The notes under the pieces are model-generated. The model worked only from the letters and a program-made list of their open reading frames with translations, did no database searches and was not told where the DNA came from. Positions 1-50,359 of a stretch of 50,359 nucleotides of DNA are shown here, piece by piece. The stretch spans positions 2,032 through 52,390 of the forward strand of contig DYLP01000017.1 in the NCBI GenBank assembly GCA_020722005.1. The letters are read 5' to 3'. Source of the stretch: Melioribacter roseus. Its GTDB lineage: Bacteria > Bacteroidota > Ignavibacteria > Ignavibacteriales > Melioribacteraceae. Position numbers and translations under genes: made by a program. Numbering within the stretch: position 1 is the first letter of the stretch; every line of letters starts with the position of its first letter.

Positions 1-179
1 TGCGCTTCTTTGCGGTCTCTGCGGTTATTATACAGTATGGCGAATCATGAATTTCCTATCAACCCAGTTTCATGCAATTATATCTTTTAGAAAACCCGCT
101 TATTTGTATCAATTATTTTTAATTTAATGCGATAATAATATGTGGAAATGAGTCCTTGCTAAATTGAAATAGGCGTTAT

Positions 180-521
180 ATGTCTGAAATTATATCGATT
201 GATGAGATAAAGAATGGTACGGTGCTTGCAGAAGACATTCGAAATAAGTACGGACAACTGTTGATATCAGCTGAAACGGTGCTCAATGAAAAACATGTAC
301 GTCTTTTGAAAACCTGGGGAATATCTGTAATCTCAATAGTTGTTAATGGCAAGGAAAAGGTAATGATTACAGAAGTAGAAAAAGAGCAAAAGAAAAAAGA
401 ATTGCTCAAAGAGATTGGATGGGAAGTGGATAATCAATTTGAGGAAGATTTGATTAATATGGCAGTCGAACATAAACTCGAGCAGATTAAGTTTTATGAA
501 CGCAAAAGTTCAAATACTTGA
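180..521 (+). CDS. Small protein like the N-terminal domain of HD-GYP proteins
   Basis: A 113-residue soluble protein with no signal peptide. The first ~65 residues contain 'NGTVLAEDIRNKYGQLLI' and 'LLKTWGISVISI', the pattern of the small beta-rich domain that often precedes HD-GYP phosphodiesterase domains. The rest is a charged helix (KEKVMITEVEKEQKKKELL). It has no catalytic HD motif of its own. Its end overlaps the start of the HDOD gene by 26 bp, so the two are probably translationally coupled and may act together in signalling. The family assignment is by resemblance only, and the function is unknown. Confidence 0.7.
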   Translation: MSEIISIDEIKNGTVLAEDIRNKYGQLLISAETVLNEKHVRLLKTWGISVISIVVNGKEKVMITEVEKEQKKKELLKEIGWEVDNQFEEDLINMAVEHKLEQIKFYERKSSNT

Positions 522-1350
522 TAAGATTCATGACATTCCCACTTTACCGACGATTTATACGACCGTCTCAAAAGCAATGGAAGAACCTTACATAACAAAC
601 GAAAAGATCGCTGAAATAATATCAGCAGATCAGTCTTCTTCTTTTAAGATATTAAGAATAGCAAACTCGCCGTTCTTCGGATTCAGAGGTAAAGTTGATA
701 CTATATCAAAGGCAATTTTATACCTCGGGCATAATGAAGTGAAAAATATACTCTTGACGGTTTCATTACTCAAGATTATGCCCGGCAGTAAAATATTATC
801 CGCTTTAAAACCTGTTGATTTATGGGCTCATTCGATATCGGTTGGTGTAATAGCCAGAATTATCGGAGGTGCAATTGGGGACAAAAAAATCGAAAATTAT
901 TTTCTTGCGGGTGTATTGCACGATATCGGTAAACTCTTATTTATAGAGTATATGAACAAAGAATACGCCGAGGTCCTCGACATTGCCCAAAAAAACAAAA
1001 TTGAAATTTCTGCAGTCGAAGCAGACAAACTCGGTATAACTCATGCGGAATTGGGAGCTAAGTTGGCTGAGAAATGGAAACTCCCGCGAATTATCATTAA
1101 TACCTTAAGAAATCATCACAAAGGAATTTCCGATTTGATATCGCAGGAATCGCCGGTCGCCGCTGTTTATATCGGCGACATTGTTTCCAGGCTCTTGTCG
1201 CTCGGATATTCGGGCGACCCGATTATCAAAAAACCAGTAAGCTCCGTCTGGAGAAAATTGTCCCTGCCGGTGAATTTTTTTACAAATAACCGTAAAAAAA
1301 TCGTTCTCGAATACGAACATATATTTAAGATGCTAATGATTAACCGATGA
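496..1350 (+). CDS. HDOD-domain signalling protein
   Basis: A 284-residue soluble protein dominated by an HDOD domain (roughly residues 5-210). Diagnostic stretches are 'IHDIPTLPTIYTTVSKAM' near the N-terminus, 'ILRIANSPFFGFRGKVDTI', 'AILYLGHNEVKNILL' and a later 'GVLHDIGKLL' with an HD pair. HDOD proteins are usually non-catalytic scaffolds or regulators in signal transduction, often partnered with kinases or cyclic-di-GMP proteins. The gene overlaps the upstream 113-aa gene by 26 bp, and its stop overlaps the downstream kinase start (ATGA), so the three form one operon. Whether the remaining HD pair is catalytic cannot be told from sequence. Confidence 0.88.
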   Translation: MNAKVQILDKIHDIPTLPTIYTTVSKAMEEPYITNEKIAEIISADQSSSFKILRIANSPFFGFRGKVDTISKAILYLGHNEVKNILLTVSLLKIMPGSKILSALKPVDLWAHSISVGVIARIIGGAIGDKKIENYFLAGVLHDIGKLLFIEYMNKEYAEVLDIAQKNKIEISAVEADKLGITHAELGAKLAEKWKLPRIIINTLRNHHKGISDLISQESPVAAVYIGDIVSRLLSLGYSGDPIIKKPVSSVWRKLSLPVNFFTNNRKKIVLEYEHIFKMLMINR

Positions 1351-3398
1351 AATCTGCCGAAGTAAACATATTGTCCGATATCATAAAGATTATCGATAAC
1401 GATGATTCCGACACGCTCTTCAGTACCATATCGAAATCGCTTCTCAATTCGAATGAATCAATAAAATGGTGTGCTTTTTACATTCATGACAATGAAATCC
1501 ACGATTTCAAAATTGCCAAAATATACCCCGAGTACGACCGGAAAGAAATTGAATCGGAATACGAATCGTTAATTGATGATGGAATCATTGGTAATTTAAT
1601 AAATTCGGAGTCACCCGTTTTATATAGTAAGACGGATATTGTAATCAGGCTTGCAACTAAGGAAAATTTATACGGCATTATTATCATAAAATGTATTAAG
1701 GAGCCGTTACCCAACGATAGTTATTCGGCACTTTCAAAATTACTTTGTCTCTGGTTCATTAAAAATCAAAATGGCAACGGCTTCGGTGCAAACACAAAAA
1801 ATAAAATTGAAAATCGCAACTACTACAATAAAGTTTTGCTGGAAGGCATTCAAAATCTGCGAAATATTCTCGATTCAATTCATGCCGGCATCGTCTTAAT
1901 TAATTCGGGTACACAGACTTTAGAAGATGCGAACGCTATGGCTGCGAAATTAACCGGATGGTCGAAAGACGATTTAATCGGGATGAAGCGAGAGGAACTT
2001 TTTCTTCTCAATTCCTGGGACTATAAAGAGTTTGGCAAATTGCTCGGTTCAGAATCGATTCTGAAAAAGAAAAACGGGAATGTGGCGTCGGTACTTCTTA
2101 CCGAAGAGAAAATTAAACTGGGAAATGAACATTTTATATTATCCACTTTTTCGGATATATCCGAACAAAAAAAGCTGGAGGAAGAACTGCTCGAATTAAA
2201 ATACCAGTTAGAGCAGAAAGTTGAGGAAAGAACGAAGGAATTAAAAAATGCGTACGATAAATTAAAGTCGGAAATGGAAGTTCGCTCAAAGCTGGAAAAA
2301 GAAAAATTAAAACTTTACTATGCAGTTTATCAAAGCCCTGTGGCAATGGTTATTGTTGACCTTAAAGGTTTTATCGAGTATGTAAATCCAAAATTCAATG
2401 AGTTAACGGATTTTTATTACGATGACGTAATCGGTAAAAAAATTATAAATGTAATAGTTACGGATAATAACGAATATTACATTAAAGAAATTGCCGAAAT
2501 AATAGTACAGGAAAAAATCTGGAAAAAAGATATCAGGATTAGAAAGAAAGATGGAGAATTTATCTGGGTATCGGCATCTGTATCTGGTATCGTTAATGAA
2601 AACGGGAAAATAACGCATTACCTTGCAGTTTATGAAGATATATCGCTTAAAAAGAAAGCCGAAGAAGAAATTATTAAAGCTAAAGAAAAAGCAGAAGAAG
2701 CAGCGCGTCTTAAAACCTCGCTGCTTGCTAATATGAGTCATGAATTTCGTACTCCGCTAATTGGAATTCTCGGATTTTCCGAATTCCTTTTGGAAGACGA
2801 CTTAAACCAGGAAACGAAAGAAATAATTGCGGATATTAATTCGGCTGGTAAACGACTACTGAATACGCTCGACAGTGTTCTTCAGCTTTCGGAATTGGAA
2901 TCGCTTTCAGAATATCTTAAACTATCAAGAGCTTCGTTAAATGAATTGATACGTAATGCTTATGAGTTATATCTACCGTTTGCTGTTTCAAAAGGTCTTC
3001 ACTTTAAACTAAATTTATCGAGCAAATCGTTAATCTCAGAAATTGATGACGGACTTTTTTCAAAAGCGCTGGCTTTTATTATTGACAATGCTATTAAATT
3101 CACTCAAAAAGGGGAAATCGAAGTAAATGCAGAAATTGCTTATCACAATGGAAAATACTGGAATGCTATAAAAATATCCGATACCGGAATTGGCATCGAC
3201 GAAAAAGATTTTGAATTAATATTTCAAGAATTCCGTCAGGGGAGCGAAGGACATAAGAGAAATTACGAAGGTACGGGTCTGGGACTTACTCTGGCAAAAA
3301 AGATGATTGAATACATGAACGGATTTATAACCGTGGAAAGTAGTAAAGGTCAGGGTTCAGTTTTTGTAATATATCTTCCCGCCATTGTAGAAAATTAG
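1347..3398 (+). CDS. PAS-domain sensor histidine kinase (soluble)
   Basis: A 683-residue hybrid-free histidine kinase. The order seen is: an N-terminal GAF-like region (~1-145), PAS 1 (~165-275, 'LDSIHAGIVLINSG'), a coiled coil (~275-320, rich in E/K/L), PAS 2 with PAC (~325-440, 'IRKKDGEFIWVSASV'), a HisKA dimerisation helix with H-box 'LLANMSHEFRTPL' (H465), and a HATPase with N-box 'IIDNAIKFTQ', G1 'ISDTGIGI' and G2 'EGTGLGLTLA'. No transmembrane segment or receiver domain is present, so it should sense a cytoplasmic signal. The start overlaps the HDOD stop by 4 bp. Its last 42 bp overlap the 3' end of the convergent glycosyltransferase gene. No cognate response regulator is adjacent. Confidence 0.92.
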   Translation: MKSAEVNILSDIIKIIDNDDSDTLFSTISKSLLNSNESIKWCAFYIHDNEIHDFKIAKIYPEYDRKEIESEYESLIDDGIIGNLINSESPVLYSKTDIVIRLATKENLYGIIIIKCIKEPLPNDSYSALSKLLCLWFIKNQNGNGFGANTKNKIENRNYYNKVLLEGIQNLRNILDSIHAGIVLINSGTQTLEDANAMAAKLTGWSKDDLIGMKREELFLLNSWDYKEFGKLLGSESILKKKNGNVASVLLTEEKIKLGNEHFILSTFSDISEQKKLEEELLELKYQLEQKVEERTKELKNAYDKLKSEMEVRSKLEKEKLKLYYAVYQSPVAMVIVDLKGFIEYVNPKFNELTDFYYDDVIGKKIINVIVTDNNEYYIKEIAEIIVQEKIWKKDIRIRKKDGEFIWVSASVSGIVNENGKITHYLAVYEDISLKKKAEEEIIKAKEKAEEAARLKTSLLANMSHEFRTPLIGILGFSEFLLEDDLNQETKEIIADINSAGKRLLNTLDSVLQLSELESLSEYLKLSRASLNELIRNAYELYLPFAVSKGLHFKLNLSSKSLISEIDDGLFSKALAFIIDNAIKFTQKGEIEVNAEIAYHNGKYWNAIKISDTGIGIDEKDFELIFQEFRQGSEGHKRNYEGTGLGLTLAKKMIEYMNGFITVESSKGQGSVFVIYLPAIVEN

Positions 3399-4667
3399 TT
3401 CGCCCGTCAAAAAAATTATTACAGGAATATATTCTATAAAAATCAATAAAGGATATTCCTGCCATAAACCATATAACTGATAATTAATCACGGTAATGAT
3501 AGTTATACTACTTAAAGCAGCGTAAAAAATTCCGCTCAATCTCGGTACAACGGGCAATAAAACAATTAGCCACCCGATGTACCAGGGATGCACAACAGGT
3601 GAAAATAAGAGTAACAATAAGTACGTGTAATAAAGATCAAATTCTATTTTCCTCCTTTTCATAAAAAAATAATAAGCTGTAAATGAAATTGCATAGAGGA
3701 TTAAACAAATCAGTCTCGATTTCTGATTATGCTCGAGGAAAACATTTATTACGTTGAAAATACTACCGTTGAAAGTCCAGTTTCTGGCAAATTTTAGCAA
3801 CGCCTGAAATAAGTCGGGTGTACTTAAATAAGGTATAAATTGAATTGCGAGTATAAAGACGGGAATTAAAGGAAATATGATTTTTCTTTTAATATCCGAT
3901 TCATAAAGAAAAATTGCCGGCAGTGCAATCAAGAAGGCAGGTTTAACCGACAAAGCAAAACCCAAAAATATTAAAGAAATTATTTTGCGTATTGCGTTTT
4001 TATCCGCAGGCTTGAGATAGAACAAAAGAAAGAGTATGAAAAATGTAAATCCGTATCCATCCAGATGAGCGTCGATACCTATATGAATTAAGATTAGAGG
4101 ACACAATGCATAAAGCAAGACGTAGCCTGCGCTCATTTCTCTTATTTTCAACAGGAATAAAGTTCCCGTCACCGTAATCATTTCAAACAGCAACATAAGA
4201 AGTTTTAATCCCCATACTTCTTCACCGCTTATTGAATATCCCAGGTAGAAAAGCCACTGGCTCAGAGGGAAATAGATAGTTTTCATCTCCGGGAAATTTA
4301 CTTTGCCTGGAATAATCGTGCTAGTAAGATGATTTAATTGGCTCGCATTGGGTGGATATAAATAAGGATTAATTCCATTGTATTGAACTTTACCGTCCCA
4401 TATATATCGATATATGTCGTCGCTTCCCAATGGAAAGTTATTAATGAATAAAATTCTGATTAAAACAGCTGCCGTCAGTCCGAAATAAATTGTTTTCCTG
4501 TCAATCTTATACTTAAGTATTATTATGGCAAATGGAAAATAGAGTAACGAGGAAATAAGGGAAATATAATTGAAATGAATAATGTCATAATGAATGAATA
4601 AATAAAAATATAGAACAAGCTGAATAAGAATAATTAATTTGATAGTATGATCTAACGTATTTTTCAT
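3357..4667 (-). CDS. Polytopic GT-C-type glycosyltransferase (mannosyltransferase-like)
   Basis: A 436-residue integral membrane protein with about 10-12 hydrophobic segments spread over its whole length. The early loop 'GSDDIYRYIWDGKVQYNGIN' followed by 'PYLYPP' is the acidic-motif loop of GT-C-fold transferases that use polyprenyl-phosphate sugars, as in DUF2029/MptB-like mannosyltransferases. It probably adds a hexose to a lipid or envelope glycan at the outer face of the inner membrane. The donor and acceptor are not predictable. It is transcribed toward the kinase gene and the two coding ends overlap by 42 bp. There is no operon partner, and the gene is divergent from mannan operon A. 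Confidence 0.75.
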   Translation of the reverse strand: MKNTLDHTIKLIILIQLVLYFYLFIHYDIIHFNYISLISSLLYFPFAIIILKYKIDRKTIYFGLTAAVLIRILFINNFPLGSDDIYRYIWDGKVQYNGINPYLYPPNASQLNHLTSTIIPGKVNFPEMKTIYFPLSQWLFYLGYSISGEEVWGLKLLMLLFEMITVTGTLFLLKIREMSAGYVLLYALCPLILIHIGIDAHLDGYGFTFFILFLLFYLKPADKNAIRKIISLIFLGFALSVKPAFLIALPAIFLYESDIKRKIIFPLIPVFILAIQFIPYLSTPDLFQALLKFARNWTFNGSIFNVINVFLEHNQKSRLICLILYAISFTAYYFFMKRRKIEFDLYYTYLLLLLFSPVVHPWYIGWLIVLLPVVPRLSGIFYAALSSITIITVINYQLYGLWQEYPLLIFIEYIPVIIFLTGELIFYNGGKIYYKN

Positions 4668-4749
4668 TCGTATCTAAATTAATACCAATTTTAATACCGG
4701 AAAAATAAGGAAATTTAATAAGCTGCAATAAATAGAATTAATTGTAGAA

Positions 4750-4766
4750 TTTATCATTTTGATAAA
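4750..4766. promoter_or_regulatory. Palindrome 1 of the mannan locus (candidate activator site)
   Basis: The sequence TTTATCATTTTGATAAA is a perfect inverted repeat (TTTATCA, 3-nt spacer, TGATAAA). Its centre lies about 79 bp upstream of the GG of a candidate sigma-54 promoter. It shares both 7-bp arms with the palindrome at 13035-13051, which sits in the same position ahead of mannan operon B. This is typical geometry for an NtrC-type enhancer site. The binding protein is inferred, most likely the response regulator at 19126. Confidence 0.6.
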
Positions 4767-4835
4767 ATTTTATTATCCTTATAAATAATTTGCCATAAAA
4801 GAAGCGATTAACAAACGGATATACGATTAATTAAG

Positions 4836-4850
4836 TGGCATAATTTCTGT
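4836..4850 (+). promoter_or_regulatory. Candidate sigma-54 promoter of mannan operon A
   Basis: TGGCATAATTTCTGT keeps the TGGCA -24 element and the exact 10-nt spacing between GG (4837-4838) and the -12 dinucleotide. The latter is GT rather than the consensus GC. The predicted start near 4861 leaves a ~36-nt leader with a GGAG ribosome site before the ATG at 4897. The -12 mismatch lowers confidence; the upstream palindrome raises it. Confidence 0.45.
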
Positions 4851-4896
4851 ACGTCTACATTGGTGGTTATATTCTCAAAACGGAGTCTGTATATTA

Positions 4897-6243
4897 ATGA
4901 AAAAAAATGTGTTGTTCTTTATTTCGTTGTTAATTTTTTCGGCTTGCAGCACTTCTCTAATAACTAAAACTGAATATGTTCGAGTCGCCGGTACTCATTT
5001 TGAATACAAGGGCGAACCGTATTATTTTGCCGGTACTAATTTCTGGTACGGATGTTATCTGGGGCGTGATGGCCAAAACGGTGATAGAGAACGCTTGAAG
5101 CGTGAACTTGACTATCTTAAAGAACTTGGAATTACAAATCTTAGAATCCTTGCAGCTTCCGAAAAATCGTACATTCAAGGTTCGCTCGAACCTGCAGTTC
5201 AGAATGAACCCGGTAATTTCAATGAAAATTTGCTCGACGGTCTCGATTATCTTCTTTATGAAATGCGCAAAAGGGAAATGTTCGCGGTCGTTTTCTTGAG
5301 TAATTATTGGGAATGGTCGGGCGGTTTTGCCGTCTATAACAGATGGGCTGGCGATTCGAATTACGTCGACCCGCATAATCCAGAGCAAGGATGGACAAAG
5401 TTCATGAATTATTCGGCTAAATTTTATACCAATGATAAGGCAAACGAATATTATCGGAATTTTATTTTGAAAATTGTTACGAGAAAGAATAAATACACGG
5501 GAGATTATTATTATAACGACCCGACAATTATGGCGTGGCAGCTGGCAAACGAACCGAGACCCGGCTGGGGCGAAGAGGGTTTCCGAAATGCAAATAATTT
5601 TTATAAATGGATCGATGAAACGGTAGCCTTTATCCGCTCGATTGACCCAAATCATCTGATTACAACAGGCAACGAAGGTCTTGGCGGTTGCCTCGATGCC
5701 GATACTATTTTTATAAATGCTCATAAAAGTCCAAATATTGACTATGCCACTTTTCACCTCTGGGCAAAGAATTGGGGATGGTTCGATGCCAAAAAAATTG
5801 AAGAAACATATCCATCAACAGAAAAAAAAGCTATCGACTATTTTAATACTCATATGATACTGGCACGTCGACTCAATAAACCAATTACACTGGAAGAATT
5901 CGGTATGCCCAGAGATAATGAAGAATATAAATCTGGTTCGCCGGTAACAGCAAGGGACAGATATTTTTTGAAAATATTCGATTTGGTATCAGATAGTGCT
6001 GAGGCTGGGGCTCCAATTGCCGGTACCAATTTCTGGGCTTGGGGTGGCGAAGGAAAGAACGTCGACGATGACTATTTATGGGAAAAAGGCGAACCTTTTA
6101 CGGGAGATCCGCCGCAGGAACCTCAAGGGCTTAATTCAGTTTTTATTTCCGATAAATCGACTCTTGAAATAATTTCAAAACACGCTGCGGATATGAATCG
6201 TCTCCGTAATTTGAAATACTTTGTACGCAATTTAAACGACTAA
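4897..6243 (+). CDS. GH5 endo-beta-1,4-mannanase, lipoprotein
   Basis: 448 residues. The lipoprotein signal peptide ends in a lipobox (IFSAC, Cys17), so the enzyme should be anchored to the outer membrane. The (beta/alpha)8 catalytic domain fills the rest. The acid/base is E219 in 'WQLANEPRPG' and the nucleophile is E334 in 'ITLEEFGMPR', the two GH5 glutamates. 'FAGTNFWYG' near residue 45 and the overall pattern fit the mannanase subfamily (GH5_7-like), which cuts internal beta-1,4-mannosyl bonds of mannan, glucomannan and galactomannan. It is the first gene of operon A, 2 bp ahead of a GH26 gene. The subfamily call rests on motifs and context, not an alignment. Confidence 0.88.
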   Translation: MKKNVLFFISLLIFSACSTSLITKTEYVRVAGTHFEYKGEPYYFAGTNFWYGCYLGRDGQNGDRERLKRELDYLKELGITNLRILAASEKSYIQGSLEPAVQNEPGNFNENLLDGLDYLLYEMRKREMFAVVFLSNYWEWSGGFAVYNRWAGDSNYVDPHNPEQGWTKFMNYSAKFYTNDKANEYYRNFILKIVTRKNKYTGDYYYNDPTIMAWQLANEPRPGWGEEGFRNANNFYKWIDETVAFIRSIDPNHLITTGNEGLGGCLDADTIFINAHKSPNIDYATFHLWAKNWGWFDAKKIEETYPSTEKKAIDYFNTHMILARRLNKPITLEEFGMPRDNEEYKSGSPVTARDRYFLKIFDLVSDSAEAGAPIAGTNFWAWGGEGKNVDDDYLWEKGEPFTGDPPQEPQGLNSVFISDKSTLEIISKHAADMNRLRNLKYFVRNLND

Positions 6244-6245
6244 TA

Positions 6246-7463
6246 ATGATGCGCAAATACAGTCTTTTTTCAATAATTATTATAACAATAAATGCGTGTA
6301 TGGCAGAATTTAATACTGTCGAATTTCTTAAAAAGAATAATTTAAAACTCGTCGATACAAACGCGACAAAAGAGACAGCGGTGCTTTATTATAATCTAAA
6401 AATACTTTCGAATACAAATACGATCTTCGGACATCACGATGCAACAGCTTATGGCGTCGGCTGGAACGGTGAAGAAGACAGAGCTGATGTTAAAGATGTT
6501 ACCAGTTCTTATCCTGGACTTTACGGATGGGATTTTGGAATATTAGCATGGAAATCGAAAGTTAAGAATGAAGATAGGCTTATCAGTCGACTGGTACGCA
6601 AAGCTTATTCGAGAGGAGGAGTAAATACTTTCTGCTGGCATGCGCCGAATCCTGTAACCGACAAATCGTTTTACGACACTACAATTGCAGTACCGAAAAT
6701 ACTGCCCGGCGGAGGATATTACTTGAAATATCTGAGAATGCTCGATCAAATTGCGGACTTTGTTGAAACTCTAAAAGACTCTACGGGCAAACCGATTCCT
6801 CTTATTTTTCGTCCCTTCCATGAGTTCGATGGCAGCTGGTTCTGGTGGGGAAAGAATTTTTGCAGTTCCAATGAATTTAAAAGGTTGTGGAGAACCACGG
6901 TTGAATATCTTAGAGATAAAAGAGGTTTGAGAAATATTCTCTATGCCTATTCACCCGATAGGAATTTTTATACTGAGGAAGAGTATCTCGAACGTTATCC
7001 GGGCGACGAATATGTCGATATTCTCGGCATCGATGACTATTACGATTTTATGCCTGATGGTGATGGCATTCAGTGGATTCAAAAGAAACTCGCAATCGTA
7101 ACATCCATTGCAAAACGTAAAAACAAAATTGCTGCATTTACAGAAACTGGGCTGGAAGGAATTGTCGATTCCAGTTGGTGGACGGAGAAACTCTATAAAA
7201 CAATTGAAGGCGATTCGATTAAAATTGCATATCTGATGGTCTGGCGGAATGCAAACAAAAATCATCATTATGCTCCTTACAAAGGGCATCCGAGCGAAGA
7301 TGATTTTGTAAAGTTTACACTAACCAAAAAAATTTTGCTTGAAAAAGATTTGCCCGATTTGTATTCCGAACCGATTAAAGAAGATATAATTAATCAGATC
7401 AATCTTAAACAAAAGATAGAATTATTAAAAGCTGTATTGACTTACCCTATTATGGTGCATTGA
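6246..7463 (+). CDS. GH26 beta-mannanase, lipoprotein
   Basis: 405 residues with a short lipoprotein signal (TINAC, Cys18). The GH26 signature residues are present: 'IFGHHDATAYG' at the start of the barrel, acid/base E193 in 'RPFHEFDGSWFWWG', and nucleophile E300 in 'FTETGLEG'. Members release mannobiose or short manno-oligosaccharides from beta-1,4-mannan. The neighbouring epimerase and mannosylglucose phosphorylase need mannobiose, so an exo-acting, mannobiose-releasing role is plausible but not shown. The gene follows the GH5 stop by 2 bp. Its own downstream spacer (about 70 bp) precedes the symporter. Confidence 0.9.
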   Translation: MMRKYSLFSIIIITINACMAEFNTVEFLKKNNLKLVDTNATKETAVLYYNLKILSNTNTIFGHHDATAYGVGWNGEEDRADVKDVTSSYPGLYGWDFGILAWKSKVKNEDRLISRLVRKAYSRGGVNTFCWHAPNPVTDKSFYDTTIAVPKILPGGGYYLKYLRMLDQIADFVETLKDSTGKPIPLIFRPFHEFDGSWFWWGKNFCSSNEFKRLWRTTVEYLRDKRGLRNILYAYSPDRNFYTEEEYLERYPGDEYVDILGIDDYYDFMPDGDGIQWIQKKLAIVTSIAKRKNKIAAFTETGLEGIVDSSWWTEKLYKTIEGDSIKIAYLMVWRNANKNHHYAPYKGHPSEDDFVKFTLTKKILLEKDLPDLYSEPIKEDIINQINLKQKIELLKAVLTYPIMVH

Positions 7464-7532
7464 TTATAAATGAGTATTAAGAAGGCTCTGGATGGCGTAA
7501 AAAAATATTAAAAATAAATTTACAGGGAAATT

Positions 7533-9377
7533 ATGCAGATACATATTATCGACTTGCTAATCATAATACTATACTTTTCTATAGTGCTGGTAATTGGGAT
7601 ACTCGTATCGAAAAGATCAATCAAGGATATCGACTCATACTTCCTGGGTAGTAACAAATTACCGTGGTGGATGCTTGGTATCTCAAACGCATCGGGAATG
7701 TTCGATATAACCGGTACCATGTGGCTTGTCTATTTATTATTTGTTTATGGAATGAAAAGCGTTTGGATTCCGTGGTTATGGCCGATTTTCAATCAGGTTT
7801 TCCTTTTTGCATACCTCTCCATTTGGCTACGCCGGTCGAATGTTATGACGGGAGCGCAATGGATTGAAACACGGTTCGGAAACGGTAAAGGTGCACGTCT
7901 TGCTCACATTATTGTCGTTTGTTTTGCACTTGTCAGTGTTGTGGGTTTTATAGCTTACGACTTTAAAGGAATCGGAAAATTTGCCAAGATATTCCTGCCG
8001 TGGGATTTATCACCCGATACTTACGCAATAATTTTAATGGGCATTACTGCAATCTACGCAGTCAAGGGGGGGATGGTGAGCGTGGTAGCAACAGAAGTGC
8101 TTCAGTTTCTTGTGATGACTGTCGCTTCGATCGCAGTTGGTATTGTGGCAATGAATGCGGTGCCTCCCGAAGCATTGAATACAGTCATCCCAAATGGTTG
8201 GAAAGAACTCTTTTTCGGATGGAATTTAAATCTCGATTGGTCGGGAATCATGGAATCGGTCAACGCAAAAATAGCTGAAGACGGTTATGAATTGTTTATG
8301 ATTTTTATGATGATGGTATTGTTCAAGGGAATACTTGTCAGCGCTGCCGGTCCGGCTCCGAATTATGATATGCAGCGAATTTTAGCCACAAAGAATCCAA
8401 AAGAAGCTTCCAAAATGAGCTGGCTGGTTTCGCTCGTTCTCTTTTTCCCGCGTTACATGATGATTTCAGGTCTTACGGTATTGGCTCTTGTCTTTTTGAT
8501 ACCTGAATTAAAGGCAATGGGACCGAATGTCGATTTTGAAATGATACTGCCATTGGCGTTGAAAGACTTGATACCTGTTGGATTGGTAGGCGTATTGCTG
8601 GCAGGTCTTCTTGCCGCATTTATGTCGACTTATGCAGCTACGATCAATGCCGCACCCGCCTATGTAGTTAACGATATTTATAAAAAATTCATTAATCAAA
8701 ACGCCCATCCGAAAAAATATGTCCATATGAGTATGGCTGTCTCGATTTTCTTTGTTATTCTCGGGTTCATTTTCGGTATTATGGCGCAATCGGTTAATCA
8801 AGTAACGCTCTGGATCGTCAATGGACTTTGGGGCGGTTACACTGCTGCAAATGTTTTGAAATGGTATTGGTGGAGAATGAATGGTTATGGATATTTCTGG
8901 GGAATGGTAATTGGTATTGCGGCGGCATTAATAATGCCGGTGCTTTTTCCTTCTCTGCCCGCTCTCAACGCATTCCCGTATGTGTTGGCAATTTCGGTGC
9001 TCGGTTCCGTATTGGGCAGTTACTTGACCGAACCTGAGCCGGACAATGTACTGATGAAATTTTATGTAACGGTTCGCCCGTGGGGATTATGGAAACCAAT
9101 TCATGAAAAAGTTAAAGCCCGTTTCCCAGAGTTTAATCCTAATTTCGGTTTCAAAAGAGATATGTTCAATGTTGTCATCGGTATTATATGGCAAACAACG
9201 CTACTTGCTGCACCAATTTATCTTGTAATCCATGAATATCTAAACTTTGCGATTACTCTCAGCATTACAGCTATAACTTCAATAATTCTCAAATTTACAT
9301 GGTGGAATAAACTCGATGAAATTAGTGGAGAAGAAACAGAAAAAATATACAGAGAAATGGCATCGAAAATTGAATGA
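7533..9377 (+). CDS. SSS-family Na+/solute symporter (probable manno-oligosaccharide importer)
   Basis: 614 residues with about 14 hydrophobic segments. The N-terminus 'IHIIDLLIIILYFSIVLVIG' with 'SYFLGSNKLPWWMLGISNASG' is typical of sodium:solute symporters, as is 'AAFMSTYAATINAAPAYVVNDIY' around residues 365-390 (a long stretch near the Na+ site). A ribosome site (AGGGAA) precedes the ATG. It sits between the mannanases and the GH130 enzyme, so mannobiose or a related oligosaccharide is the likely substrate. B. fragilis mannan loci carry a comparable sugar/cation symporter beside the epimerase and phosphorylase. The substrate is inferred from context alone. Confidence 0.88.
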   Translation: MQIHIIDLLIIILYFSIVLVIGILVSKRSIKDIDSYFLGSNKLPWWMLGISNASGMFDITGTMWLVYLLFVYGMKSVWIPWLWPIFNQVFLFAYLSIWLRRSNVMTGAQWIETRFGNGKGARLAHIIVVCFALVSVVGFIAYDFKGIGKFAKIFLPWDLSPDTYAIILMGITAIYAVKGGMVSVVATEVLQFLVMTVASIAVGIVAMNAVPPEALNTVIPNGWKELFFGWNLNLDWSGIMESVNAKIAEDGYELFMIFMMMVLFKGILVSAAGPAPNYDMQRILATKNPKEASKMSWLVSLVLFFPRYMMISGLTVLALVFLIPELKAMGPNVDFEMILPLALKDLIPVGLVGVLLAGLLAAFMSTYAATINAAPAYVVNDIYKKFINQNAHPKKYVHMSMAVSIFFVILGFIFGIMAQSVNQVTLWIVNGLWGGYTAANVLKWYWWRMNGYGYFWGMVIGIAAALIMPVLFPSLPALNAFPYVLAISVLGSVLGSYLTEPEPDNVLMKFYVTVRPWGLWKPIHEKVKARFPEFNPNFGFKRDMFNVVIGIIWQTTLLAAPIYLVIHEYLNFAITLSITAITSIILKFTWWNKLDEISGEETEKIYREMASKIE

Positions 9378-9421
9378 TACTCGTAGAGAAATATGAGTAA
9401 TAGCCAGGTAATAAACTAAGG

Positions 9422-10282
9422 ATGAGCGAAAAGATAACATATTGCTGCGGAAATTTTGCATCTTCAATGTTCATGCTTTTTTTCTATGCAGATATTTTTG
9501 TAATCTCTGCCGCGGTGGGTATTATGTTTCTAATTACTCGAATATGGGATGCACTGAACGATCCGACGATGGGAGTTGTATGCGACCGTCCTGAAACCCG
9601 CTGGGGCAAATTCCGTCCTTGTCTGCTTCTTGGTGCGGCACCTTTTGCGATTATCGGTATAATTACTTTTAGTACGTCGGTTTTTAGTCCTTCGGGTAAA
9701 TTAATTGATGCTTACGTTACCTTTACGTTAATGATGATCTATACGGTTGTAAACGTACCTTATTCATCTCTTATGCGAGTAATGACAAATAACCCGTCGG
9801 AAAGAACCTCGTTTGCTTCATTCAGATTTGCAGGCGCTTTTTCGAATGACATTTTTGTAACTGTTACCGCCGCATATCTTGTGGAATATTTTGGCGGAAA
9901 GGTAAATCCAGCACAGGGTTATCAATTGATAGTGAGTATTTATGCTCTATTTGTTATAATTTTCTTCCTGCTGACATCCTCCGCCACAAAAGAACTACTT
10001 AAACCAGCAAAGGTGAAGCATTCATCAGTTAAAGATGATTTGAAAGATATATCAAAGAATGGTACGTGGTTTATTATGCTGGCTTCCTTTGGATTCCAGA
10101 CTAATGTCAAACATACTTTGCAGTCTTTAGTCGGTACACGTTTTATAATCAGTGTTTTCTCTGGTCCTGGCGCTCTTCTTGCTGCATAGTTTATTTTCTT
10201 CTTTCAATTGTCGGAAGATTTTATGAAAAAAATAGAAATCGAACTCGAACAAAAAAGAATCAATAAAGGGGAGATAAAATGA
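9422..10282 (+). pseudogene. Decayed GPH-family sugar:cation symporter
   Basis: The remnant begins 'MSEKITYCCGNFASSMFM' and continues with 'MFLITRIWDALNDPTMG' and 'TRWGKFRPCLL', which are clear GPH (MelB-like MFS) motifs. It reads only 255 codons against about 450 for the family. Residues expected between 'NFAS' and the first acidic loop are shortened. After about residue 215 the six C-terminal helices are missing. The frame then reaches a TAG at 10187-10189. Reading on in the same frame after that stop gives 'QLSEDFMKKIEIELEQKR', the usual GPH C-terminal tail, and ends at 10280-10282 just over the next ATG. So a large internal deletion plus a nonsense codon has removed function, while the end of the gene still supplies the GH130 ribosome site. 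Confidence 0.82.
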
Positions 10283-11472
10283 CTAAAAGTGTATTTAATA
10301 AGAGACTGAAAGAGTTGTTCGAAGAACATGAGAAACTAATTAAAAGAAAAAACGTACGGATTCCCAAAATAAACGGCGTTTTTTATCGTTATAAATATCC
10401 GATTCTTACTGCTGATCATACGCCGTTATTTTGGAGATACGATTTAAATTATGAAACCAATCCGTATTTAATGGAGAGAATGGGAATAAATGCCACTTTT
10501 AATGCCGGGGCAATGGAGTTCAACGGGAAAATAGTATTAGCAGTTAGAGTTGAAGGCGCCGATAGAAAATCGTTTATTGCCATTGCTGAATCACCGGATG
10601 GAATCGATAATTTCAAATTCTGGGACCATCCGGTCAAAATGCCGGAAACTGATAACCCGGATATAAATATTTATGATATGCGTCTGGTAAAGCACGAAGA
10701 TGGTTGGATCTACGGAATTTTTTGTACCGAGAGAAAGGACCCTGATGCACCTCAAACGGATACTTCCGCTGCAGTAGCTCAGGCGGGAATTGCCAGAACG
10801 AAAGATTTGATTAATTGGGAACGACTTCCGGATTTGAAAACAAAATCCCCACAACAAAGAAATGTTGTACTTCATCCCGAATTTGTTAACGGGAAATATG
10901 CTTTCTATACCAGACCACAGGATGGTTTTATTACTACGGGTACTGGCAGCGGTATCGGTTGGGGATTGACTGACTCGATTGAAAATCCTGTTATTGAAGA
11001 AGAAAAAATTATTGATGAGAGAGTGTATCACACAATCAAGGAAGTTAAGAATGGTTTAGGACCAGCTCCTATTAAAACTGAAAAAGGTTGGCTGCAATTG
11101 GCGCACGGCGTCAGAAATACAGCTGCAGGATTAAGATATGTTCTTTATTTATTTCTTACTGATCTAAAAGACCCTTCGAAGGTAATAGCATGTCCAGGTG
11201 GGTACTTTATTGCTCCTGAAGGAGAAGAAAGAGTGGGTGATGTTTCTAACGTTGTTTTCAGTAACGGTTGGGTTAAAAAAGATAACGGCGATGTATTGAT
11301 TTATTATGCATCTTCTGATACACGTATGCACGTTGCTCATACGACAGTCGAGAAACTACTCGATTATGTTTTCAACACACCAGAAGACGGTTTAAGAAGT
11401 GCAGAATGTGTAAAACAGAGATATGAATTGATAAATAAAAATCTGCAGATTATGAAAAAGCTTAAAATCTGA
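10279..11472 (+). CDS. GH130 4-O-beta-D-mannosyl-D-glucose phosphorylase
   Basis: 397 residues, the full length of GH130 subfamily 1 enzymes, with no signal peptide (cytoplasmic). Motifs include '[20 protein letters not shown]', '[12 protein letters not shown]' and '[17 protein letters not shown]', whose D133 is the expected proton donor. It should cleave mannosyl-glucose with phosphate to mannose-1-phosphate and glucose. The substrate is made by the epimerase gene at 11536. It ends operon A, with a GGGGAG ribosome site inherited from the decayed transporter. A hairpin terminator follows. The subfamily assignment is strong because of length, motif and the epimerase neighbour. Confidence 0.92.
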
Positions 11473-11493
11473 TTAACGTATTTTGTGCCTCCT

Positions 11494-11538
11494 AAAAAGC
11501 CATGTCATGCTATTTTTCCCCATTGACGTGGCTTTTTA
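11494..11538. terminator. Bidirectional hairpin terminator between GH130 and epimerase genes
   Basis: AAAAAGCCATGTCA (11494-11507) pairs with TGACGTGGCTTTTT (11524-11537) through one G-U pair, around a 16-nt loop. It has T-rich runs on both sides, so it can terminate both convergent transcripts. The right arm overlaps the epimerase stop codon. Confidence 0.75.
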
Positions 11539-12918
11539 TTTTTCTACTGTTTGCACAGCTACTTTTTGCCAGTGGTCTATAAAAAGGTCAAATTCCGATT
11601 TTAACTTCCTGAAATCAGCATTGTTTTGATACAAAACCGAATCTTCGTCCGAAAGCATTAGTATACAATTCATCAGCGCTCTGCCGTTATGATATGTAGC
11701 CTTCCAGATGGTCCCTTTGGGAGCGTTTTTATAATGTGGTTCTTTTTCCAGACTGCCCCAGTACCAATCGCCGTGTTCATGGTCGATCAGATATTTTTTA
11801 ATATACTCCCACTCTTGAAGAAAAAGTTTATAGTAACGTTTTTCATTCGGAAAAATTTTGGAAAAGATTAATAGCGCATTTAAAGCTTCCGCTTGTGCCC
11901 ACCAGTTTTTAGTATCTTTGATTATTTTGCATTCACCGTCTTCGGAATAGTAATATCCTTCATCGAAGAATCCTGCACTCGAATTGTCCCATCCGTTTTC
12001 GATGGCATGGTCGAGCATTTTTTTAGCTGCGTATAATGTGACGGTGTCGTTTTTCAAACCGAGTTTATAAGAAGCTTCAAGCATCAAAAAAGCTGTCTCG
12101 TAATCGTGACCAAATGATACGTGATCTAAACGATAATTTGCATCGCGTATTGCGGGCTGTGCGTATCTGAAAGATACTGGTGTCCAGTCGCGGTTAAAAA
12201 ACAATTGAAGATACCCTTTCGGGTGAGTAATTTTATCTCGTATTAAAACTAACAATTCTTCGAGTCGTTCGCGCAGTTTCTCATCCTGCCATATTCCGTA
12301 AAGCTCGGTAAATGCTTCCAGCAGATGTATAGACGAATTTTGATCTTTATAGCCCGCCTCTATGGCATCGGTGGCTTTAGCTTGATACGAATCGTTTTTA
12401 CCAAACGGTTTGCCTTCACGGGTTAAAAATTGAAAATATCCTTTGTAAAGCGGGTCATAGGCATGCTCTTCCAGCCAGTTAAATGTTTCGATTGCAAGCT
12501 CGAGTGCATTTTTATTTTTCGTAAGTTCGTACAAAGCCGATAAGCCGTAAATTGCGAATGCATTGCCGTATGTTCTTTTTTCTTCGAACCAACCTTCCAC
12601 GTCAGATAATTTCCCTTCTCTGCTGCGGATTTGGTAAAAACCACCGTATTTCTCGTCCCACATTTTATTTTTCAGGAAATCCAAACCGTGCAGTGCCGAT
12701 TTGTACAACATATCATTGTTTAAAAATTTTGCCGCTTTGGATGTAGTCCATATATGGCGCGATTGTGTTACAATCATTTTCTCCTGGTCGGGCATTAAAC
12801 TGAGGTCATATGCAAGGTTTGTAAAGTAGCCCCCATATTCCTTGTCGATAACCAGAGGATACCATTTGTAGATTAAATTATTTTCGAATTCATTTAGCAT
12901 ATCGACCATATTACCCAT
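11536..12918 (-). CDS. AGE-family cellobiose/mannobiose 2-epimerase
   Basis: 460 residues of (alpha/alpha)6-barrel type. Family motifs in order are 'SRHIWTTSKAAKFL', 'RTYGNAFAIYGLSALYELT', 'HVSFGHDYETAFLMLEASY', 'NWWAQAEALNALL' and 'ATYHNGRALMNCI', with the histidines expected in the active site. Enzymes of this type epimerise the reducing-end sugar of beta-1,4-disaccharides. With GH130 next door, the reaction here should be mannobiose to mannosyl-glucose. No signal peptide is present, so it is cytoplasmic. The gene is slightly longer than typical cellobiose epimerases (about 390-420). The start is the first ATG of three close in-frame ATGs, and no strong ribosome site decides between them. 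Confidence 0.88.
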   Translation of the reverse strand: MGNMVDMLNEFENNLIYKWYPLVIDKEYGGYFTNLAYDLSLMPDQEKMIVTQSRHIWTTSKAAKFLNNDMLYKSALHGLDFLKNKMWDEKYGGFYQIRSREGKLSDVEGWFEEKRTYGNAFAIYGLSALYELTKNKNALELAIETFNWLEEHAYDPLYKGYFQFLTREGKPFGKNDSYQAKATDAIEAGYKDQNSSIHLLEAFTELYGIWQDEKLRERLEELLVLIRDKITHPKGYLQLFFNRDWTPVSFRYAQPAIRDANYRLDHVSFGHDYETAFLMLEASYKLGLKNDTVTLYAAKKMLDHAIENGWDNSSAGFFDEGYYYSEDGECKIIKDTKNWWAQAEALNALLIFSKIFPNEKRYYKLFLQEWEYIKKYLIDHEHGDWYWGSLEKEPHYKNAPKGTIWKATYHNGRALMNCILMLSDEDSVLYQNNADFRKLKSEFDLFIDHWQKVAVQTVEK

Positions 12919-13034
12919 TTGTTATTCACTTTGATGTTTAATTAACTGATAATTTAGTAGCACAAATATTATGCTATTTTTTTCGTTTATAAATGACGTA
13001 AAAATTATATTTGTTTTTACAATTATGATATATT

Positions 13035-13051
13035 TTTATCAAATTGATAAA
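13035..13051. promoter_or_regulatory. Palindrome 2 of the mannan locus (candidate activator site)
   Basis: TTTATCAAATTGATAAA is a perfect inverted repeat with the same 7-bp arms as 4750-4766. Only the 3-nt centre differs (AAT here, TTT there). It lies about 59 bp upstream of the GG of the sigma-54 promoter at 13102 and between the divergent epimerase and esterase genes, so one site might serve both. Confidence 0.62.
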
Positions 13052-13100
13052 AAAGGAAAAAGTTATCACTTAATTTTGACATTAAAAAAATTGATTCTTC

Positions 13101-13117
13101 AGGCGTAGTTTTTGCTA
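13101..13117 (+). promoter_or_regulatory. Candidate sigma-54 promoter of mannan operon B
   Basis: AGGCGTAGTTTTTGCTA has GG at 13102-13103 and GC at 13114-13115 with exactly 10 nt between them, plus the TTTGC context of the -12 element. The predicted start near 13126 is 43 nt before the ATG at 13169, which carries a strong AAGGGGG ribosome site. The -24 element departs from TGGCA at its first and last bases. Confidence 0.6.
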
Positions 13118-13168
13118 TAAATAGATAGGTTAATTAATATCTTTCAACAACTATTAAGGGGGAAATTT

Positions 13169-15178
13169 ATGAGAATTTTAATGTTCTTATTGTTAGCGTC
13201 TCTAATACTGGCAGAAAAAGGGAATGGATTAAAAATGCCTTCGATTTTTTCGGACAATATGGTACTGCAACAGAATTCGAAAGTTGCACTATGGGGTTTG
13301 AGCAAACCTGGCAGTGAAATTACTGTCAAAGCTTCATGGAATGAGATGGCAATTTCAAAAGCCGGCGAGGATGGAAAGTGGATTGCTTATATTAAAACAC
13401 CTTCCGCTGGTGGACCTTTTTTATTAAAAATATCAGACGGACAATCTGAGGTCGAATTTAATAACGTTCTGGTTGGTGAAGTGTGGCTCTGCTCGGGACA
13501 ATCTAACATGGAAATGCCACTTGAAGGTTGGCCCCCTTCAGATACTGTTGCAAACAGCAAGGAAGTTATTGCGAATGCAACAAATAAAAATATTCGGTTT
13601 TTTACCGTCACCAGAGCAATTTCGGAAAAGCCAGAATATGATTGCATTGGGCATTGGGAGGAATCGAATCCTGAAACCGCAGCTAAATTTAGTGCAACGG
13701 CTTACTTCTTTGGAAAAAAATTATACGACGAACTGAAAATACCCATAGGATTAATTCATTCGAGCTGGGGAGGAACTCCGGTGGAAGCCTGGACGGGAGC
13801 AAAATACATTTCCACGGTTGAGGAATATAAAGATATTGTTGAAAAGCTGAAGGACGCACGGAAAGAAATTGACCACCTAAAAACATGGCTTTCAGAGAAA
13901 CCGACTATCGATATTAATTCAATCAAGTCGCCAACCCCCTGGAAAGGTCTCGACCTGAACGATTCCGAATGTTCAAAACCTGAATTCGACGATTCCAATT
14001 GGAAAACTATGGTTTTGCCTGTTAAGTGGGAAGCAACCGAAATTGGAAATTTTGACGGAGTGGTTTGGTTCAGGAAAAATGTGACCATTAAGGAAGAGTG
14101 GGTTGGTAAAGAACTGTTACTTGAACTCGGACCGATAGACGACATGGATGTTACTTACGTTAACGGAGTAAAATTAGGCGGTTATGAAGAAGGCGGTTAC
14201 TGGCAGACAGACCGGATTTATAAAATACCTGCTGAATTAGTGAAAGGAAAAAATCTTGCACTTGCCGTTCGTGTTATCGACACTCAGGGCGGCGGAGGTA
14301 TTTGGGGCTCATCAGAAAAAATGAAAATCCGTCCGGCTGGTTCGGACGAGTCCGTTTCGATATCAGGTGAATGGAAATATTTGCCGGTTGCTGAATATTA
14401 CGGCGGGAAATTATATCTGTTTGACGTCAAGAATGCAGAATACAATAGCCGCCCGAAATTATCCGTTGAATATTCATCCTATACGCCCACTTTACTTTTT
14501 AATGGGATGATTGCCCCGCTGATACCATACGGAATAAAGGGTGCTATCTGGTATCAAGGCGAATCGAATACAGGAAATCCCGAATTGTATAAAACACTCT
14601 TTCCATTGATGATTAAAAATTGGCGGGAAGAATGGGGACTGGGTGATTTCCCCTTTTACTATGTCCAAATTGCTCCATACAATTATGGTCCCAACGTTGA
14701 GTCACAAAAGTTAAGGGAAGCTCAATTAATAACTCTTTCGGTACCCAATACAGGGATGGCAGTTACGCTCGATATTGGTAACCCGAATAATATTCATCCG
14801 GCAGACAAAAAAAATGTCGGCGAACGACTTGCAAGATGGGCACTGGCAAAAAATTACGGCAAGAAAATCGATTTTTCCGGACCAATCTATAAATCGATGA
14901 AAATTGACGGCAATAAAATAATCCTTTCGTTTGATTATGCCGATGGCGGTCTGGTCGTTAAAGAAATTAATGGTGAGAATAATTTTCTCATTGCAGGAAA
15001 CGACAAAGTATTTAAAAAGGCCAGAGTGGAAATTCAAAATGATAAATTAATCGTCTATTCCGAAAGTATCGAAAATCCTGTTGCAGTGCGCTATTGCTGG
15101 GACAATATTTCCGAAGGCACTCTCTTCAATAAAGCGGGACTGCCTGCTTCTTCATTTAGAACTGATAACTGGAATTAA
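13169..15178 (+). CDS. Secreted SASA-type carbohydrate acetylesterase
   Basis: 669 residues with a Sec signal peptide (about 1-16). The sialate O-acetylesterase (SGNH) domain is split. 'WLCSGQSNMEMPL' holds the catalytic serine (S112), 'GAIWYQGESN' is the block III/IV-like stretch, and 'IHPADKKNVGERLARWA' carries the His near the C-terminus. Between them, about residues 265-400, is an inserted jelly-roll-like domain ('KPEFDDSNWKTMVLP', 'VWFRKNVTI') resembling the sugar-binding domain of GH2 enzymes, as in CE20-type esterases. In this locus it probably removes acetyl groups from acetylated mannan or its oligosaccharides. It is the first gene of operon B, 16 bp before a GH5 gene. The exact substrate is inferred. 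Confidence 0.85.
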   Translation: MRILMFLLLASLILAEKGNGLKMPSIFSDNMVLQQNSKVALWGLSKPGSEITVKASWNEMAISKAGEDGKWIAYIKTPSAGGPFLLKISDGQSEVEFNNVLVGEVWLCSGQSNMEMPLEGWPPSDTVANSKEVIANATNKNIRFFTVTRAISEKPEYDCIGHWEESNPETAAKFSATAYFFGKKLYDELKIPIGLIHSSWGGTPVEAWTGAKYISTVEEYKDIVEKLKDARKEIDHLKTWLSEKPTIDINSIKSPTPWKGLDLNDSECSKPEFDDSNWKTMVLPVKWEATEIGNFDGVVWFRKNVTIKEEWVGKELLLELGPIDDMDVTYVNGVKLGGYEEGGYWQTDRIYKIPAELVKGKNLALAVRVIDTQGGGGIWGSSEKMKIRPAGSDESVSISGEWKYLPVAEYYGGKLYLFDVKNAEYNSRPKLSVEYSSYTPTLLFNGMIAPLIPYGIKGAIWYQGESNTGNPELYKTLFPLMIKNWREEWGLGDFPFYYVQIAPYNYGPNVESQKLREAQLITLSVPNTGMAVTLDIGNPNNIHPADKKNVGERLARWALAKNYGKKIDFSGPIYKSMKIDGNKIILSFDYADGGLVVKEINGENNFLIAGNDKVFKKARVEIQNDKLIVYSESIENPVAVRYCWDNISEGTLFNKAGLPASSFRTDNWN

Positions 15179-15194
15179 GTGTCGGGAATGAGTT

Positions 15195-16253
15195 ATGAAA
15201 AACATAATTAAGTTAACCGTATTGTTTCTATTGCTTGGTCGAATCAGTTTCACAAATGCACAAAAAACCGAATATCATGCCTGGTGGAACGAATCGTATT
15301 TAAAAGAAAAATACGAAACGCCCGACAAGAAAAAACTCCCTTTGATTAAAGTGGAAGGCAATCATTTTGTTAATGAAAAAAGTGATACAATTTTATTCAG
15401 AGGAGTTTCAATTTCCGACCCCGATAAAATTGCAAAGCAAGGGCATTGGAATAAAAAGCACTTCGAAAAAGTGAAAGAACTCGGTACAATGATAATCCGA
15501 ATTCCAGTCCATCCGATTGCATGGCGGGAAAGAGGCACTGAAAATTATTTGAAGTTATTCGATCAGGCTATCGATTGGTGCACAGAATTAGGAATGTATA
15601 TTATAATTGATTGGCATACTATAGGGAATCTCGGTATGGAACTGTACCAGGATCCGATGTATGAAACTACAAAAAAAGAAACATTCGAATTCTGGCGAAC
15701 AATTGCAAGAAGATACAGCGGAAATAATACGGTGGCATTTTATGAACTTTTCAACGAACCGACTCTCTTTTTTAATCAGCTCGGAACAATGTCGTGGACT
15801 GAATGGAAAGAGCTCAACGAAAAAATGATTACGTTAATCAGAGCTTATGATAGAGAGACCATTCCTTTGGTAGCCGGATTCGATTGGGCTTATGATCTTA
15901 CCCCGTTATTAATTGAACCAGTTGAAGCAGAAAATATTGGATATGTAACGCATCCTTATCCTCATAAGCGCACGAAACCGTGGGAACCTAAATGGGAAGA
16001 AAATTTTGGTTTTGCCGCTCAGAAATATCCAATTGTTGCAACTGAAATCGGCTTTACAATGGATAATGAATCTATTAATTCAAACGGCGAATATGGTAAG
16101 GCAATTATAAATTACCTCGAATCACGAGGCATTAGCTGGGTCTGGTGGGTATTTGATCCTGAATGGCATCCGAAAATGTTCAAATCGTGGGATACCTATG
16201 AACTCACCGACAGCGGTAACTTTTATAAAGCGGTAATGCAAGAGAAAAAATAA
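15195..16253 (+). CDS. Secreted GH5 glycoside hydrolase
   Basis: 352 residues with a Sec signal peptide (cleavage near 'TNAQ', about residue 22) and no lipobox. GH5 fold motifs: 'FRGVSISDPD', 'MIIRIPVHPIAW', 'YIIIDWHTIGN', acid/base E188 in 'YELFNEPT' and nucleophile E284 in 'VATEIGFT', then 'WVWWVFDPEW'. This pattern is nearer the cellulase-like branch of GH5 than the mannanase at 4897. It may attack glucomannan or another beta-1,4-glycan. It lies between the acetylesterase and the solute-binding protein, so it should be co-induced with mannan use. Confidence 0.87.
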   Translation: MKNIIKLTVLFLLLGRISFTNAQKTEYHAWWNESYLKEKYETPDKKKLPLIKVEGNHFVNEKSDTILFRGVSISDPDKIAKQGHWNKKHFEKVKELGTMIIRIPVHPIAWRERGTENYLKLFDQAIDWCTELGMYIIIDWHTIGNLGMELYQDPMYETTKKETFEFWRTIARRYSGNNTVAFYELFNEPTLFFNQLGTMSWTEWKELNEKMITLIRAYDRETIPLVAGFDWAYDLTPLLIEPVEAENIGYVTHPYPHKRTKPWEPKWEENFGFAAQKYPIVATEIGFTMDNESINSNGEYGKAIINYLESRGISWVWWVFDPEWHPKMFKSWDTYELTDSGNFYKAVMQEKK

Positions 16254-16313
16254 TGTGATGAATAAAAAAGTTGCAAATATTATTTTTATGAATGCAAACA
16301 GAACTGATAGTTT

Positions 16314-17621
16314 ATGAATACTAAATTTAAATGGGCGCTTGGCTTTCTCATTGTATCGGTTTTCGCTTACTATGCGATTAACTATTACGTTAATCGAGCT
16401 ACCGGCGATAATGTTATCGAAATTTATTTTGCCGATAGAATTACCCCTGCTCATGAAAAATTAATCGAAATTTATAATGAAAGAAATAAAGGGAGAGTGC
16501 GTGTAATTCCCATCGACTTCCCCAATTTTGATTTTAGCACAAATGAAAGGAAAGAAGTGCTGGCTCGTTCGCTGCGAGGCACGGGCGATGGTATTGATCT
16601 CTTTGCCGTTGATATTATATGGGTGCAAAGATTTGCAAAATGGGGGGAATCGCTCGACAAATATTTAACTGAAGAAGAAAAAAAGCGATTATTACCTCTG
16701 GCTGTAGAATCGTGTTATTATAACGGTGAACTTGTAGCTGTTCCGTTAGTCCTTGTAAGCAGTATTTGCTATTACCGGGAAGACCTGGTCGAAACGCTTC
16801 CCTACGGTAAAGAAATGATTAACAAGTTCGATAGTACAAATATTACGTGGGAGGAATTCCTTGATTTCAGAAGCAAATATAATGGTGATAAACCGTTTTA
16901 CATTTTTCCAGCCGCTGATTACGAGGGCATGATTTGTAATTTTATGGAATTCCTTTTAAGCCAGAATCCAGATTATTTTCAACAATACGGTTTTAACCTC
17001 GACAGACCTGAAGCCGAAAAGGCTTTACAATTTATGGTCGACCTGATTTATAAATATAATGCGACACCACCTGTTGTCACTAAATTTACCGAGATTTCGA
17101 GTTACGAATACTTTATTAAGAATGACGGTTTTGTAATTCACGGCTGGCCTACTTACGATATGGACTTTATTAATGAACCTTACGATAAAGAGAAGCAATC
17201 GAGGCTCAAAAAAATGTGGATACCCTATTTCAAAGGTGGTGTTCCTACTTCAATAGTTGGTGGATGGGATTTGATGGTCTCGAAATTTTCTACCAAGAAG
17301 AAAGAAACGATCGATTTTCTGAAATTTTTACTGAGTGACGAAGCTCAGGAAATTTTTTACAAATTGAGCGGGCATTATCCTGTAATTAAAAAATTTTATG
17401 AAGACTCCTCATATTTAAATAAATATCCTGAAATACCGAAAATTAAAGAGTATCTCAAAACGGCAAAGCAACGACCTGCGCACCCTGACTATACGAGATT
17501 TTCTAAAATTATGTCCTACTATATCGACGAGGCTTTGAAAAAACGTTTGTCCGTAAAAGAAGCATTGAGTAAAGCCACAAACGCAATACAACTTGAAAAA
17601 AATATTTTGCAGGAGCGATGA
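16314..17621 (+). CDS. ABC-type sugar-binding protein, probably a sensor subunit
   Basis: 435 residues of the extracellular solute-binding protein family 1. An N-terminal hydrophobic segment (about 8-26) has no lipobox and no clear cleavage site, so it may stay as a membrane anchor. The body shows the two-lobe pattern, e.g. 'DGIDLFAVDIIWVQRFAKWG', 'GELVAVPLV' and 'GGVPTSIVGGWDLMVSK'. No ABC permease or ATPase gene is near. Instead it is followed directly by a membrane histidine kinase and an NtrC-type regulator. That points to a periplasmic co-sensor rather than a transporter part, presenting a mannan-derived sugar to the kinase. The ligand is unknown. Confidence 0.85.
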   Translation: MNTKFKWALGFLIVSVFAYYAINYYVNRATGDNVIEIYFADRITPAHEKLIEIYNERNKGRVRVIPIDFPNFDFSTNERKEVLARSLRGTGDGIDLFAVDIIWVQRFAKWGESLDKYLTEEEKKRLLPLAVESCYYNGELVAVPLVLVSSICYYREDLVETLPYGKEMINKFDSTNITWEEFLDFRSKYNGDKPFYIFPAADYEGMICNFMEFLLSQNPDYFQQYGFNLDRPEAEKALQFMVDLIYKYNATPPVVTKFTEISSYEYFIKNDGFVIHGWPTYDMDFINEPYDKEKQSRLKKMWIPYFKGGVPTSIVGGWDLMVSKFSTKKKETIDFLKFLLSDEAQEIFYKLSGHYPVIKKFYEDSSYLNKYPEIPKIKEYLKTAKQRPAHPDYTRFSKIMSYYIDEALKKRLSVKEALSKATNAIQLEKNILQER

Positions 17622-17631
17622 CTTAAATTTT

Positions 17632-19113
17632 ATGGTACGGCAAAAATTAAAAAGTAAGTTTACTAAATACCAATTCGAAATAAGGCATATTTCGGCGTTC
17701 CTGTTCGTACTTATTATTTTTCAGCTTGTAATGGCTTTTGTTCAAAAATCATCGCTAAGCGATTTTTTAAATGAAACTCAGGACTGGTATCAAAAATATT
17801 CCGCTGAACGGCTGGCTATTATTACTACAACTAGTATGGAATTGCTTTACGAAAATCTTTTTATGGAAAAACCGATGTCCGAGTACGACCAGAGGAAAAT
17901 TACTTACTCATTTAACGTTATCTTCAAGCAGCAGTTAATCCAGAAAAGCGTGGGTGAGATTAGTCTGATTCTTCTAAAAAACCATCGCATATATGTTATT
18001 GATAGTGGTCAAAAACTTTATGCATTCCTAACGAATAAACTCAAACCATACGATACTGACGTCAACAGTCATTCCGAAGCGGTAAAACTCTTTCTCGATT
18101 ATAGAGATGAAATAAGGGCTTCTGAAACTATTTATTCGATTCTGGAAAACAACAAAACCTTTAAAATACTTGTGCCCTTCGTACCCGACGGTGAATATCT
18201 TGGTGTGATGTATATGAAAATTACACCCGACTTTACATTTCTTACAAATGAAGTAACTTCAAATTTCGATAAAGTCGCTGTAATCTATACGTCCTTAATT
18301 TTTCTTGGACTTGTGATTATCTTTTACATTTCATCGCAGGCGGTAAAAGAAAGAAACGAAGCCCAGAAAAAATTTTTCCAGGAGCACGAAGAAAATATCA
18401 AAAAACAAATCCGACTCGAAAAGGAATCGCTCTTTACAAAAAGAATTTACCATACTCACCATAAAGCCGAAAAGATAATTGGTTTTATCAAGGAAGACGT
18501 TCGCAAGATGAATAGCGAAGGAATCGATGAACTGAAAAAGAGAGTGCTGACGTATTCGAATTTCATTTCGAGAATTATATACGACATGAAATGGTACGAC
18601 CAGGAAATCAACACAATTATTAATCCGATGTTCCATACTAACATTAACGAAGTAATAAAATTCATTGTGGAAAACATTTTCCTGAGAATCTCAAGTCGCA
18701 ACGACATGTTTAGTTTTGAATTATTGCTTGACGACGATATCCCTCCGGTTAATGTTAATGAATTTGTAGTATGGGAAATTCTCGAACCTTTGATACAAAA
18801 CAGTATTGACCATAGTCAAAAAGATTCGGTAAAAATTAAAATAAAAACAAAAATCGATAAGGATAAAGGACAAACTATTATAACTATTGAAGACGATGGC
18901 GTCGGAATAAAAAGCGAATTATTGGAAGTTGATTCCAAAGGTGTTAAAAAAATATTTCTTGAAAATATTTCCACTAAAAAACTCGAAGCTACTAATTCGG
19001 GCTATGGCTGTTACATTGCATATCAAATGGCAGTTGAAAAATGCGGATGGGAACTCGACGTAGAGAATTTAAAAGAAGGCGGTTGCCGTTTCACAATTAA
19101 AATAAAAAATTAA
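17632..19113 (+). CDS. Membrane sensor histidine kinase with atypical H-box
   Basis: 493 residues from the ATG at 17632. A TTG 13 codons earlier overlaps the upstream gene and is less likely, although the AGGAG at 17611 sits between the two. TM1 is about residues 20-37 and TM2 about 215-233. The ~175-residue segment between them would be periplasmic and free to contact the solute-binding protein. A coiled coil follows. The usual 'SHELRTPL' box is absent. A histidine-rich helix 'IYHTHHKAEKIIGF' (H274, H276, H277) lies where the phosphoacceptor should be. The C-terminal HATPase has 'ILEPLIQNSIDHSQ' (N box), 'ITIEDDGVGI' (G1) and 'NSGYGCYIAYQMA' (G2-like). It is the middle gene of the sensor/kinase/regulator set. 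Confidence 0.85.
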   Translation: MVRQKLKSKFTKYQFEIRHISAFLFVLIIFQLVMAFVQKSSLSDFLNETQDWYQKYSAERLAIITTTSMELLYENLFMEKPMSEYDQRKITYSFNVIFKQQLIQKSVGEISLILLKNHRIYVIDSGQKLYAFLTNKLKPYDTDVNSHSEAVKLFLDYRDEIRASETIYSILENNKTFKILVPFVPDGEYLGVMYMKITPDFTFLTNEVTSNFDKVAVIYTSLIFLGLVIIFYISSQAVKERNEAQKKFFQEHEENIKKQIRLEKESLFTKRIYHTHHKAEKIIGFIKEDVRKMNSEGIDELKKRVLTYSNFISRIIYDMKWYDQEINTIINPMFHTNINEVIKFIVENIFLRISSRNDMFSFELLLDDDIPPVNVNEFVVWEILEPLIQNSIDHSQKDSVKIKIKTKIDKDKGQTIITIEDDGVGIKSELLEVDSKGVKKIFLENISTKKLEATNSGYGCYIAYQMAVEKCGWELDVENLKEGGCRFTIKIKN

Positions 19114-19125
19114 GGAAGGCACAGT

Positions 19126-20580
19126 ATGCAAAAACAAGATATGATTAATATTTTACTTGTTGAAGACGAAGAATTTGACGTAAGAAGAGTAAAAAACACG
19201 CTCGACTATTACAATTCCAGAATAAGATTGCTTGACACGGTTTCAAACGGCATGGCTGCCCTATCGTTAATCAGGGATAATCCCGATAAATACGACGTTG
19301 TTATTATGGACTATCAAATTTCGGGTGGCTTAAAAGGAGAAGAGCTAATTTCAAAAATGAAAAGCTACGACCCGTTTATTCAAATAATCGTTGTAACAAA
19401 GATGACCATAAATATTACTAATTACGATTTTGCAAACAATTTACTTCAGGCAGGTGCTTTCTGGTACTGCACTAAATATCCCGGCAATATTGAAGAATAT
19501 ATTTATCAACCGACCGACTTCATACTGAGTATATTCAATGCGTATGAAAAAAAGAAACTCGAAAAGCAAAAATTGAAATCCGACAGAAGACTCAGGAAGA
19601 GTATCGAAAATTTACTGGAAGCAAAAAAAATAATCGGCGAATCGAAGCCGATGCTTCAGTTGAAAGAAAGCATAGAAAAATATGCCAAAAGTGATGTAAA
19701 TATATTGATTAATGGTCCGTCTGGCACAGGCAAGGAATTGGTTGCATGGAATATTCACCTGAGAAGCAAAAGGAAATACGAAAATTTTGTGCCGATTAAC
19801 TGCGGAAGTATTCCGAGTGACTTGTTGGAAAGCGAATTATTCGGATTCGAAAAAGGTTCGTTTACAGGTGCAAACAAAGAAAAACCTGGCCTGTTCGAAG
19901 TGGCAAATAACGGTACTCTGTTCCTCGATGAAGTGGGTGAACTTCCTCCTACTGCTCAGGTTAAATTATTGAGAGTACTGCAAGAAGGGGAAATTGAAAA
20001 AATCGGAAGAACCGGTAAAATATCTGTTAATGTTAGAATAATTGCGGCTACGAATAAAAATCTTGCTCACGAAGTTAACAATAATCGCTTCCGGGAAGAT
20101 TTATATTATCGACTAAATATTGTGCCGCTTGAGATAGTGCCTTTGCGTCAGAGAGGTAATGATATCATTTTGTTATTTGAACATTTTCTCGACTATTTCA
20201 GTCAGGACCTCGGTTTTACCAGACCGGTAGTTGAAGAAAGCGCTAAGGAAATCTTGTTGAATTACAAGTGGCCTGGAAATGTGAGGGAATTGAGAAATGT
20301 AGTACAAAGATTGGTGCTGAACTGTCCCGACCGCATAACTGCTAAGGACGTTAGCAATCCAATGATACTTGGAAATAATATCGTATCGAAAGAAGAATCG
20401 GGCTTTGAAGATTTATACGAGGGACAGGTATTGCCGCTGAAAGAAGTTGAAAAGAAATTCAGAATACGTTATTTCAAATACGTAAGGAGCATCTCAAGTT
20501 CAGATTCTGCTGCAGCTGAAAAACTCGGATTAGCGCCTTCCAATTTTTATCGTATGTGTAAAGAACTTGGTTTAAAATAA
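19126..20580 (+). CDS. NtrC-type sigma-54 response regulator
   Basis: 484 residues. The receiver domain (1-125) has acidic pocket 'VEDEE', phosphoacceptor D62 in 'VVIMDYQI', and the conserved Thr and Lys ('VVTKM', 'CTKYPG'). The AAA+ domain (about 165-400) has Walker A '[10 protein letters not shown]', a loop reading GSFTGA instead of GAFTGA, Walker B '[10 protein letters not shown]' and the arginine-finger region '[10 protein letters not shown]'. A short Fis-like helix-turn-helix ends it ('[19 protein letters not shown]'). It should activate sigma-54 promoters when phosphorylated by the kinase encoded just upstream. Likely targets are the -24/-12 sites at 4837 and 13102 through the shared palindromes, which would make it autoregulated. 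A strong AAGGAAGG ribosome site precedes it. Confidence 0.92.
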
Positions 20581-20581
20581 A

Positions 20582-20600
20582 AAGAACTTCTGTTCTTCTT
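20582..20600 (+). terminator. Weak hairpin after the response regulator
   Basis: AAGAAC and GTTCTT form a 6-bp stem with a TTCT loop followed by a short CTT run. It lies just after the regulator stop and before the DUF4342 gene. It is AT-rich and short, so it may only attenuate. Confidence 0.35.
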
Positions 20601-20634
20601 CGTACGTCTGAGTTGTTATAATTTCGGAGGAATC

Positions 20635-20886
20635 ATGATTAATCAATTCAAAGTTAAGGGGAAGGAGCTTCTTGCTAAGATAGAAGAGTTAATTAAAGAA
20701 GGTAATGTAAGACGGATAATAATTAAAGATGAAAAAGGGAATACATACATCGAAATACCTGTCACTGTAGCAGTGCTTGGTGCGCTCTTCGCACCTGTGC
20801 TGGCTGCTGTTGGGGCCCTCGCAGGAATGGCTGCAAATTTTACCCTTGAAGTCATAAGAAGACAGGAAAAAGATATCAATCCTTAA
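20635..20886 (+). CDS. DUF4342 family protein
   Basis: 83 residues. 'GKELLAKIEELIKEGNVRRI' followed by 'IIKDEKGNTYIEIPV' and an Ala/Val/Gly hydrophobic stretch (about 47-68) match the DUF4342 family of small proteins of unknown role. The single hydrophobic segment suggests membrane association. A GGAGG ribosome site lies 6 bp before the ATG, and TATAAT at 20617-20622 may be its own -10 box, so it need not belong to the mannan operon. Confidence 0.8.
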   Translation: MINQFKVKGKELLAKIEELIKEGNVRRIIIKDEKGNTYIEIPVTVAVLGALFAPVLAAVGALAGMAANFTLEVIRRQEKDINP

Positions 20887-20977
20887 ATTATTATCCTGAA
20901 GTAATTTAGTCAGCACAAATTATTTAACAAACCTCAAATAATTTGCTGGATTATTTTGGTTGCATTTTATAATTTTG

Positions 20978-20997
20978 TTATGAACATATGCTCATAA
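20978..20997. promoter_or_regulatory. Near-perfect palindrome before the DUF134 gene
   Basis: TTATGAACATATGCTCATAA is a 20-bp inverted repeat with a single mismatched pair, centred on CATATG. It ends 7 bp before the DUF134 start codon, where a ribosome site would be expected but is not seen. A TATAAT lies at 20968-20973. A likely operator, possibly bound by the DUF134 protein itself; the binding partner is a guess. Confidence 0.5.
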
Positions 20998-21004
20998 TAA
21001 TTGA

Positions 21005-21307
21005 ATGCCCAGACCTAAAAAAAATAGAAGAATAAAATGTAATCCTACAGCATATTATTTTAAGCCGCTTGGGATTCCGATGTATGAACTTTTAGAAAAT
21101 CTACTGGCTGAAGACGAGGTTGAGGCTATTTACTGGGCAGATTACAAAAGCTGCGACCACGAGACCGGAGCTGAGAAGATGCAAATATCCCGACCTACTT
21201 TTGGTCGAATTCTTAAATCTGCAAGAAGAAAAATTGCCGATGCTATTATAAACGGTAAAGCGCTTAGAATTAATAAGGATTATTTTAACAAATTAAAGGA
21301 GGAATAA
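21005..21307 (+). CDS. DUF134 (UPF0251) predicted DNA-binding protein
   Basis: 100 residues, the usual length. 'MPRPKKNRRI' at the N-terminus, 'YYFKPLGIPM', 'EVEAIYWADYKSCDHETGAE' and the helix-turn-helix 'MQISRPTFGRILKSARRKIA' are family hallmarks. These proteins are normally paired with NifX/NifB-like metal-cluster proteins, as here (the next gene starts 1 bp after this stop). It probably regulates the pair. No ribosome site is evident, and an inverted repeat lies right before the start. Confidence 0.88.
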   Translation: MPRPKKNRRIKCNPTAYYFKPLGIPMYELLENLLAEDEVEAIYWADYKSCDHETGAEKMQISRPTFGRILKSARRKIADAIINGKALRINKDYFNKLKEE

Positions 21308-21308
21308 A

Positions 21309-21701
21309 ATGAAAATAGCAGTTGCTTCGGACGACAATTTACATGTATCAGGACATATCGGACGCGTAAACGGTTTTATTATTTACGAATGCTCCGAAGG
21401 AAAAATTCTCCGTAAACAATATCTCGAAAATAATTTCACGAATCACGGTCGTCTAAATAGAGAAGAACATCATCACGGCGAAGGTCACAAACACGGCCAC
21501 GGTAGACTAATCGAAGCGCTGAAAGGTGTAGAAGTTTTAATTTTTACATCGGGTGGCTGGAGATTGGTGGAAGACCTCGAGGCTAACGGCATAAAACCTT
21601 TTATGACCGACGAAGTAGATGCCGACAGTGCAGTTGAAAAATATCTATCGGGTGAATTAACCGAAAGAGAAGATAATGTTTGTCACCACGACAGGCATTG
21701 A
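21309..21701 (+). CDS. NifX/NifB-like dinitrogenase Fe-Mo cofactor-binding family protein
   Basis: 130 residues with the fold signature 'MKIAVASDDNLHVSGHIGRV', 'FIIYECSEG' and 'VEVLIFTSGGWRLVEDLEAN'. A His-rich insertion (about residues 56-67, 'HHHGEGHKHGHG') suggests metal binding. No nif genes are present, so a nitrogenase role is unlikely; stand-alone members are usually small metal-cluster or metal-handling proteins of unknown role. It is coupled to the DUF134 gene. Its stop is 2 bp from the stop of the convergent TonB receptor gene. Confidence 0.85.
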   Translation: MKIAVASDDNLHVSGHIGRVNGFIIYECSEGKILRKQYLENNFTNHGRLNREEHHHGEGHKHGHGRLIEALKGVEVLIFTSGGWRLVEDLEANGIKPFMTDEVDADSAVEKYLSGELTEREDNVCHHDRH

Positions 21702-21703
21702 AT

Positions 21704-23869
21704 TTAAAAATAGATTTCTGCGCTTAGAGTATAATTCCGGATTGGAGCGAGATTCCCGATAAGCTCGACGTAATTATAATTGAGTAAGTTTTTCACGCTC
21801 AACTTTAATGTAGCAGCTATATTACTAAAAATAAAATTAACTCCGCCTGCTAAATCAATTACATAAACAGGTACACGTTTATAACCGTCTTTTATAAGAG
21901 CTAATGGTGGTTCGGTCAACTCAAAATCTATTTCCTCAACCTTGCTCGAATATCTGAAATCGGCATTTAACTCGAACGGTTGTTTTGTAAAGCCGATTTG
22001 TAAGTTGAATGTATTGCGTGGGCGGTATTTCATTGGACTGTTCTTTTCGATATCTCTTGCCCACATATAATTGTAAGCAAGGGTAAGATTTAACAGCGAT
22101 GGGACGGCTCCCCAGTTACACAAGATTTCTGTTCCTTGAATTCTTGCCTTAGTTAGATTTATGAATTTAATATCTCCTGTTTTGGTCAGATTCGGCTCTA
22201 TAAAATTATTATAATCGGTCTGGTAAAATGCCACGTCGATGTTGAAATGTTCGGACGGACTGTATATCAAACCGCTTTCGAAGGAAAAGCTTGTTTCCGA
22301 TTTCAAATCCGGATTTTGTTCGACGTCTATGCCTCCAGCAATTCCTGCCATTGTAAATACCTCGGCTGGCGTCGGTGCTCTAAAACCTGTGCCTACAGAT
22401 GACCTTAAAATTAGATCACTCGTTATTTTGTAATTTAATCCAATACGAGGGGTTACAGCATTTTTTCCCTTAATTGTATCGAGCTTGATGTAGTCGTAAC
22501 GGAGCCCTAAAGTGGCAATTAAATTTTTAATGCCTCTATATTCCGTTTGAAAATAAAGTGCTCCTCCTCTAAATCGTGTGTCTGAAAAAATGTTCGATTT
22601 TACAATCGAGCCAGATATTTCGATTCCGCCAGTGTAATTAAAATTTCCTCTGTTCGAATAATTAAAAATGGCTTCGGTTCTAAAGAGATTGGCTATCGAT
22701 GTTGTTACTTCGATACCGTACCCGTCGAATCGTGTATAATAATAACTCAATTTGAATGTGGAATTTAAATTTTCCGTGAGCCTGTTGTTATATACCAATC
22801 CGCTAAAGAATCGATTCGATTTGACTGTGTTCCCGTTATCTTCGTCTTTCGGTACTAACGCATTTCGAGAATCTTTCCAGTATAAAAAATTACCCCTGTC
22901 CATATATAAATAATTGCCAAATAAAAGTATCGATTGATTTGTATCGATTGTCTTATTTACTTTAAAATATCCGAGATAGTTTTTCCGAAAATCATTTTGG
23001 CGATAACTCATGTTGTCGAATTTTTTTATGGATATTGTATATCCAACTCCTCCTGTAGACGATGAATGAGATATTTCTGTGCCGTAGAAAGTGCGCAGGT
23101 TATTATTCCATTTCCAAATTTCATAAGAAGGATTATCATAAAAGCCCGCATAAGATTTTATATATGTAACTGGAACTTGAGCCACATCTTTGGTAATAAT
23201 ATTAATAACACCTCCTATTGCCGATGTGCCATAAAGTGAGCTAGCCGGACCTTTAATGACTTCTACACGTTCTATATCAGAAATCGGGATCATTTCCCAC
23301 ACAATATCCCCGTTATCACCGCTATAGAATGGTATTCCGTTAATTGCCACCAGTACTCTTGCACCAACTCCTTTACTGTAACCGCTCGAACCACGTATGC
23401 TAACCTGCTCGAGATTTACTTGTATGCCTGGAATATCTCTAAGTAATTCGTCGAAAGCCAGATAATTCTTGTGAGATATTAAATCGGGTTTAATTACAAA
23501 TGCGCTTACCGATAAATCTTCTTTCTTTTGTTCGAACTTGGAGGCGGTTATCAATACCTGCTCGGTTTCAATTGCGGATTCCCTAAGGATAAAATTAATT
23601 TGTGTAAGCTCTTTGTCAATTGTAACTTTTTTGCTGACCTTTTCATATCCGACGCAGGATACTTCCATTGTATATTGACCGTAAGGAATTCCTATGATTT
23701 CGTACCTTCCCTTTTCGTCGGTTGCTCCTCCGTAAGACGTTCCACTTATAATTATATTAGCGCCTATTATTGGTTGTGAATCTTCTTCGACAATTCTGCC
23801 TGTAATTTTTCCCCTCTGGGCAAGAGATAAATTCCCTAAAAGAAGAATAAGTAAAAAAAGCCTGTACAT
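21704..23869 (-). CDS. TonB-dependent outer-membrane receptor
   Basis: 721 residues with a signal peptide (about 1-17). A carboxypeptidase-regulatory-like domain follows (about 20-95, 'GRIVEEDSQPIIGANIIISG'), then the plug ('RDIPGIQVNLEQVSIRGSSG', 'VEVIKGPASSLYGTSAIGGV') and a 22-strand-type barrel ending in an aromatic residue (AEIYF). It imports a bound nutrient across the outer membrane with TonB energy. The neighbours are a lipoprotein and a cation transporter, so a metal complex is a reasonable guess, but nothing in the sequence fixes the ligand. It is the last gene of the minus-strand cluster, 12 bp after the lipoprotein. Confidence 0.92.
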   Translation of the reverse strand: MYRLFLLILLLGNLSLAQRGKITGRIVEEDSQPIIGANIIISGTSYGGATDEKGRYEIIGIPYGQYTMEVSCVGYEKVSKKVTIDKELTQINFILRESAIETEQVLITASKFEQKKEDLSVSAFVIKPDLISHKNYLAFDELLRDIPGIQVNLEQVSIRGSSGYSKGVGARVLVAINGIPFYSGDNGDIVWEMIPISDIERVEVIKGPASSLYGTSAIGGVINIITKDVAQVPVTYIKSYAGFYDNPSYEIWKWNNNLRTFYGTEISHSSSTGGVGYTISIKKFDNMSYRQNDFRKNYLGYFKVNKTIDTNQSILLFGNYLYMDRGNFLYWKDSRNALVPKDEDNGNTVKSNRFFSGLVYNNRLTENLNSTFKLSYYYTRFDGYGIEVTTSIANLFRTEAIFNYSNRGNFNYTGGIEISGSIVKSNIFSDTRFRGGALYFQTEYRGIKNLIATLGLRYDYIKLDTIKGKNAVTPRIGLNYKITSDLILRSSVGTGFRAPTPAEVFTMAGIAGGIDVEQNPDLKSETSFSFESGLIYSPSEHFNIDVAFYQTDYNNFIEPNLTKTGDIKFINLTKARIQGTEILCNWGAVPSLLNLTLAYNYMWARDIEKNSPMKYRPRNTFNLQIGFTKQPFELNADFRYSSKVEEIDFELTEPPLALIKDGYKRVPVYVIDLAGGVNFIFSNIAATLKLSVKNLLNYNYVELIGNLAPIRNYTLSAEIYF

Positions 23870-23881
23870 GATTTTTCCCCT

Positions 23882-24394
23882 TTAATTTGGAGGTTGAGGC
23901 GGCGGATTGTTAAAGTCGACGTTTATGTTTACTCCCTCTGTAATTTCACCGGCGCACAGAATTAATTCTTTAGGACTCGACTGATTGTTGTTATTGCAGT
24001 ATACTCCAACCACATACCAATCCTTTCTTTCAAATGAGATTGTTTCGGTTTTCGACTGAGCCACGACGACATATGAATATGTGCCTTCGCCCAATTGAAA
24101 TATTGGCAAAAAATTATTTTCTATAGAACTGTAATTGAATACGGAACTGCCGTAAGGTATTGAATCGGAAACAAAGCTGAGATTGGGTGGGAAAAAATCG
24201 TCTGTTTTTTCAATAGGCTTTTTAAATACAACCAGGTGAGTCCTTTTTACACCTTCAGGCCAGGTGCCGGTGAATGTAATCTTGCCTTTGAATCCAGTAG
24301 GACCTTCTGGTTTAACCGGTTCAGGTTCAATTCCTCCGTTGCATTTTAATAACAAGAGAACCGAGAACAATATTATAAGTAGTACCTTTTTCAT
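23882..24394 (-). CDS. Small lipoprotein next to the TonB receptor
   Basis: 170 residues from the ATG at 24394; a TTG three codons upstream is a weaker alternative. A lipoprotein signal ends in 'LLLLKCNGG' (Cys18). The mature part is beta-rich ('GFKGKITFTGTWPEGVKRTH', 'GEGTYSYVVVAQS'), with a Pro-rich start and end. I do not recognise a family. Its position 12 bp ahead of the receptor suggests an outer-membrane partner of that receptor. Confidence 0.75.
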   Translation of the reverse strand: MKKVLLIILFSVLLLLKCNGGIEPEPVKPEGPTGFKGKITFTGTWPEGVKRTHLVVFKKPIEKTDDFFPPNLSFVSDSIPYGSSVFNYSSIENNFLPIFQLGEGTYSYVVVAQSKTETISFERKDWYVVGVYCNNNNQSSPKELILCAGEITEGVNINVDFNNPPPQPPN

Positions 24395-24443
24395 TGAGGA
24401 CAAAATATTAATGTAATTATTGATTCTAAATTTGTACTTATTA

Positions 24444-25067
24444 TTAATCTTCGCAAGAACAGATTAAATTGCCACTTGCTTTTTCAAAAGCTTCTTTACC
24501 TTCTCGATACGAAAACCAGGCAATTGCAGCAGCACCAACCGAATCGAATCCGCCGATGCCCGTTAATTCGTAACTGACACTGGCTGTAAGCAGTATTATG
24601 GATAAATAAAGACAGGTTTTAGTACAGTTCGCATCTGCTATTATTGCATCCGATTGGAGCGCCTTACCAATTCTCATTTTATAATAAATTAATGTCGACA
24701 TTGTAAAAATAGAAATTACAGAAATAATAATTCCCACAACCGTTGTATCCGGCTTGTGGCTAGAGAAAACATTTATTAAGGAGCCAACAATCAGACCTGC
24801 GGAAAGAATATAAAATCCCATGCCTGTAATTCTGAGAGCCGTCCTTTCGAACTTATCGCTTGTCTGTCCGTTATTGTTTTTTATTCTAATTAGCATATGC
24901 AGCAAGCCGATTCCCGACATCACTTCGACAAATGAATCGATTCCAAATCCAAGTAACGACAAAGTTTCGTCTTCAATTCCCCAGATAACCGATATTAATC
25001 CTTCAAGTATATTATACCCGATTGTAATATAGGTCAACAGAAATGCAATCTTGTAGTTTTTATTCAT
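24444..25067 (-). CDS. CDF-like cation transporter
   Basis: 207 residues with five or six hydrophobic segments. 'LLGFGIDSFVEVMSGIGLL' and 'ADANCTKTCLYLSIILLTAS' carry the paired polar/acidic residues expected in transmembrane helices 2 and 5 of cation diffusion facilitators. 'GGFDSVGAAAIAWFSYREGK' is also typical. It lacks the C-terminal cytoplasmic domain of full CDF proteins (about 300 residues) and ends in 'CSCED', which could bind metal. It probably exports a divalent metal with proton exchange. It lies in the same direction as the TonB receptor operon, behind two short inverted repeats. Confidence 0.75.
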   Translation of the reverse strand: MNKNYKIAFLLTYITIGYNILEGLISVIWGIEDETLSLLGFGIDSFVEVMSGIGLLHMLIRIKNNNGQTSDKFERTALRITGMGFYILSAGLIVGSLINVFSSHKPDTTVVGIIISVISIFTMSTLIYYKMRIGKALQSDAIIADANCTKTCLYLSIILLTASVSYELTGIGGFDSVGAAAIAWFSYREGKEAFEKASGNLICSCED

Positions 25068-25070
25068 GGC

Positions 25071-25107
25071 ATCTTATTATTTAAGATATGCTATCTAAAT
25101 ATAGATA
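25071..25107. promoter_or_regulatory. Two short inverted repeats before the CDF-like gene
   Basis: ATCTTATTATTTAAGAT (25071-25087, 6-bp arms) and TATCTAAATATAGATA (25092-25107, 6-bp arms) lie side by side within 40 bp upstream of the start codon at 25067. They could be operators for a metal-responsive repressor. The region is very AT-rich, so chance is possible. Confidence 0.35.
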
Positions 25108-25120
25108 ATTTATTAAAGTT

Positions 25121-25552
25121 TTACAGCATGCCGAACAAGCTTATTGAGTTGTACTCCATCCTATCAAGTTGATAGAGAGTATGAAAGCTTGATATTAGAA
25201 ACCCGAAAATAATAACGAGCCAGATAATGGTAAATATTAAGGAAACGATGATTATGATCTTTGCAAGACGAAAAAATTTACCCTGTAGTTCGAAGCCCAT
25301 ACGCAATGCGGCAGTTTGATTGGTCGTTTTATAGATTTCAAATTGTTCTGCTGCTTCTCGAATTCTAAGACCGATGATTATAAACGGCACGCCGATAATC
25401 GCACCGATAATTGTAAGACTTGTAAAAGCGCCGTAAATAATTACAAAAATCCCCACAAATCGCATGTCGCGAATCATCTTTTCAAAATTCGATTTGAATA
25501 AACTTACAGGCTGAGGGTTTTCTTCAATATTCAGTTCGTTGAATTCGTCCAT
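25121..25552 (-). CDS. DUF5362-like membrane protein
   Basis: 143 residues from the ATG at 25552, chosen because AGGTAGCT precedes it and it starts 8 bp after the upstream gene ends. The first 45 residues are polar; two hydrophobic regions follow (about 48-80 'GIFVIIYGAFTSLTIIGAII' and 105-130). 'REAAEQFEIYKTTNQ' between them matches small membrane proteins annotated as DUF5362. The function is unknown. It is probably co-transcribed with the upstream lipoprotein gene. Confidence 0.7.
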   Translation of the reverse strand: MDEFNELNIEENPQPVSLFKSNFEKMIRDMRFVGIFVIIYGAFTSLTIIGAIIGVPFIIIGLRIREAAEQFEIYKTTNQTAALRMGFELQGKFFRLAKIIIIVSLIFTIIWLVIIFGFLISSFHTLYQLDRMEYNSISLFGML

Positions 25553-25559
25553 AGCTACC

Positions 25560-26042
25560 TCATTTTTGTAGTATTGATAAATAATAGTCGAGGAAATCAT
25601 CTGCCCATTTTCTTGCCGCCGTAATCCAGAATAAATTATTATCATTGACGAAAACGAAGTGTTTTGCTTCCATGCCGTATGTCGTATAAATTTCTTTACC
25701 GTTTATATTTTCGATAGAACTACCGTAAAATACCGAATTAAGCGGTGATATTTTGTCGGTCATTTTATGGTAGGCATTTGTCGCTTTTTCATTGTCGCGG
25801 TATATCGTGACGTATATTACTGCCATACCATTTCGACCGGCATAAAATCCGATTTGATTTTCTTCATTTGTTACCTTATTGAAATGCAATTTGTTTACGT
25901 AGGCGAGCGCTTCTTTGCCTTCTAATTTTTTCTGAAGTTTAAGTCCATATATTTCGTCGGGTAATAAATTTTGATTGCTAGTGCATGAATAAAATAAAAC
26001 TAAAAAGAGCAGACTATTTAGATGAATTTTTATCCTTATCAT
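25560..26042 (-). CDS. Hypothetical lipoprotein
   Basis: 160 residues with a lipoprotein signal ending in 'LVLFYSCTSN' (Cys20). The mature region is mixed alpha/beta ('GLKLQKKLEGKEALAYVNKL', 'NQIGFYAGRNGMAVIYVT'). No family is recognised. An AAAGGA ribosome site precedes the ATG, and the start lies inside the end of the small Cys-rich gene (29 bp overlap), so the two are coupled. Confidence 0.7.
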   Translation of the reverse strand: MIRIKIHLNSLLFLVLFYSCTSNQNLLPDEIYGLKLQKKLEGKEALAYVNKLHFNKVTNEENQIGFYAGRNGMAVIYVTIYRDNEKATNAYHKMTDKISPLNSVFYGSSIENINGKEIYTTYGMEAKHFVFVNDNNLFWITAARKWADDFLDYYLSILQK

Positions 26043-26202
26043 CCTTATTCCTTTTTAATTCTGGCAAGCGTTCTTCAATTGGTATTGCGAACGCATATTT
26101 GCCTTTTAATACGCAACCCGGTCTTCCCGGAATACACTCTTTTTTTATTCTCAGGCAGTAGCTTTTTTCGCTGTCTATATATTGGCAGGAGAATGACCCC
26201 AT
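26014..26202 (-). CDS. Small cysteine-rich protein
   Basis: 62 residues with four cysteines spaced C-x9-C-x6-C-x6-C (C6, C16, C23, C30) in the first half. These include 'CLRIKKECIPGRPGCVLKGK', then a basic/acidic tail. A GAGG ribosome site lies before the ATG. The Cys spacing and the 'PGRPGCV' stretch look conserved rather than random, and a zinc or iron-sulfur site is possible. I do not know the family. It is the first gene of the minus-strand cluster and overlaps the next lipoprotein gene. Confidence 0.6.
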   Translation of the reverse strand: MGSFSCQYIDSEKSYCLRIKKECIPGRPGCVLKGKYAFAIPIEERLPELKRNKDDKDKNSSK

Positions 26203-26305
26203 TTCTTTTTTCCTCTAAAATTAACAGGAAAATAAATTTTTTTGTACTAAAAAGAAAATCTTTGTTAAATTAGAAAAGAGTTTAATAAATCGGAAGGGAG
26301 GAATA

Positions 26306-27277
26306 ATGGATTACGTACATCTGGGAAAGTCGGGACTTAAGGTTAGCAGATTGTGCCTTGGCACTATGAATTTTGGGCCATATACGAGTGACGAAGAGAG
26401 TTTTCGAATTATGAACCGCGCACTAGAATTGGGAATAAATTTTTTTGATACCGCAAATGTTTATGGCTGGGATAAGGGTGCTGGTTATACCGAGCAATTG
26501 ATTGGCAAATGGCTTTCGGAAGAACCTTCAAGACGCGATAAAATTGTTTTAGCGACAAAGGTTTACGGAAAAATGGGCGAAGGTCCGAACGATTTGGATC
26601 TCTCTGCGTATCATATCAAAAAAGCATGCGAGGACAGCCTGAAGAGACTGAAAACAGACCACATCGATTTATATCAGATGCACCATATAGATAGAAATAC
26701 TCCCTGGGACGAAATCTATCAGGCAATGGAACAATTGGTCAGTGAAGGGAAAATTATTTACATGGGAAGTTCGAATTTTGCAGCCTGGAATTTAGCCGAG
26801 GCATTTTACAAAGCGAAGGAAAGAAATTTTTTGGGTATTATTTCAGAACAGAGCATCTATAGTTTACGTAACAGACACATCGAGTTGGAAGTAATTCCAG
26901 CTTGCAAGGCATTTGGCATCGGTTTAATACCATGGAGTCCTCTGGGCGGAGGAATTCTATGTGGTGTACTCGAAAATGCAAAAGAGGGAAGAAGAACCAG
27001 AGAGCAGCTGCAAAAATCGGTCGGAAAATTGCGTCCTCAATTGGAAGCTTATGAAAAATTGTGTAAAGATATCGGACAAAAACCAGCCGACGTAGCTCTA
27101 GCATGGGTCCTGTCGAATCCCGCAGTAACTTCGCCTATAATTGGACCGAGAACCGTTGAGCAACTTGAAGATAATTACAACGCATTGAATTTAAAACTTG
27201 ATGAAGACACGCTCAAAAAACTTGATGAAATTTGGCCGGGACCGGGCAATCAGGCACCCGAAGCCTACGCCTGGTAA
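26306..27277 (+). CDS. Aldo/keto reductase
   Basis: 323 residues, full length for the family. 'LGKSGLKVSRLCLGTMNFG' at the N-terminus, 'FFDTANVYG' with the catalytic Asp/Tyr, a Lys in 'VLATKVYGKMG', and His in 'DLYQMHHIDRNTPWDE' complete the tetrad. 'GIGLIPWSPLGGG' and 'TSPIIGPRTVEQLEDN' form the NADPH pocket. It reduces aldehydes or ketones in the cytoplasm; the substrate is not predictable. A strong GGGAGG ribosome site precedes it, and the DPP-IV-like gene follows after 27 bp. Confidence 0.93.
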   Translation: MDYVHLGKSGLKVSRLCLGTMNFGPYTSDEESFRIMNRALELGINFFDTANVYGWDKGAGYTEQLIGKWLSEEPSRRDKIVLATKVYGKMGEGPNDLDLSAYHIKKACEDSLKRLKTDHIDLYQMHHIDRNTPWDEIYQAMEQLVSEGKIIYMGSSNFAAWNLAEAFYKAKERNFLGIISEQSIYSLRNRHIELEVIPACKAFGIGLIPWSPLGGGILCGVLENAKEGRRTREQLQKSVGKLRPQLEAYEKLCKDIGQKPADVALAWVLSNPAVTSPIIGPRTVEQLEDNYNALNLKLDEDTLKKLDEIWPGPGNQAPEAYAW

Positions 27278-27304
27278 ATTAATTAATAAATTCTGAGGCT
27301 GAAA

Positions 27305-29470
27305 ATGAAATCAAAAAATCTTTTACTACTTGTTATTGTTTCTTCTCTAATTTATGGACAAAATAAAAAACTTACTTTTCATCAGGCATTCTATTTCGGT
27401 CAACCGAGACTTGTAAAATCCTTACCGCAAATTAAAGGTTGGGTCGACGACGAACATTATCTGGAGTTGAGCGTTAAGGATGGTAAAAAATTAATTGAAA
27501 AGGTAAACGTAGGAAATAATGAAAGGGAAACATACCTGGATTACTCCCAAATCGATTTGCCAGAAGGTTTTAATATTGACGATGCGCTAATTAATAACAA
27601 CGACTATTCTAAGTTTATCTTTGTGCAGAATAATGATCTGTACTATCTCTCGGTGAAGGAAAATATATTTAAAAAACTGACCGAAGACCAAGCTGAAGAA
27701 AAAAATCCGAAATTCTCACCCGACGGGAAAAAAGTAGCGTATACAAAAGAGAATAATCTTTACTTTTACGATATAGAAAACGAAAAAGAGTATCGGCTTA
27801 CCGATGACGGCGACAGTTTAATTTATAACGGTTGGTCATCGTGGGTTTATATGGAAGAAATTTTAGGCCGTTCCACAAATTACGCTGCCTTCTGGTGGGC
27901 GCCGGATTCCAGAAAAATCTCTTTCCTTCGATTTGACGATTCTCCTGTTCCTGAGTTTATTCTATTTAAGGCAGATGGACAACACGGCTCAATTGAAAGA
28001 CAAAGATATCCTAAAGCTGGTGATCCTAATCCATACGTTAAACTGGGCATTGCAAATCTGGAAAAGAATAATATAATCTGGGCGGATTTTCCCGACGACA
28101 ATGACCAATACATTGCCTGGCCTGTATGGACTCACGATTCACAGCTTACAGTGCAATGGATGAATCGAACACAGGATACGATAAAAATCTATCGCGTCGA
28201 TCTGAATGACGGCAGTAAGCAAATTCTTCATAAAGAACATCAGAAAACATGGGTGGAATGGTATGAAGATATTTATTTTATGAAAAATAACGACGGCTTT
28301 ATCATTCGTACCGGCTTGGATGGATTTTATCATCTTTACCTTTATGACGGAAAGGGCAAGTTGATAAAAAAATTAACAAACGACACAAACATAAACGTTA
28401 CATCACTTGAATTTGTTGACGAAACAAACAAACTGGTTTATTTTCACGGATGGTCGGATAACTCAACTGAGCGTCATCTTTACGTAGTGAACATGAATAA
28501 TAATAAAATCAAAAAATTAACTAAAGAAGCAGGTACACACGTATGCAATCTTTCACCTAATGGTAAATATTTTATCGACAGGTTCAGTAGCATTGATACA
28601 CCACCGGTACTTTTGTTATGTGACGAACGAGGAGAATTAATAAGAGAAATCGGAAATTCAAAGGCTGAAGTTTTTGATGAATACAATTTACCCAAAGCCG
28701 AATTATTTAGAATAAAAACAGTAGATGGTTACGAATTGCCGGCATTGTGGTATTTGCCGACGGATTTTGATTCTACAAAGAGATATCCTGTTTTATTAAG
28801 TATTTACGGAGGTCCAAACTCGCCTACGGTTAGAAACTCTTTCCCTTATAGATTGGAACCATATTATATGGCTCAAAACGGAATTATATATCTGAGTGTT
28901 GATCATCGAGGCAGCGGACATTTCGGAAAAGCTGGAACGGATTTAATGCACAGAAAATTAGGTACGTGGGAAATACATGATTATATCGAAGCGGTTAAAT
29001 GGTTGAAAAAATTGCCTTTTGTCGATACAACCAAAATTGCAATCAATGGAGGAAGTTATGGCGGCTATGTCACAGCGCTGGCGCTTACTTCAGCTCCTGA
29101 ATATTTTAACTATGGCATTGCAGAGTTCGGCGTTATGGATTGGATGCTCTACGATAATGTTTATACGGAAAGATATATGGATACACCGGAAGAAAATCCA
29201 GAAGGTTATAAAAATGCTTCAGTCCTCAATTACGTGGAAAATTATAAAGGCGGTATGCTAATTATTCACGGTACAATGGACGACAATGTACATATGCAAA
29301 ATTCAATTCAACTCATTGATAAATTACAACAGTTAAATAAGAACTTTGAAATGATGTTCTATCCGAATCAACGACACGGTATCAGACCACCTCATTACTT
29401 TCATGCTCAAAAAACAATCGCTGAATTTATCTTCAAAAATTTATTGAATAAAGAACTTGCAACAGATTAA
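27305..29470 (+). CDS. Dipeptidyl-peptidase IV-like S9 peptidase
   Basis: 721 residues with a signal peptide (about 1-18). The N-terminal beta-propeller (about 40-470) contains 'NPKFSPDGKKVAYTKENNLY' and 'SWVYMEEILGRSTNYAAFWW', where the Glu pair should bind the substrate amino terminus. The alpha/beta-hydrolase domain has the nucleophile S584 in 'NGGSYGGYVT', Asp in 'HGTMDDNVHMQNS' and His in 'PNQRHGIR'. It removes X-Pro or similar dipeptides in the periplasm for peptide use. It lies between an aldo/keto reductase and an AlaX-like gene without functional link. Confidence 0.93.
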   Translation: MKSKNLLLLVIVSSLIYGQNKKLTFHQAFYFGQPRLVKSLPQIKGWVDDEHYLELSVKDGKKLIEKVNVGNNERETYLDYSQIDLPEGFNIDDALINNNDYSKFIFVQNNDLYYLSVKENIFKKLTEDQAEEKNPKFSPDGKKVAYTKENNLYFYDIENEKEYRLTDDGDSLIYNGWSSWVYMEEILGRSTNYAAFWWAPDSRKISFLRFDDSPVPEFILFKADGQHGSIERQRYPKAGDPNPYVKLGIANLEKNNIIWADFPDDNDQYIAWPVWTHDSQLTVQWMNRTQDTIKIYRVDLNDGSKQILHKEHQKTWVEWYEDIYFMKNNDGFIIRTGLDGFYHLYLYDGKGKLIKKLTNDTNINVTSLEFVDETNKLVYFHGWSDNSTERHLYVVNMNNNKIKKLTKEAGTHVCNLSPNGKYFIDRFSSIDTPPVLLLCDERGELIREIGNSKAEVFDEYNLPKAELFRIKTVDGYELPALWYLPTDFDSTKRYPVLLSIYGGPNSPTVRNSFPYRLEPYYMAQNGIIYLSVDHRGSGHFGKAGTDLMHRKLGTWEIHDYIEAVKWLKKLPFVDTTKIAINGGSYGGYVTALALTSAPEYFNYGIAEFGVMDWMLYDNVYTERYMDTPEENPEGYKNASVLNYVENYKGGMLIIHGTMDDNVHMQNSIQLIDKLQQLNKNFEMMFYPNQRHGIRPPHYFHAQKTIAEFIFKNLLNKELATD

Positions 29471-29485
29471 ACGGAGGAAGAAGTT

Positions 29486-29935
29486 TTGTATAACGAAAAT
29501 CCCAAAGAATATTATCCGCCGATGCATACTGCCGAGCATCTTTTAAACGGTACTATGAATAAAATTTATAAATGCGGCAGAGCTTTCAGCGCTCATATCG
29601 AAAAGAAAAAATCCAAGTGTGACTATAAATTCGATCGGAATTTGACAGAAGAAGAAATAAGAAAAATAGAAGAAATTATAAATCAATTAATCAAGGACGA
29701 CCTGCCTGTAAAAGAAGATTTTATGACGAGAGTGGAAGCCGAAAAAAATTTCAATCTCGAACGTTTACCCGAAGAGGCAAGCGATACCATTAGAATTATT
29801 AAAATTGGCGATTATGACGCCTGCCCTTGCAGCGGAGTTCACGTAAATTCCACAAGCGAAATTAAAAGTTTCCGGATCGTATCTACGAGTTTTCAGGATG
29901 GGATTCTGAGAGTTCGTTTTAAAATTGGAGCATAA
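29486..29935 (+). CDS. AlaX-like tRNA editing-domain protein (TTG start)
   Basis: 149 residues. 'PPMHTAEHLLNGTM' (HxxxH) and 'CPCSGVHVNSTSEI' (Cys and His) give the zinc site of the threonyl/alanyl-tRNA synthetase second additional domain. Stand-alone members hydrolyse mischarged Ser- or Gly-tRNA(Ala), or a related substrate. The start is TTG at 29486: GGAGG lies 8 bp before it, and the only nearby in-frame ATG would cut into the metal motif. It starts 15 bp after the peptidase stop. Confidence 0.85.
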   Translation: MYNENPKEYYPPMHTAEHLLNGTMNKIYKCGRAFSAHIEKKKSKCDYKFDRNLTEEEIRKIEEIINQLIKDDLPVKEDFMTRVEAEKNFNLERLPEEASDTIRIIKIGDYDACPCSGVHVNSTSEIKSFRIVSTSFQDGILRVRFKIGA

Positions 29936-29940
29936 TTGCG

Positions 29941-30438
29941 ATGAGTTTTGCAATAAGAAAATATTCATTGCCGCTGCTGGTTGTACTGTTTTATACGCTT
30001 TCGCTGTTCAACACACAGGAGATGAGCGGGACGAACGGTGAAAAACCGATCTCAAAATTTGCGGCTCTTCAATTTCATGAACTAATCTACGGCGAAATTG
30101 AGCCAGAAAATTATCTGGGAAAAAGAGTTTTGTTCGATACGACTGTTATCGGTTATTCTGAGAATAATCATTCCAAATATCTGAATGCCGTGATTAATAA
30201 GAAAGATGGCGAAAGAAGTTATTTAAGAATAAAATGTAACGGAAAGCTTGAAAGATATATTAATAATTCTCATACAAGTCATATCTTCTTTGTTATAGAT
30301 GTAAAACGGTATGATAAAATCGAGTCGTCGGCTGAATATGAAGAATTAGGCGAGGGAAAAGGGTATTTAAATTTAGGAGAAGTGTATCTTTATCACGGTG
30401 ACCCCCCTCTACTACAGAGAGGCGGATATTTGCTTTGA
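29941..30438 (+). CDS. Hypothetical exported protein
   Basis: 165 residues with an N-terminal hydrophobic segment (about 9-25) that looks like a signal peptide or anchor. The rest is beta-rich, with 'PENYLGKRVLFDTTVIGYSE' and 'HIFFVIDVKRYDKI'. I do not recognise a family. It follows the AlaX-like gene by 5 bp with no clear ribosome site, so it is probably co-transcribed. Confidence 0.65.
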   Translation: MSFAIRKYSLPLLVVLFYTLSLFNTQEMSGTNGEKPISKFAALQFHELIYGEIEPENYLGKRVLFDTTVIGYSENNHSKYLNAVINKKDGERSYLRIKCNGKLERYINNSHTSHIFFVIDVKRYDKIESSAEYEELGEGKGYLNLGEVYLYHGDPPLLQRGGYLL

Positions 30439-30468
30439 AACAAAATCCTGAATATTTCAGAATAAAAT

Positions 30469-30774
30469 ATGAACGATGTTAACTTGATTAAAAATAACGG
30501 TATTGTCCTCGGCTATTTTAGTACTCCTGATTGCAAAGTATGTAAAATCTTGAAGCCCAAAGTTAAAGAATTGCTCGAAAAGGAATTTCCCGAAGTAATA
30601 TTTAAATATGTTGATGTCTCAACTGACAGAGAAGTATCAGCACAATTAAATGTTTTTGCCGTGCCCACTTTAATCTTCTTTGTCGACGGCAAAGAAAATT
30701 TCCGTCTCTCGAGATTTGTTGGACTCGAAGAATTAAGAGACAGAATAGGCAGAATTTACAATCTTTACTTTTAA
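30469..30774 (+). CDS. Thioredoxin-family protein
   Basis: 101 residues, a single thioredoxin fold with active site 'DCKVCK' (CxxC) near residue 22, the cis-proline in 'FAVPTLIFFVDGKE' and 'GLEELRDRIGRI' at the end. There is no signal peptide, so it should be a cytoplasmic thiol-disulfide oxidoreductase. The CKVC motif differs from CGPC, suggesting a changed redox potential. Its stop overlaps the stop of a truncated TetR gene on the other strand. Confidence 0.88.
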   Translation: MNDVNLIKNNGIVLGYFSTPDCKVCKILKPKVKELLEKEFPEVIFKYVDVSTDREVSAQLNVFAVPTLIFFVDGKENFRLSRFVGLEELRDRIGRIYNLYF

Positions 30775-31241
30775 TTCCTGTTCCTTTTGTGTATTGACTT
30801 TTCGGAATAATAATCGAGTAGAAATTTACGCATTTTATTGAGCGGAAAATTCTTTTTGTCGAAGAAATAATTGAGAGCAATACCGTCAAGAGCCGCGCTG
30901 AAAAAGTAAGCCTCTTCAGTAGGATTTTTAAAACCGGCTTCTTTGAAAATTTCAAAAGCCTTCGGCATCATTTTACGGTTTATTTCAAATGTAATGTGCC
31001 GGGTTTTCTTTAACATATTGGGTTGAAGTGCTATAGATACATAAAGCTTCCAGAAGTTTTCGTTCTCAGCAATGAAATCGAATGTGAAATTTATAAAGTA
31101 TTTGATTCTATCATAAGGGCTTTTCAGTTTTTTTAATTCCAAATCTATAATCTCTGTAATCTTGTATACCTCGCTCCACAGTGTATTAAGAATAGATTTT
31201 TGTTTATGCGTTCCTCTCAAATGCACATGGAGAATATTTAA
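30771..31241 (-). pseudogene. TetR-family regulator lacking its DNA-binding domain
   Basis: The frame opens with GTG at 31226 and is closed upstream by a stop at 31242-31244. The ~151 residues match the ligand-binding half of TetR regulators ('ILNTLWSEVYKITEII', 'FWKLYVSIALQPNML', 'DGIALNYFFDKKNFPL'), but the ~45-residue N-terminal helix-turn-helix is missing. Without it the product cannot bind DNA. Together with the RND fragment on the other side, it marks a deletion that removed an efflux locus. Confidence 0.75.
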
Positions 31242-31440
31242 TTACTGGTTAAAACGTGCATATCATGCTGATGATAAAGCAAGCAAAAAACAATCAATAT
31301 GAATAAAACCTCAAAGAAGCATGGACATGATTATGTCATGATTACAGCTAAATTCCTGAAATAAAGATTGTATTTGATAGTTTTCATCTAAAGAAACTTA
31401 ACGTAAGATTGTTAAGCAATGTGAAAATAAAAAGTCATAA

Positions 31441-31866
31441 ATATATTTTTCTAAATTCAATATATTGCTATTAGTTACAGAACCATTATCGATTATCGGA
31501 GTTATTCTATTTCTTGTAGTTACCGGCACGTCGCTGAGCGTTATGGCATTGGTTGGAATTGTAATGCTTGTGGGTATCGCTGTTAATAATGGAATAGTAC
31601 TGGTTGATTATATTAATCAATTAAGAAAAGAAGGAATGGAACTCTTCGAAGCGGTGGAAGAAGCCGGTAAAACAAGAATGCGTCCTGTGTTGATGACTGC
31701 ACTGACAACAATATTGGGAATGGTTCCGCTCGCAATCGAACTCGGTTCCGGAGCCGAGACCTGGTCTCCATTAGCCCGTGCCGTTATCGGTGGTCTGTTA
31801 ACATCGACGCTTCTTACTTTGATTGTTATTCCGGTGCTTTATATTGTATTCGAAAGGATGGGGTGA
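31441..31866 (+). pseudogene. C-terminal fragment of an RND efflux pump
   Basis: Residues from 'FNILLLVTEPLSIIGV' through 'GIVMLVGIAVNNGIVLVDYI', 'RMRPVLMTALTTILGMVPLA' and 'RAVIGGLLTSTLLTLIVIPV' match the last ~135 residues (transmembrane helices 10-12) of ~1040-residue AcrB/MexB-like pumps. The frame is closed by a stop at 31438-31440 and has no plausible ATG or ribosome site. The 5' 85-90 percent of the gene is missing. The original stop is intact and followed by a terminator. Confidence 0.85.
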
Positions 31867-31888
31867 AAAGATAAAGAATAAACTAAGA

Positions 31889-31917
31889 AAAAAGGCTGCT
31901 TATTAAGCAGCCTTTTC
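31889..31917. terminator. Hairpin terminator between RND remnant and tricorn-like gene
   Basis: AAAAGGCTGCT and AGCAGCCTTTT pair around TATTA, giving a GC-rich 7-bp core extended by A-T pairs. It lies between two convergent coding ends and can work in both directions. Confidence 0.8.
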
Positions 31918-31923
31918 CTGGAA

Positions 31924-34900
31924 TCACCTTTTTTCATACGGTGGTTGCTGAGGGAATGTTACTGGATTTTTCTTTATTAAGTCGAGGATTACTTCGATAG
32001 CTTTATCCAGTTGAGGGTCGATCCCCTTCGATAATAATGTCGGGTCGTCGATGACTTCGTAATCTGGGTCGACGCCGTGACCTTCACGGAACCATTTGCC
32101 GTCTGGGTCGTACATTCTGAAAGTGGGAACTGTTACCATGCCACCGTCAATTAGTTGAGGTGCACCGGTTATACCAATTAATCCGCCCCAAGTACGTGTT
32201 CCAACCAGCGGTCCAAGCCCTGCTTTTCGGAAATAATCCGGGAAGGCATCGCCGCCGGAACCGCTCCATCCGTTGATCAACATAACCTTCGGACCGAAGT
32301 GAGCAACTGGTGGCCATTTCCAATTTTTACCGTCACGTACAGCCCAATATGCCAATGGTTTTCTGTCAAGCAATTCAATGAATCTATCCGGTATTTGTCC
32401 CCCACTATTGAATCTCTCGTCTATTATCAGTCCTTCCTTATCAATTTGAGCCACGAATTGGCGAACGAGTTCCGTTTGTCCATCGATACCAGTACTTGGA
32501 ACGTAGATATAGCCTACTTTGCCGTTTGTCTTATTGTCGACGTATTTGCGATTGGATTCAATCCAGGCAAGATGACGTAGTCGATTTTCAGCAGAAAGAG
32601 TTTTGACATAAATTTTCCTGGCGCCTTCAAAAGTCGGCTTGTCGTTGACGGTAAGTTCGACAGTTTTATTTGCCAGTCCAGAAAATGCTTCCCACGGAGC
32701 TTTTTTCGTGTCGAGTTCAACGCCATTTACTGCAAGTATATAATTGCCTTCTTTAATATTTAATGCGGGTAGACTTAGAGGAGAGCGAACTTCAACATCC
32801 CATGGAGCTCCTTCTATAATTTTCTTTATCTTAAACCTACCGTTTTCAATTGCCCAGTCAATTCCCAGATAACCTACATCTTTTGCTTCGGCGTCTTCGA
32901 TGTCACCGCCTCCGCGATATGTATGAGAGGCATTTAATTCGGAAATCAATTCGCCGATAACATAATTTACGTCTCCTCTCGTGATGCAATTGTCGATTAA
33001 TTTACCGTAATGCTCCCTCATTTTTTCCCAGTCGACTCCGTGCATATTGGGATCGTAAAAGAAATCGCGTTCGAATCTCCAGACGTCGTTAAATATTTGT
33101 TTCCATTCTTCTTTCGGAACGATGTTCATAACTAAATTATCTGTGGAAATGCGCTCGCTTAGTTTTTGATTTTCTTTTGTATCAATTACATAGAGAGATT
33201 TATCTTTTATAATTAATATCTTATTCCCATCTGCACTTACTTTGAAACCGTCTGCATTTTCGACAATATCTTTTTCTTTCATCGATTCGAGATCGAGATA
33301 TTTCAAAGGCTTGTTTTTTGACGATGAGCCTGTATTTGGGTAGCGATGAAATATAAGTTTCCCTTTGACTGCAGCAATGCCGACGATATTTCCTGCTTCA
33401 ACCGGCAATAGTTCAACACGGTTTTCAAAATTTTGTGGGTCTATCTTTACTTCTTTCTGCTTCTCCTCTTTCTTCTTTTCTTCTTTTACTTCGTCGTTTT
33501 TATCTTTTTCTTCTTTTTTAATTGTGGTTGTATCATTCTTCGCAGCCATTAAGGACTTAGTTTCTTTCGATAGAGCCACTACGGCCAATTTAGTAGTGTT
33601 TGAATAAATCCAGGTGTTGTCAAGGTCTGAATATATTGGATTTAGTTCCCTGTTGGTCATAAAGAAAAGATATTTCCCTTCCGGGTCGAATACGGGATTG
33701 GAATCAGAATAGTAGCCCCAAGTTAGCTGTTGTGATTTTTCATTATCCAGATTAAATAAGAACAGAGCGCTGCTGCGATTCGTCAGATCTTTTGCATATG
33801 CCAGCCATTTGCTGTCGGGTGACCAGTTCATTTTGAAATTATCGAGTCCACCCTGATAGAGATAATTGCATTTATCGACTTTGATTGTTTTGTTTTTTTC
33901 TATGTTATAGATATGAATCTGCATGGCTTTATCGATAAAAGCCAACTTTTTACTATCGGGCGACCAATAAATATTATAACGGTAACCGTCTTCAAAGTCC
34001 GTCAGAATTTTTGTCTTTTCGGGATTCTCAAAATCATAGAGTGTAAGATTATACTCTCCGTTAATATCGCTCCAGTATGCTGCATATTTACCGTCGGGAG
34101 ACCATGCGGGATATCTTTCTGCTGAGGCGGAAGAATTGGAAAGATTATACGTAACGCCTTCTTTTACAGGCATAGAAAATATTTCACCTCTCGCTTCCAG
34201 AAGAATTCTGTTGCCGTCAGGCGCAATGTCGCCGTTGCTCAAATATTTGGATACATTTTCTTCTCTGGGCAAAAGAGTGATGTTGTCAGTTACCACTTTA
34301 ATTTTTATTTCTCGTATCGATTCGTCTTTTAGATTTAACAGGTAGATTGCGCCACCGGCTTCAAAAACAATTTCGTCTTTGCCGAGTGCGGGAAAGTGAA
34401 TGTCGTATTCTTTGAATGTAGTTATCTGTTTAAATTCTCTGGTTGGGATGTCATATTGCCAGATGTTGAATCTTTTTTCGTTTCCTCGATCGGAGAGGAA
34501 ATAAATTTTGTCGCCGTGCCACATAGGGAATTCATCGTTCGAGTCCCCTTCGATTATCAATTCAGCGGTTTTTTTTTCGAGGTCAAAAATCCAGATGTCG
34601 GCATTCATTCCTCCTCTGTATCTTTTCCATGTCCTGAATGCCCGCGTACGTGGTGTATATGCAATTTTTTCCCCGTCGGGAGAAACCGATGCCATTTCGC
34701 CGTAGGGTATTGAAAGTTGTTCAGGCAACCCTCCTTCGTTGCTTACTTTGAAAAATTGACTGAATCTTTCCCTTCCGCTGTTCATCATCGAGGCAAAAAT
34801 CAGATTTTTACCGTCGGGATACCAGTCGATTAATCTGTCGGTATAGCCGTGATTTGTAATTCTAACCGGCGTTCCACCTGTGGCTGGAATTATAAAAATA

Positions 34901-35163
34901 TCGATGTTTCCGAAATAATTTGCGATAAAAGCAATTGATTTGCCGTCGGGAGAAAATCTCGGGAACATTTCCATTCCTTTCGGGGAAGTTAATTTGTGAG
35001 CTGTGCCACCGTTTTTGTCTACAATCCATAAATCATCACCGTAAGAAAAAACAATTTGCGTCTCCGATACGTCGGGATTTTGAAACATGCGTGTGTCGAT
35101 CTGCGCGGTTGTGGTAATTGCAAAAACGCACATTAAAAACAATGTTAAGGTTATTTTTTTCAT
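31924..35163 (-). CDS. Tricorn-like S41 protease with TolB-type propeller
   Basis: 1079 residues with a signal peptide (about 1-20), so periplasmic or surface. The first ~560 residues are repeated PD40/TolB-like blades ('FPRFSPDGKSIAFIANYFGN', 'YPAWSPDGKYAAYWSDINGE'). A Lys/Glu-rich linker (about 550-580) leads to a second propeller-like part, a PDZ-like segment (about 760-860, 'LPALNIKEGNYILAVNGVEL') and an S41 domain (about 885-1060). The catalytic serine is in 'INGWSGSGGDAFPDYF'. Such proteases degrade peptides; large size and domain order match tricorn homologues. A GAGAGG ribosome site precedes the ATG. The gene appears to stand alone. Confidence 0.9.
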   Translation of the reverse strand: MKKITLTLFLMCVFAITTTAQIDTRMFQNPDVSETQIVFSYGDDLWIVDKNGGTAHKLTSPKGMEMFPRFSPDGKSIAFIANYFGNIDIFIIPATGGTPVRITNHGYTDRLIDWYPDGKNLIFASMMNSGRERFSQFFKVSNEGGLPEQLSIPYGEMASVSPDGEKIAYTPRTRAFRTWKRYRGGMNADIWIFDLEKKTAELIIEGDSNDEFPMWHGDKIYFLSDRGNEKRFNIWQYDIPTREFKQITTFKEYDIHFPALGKDEIVFEAGGAIYLLNLKDESIREIKIKVVTDNITLLPREENVSKYLSNGDIAPDGNRILLEARGEIFSMPVKEGVTYNLSNSSASAERYPAWSPDGKYAAYWSDINGEYNLTLYDFENPEKTKILTDFEDGYRYNIYWSPDSKKLAFIDKAMQIHIYNIEKNKTIKVDKCNYLYQGGLDNFKMNWSPDSKWLAYAKDLTNRSSALFLFNLDNEKSQQLTWGYYSDSNPVFDPEGKYLFFMTNRELNPIYSDLDNTWIYSNTTKLAVVALSKETKSLMAAKNDTTTIKKEEKDKNDEVKEEKKKEEKQKEVKIDPQNFENRVELLPVEAGNIVGIAAVKGKLIFHRYPNTGSSSKNKPLKYLDLESMKEKDIVENADGFKVSADGNKILIIKDKSLYVIDTKENQKLSERISTDNLVMNIVPKEEWKQIFNDVWRFERDFFYDPNMHGVDWEKMREHYGKLIDNCITRGDVNYVIGELISELNASHTYRGGGDIEDAEAKDVGYLGIDWAIENGRFKIKKIIEGAPWDVEVRSPLSLPALNIKEGNYILAVNGVELDTKKAPWEAFSGLANKTVELTVNDKPTFEGARKIYVKTLSAENRLRHLAWIESNRKYVDNKTNGKVGYIYVPSTGIDGQTELVRQFVAQIDKEGLIIDERFNSGGQIPDRFIELLDRKPLAYWAVRDGKNWKWPPVAHFGPKVMLINGWSGSGGDAFPDYFRKAGLGPLVGTRTWGGLIGITGAPQLIDGGMVTVPTFRMYDPDGKWFREGHGVDPDYEVIDDPTLLSKGIDPQLDKAIEVILDLIKKNPVTFPQQPPYEKR

Positions 35164-35557
35164 AGTACCTCTCTTTTATTTTTAGTGTGAGAGATTAGAC
35201 GTGTCAAATTGAGGATGTCTCCATAAATTTTTATTCTGAAGTTCTTTCGCTTTTTGTTCTGGGCAAAAGGAATATATGAATATCGTCTGATATCGGAATC
35301 ATTCGGTGAATCTCAATTTTATTTGCATAATAATTGTTTTAAATTACAAAACAAAATGAAGAATATAGGAGTTGCATGCTCAGGAAAGAAGAAATTATTA
35401 TCGACGAAAGTTTGCGCCGTAATGTAAAAGAGGTGGGAACAATACAAACGCTGCAGTGAACAACTGGCAATTAAACGATAGAAGACTAAATCTCTACAAA
35501 AATTGATTTGAAAAGAATAGAGTACGGCTGTCCTTTCAAAACAGGACAGCCTGAATA
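35164..35557. other. 394-bp gene-poor gap with a 27-codon ORF
   Basis: The gap between the tricorn-like and beta-barrel genes holds no convincing gene. A 27-codon plus-strand frame at 35376-35459 ('MLRKEEIIIDESLRRNVKEV') has an AGGAG ribosome site 5 bp before its ATG. It resembles no family I know and could be the stump of a lost gene. The rest is AT-rich, with promoter regions for the minus-strand tricorn-like gene at its left edge. Confidence 0.4.
35526..35551 (-). terminator. Hairpin after the outer-membrane beta-barrel gene
   Basis: GGCTGTCC (35526-35533) pairs with GGACAGCC (35544-35551) around a 10-nt loop, 6 bp past the stop codon. The downstream side on the minus strand is only mildly T-rich, so it is a terminator or 3' end stabiliser. 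Confidence 0.55.
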
Positions 35558-37960
35558 CTAAAATTCGTCAGATACACCACCATTAGTTGGCATGTCTTCG
35601 CTTTGATTTTCGGTACGGTTATTCTTGTAGTTGTTTATATTGAAACGGAGATTGAGCATGACGATTGGCGATTCGCGTTTGAAGTGACTGTAATTGTAAA
35701 AGTCATAGGATTCTTCCAGCATCTCGAATTTCGCAGTTCCAAATAGATCTCTAACCTGCAGTGTTGCGCTCAGCATTTTATTGAAAAATTCCTGTTTCAA
35801 AGCAAGGTTGGTAAACATGAAGGCTTCGCGTCGACCTTGTGAGGAAACGCTCGGACTGTTATAAATCAAATTAAATTGAAGTGTTGTGTTCGTTGTTAGT
35901 TTAATCGAATTATTGAATCGTACATTCCAATTAAAACTACTTCTATCAAATGGAACGTCGTTTAAATGCCCTTTAATTCTGTAGTCGTAAAGATTACCCA
36001 TCAGATTGATATTCCAGTTTTTAATCAAGTCGAAATTCAAAAAGAGTTCTGTTCCCAGTGAATAATCAGTGCCGGCATTTTGTACGCTCATTAAAGTAAC
36101 GTTATCAGAAAAAGCAGAGCGTACATGTTCTATCTTATTTTTTACGACACGGTAATAAGTTTCAACTGAAAATACAGTATTGCCGATCAAAGTTTGATAA
36201 CCAAGTTCGTATGAATCGATATATTCTGGCAGAAGAGATGGATTTCCAATTCTTACGTTATAGGCATCCATCCAGGTATAAAATGGTTCGAATTCCCATC
36301 CTCTTGGACGATTAATTCGTCTTGTATAACTTGTCATTATTTCATGTCCGTCGAAAATTTCATACGAAATATGAAGCGATGGGAAGAAGTCCCATCTGTA
36401 AAGAGTAAATTCAAGGCTACTGTCGGGAATTTCAACTGATCTGCCGGTATATTCACCTCTAAGTCCAAATTGATAACCGAATGTCCCGATTTTATCCTGG
36501 AACAAAGAATAGATAGCCGATTCATTTCGGTTATATTTTGTAGTATGGCTGTAGGCATCAATAAAGTCATATTCGGAAGTAACGGGATTATAATTCAGTA
36601 ATCCGATCGATTCATCCGAAATATCGATTTGTCCTTGATAGCCGGCTTCGAATTTTCTGTCGCCGCCAAGAGGAAGTGAATAGTCGATTTTAGCAGTAAA
36701 TTCTTTGCCGGGGCCGGCTTCGGTATTTATTTTTCCTTCCACAATAGCATTACCGAGTACAAGGTTATTTCGCGATTCTTCGTCGGAATTATCGCTGTCG
36801 AAGTTAAGGTCGGCAGTCAGTTGGTGTCCTTTCTCGGCAAAGTTGTGAATATAATTTAAAAAGAGAGAATAATAATCGCCGCTCCTTTTTCTGTTCGAGC
36901 TACTAATGTAACTTTCGGGAAGCGTGTTCAATGAGTTCCATTGAGTATAATAAAGATTTGAACTGCCTCCGAATGACCGACTGCCCGCTCTGCCGCCGAA
37001 TGTTAAAATCTTTTTATTACCAAAGTCGTATGAAATCGAACCTCGGATTCCGTAAAATTCTCTGTTGTTTTTAGATGACCCGACTGAATTATAATAAGTA
37101 AATATATTGTTGCGATTAGTCCAGTTGTTCTGGTTCTGGTCGATTCCGAAATTTCTATTATTATAGTTGAGTCCCAGATTTATATCTAGTTTGTCGCTTT
37201 TGAGGTCGGTTATTATTTCGCCGCCGTATTTGTCTTTCAATCCGCCGTTGAGTTCCACTAATCCGCTCATACCGATGTTCTTATTTTTTTTCATCACGAT
37301 ATTAATAATTCCAGCTGTGCCTTCCGGGTCGTATTTAGCCGAGGGATTTGTAATGATTTCGATGTTTTCGATTTCGCTTGCCGGTATTTGTTGAAGCGTT
37401 TCATTCGGGTCTAATATCGAGGGTCTACCGTCAATTAGAACGCGAAAGTTCGTGCTTCCTCGCAGACTGACATTGCCTTCGACGTCGACTGTGATCGAAG
37501 GTACATTTTCGAGAATATCGACTGCGGTACCTGAAGCGGCAACAATATTCTGACCCACATTAATAACCTTTTTATCAATTTCATACGAAATGGGTGCACG
37601 TTCGCCGCTTACTACTACATCATTAATCCCAATACTATGGGGCGAAATTTCGATAATTCCTAAATCGAGAGTAGTATTTGGTTTAATCATTAGGTCATTT
37701 ATGAAACTGTTATCGTAACCGATAAAACTGATGCGTAAATAATATTTTCCCGGTTTAATTTTTTCCAGAATGAAATTACCGTTTTTATCTGTAACCGTAC
37801 CGGAATATTGAGTTGAATCTGATGCTGTGAATAAAACTAAATTAGCAAATTCAAGAGAATTTTTCGTAGATGCATCAATTACGCGTCCGACTAATTTACC
37901 TCCGCTTTGTGCAAAAACTTCAGAAATTATCAGAATGAGAAGTATAAAAAACTTTTTCAT
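35558..37960 (-). CDS. Outer-membrane beta-barrel (TonB-receptor-like) protein
   Basis: 800 residues from the ATG at 37960, chosen because AGGAG lies 7 bp upstream and a signal peptide follows directly ('MKKFFILLILIISEVFAQ'). An in-frame ATG 22 codons earlier would bury the signal. A carboxypeptidase-regulatory-like domain (about 22-105) is followed by a plug ('ILENVPSITVDVEGNVSLRG', 'IEIITNPSAKYDPEGTAGII') and a barrel of the 'outer membrane beta-barrel family' type. After the last strand ('SPIVMLNLRFNI') there is a short polar tail rich in N, E and D, which is unusual for TonB receptors. The ligand is unknown. Confidence 0.88.
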   Translation of the reverse strand: MKKFFILLILIISEVFAQSGGKLVGRVIDASTKNSLEFANLVLFTASDSTQYSGTVTDKNGNFILEKIKPGKYYLRISFIGYDNSFINDLMIKPNTTLDLGIIEISPHSIGINDVVVSGERAPISYEIDKKVINVGQNIVAASGTAVDILENVPSITVDVEGNVSLRGSTNFRVLIDGRPSILDPNETLQQIPASEIENIEIITNPSAKYDPEGTAGIINIVMKKNKNIGMSGLVELNGGLKDKYGGEIITDLKSDKLDINLGLNYNNRNFGIDQNQNNWTNRNNIFTYYNSVGSSKNNREFYGIRGSISYDFGNKKILTFGGRAGSRSFGGSSNLYYTQWNSLNTLPESYISSSNRKRSGDYYSLFLNYIHNFAEKGHQLTADLNFDSDNSDEESRNNLVLGNAIVEGKINTEAGPGKEFTAKIDYSLPLGGDRKFEAGYQGQIDISDESIGLLNYNPVTSEYDFIDAYSHTTKYNRNESAIYSLFQDKIGTFGYQFGLRGEYTGRSVEIPDSSLEFTLYRWDFFPSLHISYEIFDGHEIMTSYTRRINRPRGWEFEPFYTWMDAYNVRIGNPSLLPEYIDSYELGYQTLIGNTVFSVETYYRVVKNKIEHVRSAFSDNVTLMSVQNAGTDYSLGTELFLNFDLIKNWNINLMGNLYDYRIKGHLNDVPFDRSSFNWNVRFNNSIKLTTNTTLQFNLIYNSPSVSSQGRREAFMFTNLALKQEFFNKMLSATLQVRDLFGTAKFEMLEESYDFYNYSHFKRESPIVMLNLRFNINNYKNNRTENQSEDMPTNGGVSDEF

Positions 37961-38148
37961 ATTTACTCCTTTCGAGAAAATAAAAACGTTGATAAGAAAA
38001 TAGTCGTTCATTTGACAGAAGAGCATGTATAAGAGTTTAAAAAAACACCAATGACACTGATTTATATTTACTTCAAAGGAGAAATTTCATATTTTAGCAA
38101 AAAAAGACAAAGAACACCTTTTATCTATAAGATTATATTCATAATAAT

Positions 38149-39447
38149 ATGCTGAAAAGGAATGAAGAAATATTGGATTTTCTTGCCGAAGGGATTTTTA
38201 CAGTCGATAAAAATTTTATTGTAAATTACTTCAATAAAGCTGCAGAAAGGATTACCGGATTTACTCCAGATGAAGTGAAAGGCAGAAAGTGCAAACAAAT
38301 ATTTCAGTCAGATTTATGTATGGACAAGTGTCCTATTGCCGAAGCTCTTTCAATGGGCAAAAATTTGTTTGATCTAAAATCAAAAATCAGGAAGAAGGAC
38401 GGTACTTTAGTTAACGTAAAGTTAAATGTAGGTATACTCAGAGATGAGAATCAGAATCCAATCGGCGGAGTGATAACATTCAGAGACCTCTGTTATTTGG
38501 TCAATAATGAATGCGAAAATTTCGACCATTTCTACGGTATTGTCGGAAATAGTCGCGTTATGACGAATATTTTTAATTTGATTCAGGAAATTGCATATAC
38601 TGATACAAGTGTGTTGATTACAGGTGAAACCGGTACCGGCAAAGAAATGATAGCTAACGCAATTCAGGCTACAAGCAGAAGGAAAAATGAAAAATACATA
38701 AAAGTAAATTGTGCTGTATTGCCTCCTTCCTTGCTGGCGAGTGAATTATTCGGTCACTCCAAAGGAGCTTTTACAGATGCAATAAAAGACAGAATTGGCA
38801 GATTTGAGTTAGCAGATGGTGGGACGATATTTCTTGATGAAATTGCGGAGATGCCGATTCAAATGCAGGCTCAGCTGCTGAGGGTGATTCAGGAAGGGAC
38901 TTTCGAGCGACTTGGAGAATCGATTACGCGCAAGGTAGATGTACGAATTATTGCAGCTACGAATGTCGATATTAAAGAAGCAATAAATGCAGGGAGGTTC
39001 AGAGAAGACCTCTATTACAGATTGAATGTGATTCCGATTGAAGTACCTCCATTAAGAGAGCGTAAGGAGGATATCCCTTTCCTTATTAATCATTTTCTTA
39101 AGAAATACAATCTTATTTATAAAAAGGAAATTAAGAAAATCGAAAAAGATGCCCTCGAAGTTTTAATGGCATATCAGTGGCCAGGTAATATTCGAGAGCT
39201 CGAGAATGTTATCGAATATGCTGTAATTCGGACAAAGAGCGAAGAATCGTTAACGCTTTGCTCGCTGCCTGAATTTATATTCGAAGGAATGACAACTTGC
39301 ATTAAAAAACAGAACCAGAATATAAGTCCCGCCCGTTTGCTTCAACTCCTCGAAGAAAATCGCTGGAACAAGTCGAAAGTAGCTCGCCTTCTTGGGATCA
39401 ATCGGACAACTCTCTGGCGCTGGATGAAAGAGAGCAATCTTATATAA
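38149..39447 (+). CDS. PAS-domain sigma-54-dependent activator (GAFTDA variant)
   Basis: 432 residues. An N-terminal PAS domain (about 5-120) carries a Cys cluster 'CKQIFQSDLCMDKCPIAEAL' that could sense redox state or metal. The AAA+ domain (about 135-370) has Walker A 'GETGTGKEMIANA', Walker B 'IFLDEIAEMP' and '[13 protein letters not shown]'. The sigma-54-contact loop reads GAFTDA rather than GAFTGA. A Fis-type helix-turn-helix ends it ('RWNKSKVARLLGINRTTLWR'). It should activate a sigma-54 promoter without a kinase. A -24/-12 site with two palindromes lies just downstream at 39462-39600, ahead of the TPR and cytochrome genes. Confidence 0.9.
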   Translation: MLKRNEEILDFLAEGIFTVDKNFIVNYFNKAAERITGFTPDEVKGRKCKQIFQSDLCMDKCPIAEALSMGKNLFDLKSKIRKKDGTLVNVKLNVGILRDENQNPIGGVITFRDLCYLVNNECENFDHFYGIVGNSRVMTNIFNLIQEIAYTDTSVLITGETGTGKEMIANAIQATSRRKNEKYIKVNCAVLPPSLLASELFGHSKGAFTDAIKDRIGRFELADGGTIFLDEIAEMPIQMQAQLLRVIQEGTFERLGESITRKVDVRIIAATNVDIKEAINAGRFREDLYYRLNVIPIEVPPLRERKEDIPFLINHFLKKYNLIYKKEIKKIEKDALEVLMAYQWPGNIRELENVIEYAVIRTKSEESLTLCSLPEFIFEGMTTCIKKQNQNISPARLLQLLEENRWNKSKVARLLGINRTTLWRWMKESNLI

Positions 39448-39461
39448 AAACTTCGTTTCAT

Positions 39462-39480
39462 ATGCAACGGTATGTTGCAT
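39462..39480. promoter_or_regulatory. Palindromic site 1 before the TPR/cytochrome genes
   Basis: ATGCAACGGTATGTTGCAT is a perfect inverted repeat (7-bp arms, 5-nt spacer). Its centre is about 115 bp upstream of the GG of the sigma-54 promoter at 39585. It shares the GTTGCAT half-site with the second site at 39520. A likely binding site for the activator encoded just upstream. Confidence 0.55.
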
Positions 39481-39519
39481 CTTTCTAAGTAATGGTAATA
39501 TACAGAGTTAGCATAGAGT

Positions 39520-39533
39520 GTTGCATACGCAAC
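39520..39533. promoter_or_regulatory. Palindromic site 2 before the TPR/cytochrome genes
   Basis: GTTGCATACGCAAC has 5-bp inverted arms (GTTGC/GCAAC) and a GTTGCAT half-site like site 1. Its centre is about 60 bp upstream of the sigma-54 GG element and 55 bp from site 1, the usual arrangement of paired enhancer sites. Confidence 0.5.
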
Positions 39534-39584
39534 TTTTCTCTGATGATTATAGCATCTTTTTATCGTATTAATTGTGCTTTTTTT

Positions 39585-39600
39585 TGGCAAGGAAATTGTT
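39585..39600 (+). promoter_or_regulatory. Candidate sigma-54 promoter of the TPR/cytochrome operon
   Basis: TGGCAAGGAAATTGTT matches TGGCAC-N5-TTGC closely, with exactly 10 nt between GG (39586-39587) and the -12 dinucleotide, here GT instead of GC. The predicted start near 39611 rules out the earlier GTG start of the TPR gene and favours an ATG further on. Confidence 0.6.
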
Positions 39601-39642
39601 TTAATCAAAGGCATGAGCGAGATGTTAGGAAATTATCATTTT

Positions 39643-40053
39643 ATGATTCGGGATTACTATTCTGCCTTAAACGAGCTGGAGCAAGCTCTGGATAAAGATC
39701 CCGAAAACAAATTAATCAGGAAAAAGCTGATTATCTGCCTGACGCAGGTAGGGAAAGTTAGAGAAGCTTTTAATCAATTTTATTTGCTAATCAATGAGGA
39801 TGTAGAGATAATAATAAATACAAGGCCCGACTGGGAAGATTGTCCCTGTCCGCATTTGGTAAAAAAAATCGAAAAAGATGAAATCCCGACAGAAAATATG
39901 CTAGAAAAATATTTACAACTCGGAATGCTCTGGCTCTACTGCGATGCAAATGAATCGGTCGAAAATTTTAAAAATGCACTCAAGCTAACTGCTGACGATA
40001 GATTGCTACACGTAATAAAAATAATAGAACCGTACACCAAACTTAACAATTAA
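39643..40053 (+). CDS. TPR-like protein preceding the cytochrome
   Basis: 136 residues from the ATG at 39643. In-frame alternatives are a GTG at 39574 and ATGs at 39613 and 39622. I chose 39643 because the predicted sigma-54 transcript starts near 39611, TAGGA lies upstream, and the first recognisable helix starts there. 'DYYSALNELEQALDKDPENK' and 'LIICLTQVGKVREAFNQFYL' form a tetratricopeptide-like helix pair. A Cys/Pro/His patch 'DWEDCPCPHLVKKIE' follows, then another helix pair. No signal peptide. It may help maturation or regulation of the cytochrome; the exact role is unknown. Confidence 0.7.
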   Translation: MIRDYYSALNELEQALDKDPENKLIRKKLIICLTQVGKVREAFNQFYLLINEDVEIIINTRPDWEDCPCPHLVKKIEKDEIPTENMLEKYLQLGMLWLYCDANESVENFKNALKLTADDRLLHVIKIIEPYTKLNN

Positions 40054-40067
40054 TAAGGAGAAACGAT

Positions 40068-41177
40068 ATGCCTAAAGAATTAACAAGAAAAGAATTTTTG
40101 TCGAATACCTCCAAATATGCTATCGGTGCAATAGCAGGTGTGGCTGGACTGAATGCATTATCGGGAGGTAAAATTTTAGCAAATTCGAAGACGGCAACCT
40201 GGCCCTGGCCTTATGTAGCGCTGGATCCTGAAGATGTGCGTCTCCGCGCTCATCATTTTTATTGGAACGATATGGATTGCTGCTCTGGAGTATTTGGTGG
40301 GCTTGTAGATGCGTTAAAAGAAAAAATCGGTGATCCCTGGACTAATATGCCTATTGAAGTAATGCTATTCGGTAGAGGTGGTGGTGCAGGCTGGGGCACC
40401 CTTTGTGGTACTATTAACGGAGGAGCGGCTCTTATCAGTTTGGTGGTCTCCAAAGCAGATTCCGGAAAATTAATTAATGAGCTGTGGGGCTGGTACTGCA
40501 GTGAAAATCTGCCGTCGGATGCTGCAAACCAAGCCAATTATATCGATAAGAAATATGAGGGATCGCTTCCGCAATCAGTATCAGGCAGCCCGCTTTGCCA
40601 CGCTTCGGTTTCACAATGGTGTATGATTGCCAAGAAAAAGGTAAGCGATGTTGAAAGAAAAGAAAGATGTGCTCGTTTAGCTGGAGATACAGCTGCTAAA
40701 ACAGCAGAAATATTAAATGCATACTTTGCAGGTACATTTACTTCTACATATGTAACAAATGATTATGCTGCTCAATGCCAGACATGCCATGGACCTGCTG
40801 CATTCAATACAGTTATGACCCAGATGGATTGCGAACCGTGTCACGGTGATCCTCACAGTGTCACGGGATTAGTTGAATCGGAAGGTTCGATTCCTCCGGA
40901 TTATCAATTATCGCAAAATTATCCGAACCCGTTTAATCCATCCACCAAAATTCAATTTGCTATACCCAAAAATGAGAAGGTATCAGTAATTGTTTATGAT
41001 ATTATGGGACAGGAAGTCAAAAGACTTGTTGACCATGAATTACTGAATCCCGGCAAATACACTGTTGAATGGAACGGCACAGATAATTTCGGTAAGAAAG
41101 TTACAAGCGGTATCTACTTTGCACGAATGACCGCAGGACAATATCAATTCACCCGCAAAATGAACCTTGCAAAATAA
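40068..41177 (+). CDS. Exported split-Soret-type di-heme cytochrome with T9SS sorting tag
   Basis: 369 residues in three parts. (1) A Tat-like leader 'LTRKEFLSNTSKYAIGAIAG' (RK instead of RR). (2) A body with the C_GCAxxG_C_C-type pattern ('MDCCSGVFGGLVDALKEKIG', 'GWGTLCGTINGGAALISLVV', 'SPLCHASVSQWC'), followed by two heme sites CQTCH and CEPCH near residues 238-263, as in split-Soret cytochrome c. (3) From about residue 280, a type IX secretion C-terminal domain starting 'YQLSQNYPNPFNPSTKIQFA' and ending in 'KMNLAK'. This predicts an electron-transfer protein delivered to the cell surface. AAGGAG precedes the ATG. It is the end of the sigma-54-controlled module. Confidence 0.88.
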   Translation: MPKELTRKEFLSNTSKYAIGAIAGVAGLNALSGGKILANSKTATWPWPYVALDPEDVRLRAHHFYWNDMDCCSGVFGGLVDALKEKIGDPWTNMPIEVMLFGRGGGAGWGTLCGTINGGAALISLVVSKADSGKLINELWGWYCSENLPSDAANQANYIDKKYEGSLPQSVSGSPLCHASVSQWCMIAKKKVSDVERKERCARLAGDTAAKTAEILNAYFAGTFTSTYVTNDYAAQCQTCHGPAAFNTVMTQMDCEPCHGDPHSVTGLVESEGSIPPDYQLSQNYPNPFNPSTKIQFAIPKNEKVSVIVYDIMGQEVKRLVDHELLNPGKYTVEWNGTDNFGKKVTSGIYFARMTAGQYQFTRKMNLAK

Positions 41178-41188
41178 TCATTTCATCT

Positions 41189-41225
41189 GGCTGCGGATAT
41201 TTATGTCCGCAGCCGCTCTTTTTAT
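41189..41225 (+). terminator. Strong hairpin terminator after the cytochrome
   Basis: GGCTGCGGA (41189-41197) pairs with TCCGCAGCC (41206-41214) around an 8-nt loop and is followed by CTCTTTTTATC. Confidence 0.88.
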
Positions 41226-41288
41226 CTTTCCGTTTGATAATAAAGCCAATATCGCATATTATTGTAGTATTGATAGAACAAATTTTTA

Positions 41289-42296
41289 ATGAAGCATACT
41301 ACTATTAACGATATTGCCCGAAAATTAGGAATCTCGCCTTCGACTGTTTCCAGAGCTTTGAGCAACCATCCCGATGTTAAAGAGGAAACCAAGAAAAAAG
41401 TTAGAAATGTAGCCAAAGAACTAAATTATACTCCCAATCAGATTGCTCAGAGCCTAAAGACTAAGCGAACAAATGCAATTGGTGTAATCGTACCCGAAAT
41501 CAAGCACGACTTTTTCTCTTCGGCAATCAGTGGAATTGAAGAAGTAGCATACCATTCAGGTTATACGATAATTGTTTCTCAGTCCAACGAAAGCTTTGAA
41601 AGGGAAGTGGTTAATACAACTGCGTTGGTACAGCAGCGAGTAGCCGGATTAATTGTATCTATATCCCAGAGTACAAAGTCAGGCGAACATTTTCAGGCAT
41701 TGATTGACAGAGGGATTCCACTGGTCTTTTTCGACCGCGTAATAAATGAATTAGATGTGTTTAAAGTTATAATCGACGACAAACAGAGCGCCTTTAAAGC
41801 TGTTATGCATTTAATCGAGAGAGGTTACAGAAAAATAGCACATCTGGCTGGACCTAGAACTCTTGAGATATGTAAAGCTCGTCTGGAAGGATATAAAGAA
41901 GCGTTATCTTATGCAGGAATTCCATTTAACGAAGGTTTCGTAATATACGGCGGGATGCACGAAAACGACGGGTATGTGTCGATGGATAAGCTAATTAAAA
42001 ATGGTACTGTACCGGATGCAATTTTTGCAGTCAATGACCCTGTGGCAGTTGGGGCATTTCAAAGGATTAAAGAGGCGGGGATGAAAATTCCTGATGAAGT
42101 TGGAATTGTCGGATTTTCGAACAACAAAATAACAACGCTGGTAGACCCTCCATTGACAACAGTTGACCAGCCTTCATTTGAAATGGGGAAAAAAGCAGTA
42201 GAAATATTGATTAATTTGATTGAAAATCCAGAAAAAGACATTAAGCCTTCGGTAGTAGTTCTTGATGCCGAGTTAATAGTGAGAAAATCGACATAA
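41289..42296 (+). CDS. LacI-family regulator of the galactose operon
   Basis: 335 residues. The N-terminal helix-turn-helix and hinge ('TINDIARKLGISPSTVSRAL', 'LNYTPNQIAQSLKTKRTNAI') are followed by a periplasmic-binding-protein-like sensor domain ('GVIVPEIKHDFFSSAISGIE', 'GIVGFSNNKITTLVDPPLTT'). It should repress in the absence of its sugar. The operator is almost certainly the perfect 14-bp palindrome at 42313-42326, just past its own stop and before the symporter. The effector is probably galactose or a related sugar, by association with GalK and GalT. Confidence 0.92.
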   Translation: MKHTTINDIARKLGISPSTVSRALSNHPDVKEETKKKVRNVAKELNYTPNQIAQSLKTKRTNAIGVIVPEIKHDFFSSAISGIEEVAYHSGYTIIVSQSNESFEREVVNTTALVQQRVAGLIVSISQSTKSGEHFQALIDRGIPLVFFDRVINELDVFKVIIDDKQSAFKAVMHLIERGYRKIAHLAGPRTLEICKARLEGYKEALSYAGIPFNEGFVIYGGMHENDGYVSMDKLIKNGTVPDAIFAVNDPVAVGAFQRIKEAGMKIPDEVGIVGFSNNKITTLVDPPLTTVDQPSFEMGKKAVEILINLIENPEKDIKPSVVVLDAELIVRKST

Positions 42297-42312
42297 AATA
42301 TTTATCATTTTC

Positions 42313-42326
42313 TGCAAACGTTTGCA
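42313..42326. promoter_or_regulatory. LacI-type operator before the galactose symporter
   Basis: TGCAAACGTTTGCA is a perfect palindrome with the central CG and AAACGTTT core typical of LacI/GalR-family operators. It lies 17 bp after the LacI stop and 101 bp before the symporter start. Confidence 0.82.
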
Positions 42327-42426
42327 TAATTCGATTTTATTACTTTATTTTGACTCCTGAATTTGTTCTTTCTTTATTTTTTCCTTTATTGTCAATTTGT
42401 ATCCTTAATAAATAAAAGGTAATAAT

Positions 42427-44088
42427 ATGGAAGCAATCGGGCTCTCCTTTGTCGACTGGGTTATTATCCTTATCTATTTCGTCTTTGTTATTGGCATCGG
42501 CTTTTATCTGAAAAAATTTACTACCAATGAGGAAGATTTCTTCCTCGCTGGACGAAAAAATTCTTTTTGGGTTGCCGGTCTTGCATTTTTATCGGCTAAC
42601 CTTGGAGCTCTCGAATTGATGGGGATGACCGGCAATACCTTCAAATATGGAATGTATGTCGCTCATTTTTATTGGATCGGCGCTATCCCCGCTATGCTGT
42701 TTCTCGGTATCTACATGATGCCTTTTTATTACAGCAGTAAAATTAAATCAATCCCAGGATACCTGAAACTCCGTTTTGACGAAAAAACCAGAGTTCTTAA
42801 CGGTATTTCATTTGCAATTATGACTCTACTTGTCTCGGGAATTAATCTCTACGCTATGGCTCTTGTGCTTCACACATTTCTGGGATGGAACTGGGACGTA
42901 AGTATGTGGGCTTCGGCTGCTACAGTAGCAGCCTACGTTACTTTAAGCGGCTTGATGTCTGCAATATTCACTGAGATTATTCAATTCTTTTTAATTTGGT
43001 TCGGACTTTTTTTGGTATCGGTTATGGGTATTATCGAGATTGGAAGCGTAAACGATATTTTAGGCAGACTTCCTGAATCAATGAATACGCTCTGGTCAAC
43101 TTCGAGCGATCCGACACAAAATGGGATGCTTATTCACTGGGCTGGCATTGTCTTAGGGCTTGGTTTCGTCCTTTCTTTTGGTTACTGGACTACAGATTTT
43201 CTTGTTATTCAGCGTGCTTTTTCTGCTAAAGATTTAAGATCGGCACGTATGACTCCAATACTTGCGTCATTCTTCAAAATGGCACTTCCGTTTATAGTCA
43301 TTCTGGCTGGACTGGTGGCAATTGCTTTGTCAAATGATCCCTCAAGTGGGTTTAAGTTGCTTCAAGACGGAGGGCAGATCAATTACGATTCGGCTTTACC
43401 GCTTCTGATTGCCAGATACTATCCGAGTGGATTGGTCGGGCTCGGAGTTACGGCATTGCTTGCAGGTTTTATGGCGGGACAGGCTGGCAATATCAGTGCT
43501 TTTAATACCGTGTGGACATACGATATTTATAAATCGGTATTAAATAAAAAAGCATCCGATAAACACCTCCTCTGGATGGGAAGAGTATCTACTGTGGTCG
43601 GAGTAATAATTTCTTTGGGTACCGCATATTGGGCAAAGAGTTTTCCGAGTATTATGGATTATATGCAGGCAATTTTCTCATGGGTCAATGCACCTCTATT
43701 TGCAACAATGCTGCTCGGCATGTTTATCTGGTGGATTACTCCGAATGGCGCATTCTGGGGCCTGATAGCAGGTATGTTATCCTCCTTTTTTATGTATATG
43801 GGTGTAAAATTCGATTGGTTCAACGAAAGTATAATTACTATGTCAAGCGTTCAGAGCGATATGGCGGCAAATTTCTGGAGAGCCTGGTGGGCATGGCTTA
43901 TTTGTGCCGTACTTACCGTAGTGATTAGCTTATTTACTAAAAAGAAACCGAAAGAAGAACTAGTTGGTCTGGTTAAAGGATTGACCCAGGAAAAAATTGA
44001 CCAGAATATTCCTCTTACAAAAAAGCCCGAGTTTTATGCTATTATTTCATTAATTGTTTTAATTATACTAAATGTAATCTTTTGGTAA
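42427..44088 (+). CDS. SSS-family Na+/sugar symporter (probable galactose importer)
   Basis: 553 residues with about 14 transmembrane helices. 'FVDWVIILIYFVFVIGIGFY', 'DFFLAGRKNSFWVAGLAFLS' and 'LLAGFMAGQAGNISAFNTVW' are SGLT-type motifs; 'ALELMGMTGNTFKYGMYVAH' also fits the sugar branch. It is the first gene after the LacI operator and directly before a small membrane protein, GalK and GalT, so galactose is the likely substrate. It differs clearly in sequence from the symporter at 7533. Confidence 0.9.
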   Translation: MEAIGLSFVDWVIILIYFVFVIGIGFYLKKFTTNEEDFFLAGRKNSFWVAGLAFLSANLGALELMGMTGNTFKYGMYVAHFYWIGAIPAMLFLGIYMMPFYYSSKIKSIPGYLKLRFDEKTRVLNGISFAIMTLLVSGINLYAMALVLHTFLGWNWDVSMWASAATVAAYVTLSGLMSAIFTEIIQFFLIWFGLFLVSVMGIIEIGSVNDILGRLPESMNTLWSTSSDPTQNGMLIHWAGIVLGLGFVLSFGYWTTDFLVIQRAFSAKDLRSARMTPILASFFKMALPFIVILAGLVAIALSNDPSSGFKLLQDGGQINYDSALPLLIARYYPSGLVGLGVTALLAGFMAGQAGNISAFNTVWTYDIYKSVLNKKASDKHLLWMGRVSTVVGVIISLGTAYWAKSFPSIMDYMQAIFSWVNAPLFATMLLGMFIWWITPNGAFWGLIAGMLSSFFMYMGVKFDWFNESIITMSSVQSDMAANFWRAWWAWLICAVLTVVISLFTKKKPKEELVGLVKGLTQEKIDQNIPLTKKPEFYAIISLIVLIILNVIFW

Positions 44089-44106
44089 TAACCAAGGAGA
44101 TGAATT

Positions 44107-44307
44107 ATGAAACCGATATGGTATTTCGTAGGCTTAATATTATTAATTATGGGCGGTATAATTTTTTTAAACGGTATTTATCAGGCTCTTAGTCCAGAGA
44201 CTGTAAATACGGTCCTTAAAGAAACTCACCCTTCTCTCTGGTGGGGTGCTGTGATGTTAATATCCGGTGCTATTATGTTTTTCAAAACTAAAAATCAGAG
44301 TGTCTGA
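44107..44307 (+). CDS. Small two-helix membrane protein
   Basis: 66 residues with two hydrophobic segments (about 5-23 and 44-60) joined by a short loop. AAGGAG precedes the ATG. It lies between the symporter and GalK with gaps of 18 and 2 bp, so it is part of the galactose operon. It may be a symporter accessory, but the function is unknown and no family is recognised. Confidence 0.75.
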   Translation: MKPIWYFVGLILLIMGGIIFLNGIYQALSPETVNTVLKETHPSLWWGAVMLISGAIMFFKTKNQSV

Positions 44308-44309
44308 AA

Positions 44310-45461
44310 ATGATTAATTCCATTAAAGAAAAATTCTACAAACTCTTCGGGGGTAAGCCCATTATAGTTAGATCGCCCGGCAGAGTTAATCTTATAGGTG
44401 AACACACCGATTATAATATGGGATTTGTACTCCCTGCTGCCATAGACAAATCAATTTATTTCGCAATTAAACCGAGAAATGATAAAAGGATAAACCTATT
44501 TGCTTACGATTTAAATGATGAATGGAAATTTGCTGTAGATGATATTAAAAGGTCGGAAAAAAGTTGGGCAAACTATTTAATCGGTGTCGTCGACCAGATT
44601 AAAAAAACTGGCAAAGAAATTCAGGGATTCGATTGTGTATTTGGGGGGGATATACCGATCGGAGCGGGACTGTCGTCGTCGGCTGCAATTGAAGCAGGGC
44701 TGGCTTTTGCCTTAGACAAATTATTTAATCTTGGGTTTGAAAAAATCGAATTGGTAAAATTGGCGCAAAGAGCTGAAAATCAGTTCGTTGGAGTCCAATG
44801 CGGAATTATGGACCAGTATATCAATATATTCGGCAAAAAAGGGAATGTTCTTAGAATCGACTGCCGCAGCCTCGATTATGATTATTTCCCTTTTGAGTTT
44901 GACGATGTTTCGGTTGTACTTTTTAATACAAACGTTTCGCATTCATTGGCGTCGTCCGAATATAATAAGAGAAGAAAAGAATGTTCGACGGGCGTCGATA
45001 TAATTAAGGAAAGGTATGAAAATGTTGAATCGCTCAGAGACGTTACTATCGATATGCTCGAAGAGAGCCGCAATAAACTTGACGGAGTAATCTATAAAAG
45101 ATGTAAATATGTGATTGAAGAAAGCGAGCGGCTGTTGAGCGCATGCGATGCGTTGAATAAAAATAATTTGCGCGAATTCGGAAAATATATGTACGGTTCG
45201 CATCAAGGACTTAGTAAGGAATACGAAGTAAGCAGTCCCGAACTTGATTACCTCGTTGAATTGGTCTCCAATCTGGATGGAGTGTACGGCGCTAGAATGA
45301 TGGGCGGCGGTTTCGGAGGCTGTACAATAAATCTGATTGAAAATAAATATGTCAATTCGGTGTCACGAAAGGTAAAAGAAAATTACAAAAAAAAATTCGG
45401 TATCGATGCCGAAGTATATGTAACATCAATTAACAATGGAACAGAAATAATCGAGTCATGA
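44310..45461 (+). CDS. galK: Galactokinase
   Basis: 383 residues, GHMP kinase family. The galactokinase signature 'GRVNLIGEHTDYNMGFVLPA' holds the galactose-binding Glu-His-Thr-Asp; the ATP loop is 'PIGAGLSSSAAIEAG' and 'RMMGGGFGGCTINLIE' is motif 3. It phosphorylates galactose at C1, the first step of the Leloir pathway. The stop overlaps the GalT start (ATGA), so the two are translationally coupled. Confidence 0.95.
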   Translation: MINSIKEKFYKLFGGKPIIVRSPGRVNLIGEHTDYNMGFVLPAAIDKSIYFAIKPRNDKRINLFAYDLNDEWKFAVDDIKRSEKSWANYLIGVVDQIKKTGKEIQGFDCVFGGDIPIGAGLSSSAAIEAGLAFALDKLFNLGFEKIELVKLAQRAENQFVGVQCGIMDQYINIFGKKGNVLRIDCRSLDYDYFPFEFDDVSVVLFNTNVSHSLASSEYNKRRKECSTGVDIIKERYENVESLRDVTIDMLEESRNKLDGVIYKRCKYVIEESERLLSACDALNKNNLREFGKYMYGSHQGLSKEYEVSSPELDYLVELVSNLDGVYGARMMGGGFGGCTINLIENKYVNSVSRKVKENYKKKFGIDAEVYVTSINNGTEIIES

Positions 45462-46504
45462 AAAATTCAAATTTATCCGATTATCCGCACAGAAGATTGA
45501 ATATTCTAACAGGTGAGTGGGTGCTCTGCTCTCCTCATAGGACAAAAAGACCCTGGCAGGGAGAACAATCCGAAACGCAGGAAGACAAAAGACCACAATA
45601 TGACCCGCAATGTTATTTGTGTCCTGGTAATTTGAGAGCTAATGGAGAGAGAAATCCTGATTATAAATCTACTTTTGTTTTTACAAACGATTTTTCGGCT
45701 TTACTGGAAGAGGCACCGGAGTTTGTATTAAATGAACGGAACTTGCTTGTGGCAAAAGGTCAAAAAGGAATTTGTCGAGTAGTCAATTTCTCACCACGAC
45801 ACGACTTAACTCTGGCAGAGATGAATTTAGATGAGATAGAAAATGTCATTACTGTCTGGCAGAACGAATTTAAGGTTCTCGGAAGTAAGCCTTTTATAAA
45901 ATATGTCCAAATATTCGAAAACAAGGGAAAAATTATGGGTAACAGTAACCCACATCCTCACTGCCAGATATGGGCTCAGGAGGAAATTCCCAATGAACTA
46001 CTCAAAGAATTAAAACAATTCAGAAAATATTTTAATAAGAATAAAAGAACTTTATTGCAGGATTATCTAAAGCTTGAACTGCGTAAAAAAGAACGTTTGG
46101 TTTATAGCAACGAGTCATTTGTTGCTGTGGTGCCTTTCTGGGCGGTTTGGCCTTACGAAACTTTGATTGCATCACGCAGAACTATAGCGAATATTTTGCA
46201 GTTCAATAAAAAGGAAAAAAGGGATTTTGCAGATATCCTCAAAACAATAACAACCAAATACGATAACTTATTTAAAGTATCTTTTCCGTATTCCGCCGGG
46301 CTTCATCAGGCGCCTACAGACGGAAAAGAACATAAAGAATGGCATTTTCACATGCATTTCTATCCACCTCTATTGAGATCGGCAACAGTCAAAAAATTTA
46401 TGGTAGGTTACGAAATGCTTGCTGAACCACAAAGGGATATTACTCCCGAGTATAGTTCGGAAATTTTGCGTAATTTACCGGCAAAACATTACAAGGATAC
46501 GTAA
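45458..46504 (+). CDS. galT: Galactose-1-phosphate uridylyltransferase
   Basis: 348 residues. 'QCYLCPGNLRANGERNPDY' has the zinc CxxC, 'NSNPHPHCQIWAQEEIP' carries the HPH triad with the uridylylated histidine, and 'EWHFHMHFYPP' is the second His cluster. It transfers UMP from UDP-glucose to galactose-1-phosphate. It overlaps galK by 4 bp and the next gene's ATG by 1 bp (TAATG). GalE is not in the window. Confidence 0.95.
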   Translation: MKNSNLSDYPHRRLNILTGEWVLCSPHRTKRPWQGEQSETQEDKRPQYDPQCYLCPGNLRANGERNPDYKSTFVFTNDFSALLEEAPEFVLNERNLLVAKGQKGICRVVNFSPRHDLTLAEMNLDEIENVITVWQNEFKVLGSKPFIKYVQIFENKGKIMGNSNPHPHCQIWAQEEIPNELLKELKQFRKYFNKNKRTLLQDYLKLELRKKERLVYSNESFVAVVPFWAVWPYETLIASRRTIANILQFNKKEKRDFADILKTITTKYDNLFKVSFPYSAGLHQAPTDGKEHKEWHFHMHFYPPLLRSATVKKFMVGYEMLAEPQRDITPEYSSEILRNLPAKHYKDT

Positions 46505-46974
46505 TGAAAAACTTAAAGCTTGTGACGGCTGTTGTTTCATTTATTTTATTAACGATAACAGTTAAGACTTCAGCTCAAATGAGCAGTTATGATTCCACAT
46601 TAGCAAAACAGCTTGGCGCCGATCAATACGGTATGAAACAATATGTAATGGTGTTTCTTTACAGTGGCGACGTCAGAATTGAAGATGAGGCGAAACGAAG
46701 TGAAATTCAAAAAGCTCACCTGAAAAATATCACAAAACTTGCAGAAGAAAAAAAATTAATTTTGGCAGGACCTTTTCTGGATAATGGTGAGCCGAGAGGA
46801 ATTTTCATTTTGGATGTCGAGTCGTTGGATGAAGCAAAACAACTTACCGAATCCGACCCCGCTGTTAAAGCAGGCATTCTAAGAATGGAATTAAAACCAT
46901 GGTACGGATCCGCCGCAGTTATGATGATACCGGAAATCCACTCCAGATTAAGCAAGGTAAATATTGCAGATTAA
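46504..46974 (+). CDS. Exported YCII-domain protein
   Basis: 156 residues with a signal peptide (cleavage near 'TSAQ', residue 24). The mature part is a YCII-related fold: 'KQYVMVFLYSGDVR', 'HLKNITKLAEEKKLILAGPF' and 'GIFILDVESLDEAKQLTESD'. YCII proteins are small, often with unknown enzymatic roles; an exported one is less common. It is coupled to galT by TAATG but has no obvious place in galactose use. Its stop overlaps the stop of the convergent sigma-54 regulator. Confidence 0.82.
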   Translation: MKNLKLVTAVVSFILLTITVKTSAQMSSYDSTLAKQLGADQYGMKQYVMVFLYSGDVRIEDEAKRSEIQKAHLKNITKLAEEKKLILAGPFLDNGEPRGIFILDVESLDEAKQLTESDPAVKAGILRMELKPWYGSAAVMMIPEIHSRLSKVNIAD

Positions 46975-48455
46975 GATATCCCGAGTTTTTTCATCTTGCT
47001 CTGCAAAGTTGTCGGTTTTAGTTTTAAAATGGAAGCAGCACCGTCTGGACCATAAATTTTTCCATTCGATTTTTTGAGAGCTTTGAGTATAATTTTTTTT
47101 ACTTCTTCGTCAAAGGGATCTACCGTGTTGTCTCCTTCATTTGAATTGTTTTTAATTTCTTCATGTTCAAAAATAATATGCTCTGGTTTTATTGCACCAT
47201 AATTGCACAAAATGATTGCTCGTTCTAAGGTATTCTGAAGTTCACGAACATTGCCGTGCCAATAATAATTTTTGAGTTTGTTTAATGCTTCTTCTGAAAG
47301 AGATATATTCGATTTGTTGAGCTTTTTCCCCAATTTTTCTATAAAGAAGTTTGCCAGCAAAAAAATATCATCTTTTCGTTCTCTGAGAGGAGGAAGTTTT
47401 ATTGGAAATACATTAAGCCGATAATACAAATCTTCCCGGAATTTCCCTTCTTTTACTTTTTCAAGCAAGTCAGCGTTGGTGGCGCAAATGATTCTTACAT
47501 CGGATTTAATTGTTTTCTCGCTGCCTAGTCTTTCGAAGGTACCTTCCTGGATTGCGCGTAATAATTTCGGTTGTATTTCAAAAGGAAGGTCGGCAATCTC
47601 GTCCAGGAATAAAGTGCCGCCGTCGGCAAGTTCAAAACGTCCGCGCCTCTGCGACACCGCTCCGGTAAAGGCACCTTTTTCGTGTCCGAATAATTCGCTC
47701 TCAGCTAGATTATAATTCAGAGCTGAACAGTTGAGTGTAATAAACGGTTTGTCGAAACGGTTTGAAAGAGCGTGAATTGCCTTTGCAACCTCCTCTTTAC
47801 CAGTGCCGGTTTCGCCAAGTATCATTACGTAAGATTCCGTAGGGGCAGCCAGTTTAATCTTTTCGATTACCTGAATCCATTTTTGCGATTTACCTATTAA
47901 GCCTTCGAGTACGGAGGATACGTCGCCCAATAAAGAATTTCTTTCGTAAATCAATGTTTGTTTTTCATTCAATAGAGAATCGTTCAGGATCGATTGTGCA
48001 AGTGCCAGAGAAATAAGTTTCGACAATGTGTTGGTAAGATTGACCCTGGTCGGAGTAAACATGTCACACTGTCGATGATCGAGCGTCATTAAACCGAGTA
48101 TATTGCCATGAATTTTTAAAGGAGCAAGCATGCATGAATGCCCTAACGGAAGCTCGATAACTCCTTTGTAAGTATCCTCATAATGGGGATCGTTCGACTC
48201 CTCAACTAATTTTACGTTTCCGGATATAAGAACATCCCTGATGTCCATCCTTTTTTTGAGGTCAATTTCAAAATTGTAGATTCCATCGGTTACAAGCGGT
48301 CCCTTTGCATAACGAACTTTCAATTTATCGTCACCTTCACGACTCAATATAACGGCAAGTTCATAAGGAACTATTTCCTGAATAGCATCAAGCAAGATGT
48401 CCATCGTAACTGCTGGAGTTAAATAACTGATTGTGTTTAATTCCAAATCATTCAT
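46971..48455 (-). CDS. GAF-domain sigma-54-dependent activator
   Basis: 494 residues from the ATG at 48455, preferred over the GTG at 48464 because a GGTGA ribosome site lies 5 bp upstream. The N-terminal GAF-like domain (about 10-160, 'HSCMLAPLKIHGNILGLMTL') is followed by an AAA+ domain with 'GETGTGKEEVAKAI', intact 'GHEKGAFTGAVSQRRGRFEL', 'LFLDEIADLP' and a short Fis-type end 'ILKLKPTTLQSKMKKLG'. NorR-like architecture suggests sensing of a small molecule or redox state. It is divergent from the Dps-like and peroxiredoxin genes, which are its most likely targets. Confidence 0.9.
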   Translation of the reverse strand: MNDLELNTISYLTPAVTMDILLDAIQEIVPYELAVILSREGDDKLKVRYAKGPLVTDGIYNFEIDLKKRMDIRDVLISGNVKLVEESNDPHYEDTYKGVIELPLGHSCMLAPLKIHGNILGLMTLDHRQCDMFTPTRVNLTNTLSKLISLALAQSILNDSLLNEKQTLIYERNSLLGDVSSVLEGLIGKSQKWIQVIEKIKLAAPTESYVMILGETGTGKEEVAKAIHALSNRFDKPFITLNCSALNYNLAESELFGHEKGAFTGAVSQRRGRFELADGGTLFLDEIADLPFEIQPKLLRAIQEGTFERLGSEKTIKSDVRIICATNADLLEKVKEGKFREDLYYRLNVFPIKLPPLRERKDDIFLLANFFIEKLGKKLNKSNISLSEEALNKLKNYYWHGNVRELQNTLERAIILCNYGAIKPEHIIFEHEEIKNNSNEGDNTVDPFDEEVKKIILKALKKSNGKIYGPDGAASILKLKPTTLQSKMKKLGIS

Positions 48456-48480
48456 TCTGTTCACCGATTAATAGTTGATA

Positions 48481-48553
48481 AACGAAATATCGTTCGCAAT
48501 ATAACTAAATATGGGTACTCGTCCAATAAGAAAAACTTAATTTATGCTAAGTT
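48481..48553. promoter_or_regulatory. Inverted repeats between the GAF activator and Dps genes
   Basis: AACGAAATATCGTT (48481-48494, 5-bp arms) and a longer repeat with AACTTA (48534-48539) and TAAGTT (48548-48553) lie in the 180-bp divergent spacer. They sit about 100 and 45 bp upstream of a possible -24 element, as expected for activator sites. The region is AT-rich, so chance is not excluded. Confidence 0.35.
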
Positions 48554-48588
48554 ATTATAATTAAATAAGATACGTTCGGAAAAAATTC

Positions 48589-48609
48589 TGGCATTTATTT
48601 TGATATAAT
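48589..48609 (+). promoter_or_regulatory. Possible promoter of the Dps/peroxiredoxin genes
   Basis: TGGCATTTATTTTGA has a perfect TGGCA -24 element and the right spacing, but GA instead of GC at -12. An alternative reading is a sigma-70-type -10 box, TATAAT at 48604-48609. Either start would leave a short leader before the GGAGG site at 48640. Confidence 0.35.
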
Positions 48610-48649
48610 AGTAGTGATTTCAATTATTAACAAATAAATGGAGGAAAAA

Positions 48650-49120
48650 ATGACAACGCAGGTAGCTAATAACATTAATGTAGAAATTGCTGAAGTTCTT
48701 AAGTATATTTTGGCAGACCAGTTTGTTCTTTACACAAAAGCGAGAAATTATCACTGGAATGTAAGGGGTGAACAATTTTTCAAGCTTCATGAATTGTTCG
48801 AAAAATTATACGACGAATTAGCAGACGATGTCGATGAAGTAGCTGAAAGAATACGATCTTTAGGAGTATATGCCCCTGGAACAATGAGTGAATTTCTGAA
48901 ACTTTCTCAAATTAGTGAAAAGGAAAATTATTATCCAGCTGCAGATGAAATGGTGCGTAGTTTCACTAGCGACTACGAACTCGTTACAAATCGTATAATC
49001 GAAAATGCTACTAAAATTCAAGACGAATACAGAGACGAAATAACTGCTGGGCTTTTATATGGCCTTGCTCAGAAATACCAGAAAAATATATGGATGCTTA
49101 AATCATTAATTAATAATTAA
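48650..49120 (+). CDS. Dps-like ferritin-fold protein
   Basis: 156 residues from the ATG at 48650; the GGAGG at 48640 would otherwise lie inside the reading frame begun by an ATG at 48638. Ferroxidase residues are in '[20 protein letters not shown]' (His) and '[17 protein letters not shown]' (Asp/Glu). It stores iron and detoxifies peroxide, protecting DNA. It is followed after 10 bp by a peroxiredoxin gene and divergent from a sigma-54 activator, so it is an oxidative-stress unit. Confidence 0.92.
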
Positions 49121-49130
49121 GGAGGGAAAA

Positions 49131-49781
49131 ATGGAACAGGTAAAAAATGGAATTCCATTGATTGGCGAAAAAATGCCGGAATTAACAGTTCAAACTACTC
49201 ACGGCACAAAAAATATTCCCGGTGATTACAAAGGTAAATGGATTGTACTTTTTAGTCATCCGGCTGATTTTACACCAGTATGCACTACCGAGTTTGTAGC
49301 TTTTGCAAAGAGAAACGACGAATTCAAAAAACTTAATGCCGAATTGCTCGGGCTTTCTATCGACCAGGTATTCTCGCACATTAAATGGGTCGAATGGATC
49401 GAAGAAAAAATCGGCGTTAAAATTCCTTTCCCTATTATTGCAGACGATATGGGTAGAGTTGCCGAAGCCTTTGGAATGGTACATCCAGGTAAAGGTACCA
49501 ATACTGTCAGGGCGGTATTTTTAATTGACCCGAATGGAATTATTCGTCTTATGATTTACTATCCGCAAGAAATTGGTAGGCAGGTTGACGAAGTATTGCG
49601 AGCTCTTAGAGCGCTTCAAATTTCGGATGTTAATAAAGTGGCTATGCCCGAAAACTGGCCCAACAACGAATTAATTAAGGATAAAGTAATCATTCCACCG
49701 CCGAAAGATATTGCAGAAGCCGAAAAAAGAAAATCCTCAAAAGAAGGATACGATTGGTGGTTTACTTATAAATCGCTTTGA
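49131..49781 (+). CDS. 1-Cys (Prx6-type) peroxiredoxin
   Basis: 216 residues. The peroxidatic cysteine is C51 in '[10 protein letters not shown]', with '[20 protein letters not shown]' as the following conserved segment and '[20 protein letters not shown]' for the active-site Arg. No second cysteine is present, so it is a 1-Cys enzyme. It reduces hydrogen peroxide or organic peroxides in the cytoplasm. It lies 10 bp after the Dps-like gene with a strong GGAGG site, and a terminator follows. Confidence 0.95.
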
Positions 49782-49788
49782 TTAATAA

Positions 49789-49818
49789 AAGGCTGCCACT
49801 CGGCAGCCTCTTTTTATT
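49789..49818 (+). terminator. Strong hairpin terminator after the peroxiredoxin
   Basis: GGCTGCC and GGCAGCC pair around ACTC, with flanking A's before and TCTTTTTATT after. Confidence 0.9.
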
Positions 49819-49893
49819 CCTCACCCCACTTTACAATTAAACCCGTCTTTTTCTATTTTAATTATTTGGATATCCATAAGTTATGTCGATAAA

Positions 49894-50337
49894 GTGAATA
49901 TAAATGTCGAATTAATTTTTTCCTTTGTACTGCTGCTTTCTATAACTGCCGGTGTTACGGTTTACTTTTTGGTAAAAAGGATAAAAGAAAAAAGCAGAGA
50001 ACTCGAGAAACAGTTACATCTCAAACTTCAACAGCTCGAAATCCTCAATAATACATTGATGGAAGAAATAAAACTCCGAAAAGAAACAGAGAAAAAATTG
50101 CTCGAAAAGGCAGAGGAACTTCAACAATCCAACAGAGATAAAGATAGAATGTTTTCTGTAATTTCACACGACCTTAAAAATCCTTTTCAGGGTTTGCTCA
50201 GCTATTCGGAAATGCTTTGTGAAGAATTTAACGAACTGGACGACAATGTTAAATTTGAAATTGCCAAAGGAATTCGTTCCTCCTCAAAAAATATTTACAA
50301 TCTTTTAGAAACCTCTGAAAAAATATCCAGAATTTAA
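49894..50337 (+). CDS. Histidine kinase N-terminal part, stopping early at the window edge
   Basis: 147 residues from a GTG at 49894; no good ribosome site is seen and the start is uncertain. One N-terminal transmembrane helix (about 8-27) is followed by a coiled coil (about 30-85, rich in E, K, L, Q) and a HisKA domain with H-box 'MFSVISHDLKNPFQGLL'. A stop comes at 50335-50337, right after the dimerisation helices, so no ATPase domain is encoded in this frame. The stop could be real, or it could be a frameshift or nonsense change; the window ends 22 bp later and cannot decide. If truncated, it would be inactive as a kinase. Confidence 0.6.
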   Translation: MNINVELIFSFVLLLSITAGVTVYFLVKRIKEKSRELEKQLHLKLQQLEILNNTLMEEIKLRKETEKKLLEKAEELQQSNRDKDRMFSVISHDLKNPFQGLLSYSEMLCEEFNELDDNVKFEIAKGIRSSSKNIYNLLETSEKISRI

Positions 50338-50359
50338 AAACTTTTTAATGAATAGCGTT

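Follow-up and report, generated by a model that had tools for sequence, protein, structure and literature searches.

In the window, by which we mean the whole analysed stretch of 50,359 nucleotides from Melioribacter roseus, the region between a gene for an enhancer-binding activator and a TPR gene is very probably a dedicated sigma-54 control region, with operators bound by that activator and a near-leaderless TPR transcript. The gene order, all on the forward strand, is activator (38149-39447), a 165-bp intergenic stretch, TPR gene (39613-40053) and a homologue of split-Soret cytochrome c (40068-41177), in a genome of 2.66 Mb and 79 contigs. As the initial annotation had it, activator, sites, promoter and target are contiguous, covering 3.03 kb from the activator start to the target end. 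Its proposal of a sigma-54 control region is borne out by relatives, in which activator-linked operators, promoter and target recur jointly, and by the presence of an encoded RpoN (TIGR02395, 443.5 bits, above the cut-off in a genome search). Sequence and comparison give the layout and how far it is conserved, the operator type by clade and the promoter-to-ATG spacing. Binding, the start site and leaderless translation are what we infer. The activator encoded from 38149 would bind two GTTGCA-type operators just past its own stop codon and, bound to DNA, would loop to the RpoN-polymerase held at 39585-39600. A signal sensed by the PAS domain would start the transcript at about 39611. This transcript would carry at most a few nucleotides before the AUG at 39613, the TPR protein being translated from a nearly leaderless mRNA, and the downstream cytochrome gene would use its own Shine-Dalgarno sequence.

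The activator (432 aa) has a sigma-54 AAA+ domain (Pfam PF00158, E 5.8e-71), a PAS domain (PAS_9, 2.7e-15) and a C-terminal Fis-type HTH (HTH_8, 6.2e-11), as is expected of an enhancer-binding protein, and the Pfam matches agree with the early reading of an activator with a Cys-containing PAS domain directly upstream. It falls under the cut-off for every one of the 25 NCBIfam families listed. A PrdR-type proline reductase regulator was considered and rejected (NF041552, 360.6 bits against a cut-off of 795). The PAS cysteines are arranged as Cys48-X8-Cys57-X3-Cys61 followed by Pro (38290-38331, +), and this CX8CX3CP pattern is conserved in 70 of the 72 full-length activators; L069 is without the middle Cys and L058 without the Pro. 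The same genome has 19 activator matches, 15 of them strong; among the 12 strong matches whose frames were read (L214 being doubtful), CX8CX3C occurs only in the window's activator. That the signal is redox is a guess; redox or a sulfur or metalloid species would fit both the Cys pattern and some of the targets. The activator model is poor in the AAA+ domain (mean pLDDT 54) and gives no basis for a geometry of the cysteines.

The sigma-54 loop of this activator is GAFTDA (38764-38781, +) instead of GAFTGA. Counted across 77 activators, GAFTDA is found in 68, GAFTSA in 2 and GAFTGA in 1, while 6 are unread by the pattern (68 of 71 readable). Another activator of the same genome (L219) also carries GAFTDA. 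In the accessible text of PMC2941729, the NorR variant G266D, in which the second Gly of GAFTGA becomes Asp, fully escapes repression by the sensor domain and stays active. The activators studied here show the same Gly to Asp change in the loop. Unlike in NorR, however, Asp is the natural state in 68 of 71 readable activators; the sensor also differs, being GAF in NorR and a PAS domain with three Cys here.

Re-checking the sequence confirmed where the palindromes and the promoter had been placed. Palindrome 1, ATGCAACGGTATGTTGCAT (39462-39480, +), is contained in operator 1 (39455-39480, +), which reads as three half-sites, GTTTCA at 39455, TGCAAC at 39463 and GTTGCA at 39474, and thereby refines the palindrome first described. 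Operator 2 is identical with palindrome 2, GTTGCATACGCAAC (39520-39533, +), and its arrangement and distance to the promoter are the same at L056, from the other genome of the genus. The 55 bp originally given between the palindromes is the centre-to-centre distance; the gap between them is 39 bp. In the 2.66-Mb genome, the exact dyad TGCAAC-N5-GTTGCA has a single occurrence, at this site, against none of the reversed control pattern; for GTTGC-N4-GCAAC, the window contains one occurrence where 0.02 are expected. The looser 14-bp motif GTTGCATANGNAAC has two exact genome matches, both at this locus, which are not independent evidence because the motif was derived from these two sites. A composite pattern, an inverted GTTGC pair followed by GG-N8-TTG, matches the genome at this locus and at one place on C48. 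Among 15 scanned loci with one-mismatch relatives of the 14-bp palindrome (L004-L018), none has a -24/-12-like element together with a half-site pair; 3 of the 15 have a -24/-12-like element scoring at least 16 with a single exact half-site upstream. Conservation of the palindromes in relatives, on which the initial annotation had made its reading depend, is found: an exact GTTGCA/TGCAAC is present, once or more, in all 20 class-1 intergenic stretches, that of the window among them.

Palindrome 2 and the TTTTCTCT behind it together also score like a terminator hairpin. Theoretically, palindrome 2 and its T-rich tail may be the terminator of the activator gene, with palindrome 1 as a stem in the same RNA. 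We regard this as most improbable. Although GTTGCATACGCAAC-TTTTCTCTGA has a terminator-like score (1 such hit, with 0.3 expected), the stem is just 5 pairs long, folding of the 101-nt stretch is barely better than that of shuffled sequences (z -1.2), and in the H/Y clade described below the half-sites are tandem at all 12 loci and form no such stem.

The putative sigma-54 element between operator 2 and the TPR gene, TGGCAAGGAAATTGTT (39585-39600, +), has a single occurrence in the genome and similar elements in relatives. The sigma-54 promoter features are found, that is, GG at -24, GC at -12, fixed spacing and conservation upstream; the -12 reads GT at the window (T, not C) and GC in a number of relatives. 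Over the 20 class-1 stretches the element is mostly TGGCA, and also CGGCA, AGGCA or TGGTA. Since the motif TGGCA-N6-TTG is not rare by chance (3 in the window against 1.26 expected), the element alone is weak evidence, and its weight rests on conservation. Transcripts from sigma-54 promoters usually start 12 nt downstream of the -12 base, which here is 39599. The predicted start is therefore 39611 (+), leaving a predicted leader of 2 nt before the ATG at 39613. This start, already proposed in the initial annotation, agrees with the conserved spacing in relatives, where the ATG lies 11-15 nt past the -12 base in 50 of the 53 loci at which the TPR gene comes first. The narrow spacing is not built into the count, because the promoter was picked by score across a 112-bp range before the ATG. 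The promoter of these loci was sought within 120 bp of the ATG, except in L048 and L060. The three outliers are L048 (185 nt), L060 (488 nt) and L148 (41 nt). In L060 a further element lies 15 nt from the ATG, and L148 was first given a poor element because the search was limited to 120 bp, a better one lying 112 nt off. Where another gene comes first (24 loci), its start is 27-53 nt from the promoter in 19; 2 loci have a start listed at 27 or 30 nt and an additional one at 6 nt, and the search found none in the other 3.

Two of the outlying loci deserve description. At L048 (1884-2256) there are about 170 extra bases between the -24/-12 element and the TPR start, and an MSE-like start stands directly behind the promoter, which suggests that the extra bases may be an insertion. 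At L060 (oriented, about 3798-4451), a second, truncated TPR start, which has operator-like sites and a -24/-12 element of its own, lies between the activator and the TPR gene, as if the promoter and the gene start had been duplicated.

The claim that the TPR gene begins later than its longest frame, at ATG 39613 rather than GTG 39574, holds up in the alignment. Following this ATG, conservation is codon-like in 50 TPR-first loci including the window's, variation falling mainly at third codon positions, and the N-terminus behind the -24/-12 element in relatives is ATG-(S/N)-E-M-L. A piece of Shine-Dalgarno sequence precedes the cytochrome gene in 19 of 20 class-1 loci and the TPR gene in 2 of 20. 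The TPR gene is without one in 51 of 53 TPR-first loci, and the contrast with the cytochrome gene loses some of its force because the same is true in 19 of the 24 loci where the TPR gene comes last. From the promoter-to-ATG spacing an almost leaderless TPR mRNA is predicted. Alternatively, the circuit may work as described and the TPR mRNA may still have a normal leader, through an upstream start or read-through from the activator gene. The two genes are on one strand and only 165 bp apart, some in-frame upstream start exists in 17 of 50 TPR-first loci, and the absence of a Shine-Dalgarno piece says little given that it is usual even for a TPR gene in last position. However, the 11-15 nt spacing in 50 of 53 loci and the onset of codon-like conservation at ATG 39613 argue against it, and we consider a normal leader unlikely. 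A conserved near-leaderless sigma-54 transcript would, to our knowledge, be unusual. The available text of PMC3616915 gives separate counts of leaderless transcripts (171) and RpoN motifs (112).

The TPR protein has 146 aa and a DCPCP motif (39613-40053, +). Its TPR_19 score in Pfam, 24.5 bits, is just below the 25-bit cut-off, and its AlphaFold2 model is helical with pLDDT 88. A Foldseek search of the PDB with this model returned generic TPR domains, the best at E 0.018 and none below 0.001. The protein could act in feedback on the activator or in cytochrome export. The following gene (40068-41177, +) encodes a protein with two CXXCH and a C-terminal T9SS sorting domain (TIGR04183, 35.1 bits). 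It is homologous over residues 45-261 (E 8.5e-36) to PDB 1h21, which we take to be the split-Soret cytochrome c of Desulfovibrio desulfuricans, and it likewise has two CXXCH. It differs from that protein in the T9SS tail, the TPR operon and the score, 169.9 bits with NF047622 against an equivalog cut-off of 400 bits, and for this last reason is classed as a split-Soret homologue and not a member; none of the 395 sampled genomes of the phylum reaches that cut-off. The N-terminus of the cytochrome (window 40068-40180) contains TRKEFL, Tat-like with Lys for the second Arg and similar in relatives, in addition to the T9SS tail at the other end.

The split-Soret family is matched at E 0.001 in 26 of the 395 phylum genomes. 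Apart from the window's, there are 25 such loci, 16 with a TPR gene in front and 9 without TPR gene and activator. The activator is also present in 15 of the 16 TPR-led loci, the sixteenth (L067) ending at a contig edge. Three further triads come from named genomes: L046, L047 (with a cut activator) and L048. Four of the loci without the TPR/activator pair (L050, L055, L062 and L072) have the split-Soret gene directly behind a MarR-family match, and here the cytochrome may be controlled by a different type of regulator. A search with the TPR alignment found the TPR gene in 78 of 164 genomes of the order; in the phylum sample it is present in 29 of 395 genomes, all among the 40 of the same order and none among the 355 others. 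The distinct TPR matches number 93, fragments among them, and 78 have an activator upstream; activator and TPR gene together form a cassette that occurs in two families of the order.

The cassette adjoins genes with 2 to 15 CXXCH in 73 of 77 cases. At the TPR-first loci, the next gene has at least 2 CXXCH in 49 of 53 and a T9SS-type tail pattern in 48 of 53; at all 24 TPR-last loci, the activator and the TPR gene are separated by a gene that has 8-10 CXXCH. Neighbours include, at L124, a multihaem T9SS protein and, at L121, a protein with 10 CXXCH that is followed by one with a rhodanese domain. The rhodanese, together with a weak ExtM-like similarity (27.6 bits against a cut-off of 800), is a hint of sulfur or metalloid chemistry. 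The target of the switch had initially been given as the TPR-cytochrome genes. This is supported at the window; across relatives, by contrast, the constant partner is the TPR gene and not the cytochrome type. To judge from sequence, the same switch precedes other cytochrome genes too, a point absent from the initial annotation.

The recognition helix of the window's activator is N-R-T-T-L-W-R (39400-39420, +) in the activator alignment and was tabulated against the operators. The comparison set consists of 77 activators, including near-identical pairs such as L061/L158. Duplicates (L045 of L073, L049 of L063), TPR matches with an internal stop and 14 TPR loci without an activator in reach, several of them at contig ends, were left out of the counts. 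In a motif-free count, the most enriched hexamer was GTTGCA for activators with N/D at one helix position (125 against 7.3 expected) and GTTTCA for those with G (134 against 7.2); the largest count in 100 shuffles was 14 for both hexamers. GTTGCA prevails in 36 of 39 N/D activators, the exceptions being L058 (Asn), with more GTTTCA than GTTGCA, and the ties L156 and L159. GTTTCA prevails in 36 of 37 G activators, with L173 a tie, and is in excess for the single Ser activator. A dyad with an 11-bp half-site offset is found at 15 of 27 N/D-W loci and 33 of 38 G/S-W loci, and in the clade where H/Y replaces W a 10-bp tandem repeat of half-sites is found at 12 of 12. In a tree of 74 activators with the HTH removed (three short activators excluded), the N/D-to-G and W-to-H/Y helix switches each fall on one branch, so that the correlations count as two events, not 77. 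Operator type changes twice on the tree, the second change being L058; the tree test of N/D-to-G against operator has 1 independent pair and no power.

The sites follow the activator also when the target differs: L126 and L146, before 8-CXXCH genes, have N/D activators and keep GTTGCA, while L124, L149 and L150, before 7-CXXCH genes, have G activators and GTTTCA. These data support the view that each activator binds its neighbouring sites, a residue code not being proved. It could be argued that a different regulator binds the palindromes, with the neighbouring activator acting elsewhere. Adjacency by itself is no proof of a cognate pair, and 4 of the 9 split-Soret genes without the TPR pair are those behind a MarR-family match. 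However, the operator type tracks the activator clade across several kinds of target, and the only exact dyad of the genome is located beside this activator; we consider such a regulator very improbable. Among 8 chosen genomes, the exact GTTGCA dyad occurs in 5, being at the module in 4 (G000, G188, G074 and G148) and elsewhere in G497, and is absent from G019, G393 and G082; there is one control match, in G074. The exact GTTTCA dyad, TGAAAC-N5-GTTTCA, is found at 11 places in 7 of the 8 genomes chosen for it, against 4 control places. Four of the 11 are in the stretch separating an activator from its operon (G236, G184 and two in G066), one precedes an activator gene by about 50 bp (G035, C19) and 6 are elsewhere or unexamined. 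For the G group, specificity rests on position and not on rarity, because the exact dyad is not confined to modules. The G035 dyad (L120, G035:C19:12331-12347) could serve self-control of the activator.

The window's circuit would work like those of the NtrC/NifA type, with which it shares the AAA+ activator domain, the Fis-type HTH and paired operators upstream of the -24/-12 element, all testable features being found apart from the loop variant. The differences are the GAFTDA loop, the 10-bp tandem half-sites of the sister clade and the ATG 11-15 nt from the -12. We treat the family as a variant of that type because of the tandem operators and the predicted missing leader. Activators adjoining operons, with predicted operators and promoters, are described in the available text of two studies of enhancer-binding protein regulons, in Desulfovibrio vulgaris (PMC4641369, with DVU3142 for an electron transport system) and in Clostridiales (PMC6615313, where PAS is common in these proteins), and the present locus shares this layout. 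The main text of the former does not contain Soret, C_GCAxxG, TTGCA or TGCAA, and that of the latter does not contain TTGC, GCAA or GCAxxG. Our literature search found no paper combining Ignavibacteria, cytochrome and sigma54, or Melioribacter and split-Soret; the main text of the Melioribacter roseus multi-omics paper (PMC5492636) has no split-, multiheme-, diheme- or tetratricopeptide-words.

With slightly less than even confidence, we suggest a broader reading, in which an Ignavibacteria-specific cassette, a GAFTDA activator with a three-Cys PAS domain plus a leaderless TPR gene, has moved before several exported cytochromes, the helix and the operators changing together. The targets would be split-Soret, hepta/octahaem, 15-haem and decahaem plus rhodanese proteins, and the changes would amount to one of base (GTTGCA to GTTTCA) and one of geometry (dyad to tandem or the reverse). 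A layout recurring with several different cytochromes looks like a reusable switch and not a one-off. It would be a dedicated on-switch, with exact testable sites, for exported cytochromes in a hard-to-work-with group that we infer is often linked to extracellular electron transfer. The 77 activator-operator pairs also provide a natural data set on the Fis-type helices of sigma-54 activators, their half-site choice and the tolerance of tandem versus inverted sites.

Two minor observations concern the surroundings. At L119, L121, L127, L154 and L155, the TPR gene is followed by a membrane-protein-like gene and haem-synthesis-like genes (hemA and hemC, by eye). In the window itself, 46974-48464 (-) encodes another sigma-54 activator (L210), which has a GAF domain and a canonical GAFTGA loop, and a TGGCA-N6-TTG element is located at 48589 on the strand opposite to it.
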